Shown here piece after piece: positions 1-22,404 of a stretch of 22,404 bases of DNA. A program made the position numbers and the translations under genes. Each line of letters begins with the position of its first letter. Within the stretch, counting starts at the first letter, position 1. This stretch comes from a virus, in the IMG/VR virus record IMGVR_UViG_3300042896_000406, positions 1 through 22,404 of that record. One strand, 5' to 3'. The notes below the pieces were generated by a model that ran no database searches, was not told where the DNA came from, and saw only the letters and a list, made by a program, of their open reading frames with translations.

Positions 1-816
1 GGGGATAAGAACATCGGTATTAGCTTTGACAAAGTCTTTGAAATCGCGGAATGCTGGAATTCCGGTTGTGACGATCCAATCGCTTGCACCTTCTAAAGCA
101 GGCACAACATATACTTCAAGTTTAGTAACAAGTTCCCCAAGTATGGGAAGTAAAGCCTTGCCGATGCTTTCCTGAATCTCGCCAAGGCGAAAATTGAAAA
201 TTTCAAACTTGCCCGCCGCTGTGGTGCCCCACACTTCTGCATAACCGCCGACCTTCTCGGTCAGTCCTGAAACAAGTTGGTCAAAGTTTCCGGCCAGAGT
301 GTTGGTGTCTTTGAAATCAATACCGACCTCTTTGAGCGCACGCCCTTGACCGAGCAAAGCTTTACCGAGCGAGCTCGCGGCATCCGGTAGCAACTGGCCG
401 GTCTTGCGCGCGTAATCCTGCAACAGCGGCGTCAACTTGGTCAGCTGTGCCCCGGTGAGGCCATACTGTGCAAGAACGGCTTGACCGCTCGCGGTCGCGT
501 CATCATCGAACCCAGTCTTAAGCGCTAAGGCTGAGTTGAGTTTCTGTAACGCTTTTTGGTTGGTGTCTGCAAGCGCCGGGAATCGTGCGAACGCATCCGA
601 CAACTTGCTTTGCGCAACTTCTGCATCAAGGAACGCCGTGACCGCACCCTTACCAAAATCGAAGATAGCTTTAGCACCAAGGCTAACCCCGATGATCCCG
701 CCCAACCGGCTAAAGTTTTGCGACAAACTCCCTACACTTTTTTCAACCGAACGCATCGACTTCAGCGCGCTCGACGGGTCGCCCAAAATCTTGTAAGTCA
801 TCGTCTTACTTGCCAC
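1..816 (-). CDS. Tail tape-measure protein, N-terminal part (runs off the left edge)
   Basis: Sets tail length and later helps DNA entry; it sits inside the tail tube. About 272 codons lie in the window and the frame is still open at base 1, so the C-terminus is missing. The translation has the usual tape-measure N-terminal pattern: a hydrophobic Gly-rich helix (about residues 30-55), then a segment containing QSKLSDAFARFPAL, LKTGFDDDATASGQAVLAQY and SSLGKALLGQGRALKEVGID, typical of TMP-type regions. I prefer the GTG start at 816 (first residues VASKTMTYKI), with AAGGAAG upstream; an in-frame ATG at 801 is the alternative. The gene overlaps the end of the frameshifted chaperone (stop at 806-808), as expected for the chaperone-tape measure pair. 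Confidence 0.88.
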   Translation of the reverse strand, partial: MASKTMTYKILGDPSSALKSMRSVEKSVGSLSQNFSRLGGIIGVSLGAKAIFDFGKGAVTAFLDAEVAQSKLSDAFARFPALADTNQKALQKLNSALALKTGFDDDATASGQAVLAQYGLTGAQLTKLTPLLQDYARKTGQLLPDAASSLGKALLGQGRALKEVGIDFKDTNTLAGNFDQLVSGLTEKVGGYAEVWGTTAAGKFEIFNFRLGEIQESIGKALLPILGELVTKLEVYVVPALEGASDWIVTTGIPAFRDFKDFVKANTDVLIP

Positions 817-1395
817 GATTGCGCCCCGCTTCCTTAGATTGCGCTAGTAGCTCGTCGGTTATTTCTTTAGTGCGCGCCCGATAAATCCGATACCACCAGA
901 AATCGAGGTCCCAAATATTAAATGGGGTGATGCCGCTGCCGGGAATGTGCACGTTGATGGCAGGTAACCACGCCTCGATGTCGTTTTCGAGATCGTCAGC
1001 CCACCGTAAATCTTCTACGACGTGGGCTCGTCGGCGGACTCGTCCGGTTTGACTTTTGGGACTTCCACCTCATCGTCAGCATCGGGGATAAATTCCCAGT
1101 CGGTGAGGTCGAAGTCGCCCGCATCTTCATAGGTAAGGTTGTCGCCTGCTTTACGACGTGCCAAGAAGATCATGCCCGTCAGGTTGGCAAGTCGTTCGTC
1201 TGCAAACAGATCGAAAGTGCCGGATGCTTTCAACGATTCGCCGAGATCAATCGAAAATTGTTGCATCGTGCTGGGGGTAACCGCAACACCATCAAGCTCT
1301 TTCGACGCCCGCTTCAGATACCGCACATCGTTATTAGTCGGATGCGTCAAACCCTCGCTAAGCGGATACTCAACCAAACCAACGCGAATCTTCAT
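806..1395 (-). CDS. Tail assembly chaperone, long form made by -1 frameshift (GT-like)
   Basis: Predicted fusion of the 126-aa chaperone frame with a second open frame that has no start near its beginning. The slip at 1054-1060 would join 114 zero-frame residues to 82 residues read in the -1 frame, giving about 196 aa ending at the TAA at 806-808. The extension contains EDLRWADDLENDIEAWLPA, then WDLDFWWYRIYRARTKEI, and a charged tail. An extension just ahead of the tape measure is the conserved arrangement of lambda G/GT and its actinophage counterparts, where the long form coats the tape measure during tail assembly. The -1 frame has a stop at 1070-1072 just before the slip site, and the zero frame stops at 1015-1017, so slippage must occur between them. 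Frame geometry is seen directly; function is from family knowledge. Confidence 0.8.
1015..1395 (-). CDS. Tail assembly chaperone, short form (G-like)
   Basis: Unslipped product of 126 aa, the more abundant chaperone in this class. It begins MKIRVGLVEYPLSEGLTHPT and has a mostly helical middle (QQFSIDLGESLKASG; DERLANLTGMIFLARRK) and an acidic end (ADDEVEVPKVKPDESADEPTS). Size, acidic C-terminus and position between the HK97 gp10-like gene and the tape measure fit the lambda G role: binding and holding the tape-measure protein during tail polymerisation. The ATG overlaps the end of the upstream gene by 4 bases, so translation is probably coupled. The call rests on synteny plus the slippery site; the primary sequence alone is not diagnostic. 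Confidence 0.8.
   Translation of the reverse strand: MKIRVGLVEYPLSEGLTHPTNNDVRYLKRASKELDGVAVTPSTMQQFSIDLGESLKASGTFDLFADERLANLTGMIFLARRKAGDNLTYEDAGDFDLTDWEFIPDADDEVEVPKVKPDESADEPTS
1054..1060 (-). promoter_or_regulatory. Programmed -1 ribosomal frameshift heptamer
   Basis: On the minus strand the heptamer is C CCA AAA, exactly the X XXY YYZ form, with CCA (1059-1057) and AAA (1056-1054) as zero-frame codons of the chaperone gene. After slippage both tRNAs re-pair with CCC and AAA and reading continues from 1054 into the open -1 frame. No obvious long downstream stem was worked out by eye. Confidence 0.85.
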
Positions 1396-1883
1396 CTTGC
1401 CCCAATCGCTCGTTCAGCCTTTTTCAATGCTAATAATAACGCATCCATCATTTCACCGTTAGCTATCGGTGTAATCACTGCACCAAAATACGGGTTACCC
1501 GTTTGGTTGACCCACACCTCACGATTGCCGAATACCGGGTGCCGCAGTTGTGACCTTTTGTTATATGCCGCAAGGAACCCAGAATGCAGAGCGGGCAAAT
1601 GTTTAGGCGACGCAATAATTGACACACCGGCCGACTTTTTAGCAAAAGACAACTTGCTAGAAACGCCTTGCGCAATTCCCGCCCGAGTGTCAAAGCCTTC
1701 AGCCGGACCCTGCCCGGGCAAATCTTCTTGCACCTTGTCTTGCACAGCCCGCACCGCTTGTGCTGATATCTTTTTTATTTCACGTCGCAACGCGGTCAAA
1801 GCGACCGGGTCAAACTTTTTTAGGTCACGTTGTAACCGTTGCAACTCGGTCGTGTCGATATAGACAAGCGGGCGGCCAGCCAT
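1392..1883 (-). CDS. HK97 gp10-like tail completion/connector protein
   Basis: 163 aa, basic. It begins with a helical segment (TTELQRLQRDLKKFDPVAL), then helices with ISAQAVRAVQDKV, and a C-terminal part containing SQLRHPVFGNREVWVNQ and PYFGAVI before a final helix (EMMDALLLALKKAERAIG). The pattern of an N-terminal helical region followed by RHPVFGN...W and a helix is characteristic of the HK97 gp10 / minor tail connector family, which lies between head-tail connectors and tail tube genes. It overlaps both neighbours by a few bases (TGATGG junction with the major tail gene, ATGA with the chaperone). In many HK97-type phages this gene precedes the tail-tube gene; here it follows it. Confidence 0.7.
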   Translation of the reverse strand: MAGRPLVYIDTTELQRLQRDLKKFDPVALTALRREIKKISAQAVRAVQDKVQEDLPGQGPAEGFDTRAGIAQGVSSKLSFAKKSAGVSIIASPKHLPALHSGFLAAYNKRSQLRHPVFGNREVWVNQTGNPYFGAVITPIANGEMMDALLLALKKAERAIGAR

Positions 1884-2911
1884 CAGATCGAAGTTTCCGC
1901 CGTCACAATGCTTACATAGATGGGGTGTGCAGCGGTTTTATCATCGACAACCTCGAAGTCAATTGAAATGGTAATCGGTTCGGCCGAGTTAGTGACCATC
2001 GGTAGCGCCCCGTTTAGTTTGATTGCGGGAATAGCAATCGAAAACTGTGGGAATACAGCGCCCGTGATTGCAACAGTGCCCGTGTAAGTGATGAGCAGCG
2101 GCAGGGAAGTGCCTGCGAGCCACAAGTCTCTGAGGGTGTTGTCGGCGTACTCGATGGTGAGCGATCCGGTAGCAGTACGACGCCCGAGAACGGGCTTGCG
2201 GGATAGTTTGCCGTTGCCGCCGAAGTTGAACCCAGCCGCGTCGATCCCGTTGCTGTAGGTGAGACTAAACTCGGTCACGTTCACGGTTGCGGTCGGGCCA
2301 GTACCGATTGCGGTTGTCGTCGGTACAGTGAGCGTGCCACCGAGACCAATAGCGCCACCCGCAAAAGACATCGGGAAGACGTTTGTGTGGTAAGCCGCCG
2401 TCGCCAACCCGGTCGCCGTAACAAGGTCTTTACCCACCCAGTCAAAGCTAATTGTCGGAATCGTCGAGTTGCCGCCCGTAATGGTGAAGCCGGTGCACAC
2501 ACAACCGACGAAAGTCTGTGCCAGAACAGAGCCACCACCAACCGGGGGGGCACCCTTTTGGATCGTGTAAGACGACAGGCTATCAGTCGTCGTCGGCGTG
2601 AAATTCTGCTGATATGCCGAACCCGTCACAACGGTAGACGTACCTGTGCCGCCGAAAGCCGCTTCGATTGCTTTGCCGTTGTTCTTAGTAAGCAGGTCCA
2701 TCTCAAAACTTCCGGTAACTTCAGTTTTGACCAGCACGCGACGGTCGCCGTAATTCATCCGCTGCCCGACCCGCAGACCGTTGCCCTGTGCGTAAGTCAA
2801 AGCCGCGTCGAACGACTCCGTGTTGAACTCGTAGAACTCGTCCACGGTGACACCGGTCCCGAACGTGGTTTCTTTTTTCAGTGCAAGCTGTCCGTCTAGT
2901 TGCGTAGTCAT
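1883..2911 (-). CDS. Major tail (tube) protein
   Basis: 342 aa, rich in Thr, Gly and beta-prone segments, with few charges in long stretches, as in siphovirus tail-tube subunits. The N-terminus (LDGQLALKKETTFGTGVTV, then EFYEFNTESF) matches the start of actinophage tail-tube proteins. Near the C-terminus the segment KLSRKPVLGRRTATGSLTIE, followed by YADNTLRDLW, is the usual tube-protein strand set. It polymerises into the tail tube around the tape measure. Its length is above the simplest tube proteins (about 200 aa), so an extra surface domain is plausible. The ATG overlaps the stop of the upstream 65-aa gene (ATGA). Confidence 0.82.
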   Translation of the reverse strand: MTTQLDGQLALKKETTFGTGVTVDEFYEFNTESFDAALTYAQGNGLRVGQRMNYGDRRVLVKTEVTGSFEMDLLTKNNGKAIEAAFGGTGTSTVVTGSAYQQNFTPTTTDSLSSYTIQKGAPPVGGGSVLAQTFVGCVCTGFTITGGNSTIPTISFDWVGKDLVTATGLATAAYHTNVFPMSFAGGAIGLGGTLTVPTTTAIGTGPTATVNVTEFSLTYSNGIDAAGFNFGGNGKLSRKPVLGRRTATGSLTIEYADNTLRDLWLAGTSLPLLITYTGTVAITGAVFPQFSIAIPAIKLNGALPMVTNSAEPITISIDFEVVDDKTAAHPIYVSIVTAETSI

Positions 2912-3105
2912 GCTGTGACTCCTTCATTACCCTCAGGCATAACCGACACAACGGGTGCCGAACCGACGCGCGCCCACAAATCTGTTTGGGCTGCGAAACT
3001 GTTTGCAAAAATGTCTGTAACCTCAAAGGTTTCGCCCGCCGCAATTGTTCGGCTAAGGATCGGCACCATAAGATCGTGGCCGGTGATATTCTTGAATTTA
3101 GGCAT
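2908..3105 (-). CDS. Small conserved protein between tail terminator and major tail genes
   Basis: 65 aa, beginning MPKFKNITGHDLMVPILSR and containing TIAAGETFEVTDIFANSFAAQ. The pattern (short strand, GHDLMVP, then AAGETFEVTD) resembles small structural proteins found in this slot in several siphoviruses, where they may be head-tail joining or tail decoration components. I cannot assign a precise role. It is preceded by GAGAGATC a few bases before the ATG and lies 8 bases from the upstream gene, firmly inside the structural operon. Confidence 0.7.
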   Translation of the reverse strand: MPKFKNITGHDLMVPILSRTIAAGETFEVTDIFANSFAAQTDLWARVGSAPVVSVMPEGNEGVTA

Positions 3106-3113
3106 GATCTCTC

Positions 3114-3572
3114 CTACGAGGTAATTCGTGCATGTGCTGTAAATGTGGCTGTAATAACTTGCATACGACCCTTGGAAATAACCGATTGATCGGTTGCCTC
3201 AGCGCTTGCATATTGGGTTAGGAATATTTCGCGCACTACCCCGCCGAGCGTGTTATCGGTGACGCGCACATATTCGGATAGCAACCCGAGCATTGCGTCG
3301 GCCCGTACATCGACCACGCTTTCCTGCTCAGCACCACCGAAACGGAACGCGCTAATAATCACCTCAAGGGTCAGCGTTTCCTCGCGTGTGCGCCGCGTTG
3401 CGCTAATCGTTGCCGGCTCTTGGTCGGATGTGCCAACACCCAAAGAAATGACATCGGGGAGCGCATCAAACGCAGGATAGCCGCGACCAATCGAAACATC
3501 TTGCCCCGTGAACAGGGTTGCAGCAGCGGCCAACATTGCCGACTTCAGCCCTTGCATCGCTGAATATGGCAT
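3114..3572 (-). CDS. Tail terminator-like protein
   Basis: 152 aa. It starts with a helix (SAMQGLKSAMLAAAATLF), then GYPAFDALPDVISLGVG. A charged strand (RRTREETLTLEVIISAFR) precedes a helix (VVDVRADAMLGLLSEYVR), and the C-terminus is SVISKGRMQVITATFTAHAR. This alpha-strand-helix-strand plan and C-terminal beta strand are typical of tail terminator proteins (lambda gpU / HK97 tail-completion type), which cap the tube. Position between head-tail connector and major tail gene agrees. It overlaps the connector stop by one base (TGATG). Confidence 0.6.
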   Translation of the reverse strand: MPYSAMQGLKSAMLAAAATLFTGQDVSIGRGYPAFDALPDVISLGVGTSDQEPATISATRRTREETLTLEVIISAFRFGGAEQESVVDVRADAMLGLLSEYVRVTDNTLGGVVREIFLTQYASAEATDQSVISKGRMQVITATFTAHARITS

Positions 3573-4111
3573 CAGGCGAACCCGGGAATATCGTCATTGA
3601 CATCGAGCAGCTCGGTAATGCGTTTCCGCAATCCCATCGTTATCTCGCCCGGTCCGCCTTGGTCAGCAGTTCCAGGGCGATTAGCTTGCCGTCCGGTCTG
3701 CCACCACAAGCGCACAAGCTCGCGTGCAGCCAATTCGACGTTCGGCGGTATTGTGGCAAAGCCGACCGTGACAACGACGACGACGTTTCGGATACCACGA
3801 TAGAAAATATCAAAGTCACCCGTACCAGCCGAGATGATCCCTTGCGCACCGTTGGCAACATAACCCGTTACAATTGAACCCTCGACGGTCACAGACGTGA
3901 CCGCATTGAACTTGAATGGCAGAGTTACTTCTGGGTAGCCGCCATCAAATGTTAGTGTGCGAGACTCGGCAAACATTGGGCCGCCCATGCCCTCAATGAA
4001 CGGGGTAGCGGCGGATATATAATCTTCAAGGTCGGTGTCGTAAGTTGACGCTGTGATCCCTAGCGATAACTTCACTTTTGCAAGTGTGGTCAGTCCGCGA
4101 ACAATTGCCAT
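3572..4111 (-). CDS. Head-tail connector (HK97 gp6-like adaptor)
   Basis: 179 aa with the start chosen here. The N-terminus AIVRGLTTLAKVKLSLGI, followed by TDLEDYISAATPFIEG, is the usual gp6-type opening: helices that build the connector ring on the portal. A beta-rich middle with YPEVTLPFKFNAVTSVTVEG follows, and a C-terminal helix (NVELAARELVRLWWQTGRQ) ends with the basic RKRITELLD. The frame can be extended to a TTG at 4165 (197 aa), but the ATG at 4111 has a good ribosome-binding site (GAGG, six bases upstream), so I use it; ATGs at 4114 and 4123 are also possible. A 72-base gap separates it from the glycosyltransferase. Confidence 0.72.
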   Translation of the reverse strand: MAIVRGLTTLAKVKLSLGITASTYDTDLEDYISAATPFIEGMGGPMFAESRTLTFDGGYPEVTLPFKFNAVTSVTVEGSIVTGYVANGAQGIISAGTGDFDIFYRGIRNVVVVVTVGFATIPPNVELAARELVRLWWQTGRQANRPGTADQGGPGEITMGLRKRITELLDVNDDIPGFA

Positions 4112-4183
4112 CATCTTCCTCATTTTCTCGAAGCTCGACAGGAGCAATAGCGGGACGTGTCTCAACTTTTGGGGGCCACACAG

Positions 4184-5134
4184 CTACAGGCTTGAATATG
4201 CGGATTCCCATAACTTCCACCCGTCACCAATCGCCCAATTGCGCGCGTGCTCTTTAGCCGCCGCACCCATTGACTCGCGCATCTCGGTGTCATTCACGAG
4301 GTCGCGGAGTTTGCGTTCCCATTCGTGATCCTGTGACACCAAAAAGCCGGTAACCCCATCAATAACGAAATCGCTGTACGGGTCCCACTGGGAAGCAATG
4401 CACGGAATACCGAGCGCCGCATATTCCAACGTTTTGATAGCCGACTTAGACCGATTGAACTGGGATGGAATCAGCGGTGCAATGCCGATATCAAAATCGA
4501 TGCTGCGGTAGTAATCGAACAAATCTGTCGACCAAGTTGTGTGCCGACCTCGCACCTTATTAGCAATCAGATAGTTAGCGCCAATGGAATGAAAATCTAC
4601 GGCCGGGTTACGGTCTAAAAATCGTCGCAACCGTGGCGCAACCATCTCCCAATCACGCAAATGGGAATCACCACCAGCCCACCCAACCGTTACACGATCC
4701 CGGCGAGGTCGCACAAGGTCAAATAAAGCATTATCGACATGGTTGGGTAGTACGGTCACGTTGTCATTGAACTGGCGCATAACGGCCGCCAGTGGCTCGG
4801 TAGACACCGTTACAAGGTGGGCAATCGACGCCGCCGACTCAATCTCCCGCAATTGGTCATCTGTAAACGATCGTTTGGCGCGAAAGTTGCTCGGGTCGAT
4901 ACTCCACAAGTCGTCATCTGTTTCCCACACAAGTTTGTGTGTGCGCCAAGCTTTTAACCAGTGCGGCATGAACCCGGGTCCGCCGAGCCTTTGCCCCACA
5001 ATAATGGCATCGTTCGGGGCTGTACCTTGCCGAGAATATTCGACATCAAGCCCGTTAGCTTTCATCGTGTCAAATGGCAACCTAATACGGTAATAACCGC
5101 ACGCTGTACCATCTTCATACGCATAAACTTGCAC
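4184..5134 (-). CDS. Glycosyltransferase (GT4-like) inside the head gene cluster
   Basis: 316 aa, GTG start with AGGAG five bases upstream. A C-terminal Rossmann-like domain has the GT4 nucleotide-sugar signature: TVGWAGGDSHLRDWE, FDIGIAPL, then SKSAIKTLEYAALGIPCIAS, and DGVTGFLVSQDHEWERKL. The N-terminal half contains YYRIRLPFDTM and LVWETDDDLW. Such enzymes transfer sugars from nucleotide donors. Its place between the major capsid and connector genes, in the same orientation and likely the same transcript, suggests that virion proteins are the acceptor; glycosylated capsids and tails are known in some actinophages. The acceptor is inference. The hairpin at 5149-5175 lies between capsid and this gene and may lower its expression. 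Confidence 0.8.
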   Translation of the reverse strand: MQVYAYEDGTACGYYRIRLPFDTMKANGLDVEYSRQGTAPNDAIIVGQRLGGPGFMPHWLKAWRTHKLVWETDDDLWSIDPSNFRAKRSFTDDQLREIESAASIAHLVTVSTEPLAAVMRQFNDNVTVLPNHVDNALFDLVRPRRDRVTVGWAGGDSHLRDWEMVAPRLRRFLDRNPAVDFHSIGANYLIANKVRGRHTTWSTDLFDYYRSIDFDIGIAPLIPSQFNRSKSAIKTLEYAALGIPCIASQWDPYSDFVIDGVTGFLVSQDHEWERKLRDLVNDTEMRESMGAAAKEHARNWAIGDGWKLWESAYSSL

Positions 5135-5148
5135 AGCACTCCTAGATA

Positions 5149-5175
5149 GGGGGGAGGACCTTCGACCCTCCCCCC
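5149..5175 (-). terminator. GC-rich hairpin after the capsid gene (attenuating terminator or mRNA stabiliser)
   Basis: Perfect 9-bp inverted repeat: GGGGGGAGG at 5149-5157 pairs with CCTCCCCCC at 5167-5175 around a 9-base loop. It lies directly after the major capsid stop codon. There is no U-tract on the minus strand (TATCTAGG follows), so complete termination is unlikely; partial termination or protection of the abundant capsid mRNA is more probable. Confidence 0.6.
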
Positions 5176-5181
5176 ACGTTC

Positions 5182-6417
5182 TTAGGAGAGAATCAGGAAC
5201 TTGACCGCGTTCGGGTCAAGCGCCACAGCACCACTACGAACAATTGCGCGGAACGCGGTCTGATCGTTAGCGAAACCCGATTCAGACGAACGCTCGAACC
5301 GAACCCCACCCGCGATACGAACCGCGAGCGCCGAGAAATCACCGAAGTAAATGATTTTCTTGGTCGAGTCCGTAGCCGGCACGCCGGTGTAAACGGGGAG
5401 GAACGGGTCAATGTAGATCGGTCGTCCCTCAATGAGGGCAGGGTCGCCAACCTGCAGCGACCGCTCCCACACGTACTGTCCGAGGGAGTCCTTCAGGCGA
5501 CGCACAAGCCCAGCAGTACCGTCACCCATCAACCAAGACGAGTTCGTCCGGTACTCAGGGAGCACCGAATGGAACAGGTCAATGAGCAGGTCGGCACCCT
5601 GTCCGGCGGATGCCTGAGCGCCCAACGTTCCAGATGCTGCACCAGTCGGCCCGGTCACACCTGTAACAGTGAATCCGGCCGTGATAGCTGCGACAGCTTT
5701 CTGCCCAATCTTGCGACCAAGCTCACGACCGGCCGCACGGGCAAGGTAGCCCTCGACGTCAAAAGTGGCGTCGGAGAGGAGCTCGTTAGGTACGAGCGTG
5801 AGGTAGCCGTCCTTAGTAACCGACAGGTCGGTCGTTGCAAGAGTTGCATCAGTTGCGGTGATTGCGGCGTTAGCGGCAGCACTCGCCCCCGTAGCGTGAA
5901 CGGTAACCTTCGGCATCGGCAGGGTGTTTCCGTCGGCAGTGTTGATAATCATCACACCGGCCTGAAGAACCTGCGAGGTCGCTACAGCGTATTCGTACAG
6001 CTGCGAGTACACCGAGCTAGGCCCAGCACCCAAAGTTGCAGACATCGCGCGAGTCTCGAACGTGCGGCCGCGGTTAGCCACTGCACGCTGCTCGGCACCA
6101 AACTCACGCTGGAGGTCGAAAGCGTCACCCATACGGGACTCACGCGCCCACTTACCGAAAACACCTTCGCCAGTCGAAGAAACGTCCTTCGACGATCCAC
6201 GGAAGCTAATTTCGATGTCTTTGGCACGCTGTTCACCCTCGTGGATAGCAGTCATACGCTTTCCAATACCATCCGACTCGGCAAGGTACTGATCAAACGA
6301 GGTCTGTTCCTCAACGGACAGGTCGCGGTTCTCGGTCACACCCTTCTGGGCGATCTGTGTAGCATTCTTCAAAAGACCATCACGGCGCACCGCGAGATCG
6401 TCAATAATTTGTGACAT
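5182..6417 (-). CDS. Major capsid protein (HK97 fold, gp5-like)
   Basis: 411 aa. Residues 1 to about 100 form a charged helical region (RRDGLLKNATQIAQKG, then LSVEEQTSFDQYLAESDGIG) equivalent to the HK97 delta domain, which is the internal scaffold removed by the prohead protease. The rest is the mature HK97-fold shell protein: SQLYEYAVATSQVLQAG, then VTKDGYLTLVPNELLSDATF with the spine-helix segment DVEGYLARAAGRELGRKIGQ, SSWLMGDGTAGLVRRLKDS, GRPIYIDPFLP and the C-terminal IIYFGDFSALAVRIAGG. An ATG start follows AAAGGGG. Position directly after the protease gene is the standard portal-protease-capsid order. Confidence 0.93.
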   Translation of the reverse strand: MSQIIDDLAVRRDGLLKNATQIAQKGVTENRDLSVEEQTSFDQYLAESDGIGKRMTAIHEGEQRAKDIEISFRGSSKDVSSTGEGVFGKWARESRMGDAFDLQREFGAEQRAVANRGRTFETRAMSATLGAGPSSVYSQLYEYAVATSQVLQAGVMIINTADGNTLPMPKVTVHATGASAAANAAITATDATLATTDLSVTKDGYLTLVPNELLSDATFDVEGYLARAAGRELGRKIGQKAVAAITAGFTVTGVTGPTGAASGTLGAQASAGQGADLLIDLFHSVLPEYRTNSSWLMGDGTAGLVRRLKDSLGQYVWERSLQVGDPALIEGRPIYIDPFLPVYTGVPATDSTKKIIYFGDFSALAVRIAGGVRFERSSESGFANDQTAFRAIVRSGAVALDPNAVKFLILS

Positions 6418-6453
6418 GGTTTGTCCCCTTTCGGGACTCGTTGTTAATGAGGC

Positions 6454-6523
6454 CCGGTGGGTTTCGCCCTGCCGGATTATTTACTACAACCGCTTTAGTG
6501 CAATGGGGTTCGCCCTGTCGCAC
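6454..6523 (-). promoter_or_regulatory. Two related hairpins in the leader of the capsid gene
   Basis: The 120-base gap between protease and capsid genes holds two stem-loops with the same core. On the minus strand one is CCGG-CA-GGG-CGAAA-CCC-A-CCGG (6454-6475) and the other is GTGC-GACA-GGG-CGAA-CCC-CATT-GCAC (6498-6523). Neither has a U-tract. The duplicated GGGCGAA(A)CCC core suggests a tetraloop-like element affecting capsid mRNA stability or a protein-binding site. Function is not known. Confidence 0.5.
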
Positions 6524-6537
6524 CTAACGGGGATTTA

Positions 6538-7221
6538 TTACAGCTTTACTGGTGGAACATTCAACACAGCAGCCAAAGCCGCCTGAGCCGAACGCTTTTT
6601 ATCCACCACGTCGGCCGTACGCTTGAAGAACTTTGTCAAATCGCCAGCCGTAGCCATTGACCGAACTTCCGCAATGTCAGCATCAAAGTGACGTGCAAGA
6701 GACTCCAGCGCACCCTCGACCGATGACCGAACACCCGTCGAGGTGTCCTCATACGCCGGACTCAGCACACTAGCGACATCGTACAAACGCACATCGAGCA
6801 GTGTCCGCATCGGGTAACCCTGATCCGATGTCGCCCACTCGTCGGAACCCTCACCCGTGGTAGCAAAAGCGAACGACGATTGGCGTACATCGCCACGCTG
6901 CACAAGCTCGTACACATCGGCACGAGTTTGGGGAAGGTCAGCTTCATACATGAGGCCGACATTATCGACCGAAAGCCGCAACGTGCCGCCCGCAATCGTA
7001 CCCAAAACCATATTGTCATCATGGTTATGGCGTGCGACCGCTCCATGGAACCCGTCACCCCGCGACTTGTTGAAAGCGCCGGGAGCAATACGCTCCACGA
7101 ACCCGCCCAAGTTTTGGCTCATACGCTCAAACTTTGCCGCGTACCCCCCAATCATCATCTTCTCCGAGCCGGCCCGAACTTCAACCGGAACAGAGGTATA
7201 TCTACGCTCTTGCTGTGTCAT
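6538..7221 (-). CDS. HK97-type prohead protease (family U35)
   Basis: 227 aa serine protease that cuts the capsid delta domain during head maturation. The sequence shows the family motifs in order: GGYAAKFERMSQNLGGFVER, then APGAFNKS, catalytic His65 in the segment AVARHNHDDNMVLG, the strand GGTLRLSVDNVGLMYEADL, the catalytic Ser region QSSFAF (Ser115/116), and DVASVLSPAYEDT. These positions agree with the His and Ser of HK97 gp4. ATG start with GAGGAG seven bases upstream. The C-terminal 50 residues are charged and helical. It is encoded between portal and capsid, as usual. Confidence 0.92.
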   Translation of the reverse strand: MTQQERRYTSVPVEVRAGSEKMMIGGYAAKFERMSQNLGGFVERIAPGAFNKSRGDGFHGAVARHNHDDNMVLGTIAGGTLRLSVDNVGLMYEADLPQTRADVYELVQRGDVRQSSFAFATTGEGSDEWATSDQGYPMRTLLDVRLYDVASVLSPAYEDTSTGVRSSVEGALESLARHFDADIAEVRSMATAGDLTKFFKRTADVVDKKRSAQAALAAVLNVPPVKL

Positions 7222-7233
7222 GATTCTCCTCGT

Positions 7234-8334
7234 TTACCTTTGGACCGGCTCGCCGTTTGGTGCGGGCACGTTATGGAAGTCGCCACCGGCAACGGGCGCA
7301 AGGTCCTCATAGGCTCGCGCTTCATTCACCGACAGACGGCCGTCCAAAATTTGGGCACCGATTATCTCGGTGCGCGTTTTGATATCGGCCCTGATTCGGG
7401 CGTCAACGTTCAACTTCATGTAAACACCATCGGGTAGCAGCCGGGTCATAGCCCGCTCAATACGGATTACATACGGTGCCGCGTCCTGTGCACGGTTCAG
7501 CGACCGCGATTCGTCATTCGTGTACGCAACCGAGCCCTGTGCTGGTGTGCCACCAATCTCGCGCGGATCAATGCCATAAATAGCTGCAATCTGATTCGCT
7601 GAAAGATTGAGCGTCTCGATGAACTGTGCATGATTCGGCGGAATCGACATCGCGTGCAATTCCCAATCGGAACCGACTACGAACGGTTTGCCATTAGCAA
7701 AAGACCTTGAGGCACGCTCGGCGGCCGTAGCAGCCACTTCCGCGTCAATCATTTTTGCGGTGTTCTTTAGCACCGATGGTGGCAAACCGCCCCCGCGCTT
7801 TACATCTGCATAATCTTGCGCCGACAACCCGGCCCGAATGATCGCCGCATAATGCTCAATAGGTGACAGGCCAACCTTTTTACCGGGCGGAACAATCCAC
7901 GGAATATGGGCAATCATCCCGTCGGGCAATGGTGCCCCGTCAAGAATCCAAGGCGTGTTATCGCCACCCGAGAACATGCCGCTCCACATAATCATCAAAG
8001 GGCGCTTATCGGGTGAGAACGCGGTGATCTTGCCGACCGCGTTGCCCTGTGCCGCAATCGAATAGACCGCTTGCCCTAGAAACGTACCTAAGCCGATTTC
8101 GTCATCAATGTTGCGCGCCAACTCGGGAGGCTCGACCGCAATACGCTTCGTGCCATCAAGTCGGTAAAAGTCCACCGGCAACGTCGAAACATAATCAACC
8201 AAGAAACGGAGTGCAGCAAAAACAGGTGCCAAGCGGATCGCTTTAGCCTCATTGACCGCCAACGGTGGCGGGTCACCATTAGCCCACCATTGCGGTACAG
8301 CCCGCACTTCAGCCGTTTTAAATAGCACGCTCAT
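7234..8334 (-). CDS. Portal protein (HK97 family)
   Basis: 366 aa, forming the dodecameric DNA channel at the capsid vertex. The sequence has the portal pattern: an N-terminal segment with APVFAALRFLVDYVSTLPVD, then LGTFLGQAVYSIAAQGNAVG (core strand-helix), LSPIEHYAAIIRAGLSAQDY, and the clip/stem segment SVLKNTAKMIDAEVAAT. NHAQFIETLNLSANQIAAIY is followed by GIDPREIG, the classic portal motif (IAxxFGIPPxxLG type). It is somewhat shorter than average (400-450 aa), mainly at the C-terminus. The ATG overlaps the stop of the upstream small membrane protein (ATGA). Confidence 0.92.
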   Translation of the reverse strand: MSVLFKTAEVRAVPQWWANGDPPPLAVNEAKAIRLAPVFAALRFLVDYVSTLPVDFYRLDGTKRIAVEPPELARNIDDEIGLGTFLGQAVYSIAAQGNAVGKITAFSPDKRPLMIMWSGMFSGGDNTPWILDGAPLPDGMIAHIPWIVPPGKKVGLSPIEHYAAIIRAGLSAQDYADVKRGGGLPPSVLKNTAKMIDAEVAATAAERASRSFANGKPFVVGSDWELHAMSIPPNHAQFIETLNLSANQIAAIYGIDPREIGGTPAQGSVAYTNDESRSLNRAQDAAPYVIRIERAMTRLLPDGVYMKLNVDARIRADIKTRTEIIGAQILDGRLSVNEARAYEDLAPVAGGDFHNVPAPNGEPVQR

Positions 8335-8504
8335 TTGTCCCCATTCCTAGACAACCACGAGAACAGCGCCGAAATGCCAATAAGGCCCGCACCGAAAACA
8401 ATCAACGCGACCGGCCACAACCACACCGCAACCACGAGCACCATGCACGCGATACCTGCCGCGATGATGATGCCGCCCGCGAACTCCATAATTGTGGTAA
8501 CCAA
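8331..8504 (-). CDS. Small two-helix membrane protein between large terminase and portal
   Basis: 57 aa from a TTG start (8504) with AGGAG five bases upstream; an internal ATG at 8489 would give 52 aa but lacks a spaced ribosome-binding site. The protein is almost entirely hydrophobic: about residues 6-25 (EFAGGIIIAAGIACMVLVVA) and 26-48 (WLWPVALIVFGAGLIGISAL), then the basic end SWLSRNGDK. Its stop TGA overlaps the portal ATG, and its ribosome-binding site overlaps the terminase stop, so it is a genuine member of the late operon. No function is recognised; small membrane proteins occur in this slot in other actinophages. Confidence 0.65.
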   Translation of the reverse strand: MVTTIMEFAGGIIIAAGIACMVLVVAVWLWPVALIVFGAGLIGISALFSWLSRNGDK

Positions 8505-8512
8505 AATAACTC

Positions 8513-10045
8513 CTAAAAGAACGACTTGTCTAGGTCGTAGTCGGCTAACGCATTAGAAAGATGAGCAGCATACGCGACGGTTGCCGCACGTAACGGGGTT
8601 ACATCCGTGGAGGATTTGGACGCCGACCATAAGAACTGCTCACCCGAAAACCGTTTACCAGCACCAAGCACCGCCACCGTTAGCGGCTCTTGCCCTTTAT
8701 GCTTCAGCCGCCCGTTTATAAAGCCGTCAGTGATCGTCGCGCAAGCGTTACGAAACTCGGTTAGCGACAGTTGCACCACCGTAATACCTGCATCCTCGAA
8801 CGCGGGGACGAGTAGCTGGTTATCGCCAACCCTGTCCATAGCAACCGAGGATAAGCCTTTAGTTTGCAGCACCTCAAGGGTACGAGTTACCGCAAAATCT
8901 TGTGCCCATTGGGCGTTGGAGCCTAGCTCGTATTGGATCACATCAAGCAAGTCGAACCCGCTAGAGCTACCAGCCGCGACGATTGCGAAAGCCTGCGACA
9001 AACCGGAACGAAAATCTATAGCAATCGACGGCGGGCCGGTAATGGTTGCGTCTGGCTCTAGGTTGGTCTCGAACACACCATGCGGAAACGCACCCTCCAC
9101 CATCGTGTCAACCCATTGGCACAAGACCTCAGTGCGGAACACCCGCTCGGGGTCAGTTGTCAACGCCGACCCGATAGACCGTTCCGTGATCGAAAACCCT
9201 AACGACGGATTAGCTTGCGCCCACCCTGCACGATCCCGCACATCCATACATGGAGCGGCCGACCACTCAAAAATGCCTAACGAGGTGTCGTCGATGTCGT
9301 CAACAAGATCGTCAACCCGCGACGACTCTTTGCTCAACCCATCCGGGTCGCCCAACGCAATATGCGCCAAAACTCGCAAATGAGACAACACCACCGACGA
9401 ACGATCACCCGCATTAGACGCCGCCCAAATTTGCGACAACTTTCGCGCCATTGTCGTTTTTGTGACCGCCGACCACGCCTCCCAGTTTTGATGCTCGCGT
9501 AGCTCATCCAAAATAACTAGGTCACTAGACAGCCCACGACCACCGCGCCTAGTAGCCGCCTGCACTTTGTACCGTGAACCCGACACCAGACGAAGCGCTT
9601 TCTTGCCGTTGGTCAAATCGACCTTATCAATCTCGGCCGCAAGCTCAGGAACCTGCTGCGCCATATCGACAGCGCCGCTCCAAATTTCTTCGGCAATGTC
9701 AAGATTTTGAGCCGAGCCGAGCACCAACGGGGCACCATCAACAAACATGCGCCACAACGACAACACCTGCATGAGGGTGCTCTTGCCATTCTGGCGAGCC
9801 ACCAACAACACAACCGTGCTAAACCTGAACGAACCATCGGGCAAAGTCTCAAGCGCATGAATCAGCAACCACCGTTGCCACGGGTACAGGTCCAGCTCTA
9901 AAACTTCCTCAGCGAACCGGATGCACTCAAACCCACGCGAACTGGTAGCCGTCAACTTCCTCAGCGGCGGGGTAAAGATGCGAGGTTGCTCGCACCCCTC
10001 AAGCCGACTTATCGCCACGGATTGCCGAAAGCTTGCCACTCGCAC
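8513..10045 (-). CDS. Terminase large subunit
   Basis: 510 aa from the GTG at 10045. The ATPase drives DNA into the prohead and the nuclease cuts the concatemer. Visible motifs: YPWQRWLLIHALE, Walker A VVLLVARQNGKST (lysine and serine/threonine present, about residue 83-90), Walker B DLVILDE followed by LREH (176-181), the coupling segment IWAASNAG, and nuclease-domain acidic residues in SIAIDFRSGLSQ (Asp about 344) and VAMDRVGDN. The frame stays open to a TTG at 10063, but the GTG has AGAAGG six bases upstream and I favour it. It overlaps the end of the small-subunit gene in a different frame. Confidence 0.93.
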   Translation of the reverse strand: MRVASFRQSVAISRLEGCEQPRIFTPPLRKLTATSSRGFECIRFAEEVLELDLYPWQRWLLIHALETLPDGSFRFSTVVLLVARQNGKSTLMQVLSLWRMFVDGAPLVLGSAQNLDIAEEIWSGAVDMAQQVPELAAEIDKVDLTNGKKALRLVSGSRYKVQAATRRGGRGLSSDLVILDELREHQNWEAWSAVTKTTMARKLSQIWAASNAGDRSSVVLSHLRVLAHIALGDPDGLSKESSRVDDLVDDIDDTSLGIFEWSAAPCMDVRDRAGWAQANPSLGFSITERSIGSALTTDPERVFRTEVLCQWVDTMVEGAFPHGVFETNLEPDATITGPPSIAIDFRSGLSQAFAIVAAGSSSGFDLLDVIQYELGSNAQWAQDFAVTRTLEVLQTKGLSSVAMDRVGDNQLLVPAFEDAGITVVQLSLTEFRNACATITDGFINGRLKHKGQEPLTVAVLGAGKRFSGEQFLWSASKSSTDVTPLRAATVAYAAHLSNALADYDLDKSFF

Positions 10046-10322
10046 GAACCACCTTCTGATCAAGTGCCTTACGCCCTGCCGGCGTCAGACCGAGCTGATC
10101 GCAATACTTCAAAAAAGCCGAAAGACTCACGTTGTCATTCTGCGGAACCGTAGGACGCGAACCCGTATCACCAGCATCCTCACCAGCCCACCGAACAACA
10201 ACATCCCACGCATCAATCTTCCGAGCCAACGCACGCAACGCCTCAACCGCCCCAGCATCCATCGGCGTCAGATGCACAGCCGCAATGATCGCCTCATCGG
10301 TTGCCGTCACAAGATCAGACAT
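9999..10322 (-). CDS. Terminase small subunit-like protein
   Basis: 107 aa from the ATG at 10322 (a GTG at 10328 adds two residues). It is Ala-rich and helical: ATDEAIIAAVHLTPMDAGAV, then EALRALARKIDAWDVVV, a spacer, and the C-terminal segment LSAFLKYCDQLGLTPAGRKA followed by the basic tail KVVRASGKLSAIRGDKSA. The C-terminal LGLTPAGRKAL pattern is typical of small terminases of the P27/actinophage type, which recognise the packaging site and form a ring that loads the large subunit. Position directly upstream of, and overlapping, the large subunit gene supports the call. The segment just upstream carries the repeat array that may be its target. Confidence 0.78.
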   Translation of the reverse strand: MSDLVTATDEAIIAAVHLTPMDAGAVEALRALARKIDAWDVVVRWAGEDAGDTGSRPTVPQNDNVSLSAFLKYCDQLGLTPAGRKALDQKVVRASGKLSAIRGDKSA

Positions 10323-10337
10323 GCACACACCCCAAAC

Positions 10338-10611
10338 CTATGTTCGAATGTCACACACAGAACCAGAACACATATTCGAAAAACTCGCGCGCGACCCCCA
10401 CCCAACGTCTCGGGGGGAGAAAAACGGATCACCCCGACGGTCTTACGTCGCATTTTTCAAAAAAACCGAAGAGCCCAAATATTCCGCGGAAACACGCGGT
10501 TTTTGCCCAGTGTTTGCGCGGTTTTTGAGTTTGTGGCTAGCATCGGCTGATATTCGAACATAGGTTCGGAACTGGAGCTATGTTCGAATCAGGCTGTACA
10601 GATGTTCGAAT
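10338..10611. repeat. Cluster of TTCGAA-centred repeats between HNH and small terminase genes
   Basis: The 12-mer CTATGTTCGAAT occurs exactly at 10338-10349 and 10578-10589, and inverted at 10552-10563. Shared flanks make the first and inverted copies a 15-bp inverted repeat (AACCTATGTTCGAAT at 10335-10349 against 10552-10566). A fourth copy, ATGTTCGAAT, is at 10602-10611 beside the HNH stop codon, and a degenerate one (ATATTCGAA) at 10372-10380. The gap also holds a perfect palindrome TTCCGCGGAA (10482-10491) and a G-rich CTCGGGGGGAG (10409-10419). No coding sequence is supported here. Location suggests the cos/terminase-binding region; repressor operators are the alternative. Confidence 0.75.
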
Positions 10612-10931
10612 TACCATGCTGAGTTGGTCCATGATGTTGTTGCCTCATAGGCTAGACCGGCTCGATGCGCCTTGCGCTTACGATTGCTGCGCCTAGCCCC
10701 GTCGCTGTAGTTGCAGCGCATACACTCGGGCCCGTGGTTATTGGGGTCGAGCACGTCTCCACCGTCTTCTAACGCGGTGTAATGCCCGAGTGTGATGGAA
10801 TTGCTGTGCCCTTTGGGCGCATCCGCATACAAGTCTTTGCCGCACCGCCAACACGATTGAACATCGCCGCGTGCTTTCAGTGCCGCTATGGCTGACATGT
10901 ACCTACGGCCACCGCGCGGGTTAGTTGCCAT
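10611..10931 (-). CDS. HNH endonuclease of the packaging module
   Basis: 106 aa. It shows the zinc-binding HNH fold: CWRC (Cys27, Cys30), ITLGHYTALEDGGDVLDPNN (active-site His50 and Asn64/65), then ECMRCN (Cys70, Cys73, Asn74) and a basic tail RRSNRKRKAHR. In HK97-type cos phages a small HNH protein encoded beside the terminase is needed with the large subunit for cos cleavage, and this gene lies one gap away from the small terminase. The ATG at 10931 overlaps the end of the preceding 73-aa gene. An upstream in-frame TTG would add one residue only. Confidence 0.88.
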   Translation of the reverse strand: MATNPRGGRRYMSAIAALKARGDVQSCWRCGKDLYADAPKGHSNSITLGHYTALEDGGDVLDPNNHGPECMRCNYSDGARRSNRKRKAHRAGLAYEATTSWTNSAW

Positions 10932-11142
10932 CAATCGCTCGCATTAGTGCCGCGTAGACTGCCGGGTCGAGATGATCGAGGATGGTCACGCCTGCTCGTA
11001 TGGCAGGGCTGAGCATCTTGAGCTCGACGTCGTTAGCGGCTGTTATGACTTCGGCTACAGCGTCATTGATTGCGCCCGGTTCGGCCGTCCATGTGTCGGC
11101 GTGCGGCATCATCTGTATTTGTCGCTGTACGGCGTCACTCAT
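10921..11142 (-). CDS. Small protein of unknown function upstream of HNH
   Basis: 73 aa, acidic and Ala-rich, predicted mainly helical. It begins MSDAVQRQIQMMPHADTWTA, then INDAVAEVITAANDVELKML, and ends LDPAVYAALMRAIDGN. No domain is recognised. The ATG overlaps the stop of the preceding 34-aa gene (ATGAGTGA), and its own stop overlaps the start of HNH, so it is part of the coupled late operon head. Confidence 0.65.
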   Translation of the reverse strand: MSDAVQRQIQMMPHADTWTAEPGAINDAVAEVITAANDVELKMLSPAIRAGVTILDHLDPAVYAALMRAIDGN

Positions 11143-11239
11143 CGCTTAGCTCATCGTTGCCGCGTGCTAAGGCATCATCAAACGCGGTCAGCGCTGCGGT
11201 GATTTTGTCTACCAGCCAACCGATCACAGGTATCTGCAT
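11135..11239 (-). CDS. 34-aa protein, first gene of the packaging/head operon
   Basis: Short reading frame: MQIPVIGWLVDKITAALTAF then DDALARGNDELSDE. An amphipathic/hydrophobic N-terminal helix is followed by an acidic end. GGGAG lies five bases before the ATG, and the stop overlaps the next gene's ATG, which supports translation. Function is unknown. It is the first gene after the repeat-containing gap at 11240-11480. Confidence 0.5.
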   Translation of the reverse strand: MQIPVIGWLVDKITAALTAFDDALARGNDELSDE

Positions 11240-11246
11240 GGTGCTC

Positions 11247-11344
11247 CCAAATGTATGTTTATTTGGTTTAGCGGGCTTTATAGCAATAAAGCTTTACACA
11301 TGCGCCCTATGTGTAACTATTTAGGCTGTTTATTTACACATAGG
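11247..11344. promoter_or_regulatory. Inverted-repeat control region upstream of the packaging genes
   Basis: The gap 11240-11480 has no supported gene. TTACACAT at 11294-11301 and its complement ATGTGTAA at 11309-11316 form an 8-bp dyad. A third half-site at 11334-11341 makes an 11-bp inverted repeat (CCTATGTGTAA 11306-11316 with TTACACATAGG 11334-11344). A hairpin GCTTTAT-AGCA-ATAAAGC lies at 11274-11291, and another dyad CCAAAT...ATTTGG at 11247-11266 sits just upstream of the first gene's ribosome-binding site. The arrangement suggests an operator/promoter for the late genes. The remainder (11345-11480) contains short dyads such as GGGATAATCCC and nothing else clear. Confidence 0.6.
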
Positions 11345-11480
11345 CGCGTATCCGTAAATAGGTGGATATCATCCGTTATATCTACTTGGGTATAACCCCG
11401 CATGGCTTGATGTGGGGATAATCCCGCTTGCAAGGTTGTTCCGCTAATGGGGCGATTCAGTCGGCAACCGAACAAACGAC

Positions 11481-12164
11481 TTAAGCAATCACATTCCCAA
11501 AATCGAACGCTTGTTGGCTTAACGATTTAGCAATCATTTCGCAATAGCGTTCCTCAAGCTCAACGCCAATACAAGTGCGGCCAAGGTTGCGAGCAGCAAC
11601 AAGGGTTGCGCCCGAACCTGCAAACGGGTCCGCGATCGTTCCGGGCGGACAACGGTCGAGCAGTATCTCCATAAGGCCCACGGGCTTCGGGGTTGGGTGG
11701 CCGATGCGGGCGACCTCCACCGAGCGTGCTTCTGCTGTGGTTATTACCGATCTCAGCGGCGGTGACGACGGGCGGAACCCTTTGCCCAGTATGTATATCT
11801 CTTCATCGTTGGACATGAACGGCATATTGGCTGGGCCGGGGGCTTGACCCTTCTTGTGCCAGATCAAACGGTGTTGCACGTCATCTGGGCGTTGCGCACG
11901 CCATGTGCCAAAGACAATTGCGGAACGCTGCTCTCCCCATGCTGTTAGAACAGCGTCACGAACCTCAGTTGAGTTGTCGCCCGATACGGCATTGCGAATC
12001 TCGGTCTGTGATCCCTTGCCCTTGTAGCCGCCCTTGTGGGCAGTCCACGCGATCCCATAAGGCGGATCGGTCACGAGAACGTCAGCGGTGAGCCAGTCAG
12101 TTACCTCAAGACAATCCCCGAAGTACAGGGTAACGAAGTCGTCTTGGTAATACGGGGTACTCAC
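11481..12164 (-). CDS. DNA methyltransferase (N6-adenine or N4-cytosine), beta class
   Basis: 227 aa. Transfers methyl from S-adenosylmethionine to an exocyclic amino group of a DNA base. Motif IV VTDPPYGIAW (DPPY at 33-36) comes first and the SAM-binding motif I ADPFAGSGATL (about 178-188) comes last, after HPTPKPVGLMEILLDRC; this order defines the beta class. The middle region (RLIWHKKGQAPGPANM, FMSNDEEIYILGKGFRP) is the catalytic core with little room for a separate target-recognition domain. GTG start overlapping the stop of the metallophosphoesterase gene (GTGA). No restriction enzyme gene is adjacent, so this is probably an orphan protective or regulatory enzyme. Confidence 0.9.
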   Translation of the reverse strand: MSTPYYQDDFVTLYFGDCLEVTDWLTADVLVTDPPYGIAWTAHKGGYKGKGSQTEIRNAVSGDNSTEVRDAVLTAWGEQRSAIVFGTWRAQRPDDVQHRLIWHKKGQAPGPANMPFMSNDEEIYILGKGFRPSSPPLRSVITTAEARSVEVARIGHPTPKPVGLMEILLDRCPPGTIADPFAGSGATLVAARNLGRTCIGVELEERYCEMIAKSLSQQAFDFGNVIA

Positions 12165-13399
12165 AGCGCGGCCAGCCCTTGCAATGCAAACCCGTTCGCG
12201 TCAATCTCGAAGACCATCAACGCGGGGTCGCCGTCCTCGCCTTGCGAGTTGCGCACCCACGCTGAACCGTTGTCGAGACAAGGTGCTTGGACGTGCCACC
12301 GGGGTTTGCCTGTTAGCTCGTTACGTCCAGATGGACGAATTGAAGCAAAATGGAAGTGCCCTGTTAGCAGCACATCGCAATTGAGGACACCGGCATGGGT
12401 CATTTTCGTCCACCAGGTAATTACACCGTTCGGCCCGGATGCTTGGTGCCCGTGTGCGAGCCCTAACCTTGTGCCGCGGATGTCAAAGATCAGTGATTCA
12501 GACCAATCGGCGGGACGGTGGAAAGTAGCCGGCAACCCGACCTCGACCGCCATTGCCTCAAGGCGTTTGCTGATGTGGAGGCCCCAATCATCGGTGGGCT
12601 TACCGATCAGCCCTTTACCGCGTCGCAGTTGCGCATGATTCGACGGGATCGACAGCACATCAACCGGGGCGAACCGTGCCGCGAGTTTGATGACCTTCCA
12701 AAATTCGGTCGCGGCCACGTCGATCTGATCTGTGAGCGCTAATCCGTTGGTGGCAAGCTGCGAACTTGTGTTCTCGATGCCTTCCACGATGTCGCCCACG
12801 TCGGCTATAACGATGTGTGCGGGTTTGACTTTGCGAATGTGCGCCTCAAGAGCGACCCGCTTATCTTCCAACCGTGTCAATAGCTCAGTCATCCCGCCGA
12901 GATGATCGACCTTACCGGTCTGAATGTCAGCCCAACACACGACTAACGTGACCGCGCGTGCTGCAAGCGCTACCGGAATGTGTTTACTTTTGGCTACATC
13001 CGCATACAACGCCGGTAGATCAATAACCGACTTCGACGCATCCGCCAGGATCGGCCGCACGTTGTTTAGCTTGTTCCAAAAGCCGCCGCTCGGGTTCGAG
13101 GTCCATCCCCATGTGAACGTCACCGTGTCGGGGTCTTGCCCCTGCTCGCGGATAAACGCCCGGTAATCGTCATGGCCCCATGCGCGGTCACTGTGACGCA
13201 CATAGCTATCCCCGTTGGGTGTGTGGGTTTCTGACTCGCCTAGCACCGTAACAGCGTTATAGCTTGGCTCATGCTTCAGGTGACGCCTAACGGATGCCTC
13301 ATCGACATCGAGAAAGCGTGCCCAACCCTTTTTGGTGCGGGACTCATCGACGGTAACACCGGCATTATTAGCTTTAGCACATACTGAACAGTGAGACAT
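12161..13399 (-). CDS. Metallophosphoesterase with N-terminal Cys/HTH region (DNA-binding, possibly nuclease)
   Basis: 412 aa. The N-terminus has CSVC (residues 4-7) followed by a helix-turn-helix-like stretch (KKGWARFLDVDEASVRRHLK, 23-42). A spacer with HDDYRAFIREQGQDPDTVTF follows. The C-terminal half is a calcineurin-like metallophosphoesterase: motif I WADIQTGK (Asp158, Gln160), motif II GDIVEG (202-207), motif III PSNHAQ (252-257), HGH (316-318) and the final GHFHF (347-351). Gln replaces the common His in motif I and SNHA replaces GNHD, as in SbcD/Mre11-like phage relatives. A role in DNA end processing or repair is plausible but not shown. Start ATG has GAGGG before it. Confidence 0.72.
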   Translation of the reverse strand: MSHCSVCAKANNAGVTVDESRTKKGWARFLDVDEASVRRHLKHEPSYNAVTVLGESETHTPNGDSYVRHSDRAWGHDDYRAFIREQGQDPDTVTFTWGWTSNPSGGFWNKLNNVRPILADASKSVIDLPALYADVAKSKHIPVALAARAVTLVVCWADIQTGKVDHLGGMTELLTRLEDKRVALEAHIRKVKPAHIVIADVGDIVEGIENTSSQLATNGLALTDQIDVAATEFWKVIKLAARFAPVDVLSIPSNHAQLRRGKGLIGKPTDDWGLHISKRLEAMAVEVGLPATFHRPADWSESLIFDIRGTRLGLAHGHQASGPNGVITWWTKMTHAGVLNCDVLLTGHFHFASIRPSGRNELTGKPRWHVQAPCLDNGSAWVRNSQGEDGDPALMVFEIDANGFALQGLAAL

Positions 13400-13471
13400 G
13401 CGCCCTCAATTCGGTCGGTACGATCAACGTTACCAGAATGTGAGCATTTAGCGGGGATATACGTCAATGTG

Positions 13472-13548
13472 TGGAGCGTGTGGCATCGAAGCCACCTCCA
13501 GACAATTCCCTCATGGGGATTTATCGCCTGTCGAACCAATTACGCCCC
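13472..13548 (-). ncRNA. tRNA/tmRNA-like element in a gene-free gap
   Basis: A 77-base segment can fold like the ends of a tRNA. The 5' strand GGGGCGT (13542-13548) pairs over 7 bp (one G-U) with ACGCTCC (13473-13479), followed by discriminator A. A T-arm-like hairpin GTGGC-TTCGAT-GCCAC (13480-13495) sits directly against it, with a 6-base loop. The 5' side TTGGTTCGACAGG resembles the conserved D-region of tmRNA. A convincing D stem and anticodon arm are missing (the best loop gives an unlikely ATG anticodon), and no CCA is encoded, so I do not call a functional tRNA. Confidence 0.35.
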
Positions 13549-13587
13549 GGGGTAAGCTCGATCAACCGTCCGGCAGTCTGCCAACCC

Positions 13588-13618
13588 AAAAATGCCATTT
13601 TTAGATAGTTCTATGGCA
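13588..13618 (-). terminator. Weak Rho-independent terminator candidate
   Basis: On the minus strand TGCCAT (13618-13613) pairs with ATGGCA (13598-13593) across a 14-base AT-rich loop and is followed by TTTTT (13592-13588). It lies about 23 bases after the stop codon of the 104-aa gene. The stem is short, so termination is probably partial. Confidence 0.4.
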
Positions 13619-13640
13619 CAACATAAGTCTAACATGCATG

Positions 13641-13955
13641 TCAAACTGCTCCCGGCTGCATATCTTTCTCATATTCCAATTGTGCTCTTTGATACACCTT
13701 TGCAACGTCGTCGCCAAGCTCAAGCATCCACTCGGAATGCAATCCCTCGCGCATTTGGTCAGTAGCGATACATTTGCCCCAGAAACAGACGCGCACATAA
13801 GGCCCGCAATCAACAAACTTCACACGACTGAAGACCTCAGACGACGCCCACCGGACATTGATACGTTTCGCAATCATTTCTAACAGGATGGCGCGCTCAA
13901 TCTCGTGCGCAACAATCAAGTGGCGACCATCGACCACATATTCGATATCACTCAT
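13641..13955 (-). CDS. Unknown 104-aa protein
   Basis: It starts SDIEYVVDGRHLIVAHEIER, continues with AILLEMIAKRINVRWASSEV, then VKFVDCGPYVRVCFWGKCIA, and ends in an acidic helix (ELGDDVAKVYQRAQLEYEKD). It has three cysteines without a clear metal motif. No family is recognised. The ATG overlaps the stop of the upstream 228-aa gene (ATGA), and it is the last gene before the tRNA-like gap and a weak terminator. Confidence 0.7.
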   Translation of the reverse strand: MSDIEYVVDGRHLIVAHEIERAILLEMIAKRINVRWASSEVFSRVKFVDCGPYVRVCFWGKCIATDQMREGLHSEWMLELGDDVAKVYQRAQLEYEKDMQPGAV

Positions 13956-14638
13956 GAAACACCAAGCCCCTCAATTGTCAGATTTTCCACCATCAAAGCC
14001 TTATGGCCCGCCGTCTCAAGTTGATAAGCCAGCTCACGCAGCCGGCTAACGCCTTTCCACATTGATGGCGTCTCGGTGTACTCACAAAACCGACACAACG
14101 CAAAGGTCTCCGATAGCCCCGATTGACCGTCAGGCTTATAGACAACCTGTAAAGCGACCTCCTGGCGACCGTCCGCGTTCACATACCATTGAAAGTTGCA
14201 CACCGGGCATGGTGCCATGAGCTCGATACGATTGACACCGTCCAGTTTTTCCTCAATCTGGCGCACCCAACCGCCCCACCGTTTTTCCGCCCGCTGCACG
14301 TCCTTATCGCCCGCCTTACCGATGAAAGCCACGTAGGCCTTGCGTAGCGTTTTCTCAAGCTCTGTGCCGCGCTTAGGACGTTCCCCCGACCATTCCAACA
14401 GGAAAGCGCCGACCTGTCCTTCTAAATTTTCGTACCGTGTTAGAGCATCTACATCTAATGGCACACGCTCGCGCGCCTGTGATCCCCCGACCCCGCTCCC
14501 GACATCGGAGACAATTGCAGCCCGCAACTGTGCAATTAGCGAATCGTGATGCTCGTGATGTTTGCTCCCATCGTCAAGGACCGTCGTAACTGTGTAGCCA
14601 ATGGTCAGCCGGTCGATCGCATCCAGTAGGTCGTCCAT
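13952..14638 (-). CDS. Unknown protein with a four-cysteine zinc-binding region
   Basis: 228 aa. The N-terminal half is helical and charged (MDDLLDAIDRLTIGYTVTTV; later GTELEKTLRKAYVAFIGKAG). The C-terminal half has two CxxC pairs, CPVCNFQWYV (about 144-147) and LCRFCEYTE (about 182-185), separated by a strand-rich insert; this looks like a zinc ribbon. Similar architectures occur among unassigned actinophage proteins near replication genes. DNA or RNA binding is possible, but no activity can be named. It begins a new transcription segment after the promoter/terminator pair at 14660-14729, with AAGGGG six bases before the ATG. Confidence 0.72.
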   Translation of the reverse strand: MDDLLDAIDRLTIGYTVTTVLDDGSKHHEHHDSLIAQLRAAIVSDVGSGVGGSQARERVPLDVDALTRYENLEGQVGAFLLEWSGERPKRGTELEKTLRKAYVAFIGKAGDKDVQRAEKRWGGWVRQIEEKLDGVNRIELMAPCPVCNFQWYVNADGRQEVALQVVYKPDGQSGLSETFALCRFCEYTETPSMWKGVSRLRELAYQLETAGHKALMVENLTIEGLGVS

Positions 14639-14659
14639 TCAATTCCCCTTAGTTTGGGC

Positions 14660-14694
14660 AAAGAAAAGTGCCAGTAGACATAATCTACTGGCAC
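14660..14694 (-). terminator. Strong Rho-independent terminator (possible attenuator)
   Basis: Perfect 11-bp stem: GTGCCAGTAGA (14694-14684 on the minus strand) pairs with TCTACTGGCAC (14678-14668) around a 5-base loop, immediately followed by TTTTCTTT (14667-14660). It lies between the stop of the 83-aa gene and the start of the 228-aa gene, and also just downstream of a promoter candidate. Confidence 0.85.
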
Positions 14695-14700
14695 GAGACA

Positions 14701-14729
14701 AATATTGCAGAATATTAGTCAACTGTCAA
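14701..14729 (-). promoter_or_regulatory. Sigma70-type promoter candidate
   Basis: Minus strand: -35 TTGACA (14729-14724), 17-base spacer, -10 AATATT (14706-14701; four of six matches). The -35 lies in a tandem GTTGAC repeat (GTTGACAGTTGAC), which could be an operator. A transcript starting here would enter the terminator hairpin at 14694 almost at once. Confidence 0.5.
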
Positions 14730-14746
14730 CTTGATTCCATGAAGTG

Positions 14747-14998
14747 TTAGACGTTGTGACGGTACGGGTTGACGGGCTCGGCATCCCAATCCGGTCCGTC
14801 AAAGTCAATTCCATCAAAAAACCCTTCGCCATCAACCCAGCCCCTAGCCCAACCCTCGGCTCGCGCCTTATTCAACTCGGCGGCGTGCCAACGATCAAAC
14901 TCGGCAGCACGACGACCCGACCCACGCTCACCACACGGATCTAACCGCGCATACTGCTTTCGCACATGCTCGACGGTTGGCATCGTTTCGTCGGTCAT
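14747..14998 (-). CDS. Unknown 83-aa protein
   Basis: Acidic, Trp- and Asp-rich C-terminus (WARGWVDGEGFFDGIDFDGP then DWDAEPVNPYRHNV), after a helical N-terminal half (TVEHVRKQYARLDPCGERGS, FDRWHAAELNKARAE). No recognised domain. The ATG overlaps the stop of the SSB-like gene (TGATG), and the gene is the last of the early operon before the strong terminator. Confidence 0.65.
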   Translation of the reverse strand: MTDETMPTVEHVRKQYARLDPCGERGSGRRAAEFDRWHAAELNKARAEGWARGWVDGEGFFDGIDFDGPDWDAEPVNPYRHNV

Positions 14999-15399
14999 CA
15001 GAATGGCGTCTCTGTGTTAGCAAGCTCGGTGTACCCGGTCGGCTGTTCCCTATCTTCGCCAACCTCGGAAGTGATCGCCGGGCGATGACCTGACTCGCCT
15101 ACCCGCTCCACACGGTCAGCCCAAACGACCAGGTCGTAATACGTTTTGCCTGCATGTACCCGTGTTTGAGTTACTTCATTACCCCATACCTGAACCCGAT
15201 CACCCTTGGCAAACTGGGTCAAATCGATTCCCGAGTTTTTAGCGACTCTGACATCTCGATAAGTTCGTGTTTTTGTGACTGATTTATCAGGATTCTTTAT
15301 TTCGTGAGGTTCAGCAGTTTTCATCAAAGTCGCGTAGTGAGTGTCCTGAGTCCGACTGAATGCTTCAACAAAGGCTGATTTGATCTCGATCTTGCTCAT
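14998..15399 (-). CDS. Single-stranded DNA-binding-like protein (OB fold)
   Basis: 133 aa. Strand pattern consistent with an OB fold: KTRTYRDVRVAKNSG, FAKGDRVQVWGNEVTQTRVH, then KTYYDLVVWADRVERVG. A disordered acidic tail ends TELANTETPF, similar to the acidic ...PF tip by which SSBs recruit partners. Size and position beside replication genes agree. The N-terminal segment (IEIKSAFVEAFSRTQDTHYA) is not the standard SSB start, so this may be a divergent phage SSB. ATG with GAAAGG upstream, overlapping the preceding stop. Confidence 0.6.
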   Translation of the reverse strand: MSKIEIKSAFVEAFSRTQDTHYATLMKTAEPHEIKNPDKSVTKTRTYRDVRVAKNSGIDLTQFAKGDRVQVWGNEVTQTRVHAGKTYYDLVVWADRVERVGESGHRPAITSEVGEDREQPTGYTELANTETPF

Positions 15400-15680
15400 A
15401 CGGTAATCCTTTCTCGTGCCCGCACCCGTGTGACCGAGCGTGGGGTTATGCCGATGTCGTCTGCTATCTGTTTAGCCGTCCATTTGGCGCGTGTCAATCG
15501 CATAATTCGGTCGATCTGCTCAAGCGACAATTTGCGCCCGTTACCTTCCATGGTGTTACCGATGCCCGTTTGGTTGCTAGAAACGCGCCCAGCAGCCGCA
15601 CAGCGTCTCTCAGAGGCAATTGCTATCTCCAAGGCGCGCGCATAAGTCATCCCTGCCGGGCTGATCGTTGTTCCGTTCAT
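15396..15680 (-). CDS. Helix-turn-helix DNA-binding protein
   Basis: 94 aa from the ATG at 15680, chosen because GAGG lies eight bases upstream and it overlaps the stop of the 41-aa gene (ATGA); the frame is open further upstream, but that part overlaps other coupled genes. The C-terminal 45 residues (LSLEQIDRIMRLTRAKWTAK then QIADDIGITPRSVTRVRARE) form a resolvase/sigma-like HTH: a first helix, the turn WTAKQIADDIGI, and recognition helix TPRSVTRVRAR. The N-terminal half (TYARALEIAIASERRCAAAG) is helical. Probable transcription or replication regulator. Confidence 0.75.
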   Translation of the reverse strand: MNGTTISPAGMTYARALEIAIASERRCAAAGRVSSNQTGIGNTMEGNGRKLSLEQIDRIMRLTRAKWTAKQIADDIGITPRSVTRVRARERITV

Positions 15681-15802
15681 TTTGTCCGCCTCAATCTCAA
15701 ATGCTGGTACAGATCCCATTCGGGCTGCGCGAAATCTGCCGGTGTGACCGATGCTAGAAATTGTGTAAACGCATAATCGGCGGCGGTCTCGATGTAGCTC
15801 AT
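15677..15802 (-). CDS. Unknown 41-aa protein coupled to both neighbours
   Basis: The reading frame MSYIETAADYAFTQFLASVT then PADFAQPEWDLYQHLRLRRT-K fills the space between the helicase-loader-like gene and the HTH gene exactly. Its ATG overlaps the upstream TGA, and its TGA overlaps the downstream ATG. The perfect four-base overlaps on both sides are strong evidence of translation. It is aromatic-rich and predicted helical. Function unknown. Confidence 0.6.
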   Translation of the reverse strand: MSYIETAADYAFTQFLASVTPADFAQPEWDLYQHLRLRRTK

Positions 15803-16212
15803 CGCACACCGTGCCAAGGATGTTCGCGCACGATGTCGCTGCCAAACCCTGCCGTGACGAGTTGCTGAGAATAAATGGCAACCTCATCACGAAACGCCAT
15901 CGGGCTTTTGTATGCCGCGCACATCGCTTCCCAATTGGTTGGTTTCGGGTGCCCCTCAATCACGACACCCGCGTCTAGCGCTTTCTGTGCCTCCGCTCGA
16001 CCTGTGCGGATTGCGTGGACGTTCCGGCGAATGTGTGCGGGAGCCAAATAATCCAAAGACTCTTGCCGGTGCATACTCACCGCCTCGATGGAATCTTGAA
16101 AATCGAGATCACCGATCGAATCAAACCATTCCGCTAACACAAGCTTATCCGCTTGCCGGTTGTCGCCTAGCTGAATCTTCGCTAGGACTCTCGCGCATTC
16201 CTCAAGGGTCAT
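15799..16212 (-). CDS. Helicase loader-like replication protein
   Basis: 137 aa. The N-terminal 65 residues follow the pattern of small phage helicase-loading proteins (G39P-like): TLEECARVLAKIQLGDNRQA, then LAEWFDSIGDLDFQDSIEAV and LDYLAPAHIRRNVHAIRTGR (helical bundle, W, then YLAPAHI). Such proteins deliver the replicative helicase to the initiator-bound origin. The gene follows directly on the replisome organizer (GCATGACC overlap), the same pairing as in SPP1-like systems. The sequence match is by eye and moderate; no helicase gene is in the window, so the host DnaB may be used. Confidence 0.5.
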   Translation of the reverse strand: MTLEECARVLAKIQLGDNRQADKLVLAEWFDSIGDLDFQDSIEAVSMHRQESLDYLAPAHIRRNVHAIRTGRAEAQKALDAGVVIEGHPKPTNWEAMCAAYKSPMAFRDEVAIYSQQLVTAGFGSDIVREHPWHGVR

Positions 16213-16973
16213 GCTTGCAAACCTTTCTGCTCATCAATCAAATCGGTGGCTAGAGTCATTGTGCGTCGTGCTCGTTGCTCGGGCGTTGGCTTGGCTTGTG
16301 TCCGGTCTGACTCGTTCATCAACCAAACTCGCCAAGTAGCAACCCAGTCGACTTTCGTCGCGTTCTTCGTTGTTGATCGCCAATAATCTACAAACTTCAG
16401 CGTCACCCTGTCAACGTCAACATTCGGTGCCGATGTCGCCGCCCATGCCCTCATTGCAGCGCTCACCATGAACTCATCAGGTATCCGAGCACCGCGTTTT
16501 AGCGGTGCCAATCTTTTGACTACATCGTTAGATGTAGTGGGATGGGATGGGATGGGATGGGGAGCGCGAACATCGCGCGAACTTCTTGCGAACTTCGCCG
16601 GAACTTCTTCCGAACTTCGCGCGAAGTTCGCGCGAACATCTTCGGAACGTGTAACTATTTTTCCCCTAATTTTTGACATCCGAGCCCGAGCATCATCACG
16701 CTTTGCGAGCACCAAATCTCGCGACGGTTGATAATCTGCCCAATCGTTGAACTGGTAACCGCCATCGACCTGATGCCACAGACCGCACTCCACAAGCGCC
16801 TGACAGGCCACTTGACCGCCCATCACCGTAACCATCTGCTCAGTGATAAACCCGTCCGTCAGTTGTTGGCACGAGTACGACAACGCGCGCACCCATAACC
16901 CCATCGCATCATTACCGGCAAGCATGACTTTAGGATGAAACGCTAGAGAATCATCTACACGACCCCACGCCAT
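16209..16973 (-). CDS. Replisome organizer / replication initiator with internal origin repeats
   Basis: 254 aa. The N-terminal winged-helix type domain (MAWGRVDDSLAFHPKVMLAG, then MGLWVRALSYSCQQLTDGFI, residues 1-85) is the signature opening of phage replisome organizers. A basic linker with three 11-residue repeats follows: SEDVRANFARS, SEEVPAKFARS and SRDVRAP (110-137). The repeats are a by-product of DNA iterons. A C-terminal domain (IPDEFMVSAAMRAWAATSAP; VDWVATWRVWLMNESDRTQA) resembles the part that contacts helicase or loader. Such proteins bind iterons in their own gene and melt the origin, as lambda O and SPP1 gp38 do. TAATG overlap with the HNH gene upstream. Confidence 0.75.
   Translation of the reverse strand: MAWGRVDDSLAFHPKVMLAGNDAMGLWVRALSYSCQQLTDGFITEQMVTVMGGQVACQALVECGLWHQVDGGYQFNDWADYQPSRDLVLAKRDDARARMSKIRGKIVTRSEDVRANFARSSEEVPAKFARSSRDVRAPHPIPSHPTTSNDVVKRLAPLKRGARIPDEFMVSAAMRAWAATSAPNVDVDRVTLKFVDYWRSTTKNATKVDWVATWRVWLMNESDRTQAKPTPEQRARRTMTLATDLIDEQKGLQA
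16519..16681. repeat. Predicted replication origin: iterons, AT-rich tract, pentanucleotide repeats and hairpin
   Basis: Within the organizer gene, eight contiguous 11-bp units lie at 16563-16650; on the minus strand they read ACGTTCCGAAG, ATGTTCGCGCG, AACTTCGCGCG, AAGTTCGGAAG, AAGTTCCGGCG, AAGTTCGCAAG, AAGTTCGCGCG, ATGTTCGCGCT. One flank (16651-16681) is AT-rich with runs AAAAATTA and AAAAATAG, a possible unwinding element. The other flank holds tandem GGGAT repeats (16540-16561), then a perfect 8-bp hairpin ACTACATC-GTTA-GATGTAGT (16519-16538). The layout matches lambdoid origins inside the initiator gene. Confidence 0.72.
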
Positions 16974-17383
16974 TACAGGCCCGCCTTTCGTCTCCGATAT
17001 GCCGCTTCAAGGTCATCTATCACCGTAAAACCTCCCTCATCATCGAACAAAACCCAACCCAACTCCATCGTGCCGTGTACGGTCGGCAACCACCGGCGCG
17101 CAGGCCAGTCGCCAGGTGCAAGCATTGTAAACCGTGCCACCGCCCACCCATCGGCGAGCGCCTCGTCTGGGTGATTGGTTTTCCATGCATGACACCCCGC
17201 ACCCAACACGATCAGGTTAGATGCGATGGTGTTGCCTTCCATGCGGTTCTGTCGGTGATCGCGTTGAGGTTGCCCACAATCACGCCTGCACCTTTGGCAC
17301 GAGTTATTGTCGCGCATCGTTACCATCTCGTAGGCGTCGCGCATCTGCCTAGCGGTCTGCTCAGGCACTTTCGGCGCGATCAC
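16973..17383 (-). CDS. HNH endonuclease-like protein (early region)
   Basis: 136 aa from the GTG at 17383, which overlaps the WhiB stop (GTGA); the frame extends to 17440 but that part lies inside WhiB. Motifs: CQRC (29-32), RDHRQN (Asp42-His43), SNLIVLGAGCHAWKTNH (Asn56, Cys64-His65, His71), then the helix DEALADGWAVARF. This is a zinc-supported HNH nuclease of the kind often encoded beside phage replication genes. The C-terminal 50 residues (RRWLPTVHGTMELGWVLFDD and DDLEAAYRRRK) are not part of the core. It could be a homing-type or replication-associated nuclease; it differs from the packaging HNH at 10611-10931. Confidence 0.78.
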   Translation of the reverse strand: MIAPKVPEQTARQMRDAYEMVTMRDNNSCQRCRRDCGQPQRDHRQNRMEGNTIASNLIVLGAGCHAWKTNHPDEALADGWAVARFTMLAPGDWPARRWLPTVHGTMELGWVLFDDEGGFTVIDDLEAAYRRRKAGL

Positions 17384-17622
17384 AGTTTCCGCCTGTTGAC
17401 TCGAATAGCTGCACGGTCTTTTGCGGTTGTTCCGCCCCAAATGCCCGGCAACGACGGGTCCTCAAGCGCATAGTTTAGGCACTCCAGGACAACCGGGCAA
17501 AGTGCGCAAATTCTTTTTGCCGGTAGCGATGAGCCTTTGAGATCGGGGAAAAAAACTTCTGTATCGGTTTGGGCACAGAGGGCATCATCCATCCATCCAA
17601 GGTAGCCGTTATCGCGGATCAT
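17380..17622 (-). CDS. WhiB-family iron-sulfur transcription regulator
   Basis: 80 aa with the complete family signature: Cys16 (DDALCAQTDTEVFFP), then AKRICALCPV with Cys39 and Cys42, and Cys48 (LECLNYAL), spacing C-x22-C-x2-C-x5-C, which binds a 4Fe-4S cluster. The G-I-W-G-G turn is at 60-64, followed by the basic tail DRAAIRVNRRKL for DNA contact. WhiB proteins occur only in actinobacteria and their phages and act with the primary sigma factor. Phage copies can alter host gene expression or superinfection. Its ATG overlaps the stop of the methyltransferase gene (ATGA). Confidence 0.95.
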   Translation of the reverse strand: MIRDNGYLGWMDDALCAQTDTEVFFPDLKGSSLPAKRICALCPVVLECLNYALEDPSLPGIWGGTTAKDRAAIRVNRRKL

Positions 17623-18176
17623 ATTTCAGTATCCTTGTCAGCTAAATAAAACAGGGGCGCGTCAATTTTTTGTTCAAGGGTAACGATTGTGTCGTTGTGC
17701 ATACCACCATGTGCAACTAACAGCACTTCCCGAAGAGAATAACCTCGTGACATCCCCATGCCTTGCGAGTTCCACCCAAAACTAACAACCAAGCCACCGG
17801 GTTTTACTACCCGTTGAATTTCATCTTTGCAGGCGCTCCAAAATGTTGCCTGTGTTTCGACCTGACTCAAAGAAAGTCCGATTTCGTCATAACATTCTTT
17901 GATTTGTCTTGGCGAATACGGCGGATCGAATAAAACTCCGGTGAGAGACTCGGTCTCAAACATTTTTAGGAAATCAAGCGCTTGCATGTGATGTTGAGTA
18001 GGTCGATTTGGGTTCAAATCGTTTGTATATTCTGCCGGTGAATTTTCTCCCGCAAATGGATCAGCCCAACCTGATCCGACGCCGACAACGCGGTTCAGCA
18101 TTTTGCGGATAGGTAAAATTGTGAACGTCCACCGGGAAGGCATCGCCCAAACCCGCTCTACGATTGCCGCGCTCAT
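17619..18176 (-). CDS. DNA adenine-type methyltransferase, SAM motif first (gamma order)
   Basis: 185 aa from the ATG at 18176 that overlaps the stop of the preceding gene; an earlier in-frame start at 18191 lies inside that gene. Motif I ADPFAGENSPA (38-48) with the acidic YTNDLNP, then motif IV LFDPPYSPRQ (DPPY 84-87), and the later strand VVKPGGLVVSFGWNSQGMG. The order I then IV differs from its immediate neighbour. No clear target-recognition domain is visible, which suggests a minimal enzyme or one needing a partner, possibly the adjacent methyltransferase. SAM-dependent amino-methylation of DNA is the expected reaction. Confidence 0.82.
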   Translation of the reverse strand: MSAAIVERVWAMPSRWTFTILPIRKMLNRVVGVGSGWADPFAGENSPAEYTNDLNPNRPTQHHMQALDFLKMFETESLTGVLFDPPYSPRQIKECYDEIGLSLSQVETQATFWSACKDEIQRVVKPGGLVVSFGWNSQGMGMSRGYSLREVLLVAHGGMHNDTIVTLEQKIDAPLFYLADKDTEI

Positions 18177-18706
18177 GCAATCACCTCCCACGCAAGCTGT
18201 GTTTCCGTAGCGACTCCGCTGCGAGCTGCGACAACATTAGCCATCCCGCCGCTGCCGGGGAAAAGGTCGGTGAAGTCATCTCCTGGCATCCAGCCGAGCA
18301 GGTCGAGCACCCATGAGTTGAACGCGGCAGGCTTCACGCCCGTTAGCCCCTTGCGCATGGTGATTGACTCCGCGAGGTGATCGCGGCCCACGTCCGCACC
18401 ATCCTTCGATGAGTCCCGACCGGGCGAGAACAGCACCGGCTCCCATGTGTACGCGATCCGCACATTCGCTTTGAACGCGGCAAACGGCTTTACCCATGCC
18501 GCCACGCGCGCGGTCGGGAACAGGGGCAGGAGGTCATGGAGATTGCCGCTCGTCATACTCAGCGCCCAACCATCAAACGTATCAAGAGTGACCGCGAGCC
18601 GTTCCCATGCAGCGATGTCGTCATACTCACGCACCGCCGCGATCTCGGTATCCGAGTACAATTTGCCGTAACCGAAATACGGGGGGTCAGCATAGGCAAG
18701 CCTCAT
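18173..18706 (-). CDS. DNA methyltransferase, catalytic motif first (beta order)
   Basis: 177 aa. Motif IV is at the extreme N-terminus: RLAYADPPYFGYGKLY (DPPY 7-10). The middle contains GWALSMTSGNLHDLLPLF, RVAAWVKPFAAFKANVR and WEPVLFSPGR. The C-terminus holds motif I, FTDLFPGSGGMANVVAA (about 145-161). This is the circularly permuted beta arrangement of amino-methyltransferases. It overlaps the next methyltransferase by four bases and shares its transcript. Phage methyltransferases of this small size commonly protect DNA from host restriction; the target sequence cannot be read from the gene. Confidence 0.85.
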   Translation of the reverse strand: MRLAYADPPYFGYGKLYSDTEIAAVREYDDIAAWERLAVTLDTFDGWALSMTSGNLHDLLPLFPTARVAAWVKPFAAFKANVRIAYTWEPVLFSPGRDSSKDGADVGRDHLAESITMRKGLTGVKPAAFNSWVLDLLGWMPGDDFTDLFPGSGGMANVVAARSGVATETQLAWEVIA

Positions 18707-19242
18707 GAGGCAGACAACTTTGCTTTGCGGGCATCCTTTAGCTTCACAAGCTCAGGCACCGACGACACACCGGCCGCCACAATTTGCTGCCATGCGTTTA
18801 GCAGTTCATCCAGACTCGTACTAGCCGACAACGACGCCACATGCGCGGCATACGACTCGTGCAGCGGTTGGACCGTAAAGGGTTCACGTTTTCCGCGCGA
18901 GGTCGTTAGGTTGACGCTGAACGCCTTAGGGATGTGGGAGAGGTGACTGATCTTGATGCCGCCCACGACATTTGGCCCGAACTTGACGGTGGCGTCACCG
19001 TACAGAGTCATCTCGCGCCCGCCATACTCTAAAGCCTCAACCCCCCACGCCGTCACGAGCACACGGCGCATTGACTTGCTTGGCTTGTACGGGCGACCCG
19101 GAAACTCGACTAGGTGAATTTCTACTGGCTGCTCTGTGCTGCCCTGTTTGACTTCGGTGATCGTGACCGTCTTAGGGCCGCCGATGTAGTCGTCGAAGTT
19201 CTGTTGGTCTGACTTTGGTTCGGTTGTCGCTGAAATGTCCAT
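18703..19242 (-). CDS. Unknown conserved partner of the exonuclease
   Basis: 179 aa from the ATG at 19242 (TAATG overlap with the exonuclease gene); a longer frame to 19356 lies inside that gene. The core contains FDDYIGGPKTVTITEVKQGS, then VEIHLVEFPGRPYKPSKSMR, RVLVTAWGVEALEYGGREMT and GGIKISHLSHIPKAFSVNLT, a beta-rich fold followed by a helical C-terminal tail (SLDELLNAWQQIVAAGV). I know similar proteins only as unassigned actinophage/prophage products. Its fixed place beside the exonuclease suggests a recombination accessory, perhaps a DNA-binding or annealing protein; that is inference from position. Confidence 0.6.
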   Translation of the reverse strand: MDISATTEPKSDQQNFDDYIGGPKTVTITEVKQGSTEQPVEIHLVEFPGRPYKPSKSMRRVLVTAWGVEALEYGGREMTLYGDATVKFGPNVVGGIKISHLSHIPKAFSVNLTTSRGKREPFTVQPLHESYAAHVASLSASTSLDELLNAWQQIVAAGVSSVPELVKLKDARKAKLSAS

Positions 19243-20093
19243 TAGAAATTTATCTCCCGCTCGTACTTTGTTTCGTGCGCAAACACTAGCCACGTCGGCG
19301 CATCCAGTGATTGAATCTCGGTCGTGTAGCCGGGCCATACACCCGACGCCGTGCACTCGGCAAAGATCGCGCGTGCAGCTTGAGCCTTAGCCCGCCCCAT
19401 GGCTAACCACATTTCTGGTAGCTCAAAGACTGCCACCTCATAAGGGGCAGATTTTTCGACCGCCACGATCATGAACCGTTCAATGAAAGCCGTCTCGGAT
19501 GCTTCGTACACGTCCATGTAATGCGCGACCTGTACGTCGTAACCCCATTTGGCTACTGACCGCTCAAAACCGTCTTTAGTGGCATCTTCGGTTGTTTTTA
19601 AGTCAAGCGCATAAACACCGTTGCGGGTTGGTTCCGAGAGTGCATCGAACCTTGCACGCGACGGCACACCGTCGACATCTGCAAACACCGACACCTCGCG
19701 CAGCTCGCACACCTCGAGCAACGGGCGCGCGGACTCGTGAGCCAGGACTGCCTCAGCTATCCCGTCAACCCGGTCAGCATCTACAGCCGACAGAATGGTG
19801 AAACCTGCCGCGCGTTGCTCTTGCTCCCACTCAACCGTTGCCGCCTTGGTGGAGGGGTTGCCGGATGGTGTCAAATGTTCGGCAGGGTAGGTGACAGTTA
19901 GCCCACCAACACCGAGCACGCGAGTGTGGACTGCATGGCCGACATCGAACGCTCGCGAGGTACGCCGGTGGGTTTGTGCGTACTGAAATTTGCGGGGTGA
20001 TCCTTTGTATTCGGGTAGCAGCATTCGCGCGCCTGTGGAGCTAAGCGCCCGGTGTGCATGGTATTCGTTTTCTTCCATGCCGTGAACAATCAT
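19242..20093 (-). CDS. PD-(D/E)XK exonuclease (RecE/Cas4-like)
   Basis: 283 aa from the ATG at 20093, which has AAAGGGG six bases upstream; the open frame to 20321 runs through other small genes. Nuclease core: FDVGHAVHTRVLG (His53), CELREVSVFADVDGV (Glu133), SRARFDALSE (Asp150), GVYALDLKTTEDATKDGFER (Asp164, Lys166 as D-x-K), and YDVQVAHYMDVYEA (Gln188, Tyr192). This is the RecE/lambda-exonuclease/YqaJ-like pattern of enzymes that resect double-stranded ends to load an annealing protein. No recognisable RecT/Erf/Beta is in the window; the next gene is the only candidate partner. Confidence 0.8.
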   Translation of the reverse strand: MIVHGMEENEYHAHRALSSTGARMLLPEYKGSPRKFQYAQTHRRTSRAFDVGHAVHTRVLGVGGLTVTYPAEHLTPSGNPSTKAATVEWEQEQRAAGFTILSAVDADRVDGIAEAVLAHESARPLLEVCELREVSVFADVDGVPSRARFDALSEPTRNGVYALDLKTTEDATKDGFERSVAKWGYDVQVAHYMDVYEASETAFIERFMIVAVEKSAPYEVAVFELPEMWLAMGRAKAQAARAIFAECTASGVWPGYTTEIQSLDAPTWLVFAHETKYEREINF

Positions 20094-20179
20094 TAGAAAC
20101 CCCTTTTGTAGAGAATAATGCCCGCCACGGTTGCGCCGATGACGCACAGGGCAAGCAGGATAACCGCTAAGCCGATCAC
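20093..20179 (-). CDS. 28-aa single-pass membrane peptide
   Basis: GTG start overlapping the previous stop (GTGA). Its sequence is MIGLAVILLALCVIGATVAG then IILYKRGF: one transmembrane helix with a basic end. The TAA overlaps the exonuclease ATG (TAATG), and the next gene's ribosome-binding site AAAGGGG lies in its last codons. It is too short to recognise by family; the tight coupling on both sides argues that it is translated. Confidence 0.5.
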   Translation of the reverse strand: MIGLAVILLALCVIGATVAGIILYKRGF

Positions 20180-20334
20180 AGGTCGCCCCGCTCGGGTCGG
20201 TTTGCTTGCCGTTTTTCCGCACGTTCAAGAAAGATCGACAGCGCGCCCAAACCGATAAGAACGACAGCGCCCGCGTGCAAGATCGGCCACGATGTCGCCA
20301 CCAACAGGAGGACGCCCACAAGGATCGCGGTCAT
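20176..20334 (-). CDS. 52-aa membrane protein
   Basis: Starts MTAILVGVLLLVATSWPILH and continues AGAVVLIGLGALSIFLERAE, then the basic tail KRQANRPERGDL. Two hydrophobic segments, or one long hairpin, with a positively charged cytoplasmic end are predicted. The ATG overlaps the stop of the 97-aa gene (ATGA), and its stop overlaps the next GTG. It is an early gene of unknown function; inner-membrane phage proteins in early operons often act in superinfection exclusion, but nothing here proves it. Confidence 0.55.
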   Translation of the reverse strand: MTAILVGVLLLVATSWPILHAGAVVLIGLGALSIFLERAEKRQANRPERGDL

Positions 20335-20624
20335 GCTGCATCCGTTGTGTACGGGTTTGGGAGGTCAAGAATTGACTCTGTTACGTTAGACAAGGCCCGC
20401 ATTTCGCCGAGCTGGTATGAACCCAACTTGTCGCGGCGGGCAAGAATTATTGCGGCTGCATCGTTGAGCGCTTTCTGATATGCCATTGCACGCGCAGCGA
20501 GCGCGTACTTTTCGACAGTGTTTGCGAACGTGTCTCTCCAATACTCGACAGCCCATTCTGGCTGCGTGTAGGTTGCCCGGTGAGGTGTGGGGATGTAGAA
20601 CGGGTTATCGCTTGAGGGTTGCAC
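20331..20624 (-). CDS. Unknown 97-aa protein, first gene of the leftward early operon
   Basis: GTG start at 20624 with AAAGG six bases upstream; a longer frame from a TTG at 20681 lacks a ribosome-binding site and would reach into the promoter. Sequence: QPSSDNPFYIPTPHRATYTQ, then PEWAVEYWRDTFANTVEKYA and a long helix LAARAMAYQKALNDAAAIIL. No family is recognised. As the first gene after the early promoter it is probably expressed immediately after infection. Confidence 0.6.
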   Translation of the reverse strand: MQPSSDNPFYIPTPHRATYTQPEWAVEYWRDTFANTVEKYALAARAMAYQKALNDAAAIILARRDKLGSYQLGEMRALSNVTESILDLPNPYTTDAA

Positions 20625-20681
20625 AATAGACCTTTCATGGCGTGGACGTTGACCGGCTTGGATGTCGGTCGGTTGCGCCAA

Positions 20682-20710
20682 GTGTTACACATGCCGCCCA
20701 CATTTGGCAA
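20682..20710 (-). promoter_or_regulatory. Leftward early promoter candidate
   Basis: Minus strand: -35 TTGCCA (20710-20705, five of six matches), 17-base spacer, -10 TAACAC (20687-20682) inside the string TGTGTAACAC. The leader to the first gene would be about 50 bases. The -10 overlaps the TTACACAT element (20685-20692, plus strand), also found three times in the control region at 11.3 kb. Confidence 0.5.
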
Positions 20711-20735
20711 CGAAACAAAAACCGCCCGCGCACTT

Positions 20736-20768
20736 GCGCTGTATATACATCTGTCTATAGACTGATCA
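20736..20768 (+). promoter_or_regulatory. Rightward promoter with three short palindromes, probably giving a leaderless transcript
   Basis: The -10 TATAGA (20756-20761) lies 8 bases before the ATG at 20770, so transcription would start at or near the start codon; no ribosome-binding site is present. The -35 is weak. Three palindromes follow one another: TGTATATACA (20740-20749), GTCTATAGAC (20753-20762, covering the -10) and TGATCA (20763-20768). Overlap with the -10 suggests operator sites for a repressor. Confidence 0.5.
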
Positions 20769-20769
20769 C

Positions 20770-21054
20770 ATGACAACGACACAGAACACCAGCCCCACCA
20801 GACCGGACACCCGCACCGAGCGCGCGACGGTCGCCCCGCTAACTTCGACCGAGGAGCTCCAGTACGGCGGCGACGTGACGATTGGCAAATCGACTCTAAT
20901 TTGGACCGTCGACTGTATCGAGCACGGGACGATTCACCTCTCTTGCCGCTACCGCCGCGGCGGTCGCCCTTACTCTTGGTTCCGCAACTTCTCGACCGCC
21001 GAGGCGCTCCGCGTTCTGAACAAAATCACCTACACCCCCGAGGAGTCCGCATGA
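20770..21054 (+). CDS. Unknown 94-aa protein, rightward
   Basis: One of only two convincing genes on the plus strand. The N-terminus is Thr/Arg-rich and likely disordered (first 20 residues MTTTQNTSPTRPDTRTERAT). It then contains ELQYGGDVTIGKSTLIWTVD, CIEHGTIHLSCRYRRGGRPY, and SWFRNFSTAEALRVLNKITY: a small beta sheet followed by a helix. No family is recognised. It has a very short or no leader, and its stop overlaps the next ATG. Confidence 0.65.
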   Translation: MTTTQNTSPTRPDTRTERATVAPLTSTEELQYGGDVTIGKSTLIWTVDCIEHGTIHLSCRYRRGGRPYSWFRNFSTAEALRVLNKITYTPEESA

Positions 21055-21233
21055 CAACTCACATGACAACGACAAGGCAGGGCATGAACGCATCCGGCAC
21101 TATAAAGACCCCACTTCGCGCGATTCGGGTAAAAGCCGAGCTCTGGCAAGCCGCGCAAATAAAAGCCGCCGCCGAACACGTGTCAGTATCTTCAATTGTT
21201 ATTGCCGCGTTACAAACCTACGTGCAAACCTAA
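21051..21233 (+). CDS. Ribbon-helix-helix-type small regulator
   Basis: 60 aa, ATG with GAGGAG five bases upstream, overlapping the preceding TGA. After a flexible start (THMTTTRQGMNASGT) comes KTPLRAIRVKAELWQAAQIK (strand and first helix) and AAAEHVSVSSIVIAALQTYV (turn and second helix), the Arc/CopG pattern in which a beta ribbon (residues around LRAIRV) contacts the DNA. Such proteins often repress their own promoter; the palindromes around 20740-20768 are natural candidate targets. The operon ends at the terminator immediately downstream. Confidence 0.65.
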   Translation: MTTHMTTTRQGMNASGTIKTPLRAIRVKAELWQAAQIKAAAEHVSVSSIVIAALQTYVQT

Positions 21234-21287
21234 AAAAACACCCCCCGCCAACCTCGACAAGAGGCTAGCGGGGGGTCTTATTTTTTT
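21231..21287. terminator. Bidirectional Rho-independent terminator
   Basis: Outer stem ACCCCCCGC (21240-21248) with GCGGGGGGT (21268-21276), and inner stem CCTC (21252-21255) with GAGG (21261-21264). A U-tract follows on the plus strand (CTTATTTTTTT, 21277-21287), and a second run (GTTTTTTT, 21239-21232) follows on the minus strand. It therefore ends both the rightward pair and the converging leftward lysis transcript. Confidence 0.9.
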
Positions 21288-21289
21288 AC

Positions 21290-21352
21290 TTACTGGCAGG
21301 ACTCACACTGCAGCTCGTCCATGGGGTCGGTTGGCACTTCGTACTTTTCCAT
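21290..21352 (-). CDS. 20-aa CxxC peptide downstream of the lysis genes
   Basis: Short frame MEKYEVPTDPMDELQCESCQ with AGGA about eight bases before the ATG, ending just before the bidirectional terminator. The upstream gene's stop overlaps its ribosome-binding region. The CESC motif is notable in so short a peptide. It may be a real small product of the lysis operon or a chance frame. Confidence 0.35.
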   Translation of the reverse strand: MEKYEVPTDPMDELQCESCQ

Positions 21353-21360
21353 TATTATTC

Positions 21361-21615
21361 CTAATCTAGCCAGCCGGTTGGCGGTTCCGGTAGCGGGTTC
21401 TTCGTGGTGTCAGAGTTGCGGTAGCAGTAATCTATGAGGCTTTTGATGTATAGCCAAGAATGCCGGTCGCGTTGCTCTAACGCCTTTATTCTTTCCTCAA
21501 GTTTCACTTGCCGGCTTGAGCTTCGAGCTGCAAGTGCTGTCAAGAATCCAAGCAGTCCAACGATGAGCGCGCCGACTACTGTGAGAATTGTGCCGTCAAT
21601 CTGGGTCGATTCCAT
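21361..21615 (-). CDS. Small membrane protein with cytoplasmic coiled coil (lysis cassette)
   Basis: 84 aa. One transmembrane helix near the N-terminus (about 10-30: ILTVVGALIVGLLGFLTALA), then a basic/acidic helical stretch (SRQVKLEERIKALEQRDRHS) and a Pro-rich end (NPLPEPPTGWLD). This topology is common for a second lysis membrane protein encoded next to a holin in actinophages. A role as holin partner, antiholin or spanin-like factor is possible; only the membrane topology is visible. It lies a few bases downstream of the lysin-holin gene. Confidence 0.6.
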   Translation of the reverse strand: MESTQIDGTILTVVGALIVGLLGFLTALAARSSSRQVKLEERIKALEQRDRHSWLYIKSLIDYCYRNSDTTKNPLPEPPTGWLD

Positions 21616-21619
21616 GACA

Positions 21620-22404
21620 CTAGGAAATGTTGGCTTTAGCGATTGCGTTACTCACGGAAAGCAGCAGCGCGGCAGTAGCGACCCCGTACAGTGCTGCGTT
21701 TCCGTTCAGTTGTGCCGCGATGACTGAAACGATTGTGGCAGCCGCACCCATCCACTCGCCGATGCTGTAAATGATTTTGCGAACGTGCGCCGGAATCTTC
21801 GCCGCCAACTTTTTACTAACCGCAATCATTTCCGGGTTGCTACTGATTGCATCAATCGCTGCCACAATTTCGGCAGGGGTTTTTTTCGGGGTGCTCATGC
21901 TTGTCACTTTCGGTTCGGGTTCGGGTACTGGTACAACATTCGGGACCACTGGCGCGACAATCTCGGGAACAGGTACCACAGGAATAGGCGCAACGACCGG
22001 AGCCGCAAAAGACGCTATTGTCGCGCCCGCGTAATTCATCGACCAGCCCACATATTTCATAGATGGTTTAGCGGCAATGTACGTCCAAAGGTTGATGACA
22101 CCGATAGCGGAACCCCAAACGGTGTCGAGGGTGCGCGAGGCGTGAAATACTTCTGTGCCGCCGCCCTTGAGGTCAACCTGCACATGGCCGTCGCCACCAT
22201 CCCGAAAGAAATGAAATGCGCCGACAGGTGCTTCGGCTGCCATCGGTGAGAGTGGCCCGCTGCACCGTGACACTGAATCAGCCGATGAAATGTCGCCCAC
22301 CGGATTCCAACCAGGCGTGGTGTACGCACCAAACCGGAACATTAGCGAGCCGCACATGCCAGACCATGACGCTTCCACCGTGCCAGGTGTTGGGTAGAGC
22401 GTGG
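21620..22404 (-). CDS. Endolysin joined in frame to a holin-like C-terminus (5' end outside the window)
   Basis: The frame is open to the right edge, so the true start is not seen; an internal GTG lies at 22378. The N-terminal part has a Cys-His hydrolase pattern: SWSGMCGSLMFRFG (possible catalytic Cys), then APVGAFHFFRDGGDGHVQVD (His), and GGGTEVFHASRTLDTVWGSA, as in CHAP/NlpC-type lysins. A Pro/Val-rich linker follows (VVAPIPVVPVPEIVAPVVPN and onward). From Met at 21898 the last 92 residues resemble a holin: HVRKIIYSIGEWMGAAATIV, a first membrane helix, a short turn NGNAAL and a second helix YGVATAALLLSVSNAIA. A separate holin could start at 21898, but no strong ribosome-binding site precedes it. 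Confidence 0.7.
   Translation of the reverse strand, partial: TLYPTPGTVEASWSGMCGSLMFRFGAYTTPGWNPVGDISSADSVSRCSGPLSPMAAEAPVGAFHFFRDGGDGHVQVDLKGGGTEVFHASRTLDTVWGSAIGVINLWTYIAAKPSMKYVGWSMNYAGATIASFAAPVVAPIPVVPVPEIVAPVVPNVVPVPEPEPKVTSMSTPKKTPAEIVAAIDAISSNPEMIAVSKKLAAKIPAHVRKIIYSIGEWMGAAATIVSVIAAQLNGNAALYGVATAALLLSVSNAIAKANIS

Follow-up and report, generated by a model that had tools for sequence, protein, structure and literature searches.

A likely actinophage replication origin within its own initiator gene, built from phased half-sites, a C3N2 tract, and a hairpin

Origins located inside initiator genes are already known, including those of lambda (PMC7466680) and SPP1 oriL (PMC6316719). The lambda ori has four iterons in gene O, and the Stx phages have six, plus an essential AT-rich tract; O is 13 residues longer in the Stx phages owing to their additional iterons (PMC7466680). 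In SPP1, oriL lies in gene 38, where direct repeats are bound by G38P, and the genes for the loader G39P and the helicase G40P follow (PMC6316719). PLE RepA provides an example of evolutionary coupling: its DNA-binding domain covaries with the iterons, its C-terminal parts are shuffled, and ICP1 encodes an origin-directed nuclease, Odn (PMC8263062). Among mycobacteriophages, Miko, Rachaly, and Jeeves are suspected to have an origin within or just upstream of repA, although no repeats were identified (PMC7157519). For phages carrying the initiator described below, no paper reporting a mapped lytic origin was found in the open literature searched.

Here, we analyze a 22,404-b linear fragment (the window, i.e., the whole stretch of DNA examined), which makes up an entire IMG/VR virus record. 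We propose that positions 16489 to 16648 are likely (probability of roughly 0.8) to be a replication origin embedded in the phage's own initiator gene, with origin activity itself being inferred. The features discussed are as follows.

15799 to 16212, minus strand: the next gene, 137 aa, helicase-loader-like (blastp, E values of 2e-9 and 4e-5)
16209 to 16973, minus strand: the initiator (replisome-organizer) gene, 254 aa (phrog_2447 profile match and tblastn relatives)
16722 to 16973, minus strand: N-terminal winged-helix-type domain, residues 1 to 84 (AlphaFold2 and Foldseek)
16638 to 16721, minus strand: long helix, residues 85 to 112, the proposed iteron-reading helix (a helix in both structure models)
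16677 to 16691, minus strand: codons of residues 95 to 99 (A R A R M), the proposed specificity residues, class M99 with word GTTC (mutual information, partial correlation, and leave-one-out prediction)
16649 to 16681 (about), no strand assigned: AT-rich stretch before the iterons (sequence; A+T profile of 70 homologs)
16564 to 16648, minus strand: iteron array of seven 11-bp units and a partial eighth, half-site GTTC (sequence, autocorrelation, and family-wide spacing)
16539 to 16562, minus strand: C3N2 tract CCCCATCCCATCCCATCCCATCCC, on the plus strand GGGAT repeats of G-quadruplex type (homolog counts and window scan)
16519 to 16538, no strand assigned: hairpin 1, perfect 8-bp stem with a 4-nt loop (homolog hairpin counts and loop class)
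16489 to 16508, no strand assigned: hairpin 2, GC-rich 7-bp stem, minor and less widely shared (two hairpins in 9 of 70 homologs)

The phrog_2447 profile, named "replication initiation protein," matches the 254-aa protein over its full length (residues 1 to 239) with an E value of 2.9e-43. Membership in this family thus meets the sequence criterion, while initiator activity rests on annotation only. Relatives found by tblastn occur in 444 phage records, and every host is actinobacterial. An AlphaFold2 model of the N terminus (pLDDT, 95.5; pTM, 0.83) resembles a "Replisome organizer" among viral predicted structures, as evidenced by Foldseek (E value of 3.8e-7 and TM score of 0.83, with another at 6.1e-6), and also matches a phage replisome organiser N-terminal domain protein from Streptococcus phage Abc2 (E value of 5.5e-3). 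No significant relative of this domain was found among solved structures by sequence or fold; the match to the Rep-DNA complex 5kbj, for instance, is not significant (E value of 0.77 and TM score of 0.45). The linker at residues 113 to 160 is predicted to be disordered (pLDDT, 51 to 56), and so it would be expected to tolerate coding for DNA sites. The 137-aa product of the next gene is similar to annotated helicase loaders of Microbacterium phage Blett and Arthrobacter phage BrayBeast, these being the two blastp matches listed above. An initiator gene followed by a helicase loader gene meets the order criterion of the SPP1 G38P type, for which the similarity is weak but the position is supportive.

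Several other genes of the window are worth recording. Close to the initiator gene, a WhiB-like transcription factor gene (17380 to 17622; Pfam E value of 9.5e-20) stands beside an HNH endonuclease gene (16973 to 17440). An Exonuclease VIII-type PDDEXK gene (19242 to 20321; DUF3799; phrog_412 E value of 3e-73) adjoins a phrog_11517 gene of unknown function (18703 to 19356), and the two are possibly a recombination pair. Also, judging from its translation only, a 316-aa open reading frame at 4184 to 5134 is glycosyltransferase-like and lies amid structural genes near a capsid-type gene.

Read from 16648 to 16564 on the minus strand, the array is GTTCCGAAGAT GTTCGCGCGAA CTTCGCGCGAA GTTCGGAAGAA GTTCCGGCGAA GTTCGCAAGAA GTTCGCGCGAT GTTCGCGC. 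Autocorrelation within it reaches 0.73 to 0.78 at lags of 11, 22, 33, and 44, compared with about 0.2 at other lags, and TRF reports periods of 11, 22, and 33. The iteron word has 15 matches in the window, concentrated at the array, whereas 100 shuffles gave a mean of 6.1 and a largest count of 14. The encoded protein repeat of 11 aa, RSEDVRANFARSSEEVPAKFARSSRDVRA, spans 33 bp, or three iteron units; because a purely protein repeat would need a 33-bp period only, the 11-bp period within it is a property of the DNA. A search of the 22-kb fragment for a second iteron array found none.

Beyond the array, the tract contains five G3 runs with 2-nt spacers, which meets the sequence criterion for a G-quadruplex-forming sequence, with folding being inferred; the window has no other G3N2x4 stretch. 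On the coding strand, hairpin 1 reads ACTACATC-TAAC-GATGTAGT from 16538 to 16519, and its loop on the G-rich strand is GTTA. Hairpin 2 sits 10 bp beyond hairpin 1, and the homologs with two hairpins in succession (9 of 70) compare with 0.35 in the null. A search for terminator-like patterns returned hairpin 2 on the plus strand only, which is no more than shuffles give, and an Rfam search of 16300 to 16900 at an E value of 1 detected no known RNA element.

Much of this layout had been claimed in an initial annotation made from the sequence alone. Its eight contiguous 11-bp iterons in the initiator gene held, as seven full units and one partial unit, as did its 11-residue protein repeat every 33 bp (three units). 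Its GGGAT repeats and perfect 8-bp hairpin held as well, and both proved to be core conserved parts rather than bystanders. The AT-rich tract that it noted by the iterons is present in the window but is not conserved among homologs, and its view that uninterrupted 11-bp spacing is unusual failed, with a spacing of 11 to 12 bp being typical of the family. The A+T profile of 70 homologs contains no extended AT-rich zone, only the hairpin being A+T enriched, and does not support the AT-rich tract as a conserved unwinding element. Because the stretch at 16649 to 16681 is not conserved in the family, it is probably nonessential.

Family-wide comparisons drew on the homolog L004 (47% identical), eight annotated phages, and 150 loci from IMG/VR and actinobacterial prophages. 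The resulting set consists of 144 nonidentical genes in 90 clusters below 60% identity, and these clusters remain related to each other. Null expectations came from synonymous shuffles within each gene, which preserve the protein and codon use but not neighboring-base effects. The comparison shows a conserved DNA module composed of half-sites spaced 11 to 12 bp, the C3N2 tract with which they are in fixed register, and a hairpin. For example, L004 has units, a (CCCAT)n tract, and a hairpin in the same order as in the window, and its stem, CTCAACACC-TAAA-GGTGTTGAG, is unlike the window's hairpin in sequence but alike in structure. Arthrobacter phages Zucker and Bauer and Gordonia phage Apricot also carry the module.

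Defined as at least four C3 runs with 1- to 3-nt spacers, the tract occurs in 70 of the 90 clusters, compared with a mean of 16 and a largest value of 24 in 100 synonymous nulls; with strict 2-nt spacers, the figures are 57 clusters and 6.6, respectively. Flanking DNA totaling 403 kb holds six C3N2-type tracts and zero G-tracts. Its start can fall in any codon phase (27/22/21), and across 70 genes it encodes 64 different peptides (PHPIPSHP, PDPTRPDPTRP, PVPVPVP, and others); what is conserved is therefore the DNA. Spacers are 2 nt long in 271 of 301 cases, with 1-nt and 3-nt spacers also occurring, and their sequence varies (GA, GT, AT, GG, TT, TA, and AA). When 36 whole records were scanned for exact C3N2x4, 27 had a match; these stretches are confined to one strand and form a single cluster in 26 of the 27 matching records. 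For the sampled loci, that cluster is the initiator gene, and scattered matches were seen in one record only (G011). Three-run tracts are found in 10 of 90 clusters, compared with 20 in the null, and another 10 have no tract. Rare three-run tracts together with greatly enriched tracts of four or more runs fit a four-run rule, without proving a G-quadruplex.

Iterons required a different statistic. Copy numbers of the best 7-mer separated poorly from the synonymous null (4.7 versus 4.0), and therefore, spacing statistics were used. Self-similarity upstream of the tract peaks at a lag of 11 (z score of 8.7 versus the synonymous null) and again at 23, and the distances separating copies of the best word are concentrated at 11 (60 cases) and 12 (46 cases). 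The words themselves vary among phages (GTTCGNNCGAAC, GTTACGNNGTAAC-like, GTCACG, GTCCC, GATCGGG, ATGGCAAA, and GAAGCAAA). Among 51 genes of the four GTNN classes, 31 have their last half-site, whatever its sequence, 9 to 11 bp ahead of the tract. A distant homolog on a Betaproteobacteria MAG contig (L160, 2501 to 3427) has repeated GTCGCGCGAC-like words, after which (GGACC)n repeats take the place of C3N2.

A perfect hairpin of at least 6 bp within 55 bp after the tract is present in 45 of 70 tract genes, compared with 8.8 (largest, 17) in the synonymous null and with 11 of 207 for such hairpins elsewhere in the genes; no hairpin of this strict type was recognized in the remaining 25. Among 40 hairpins with short loops (3 to 4 nt), 38 close with C-G, and 34 carry GNNA (20), TTTA (9), or GNA (5) loops on the G-rich strand, whereas a single one carries such a loop when read on the opposite strand. 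For comparable hairpins in the flanks, the two counts are 6 of 95 and 4 of 95. The same 40 hairpins have 32 distinct inner stems (inner 6-mers), and base pairing is kept. The stability of GNA-family DNA triloops with a C-G closing pair is documented (PMC5815330). GNNA and TTTA DNA tetraloops are likewise stable. By inference, it is the G-rich strand, when single, that would adopt the hairpin, which may be a priming or protein-landing structure. DNA folding parameters give the hairpin on the G-rich strand an advantage of only 0 to 0.4 kcal/mol over the other strand; energies thus barely separate the strands, and the strand argument therefore rests on loop statistics. In several Gordonia/mycobacterial-type members (L008, L011, L060, L066, L076, L128, L137, and L142), a shared TAGTGGTTAC-like motif followed by GGGGG runs replaces the hairpin just after the C3N2 tract, and these G-runs could possibly pair with the C tract.

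Constraint on the module was measured at four-fold degenerate sites with an unchanged amino acid in 148 homolog pairs. Such sites differ in 33% of cases in the iterons, 29% in the tract, and 42% in the hairpin, compared with 56% before and 58% after the module. Conversely, amino acids differ at 53% of iteron-coded positions, compared with 35% in the N-terminal part. The pairs are not independent, and so the four-fold-site figures are reported as effect sizes without significance tests. By this comparison, the module is constrained as DNA and not as protein.

Iteron similarity tracks the N-terminal domain of the initiator (0 of 300 permutations reach the observed value) but not the C-terminal domain (135 of 300), and C-terminal domains have been exchanged among relatives, relative to N-terminal domains and iterons. 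Adjacency alone could account for the N-terminal relationship. At higher resolution, only columns 95, 96, 98, and 99 of the N-terminal columns exceed a z score of 5 for mutual information with iteron class (14.2 at residue 99, 12.1 at 95, and 10.6 at 98). Word classes in this test were set partly by eye; the partial correlations and densities that follow are independent of them. When identity over residues 1 to 84 is accounted for and only the DNA past codon 104 enters the comparison, the partial correlations with iterons are 0.45 (residue 99), 0.25 (98), and 0.23 (95), each with 0 of 500 permutations, compared with a mean of 0.004 (standard deviation, 0.049) for residues 1 to 84.

Half-site densities, for which genes were grouped by residues alone, reveal the words concerned. 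Per 100 bp, M99 genes have 6.9 GTTC, E95-K99 genes have 6.5 GTCC, A/S95-Q99 genes have 5.7 GTCA, V99 and N95-Q99 genes have 5.2 to 6.0 GTTA, and N98-H99 genes have 3.3 GATC. For each of the four GTNN words, all groups other than those named are lower, at 2.8 at most and mostly below 1.8. Leave-one-out prediction from residues 95, 98, and 99 gives the right half-site in 44 of 57 genes, compared with 16 of 57 when the whole winged helix supplies the nearest neighbor and 9.5 with shuffled labels; with neighbors above 45% identity excluded, the three residues still give 39 of 57, compared with 10. The covariation of these residues with the half-site is thus shown by comparison, whereas DNA binding itself is inferred. 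In the predicted helix, one turn separates residues 95 and 99, and the window's own initiator (A95, R98, and M99) and its GTTC iterons agree with the code. An artifact of iterons running through codons 95 to 99 was considered and rejected, as V99 and N95-Q99 genes lack their own word there; the first cognate half-site usually lies 15 to 60 bp downstream of those codons. Support is weakest for the Q99 group because 5 of its 8 genes have GTCA inside these codons, via Arg-Gln codons.

We favor the origin reading because of the conserved tract, the codon-phase spread, the four-fold constraint, the spacing and register, the hairpin, the residue code, and the neighboring loader gene. The best-supported working mode, by analogy and without an experiment, is that of lambda and SPP1, in which the origin is bound by its own gene's product on one DNA face. 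In this view, the N-terminal winged helix of the initiator would read GTTC half-sites via the following long helix, with residues 95, 98, and 99 facing the DNA, and half-sites every 11 bp would align protomers along one face. The array would end a fixed 9 to 11 bp ahead of the C3N2/G3N2 tract and then the hairpin. Upon opening, the G-rich strand may be kept open by a G-quadruplex-type fold and the stable-loop hairpin, leaving the C-rich strand free for the helicase loader encoded by the next gene and a DnaB-type helicase. All of these steps are inferred: that the strands open at the tract, that a G-quadruplex forms, which strand is loaded, and what the hairpin does.

Some observations weaken this reading. 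There is no experiment, and GC skew across the 22-kb window, a fragment with most genes on one strand, has no switch at 16.5 kb. Also, no solved structure is significantly related, and 25 of 70 tract genes lack the strict hairpin. The G-quadruplex step is weakened because the tract of 10 of 90 clusters has only three C-runs, fewer than a canonical intramolecular G-quadruplex requires. Returning to the initial annotation, its claim that the iterons serve as the origin for the initiator encoded around them is supported by comparison, with replication activity being inferred, and its suggestion that the linker is shaped by the DNA sites is supported by four-fold sites that are constrained while linker amino acids drift. 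Of the checks that it had proposed, a comparison of homologs for an 11-bp period kept while the linker drifts came out in favor, and the GC-skew analysis found no switch in the window. Its label "lambdoid-type" holds as an analogy only, given that no lambda O family was matched and that an AT-rich unwinding tract is not conserved.

Four alternatives deserve consideration. The one that survives best keeps the module origin linked and takes the C3N2 tract for a phased 5-bp protein site, not a G-quadruplex, with the initiator or the helicase loader as candidate binder of single- or double-stranded DNA. In its favor, the 2-nt spacers (271 of 301) are more regular than a G-quadruplex needs, and 10 clusters have three runs only. 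Against it, three-run tracts are depleted (10 versus 20 in the null) and tracts of four or more runs are enriched (70 versus 16), as a four-run rule expects; moreover, spacer sequences vary, and 3-nt and 1-nt spacers occur. On balance, we lean slightly against the phased site.

A second alternative, which we consider unlikely, is that the array binds the initiator as an operator for autoregulation or as a partition centromere and that replication starts elsewhere. Centromere-type sites also carry short direct repeats spaced by one turn, as exemplified by the eight 8-bp direct repeats of RedRock-type parS (PMC7157519), and binding alone would yield the same covariation of residues and half-sites. 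Nevertheless, the array is mid-gene, which is no promoter position for an operator, and no ParA-type partner gene was seen next to it among open reading frames and profile matches. A fixed-register C3N2 tract and hairpin would be unexpected at an operator, and both readings must contend with a protein that belongs to initiator families and a neighboring gene similar to helicase loaders.

Third, and very unlikely, the stretch could be a recombination joint, i.e., short conserved DNA that enables exchange of C-terminal domains. Such domains have indeed been exchanged relative to N-terminal domains and iterons; however, the stems are nearly all different (32 distinct inner 6-mers of 40), so there is no shared homology, and the half-site follows the initiator's residues. 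Finally, a protein-level repeat only, meaning a low-complexity linker expanded by slippage without DNA function, would suit the predicted disorder of the linker (pLDDT, 51 to 56), and such linkers often hold simple repeats, but this reading is all but excluded by the synonymous nulls, the codon-phase spread, and the four-fold constraint despite amino acid drift and is also contradicted by the strand-specific hairpin loops and the residue-iteron code.

The origin reading can be extended to a bolder, joint claim, which we offer tentatively and would not yet back over its negation. Actinophages would possess an origin class without an AT-rich unwinding element, in which an initiator with a base-reading, code-obeying helix assembles on one-turn-spaced intragenic sites and opens a GC-rich G-quadruplex/hairpin element; the G-rich strand of this element would fold back on itself, and DNA structure, not ease of melting, would hold the origin open. 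Should the G-rich tract be what does the opening, it would offer a GC-rich counterpart to AT-rich unwinding elements. More broadly, the gene is labeled "hypothetical," "HTH," or "replication initiation" in hundreds of actinophage genomes, and a whole phage group now gains a testable origin location, anatomy, and binding code. That three residues predict a four-base half-site makes this one of the few natural examples in which DNA recognition can be read from sequence. We found no report of the module, the tract, or the residue code in the open literature searched, which mostly excluded subscription papers, and so an earlier description is possible.

How does this locus compare with known systems? 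The RepA proteins of Miko, Rachaly, and Jeeves are also actinophage initiators with an origin suspected in or just ahead of their gene, although kinship to the phrog_2447 initiator is not established. Phage replisome organizers share the predicted winged-helix N-terminal fold, and repeat binding and helicase loading are inferred to be shared too, with the covariation supporting binding. Unlike them, the actinophage branch has a long basic helix with three word-tracking positions, described here; no report of it was found in the literature searched.

As in SPP1 oriL, repeats lie within the initiator gene, and the window's next gene is similar to annotated loaders. SPP1 origins, however, rely on an AT-rich element for unwinding, and oriR is a further origin; the 22-kb fragment yielded no second array, and the element neighboring the window's array is GC-rich. 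The lambda ori and O protein share mid-gene iterons, binding by the N-terminal domain of the gene's own product (predicted here), and an iteron-encoded linker. In contrast to lambda, the actinophage module has short half-sites every 11 to 12 bp and no conserved AT-rich tract, in whose place stand the C3N2/G3N2 tract and the hairpin. The lambda criterion of iterons within the initiator gene is met, but descent from a lambdoid origin is not shown: the initiator has no lambda O family match (Pfam at an E value cutoff of 0.01) and no significant PDB fold match.

The likeness to PLE RepA and ICP1 Odn lies in an initiator N-terminal domain that covaries with its iterons, in the exchange of C-terminal parts, and in chimeras of initiator domain and HNH nuclease among the homologs. 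Fusions of the N-terminal domain to an HNH endonuclease are seen in L101 (2501 to 2953), L148 (2501 to 2986), L152 (2501 to 3448), L131 (2501 to 3469), and L075 (641 to 1222), with Pfam HNH matches of up to 3.6e-12 and L075 below the cutoff. Most lack the C3N2 tract; L131 has the HNH insert, yet the tract is present. HNH proteins of Brevibacterium phages AGM13 and AGM16 match the same fold as the initiator's N-terminal model. By analogy, the fusions may be origin-directed nucleases of the Odn kind (PMC8263062), with cutting being inferred, and they hint at origin-cutting competitors of these phages that could possibly drive turnover of iteron words. The iterons themselves differ: those of PLE are about 30 bp, semipalindromic, three in number, and intergenic, whereas those of the actinophage module are short, many, and intragenic.

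Follow-up and report, generated by a model that had tools for sequence, protein, structure and literature searches.

A probable fusion of an NlpC/P60-like endolysin with a two-helix holin-type domain in a tailed-phage genome fragment

The window analysed here is the whole IMG/VR record IMGVR_UViG_3300042896_000406, a tailed-phage genome fragment of 22,404 bp, which carries at one edge an open reading frame (ORF) that we regard as probably a true product of gene fusion, in which an NlpC/P60-like endolysin has been joined to a neighbouring gene of the two-helix holin type, giving a protein that would be tethered to the membrane. The observations behind this explanation are the single frame, the order of the domains, the remote family membership of the enzyme, two predicted helices and relatives in which the two parts are split. 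The remoteness of the family match (~20% identity), the lack of holin homology, the moderate hydrophobicity of the helices and the want of any like protein among 50 relatives count against the fusion and were taken into account in this assessment.

Gene architecture and the N-terminal enzyme domain

The terminase of the window is of the actinobacterial-phage type, with its best match in Arthrobacter (~49% identity), and is followed on the minus strand by portal, capsid and tail genes. A glycosyltransferase gene (4184-5134, minus strand; Pfam Glyco_trans_1_2; phrog_7162 at 2e-62) separates the major capsid gene from the genes that probably encode the head-tail connector, and its product might possibly glycosylate the virion. 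In addition, the window contains two adjacent ORFs of 177 and 190 aa (17619-18706, minus strand), which look methyltransferase-related by eye and have no Pfam family match, as well as a separate N6/N4 DNA methylase (11481-12164).

The codons of the fusion ORF run from 22402 to 21620 with no internal stop, and its layout is an NlpC/P60-like endolysin domain followed, after a Pro/Val linker, by two predicted membrane helices (Table 1). An earlier interpretation, made from the letters alone and referred to below as the sequence-only reading, had proposed that a lysin continues without a stop codon into a holin domain as an in-frame fusion; the uninterrupted minus-strand frame and the coherent codon usage over the junction bear this out. 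The relatives begin with M-x-Q-L-I-T-P-N-P...C and the window with T-L-Y-P-T-P...C, and from this alignment one to three codons are probably missing at the 5' end. Close homologues of the fusion ORF were found neither in 50,697 phage records nor in IMG/VR (peptide patterns), and Pfam and NCBIfam returned nothing useful. A type III needle-tip match, which scored 17 bits against a cut-off of 828, was rejected as a chance helix similarity.

Table 1. Positions of the lysis features in the window
Feature	Position	Strand	Remarks
Lysin-holin fusion ORF (probable)	21620..22402	(-)	260 codons + TAG stop; 5' end cut off at window edge
NlpC/P60-like endolysin domain (predicted)	22008..22402	(-)	Candidate catalytic Cys17 and His73; possible third residue His87 (alignment only)
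Pro/Val-rich linker	21899..22007	(-)	Residues ~132-168; from sequence; frame 0 P/V/E pattern up to PEPEPKVTS
Internal ATG (Met169)	21896..21898	(-)	Could begin a free holin-like protein of 92 aa; GAAAG 8 nt upstream
Holin-like domain	21623..21898	(-)	Two short helices, then membrane hairpin 205-232 + 237-259; predicted N-in/C-in
One-helix membrane protein with coil, 84 aa	21361..21615	(-)	Next lysis gene; weak match to a relative's 95-aa cassette gene
Strong intrinsic terminator	21240..21276	(-)	16-pair stem; late operon end, between convergent genes

For the N-terminal domain, a weak match to phrog_12298 in PHROG (E = 0.021) was nearly the sole result of direct searches. The endolysin of a relative that had been identified by its terminase matches phrog_12298 at 3e-43, and an endolysin family comprising Arthrobacter and Microbacterium phages and IMG/VR contigs was assembled from it. 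The HMM of this family (47 members, window left out) matched the window over its full length and colinearly at E = 0.11 in 5,003 sequences, which is ~2e-5 for a single sequence, and about 1 in 5,000 shuffles scored as high. Across a 32-sequence alignment including the window, G15, C17, L20, P53, G72, H73, Y117, G119 and W120 are invariant, and the motifs Gly-x-Cys, Gly-His and Tyr-x-Gly-Trp are all present in the window in the family order. More distant Microbacterium members have Asp in place of His, and seven distant members, when aligned, proved too diverse for a pattern search.

Structure models point in the same direction. The model of a family member (pLDDT 97) matched NlpC/P60 and CHAP peptidases at VIA Z scores of 7-10, including the phage endolysins Lys2972, Ly7917, LysK and LysGH15. 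For the window itself, the model has low confidence (pLDDT 65) and was built from the family alignment, so that its match of residues 1-128 to NlpC/P60-CHAP enzymes (Z 5-6) is not fully independent of the family assignment; the PDB matches of this half by VIA were cell-wall peptidases, and phage lysins were matched in BFVD. Plain Foldseek of the window model against the PDB gave no significant match, the NlpC/P60 relation being seen only by VIA and through the family model. By these matches of the two models, the domain would have the papain-like fold of such peptidases, which is characterized by a Cys at a helix start and a His on a strand. The domain is thus probably a remote homologue of the phrog_12298 endolysins, and this homology together with the NlpC/P60-CHAP fold suggests that the sequence-only reading was probably right in seeing a Cys-His hydrolase-like domain, here predicted to be an endolysin, and makes a tail protein unlikely. 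No hydrophobic helix of the SAR type precedes the catalytic Cys in the window sequence, which lacks the one to three N-terminal codons, and among the endolysins of Gordonia phages and the lysin A proteins of mycobacteriophages, surveys have identified no SAR domains (PMC9671378, PMC3314691).

As to annotation, phrog_12298 and several RefSeq records (L041:2495-2947, L046:2444-2872 and others) label this endolysin family 'membrane associated protein', which looks like a wrong and propagated label, as the members examined have no C-terminal membrane hairpin and the fold of the family is NlpC/P60-CHAP. As well, Arthrobacter phage Adumb2043 gp56 (L049:2156-3136), a 'tail length tape measure protein' in RefSeq, appears by eye to be an M23-type peptidase endolysin.

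Lysis genes of relatives and the C-terminal hairpin

A terminase search for relatives gave 31 loci, and the contigs of the nearest ones end short of the lysis genes or bear a different endolysin. The terminase of L002 is 97% identical to that of the window, whose copy is unbroken. In G003, with a terminase 62% identical to the window's, the lysis cassette consists of three separate ORFs encoding a lysin (322 aa, glycoside-hydrolase-like), a one-helix protein and a 93-aa two-helix protein.

The arrangement of the lysis genes was counted in 50 non-redundant members of the endolysin family with a complete 3' end. None of the 50 has a two-helix tail on its endolysin; the helical tail of L127, with a single weak hydrophobic peak (1.65), was not scored as a membrane hairpin. 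In 27 relatives, the endolysin stop is followed or slightly overlapped by a separate membrane-protein ORF, whose start lies between -5 and +46 nt of it, and in 18 of those 27 this ORF has two or more helices. Moreover, one-helix cassette proteins occur in relatives too, and several relatives have genes of both kinds, one-helix and separate two-helix, beside the endolysin. Given the missing tails and the frequent adjoining membrane genes, the simplest account of the window's ORF would be that two usually adjacent lysis genes have been joined. The sequence-only reading had proposed to look for split versions among homologues, and such relatives were found in the family; all 50 agree with its statement that lysins and holins are normally separate proteins, although endolysins with two C-terminal helices have been published (PMC6498227, PMC8943055).

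The cassette of the window runs from the endolysin with its two-helix domain in one ORF to the 84-aa one-helix protein and the terminator. The 84-aa gene starts 4 nt past the stop of the fusion ORF, has no Shine-Dalgarno sequence and is likely coupled to it. In one relative (G009; L034:9019-9834, minus strand), a protein with a single predicted membrane helix and long collagen-like Gly-x-y repeats is encoded directly upstream of the cassette's endolysin.

Both helices of the C-terminal hairpin are moderately hydrophobic, the first containing Glu and Trp, and their Kyte-Doolittle maxima of 1.55 and 1.65 are at the low end of the range for the relatives' separate holins (1.6-2.5). The net charge is +3 before the hairpin and +1 after it, and both ends are therefore predicted to lie inside by the positive-inside rule. 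No significant sequence match to holin families was obtained with the C-terminal domain, and a profile of the small two-helix cassette proteins scored 7.7 bits, a value equalled or exceeded by 10 of 2,000 shuffles. Holins comprise many unrelated families, for which sequence homology is no strict requirement. By prediction, the domain has what characterizes a class II-type holin, that is, two helices with N-in/C-in topology, small size and a place in a lysis cassette. As no holin family was matched, the domain would be called a holin from its size, topology and position only; of the two-helix holin-like domain first proposed, the two predicted membrane helices stand, while homology to holins is not significant.

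A nested start at 21898 was also part of the sequence-only reading. This ATG is located exactly on the domain boundary, and its Shine-Dalgarno pairing (-5.7 kcal/mol, 8-nt spacing) is near the median of the phage's own starts (+1 to -12) and better than that of 91% of 126 internal ATGs; however, the remaining 9% do at least as well. That a free product of 92 aa is made is plausible, with about even chances. It may be that the real holin is the 92-aa form, while the long form serves as a tethered lysin or, through its bulky N-terminus, as a brake of the antiholin type, and that the lysis time is set by the ratio of the two, an interpretation that overlaps with the fusion explanation and that we hold to be a little short of evenly balanced. 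In its favour, 92 aa falls within the size range of the relatives' separate holin-like ORFs (~61-151 aa), about half of the endolysins of Gram-positive phages have a predicted internal start, with several verified (PMC9430671), and lambda is an established case of a dual-start holin (described in PMC9671378). Against it, besides the internal ATGs with sites as good, 15% of portal genes gave presumably false internal-start predictions (PMC9430671), and conservation of the start lacks a homologous fusion for comparison.

More doubtful, but still to be weighed seriously, is that the hairpin is a mere membrane-disturbing anchor of the kind in Enc34- and Siskin-like endolysins, with the 84-aa one-helix coiled-coil gene as the holin. 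Enc34 has a one-helix, 114-aa holin gene beside an endolysin with a C-terminal two-helix domain (PMC8943055), and the window has the same two elements adjoining each other in reversed order; the one-helix cassette proteins of the relatives also agree with this. However, the relatives that possess both gene types beside the endolysin speak for a holin gene as the origin of the hairpin.

Integrity of the junction

A codon usage model learned from other genes of the same phage prefers the observed frame on each side of the junction, with a weak preference within the linker itself, and gives no sign of a frame change. As the P/V/E pattern is kept in frame up to PEPEPKVTS, a frame error would be confined to about three codons near the ATG, and an error farther upstream in the linker was ruled out, since the other frames yield no linker-like sequence there. 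An AAA run (CCGAAAGTGACAAGCATG) lies just 5' of the junction, and frame +1 holds a TGA at 21906 and another at 21897, the latter overlapping ATG 21898 (ATGA). With one A fewer in the run, the endolysin would end in ...PEPEPK-TGA at ~21906, with the start of the holin 5 nt beyond, as at an ordinary gene junction; a stop in the linker could also be obtained by any one of four single substitutions. The ATGA start-stop overlap resembles the junctions between the separate lysin and holin genes of relatives, and a +1 slip at AAA-G would free an endolysin without the hairpin.

That one extra A in this run, either an artefact or a very recent natural slip, created the fusion is unlikely. The two TGA codons of frame +1 and the rule of split gene pairs among relatives are in keeping with it, and a search of IMG/VR by peptide patterns found no second contig with the same junction, for which reason a small probability of sequence error is retained. 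On the other hand, few bases qualify, the other genes of the window that were read, such as the terminase, are intact, and a long Pro linker ending in no domain would be unusual; a consensus error at so small a target is improbable by our own estimate. The sequencing error that had been named as a refutation of the fusion is thus excluded for the linker farther upstream and possible at a single position near the ATG.

Very improbable is a virion-associated tail peptidase in place of an endolysin: the ORF does follow the tail genes in the inferred gene order and NlpC/P60 domains are known in baseplate proteins (8v3w), but the nearest family members are stand-alone proteins of 142-310 aa beside holin-like genes, several of them annotated endolysin or lysin A, and the ORF contains no tail domain and is followed by a one-helix gene and then a terminator, so that the structural tail protein once offered as a refuting outcome is unlikely.

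Known lysis proteins and a possible course of lysis

Endolysins with two C-terminal membrane helices have been described for Siskin (PMC6498227) and Enc34 (PMC8943055), phages of Gram-negative hosts. Their homologue M4Lys can cause lysis alone and without Sec, for which its C-terminal domain is required (PMC7143992). Proteins of this type (Casjensviridae and relatives) share with the window an N-terminal enzyme, a linker and a C-terminal membrane domain, and the Siskin hairpin likewise has two helices with predicted N-in/C-in topology. However, their enzyme belongs to the lysozyme-fold PHA02564 family, no sequence similarity was found between the window and Enc34 ORF39, and their hosts are Gram-negative, whereas the host group of the window is probably actinobacterial and the two halves are separate genes in its relatives. 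The Enc34 cassette is a close parallel to that of the window, but as the enzyme domain is unrelated, the window's fusion falls outside the Enc34/Siskin group, though it would be functionally alike.

The phrog_12298 endolysins (MargaretKali gp23, Salgado gp73, Min1 gp59 and Karkharias gp25) share catalytic motifs, fold and a place next to holin-like genes with the window, but those of Arthrobacter and Microbacterium phages end after the domain or in a soluble helical domain. A natural holin-endolysin single protein with a Gram-positive host is WP_163247266.1 of Clostridium sporogenes, in which the order is opposite, with a one-helix TpeE-type holin at the N-terminus (PMC9527704). LysAP of Acidovorax phage AP1 also has a C-terminal membrane domain, but with one helix (194-216), which is required for membrane location and lysis, and a Gram-negative host (PMC8879335). 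Endolysin genes with internal starts give two in-frame products with a common stop codon, as might the window's ORF, but in those genes the smaller product is the endolysin's C-terminal portion, which typically binds the wall (PMC9430671), whereas that of the window would be a membrane protein. All known designs similar to the window's, with the membrane domain at the C-terminus, come from unrelated phages that infect Gram-negative hosts. The membrane-anchored lysin suggested by the sequence-only reading would be consistent with the architecture of the ORF and with these published endolysins.

For the topology, holin activity, tethering and triggering, which we infer, the following course may be proposed. 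The C-terminal hairpin of the full-length protein would be inserted in the membrane with both of its ends inside, and therefore the folded enzyme would be held at the cytoplasmic face before the cell bursts. Oligomerisation of the hairpins would follow, either unaided or set off by the 84-aa one-helix protein, and the oligomers would open the membrane or collapse its potential, upon which the tethered enzyme would gain access to the wall along the rim of the lesion; free hairpin from 21898 might be an additional supply, for which the chances are about even. A bolder possibility, which we consider rather unlikely, is that this one frame is a self-timing device, in which a tethered lysin-holin and a free holin from the internal start couple pore formation and enzyme delivery by their stoichiometry; no such fusion would have been known before, either from an actinobacterial phage or with an enzyme of the NlpC/P60-like kind.

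How the N-terminal enzyme of Enc34-type lysins passes the membrane is an open question (PMC8943055). If the fusion is true, the window would add to these lysins another case, whose enzyme is unrelated, whose phage has a Gram-positive host and whose relatives are split, and would show that the design arose more than once. The window's case would then have arisen by gene fusion, and would offer a natural comparison of fused and split forms for testing the design.
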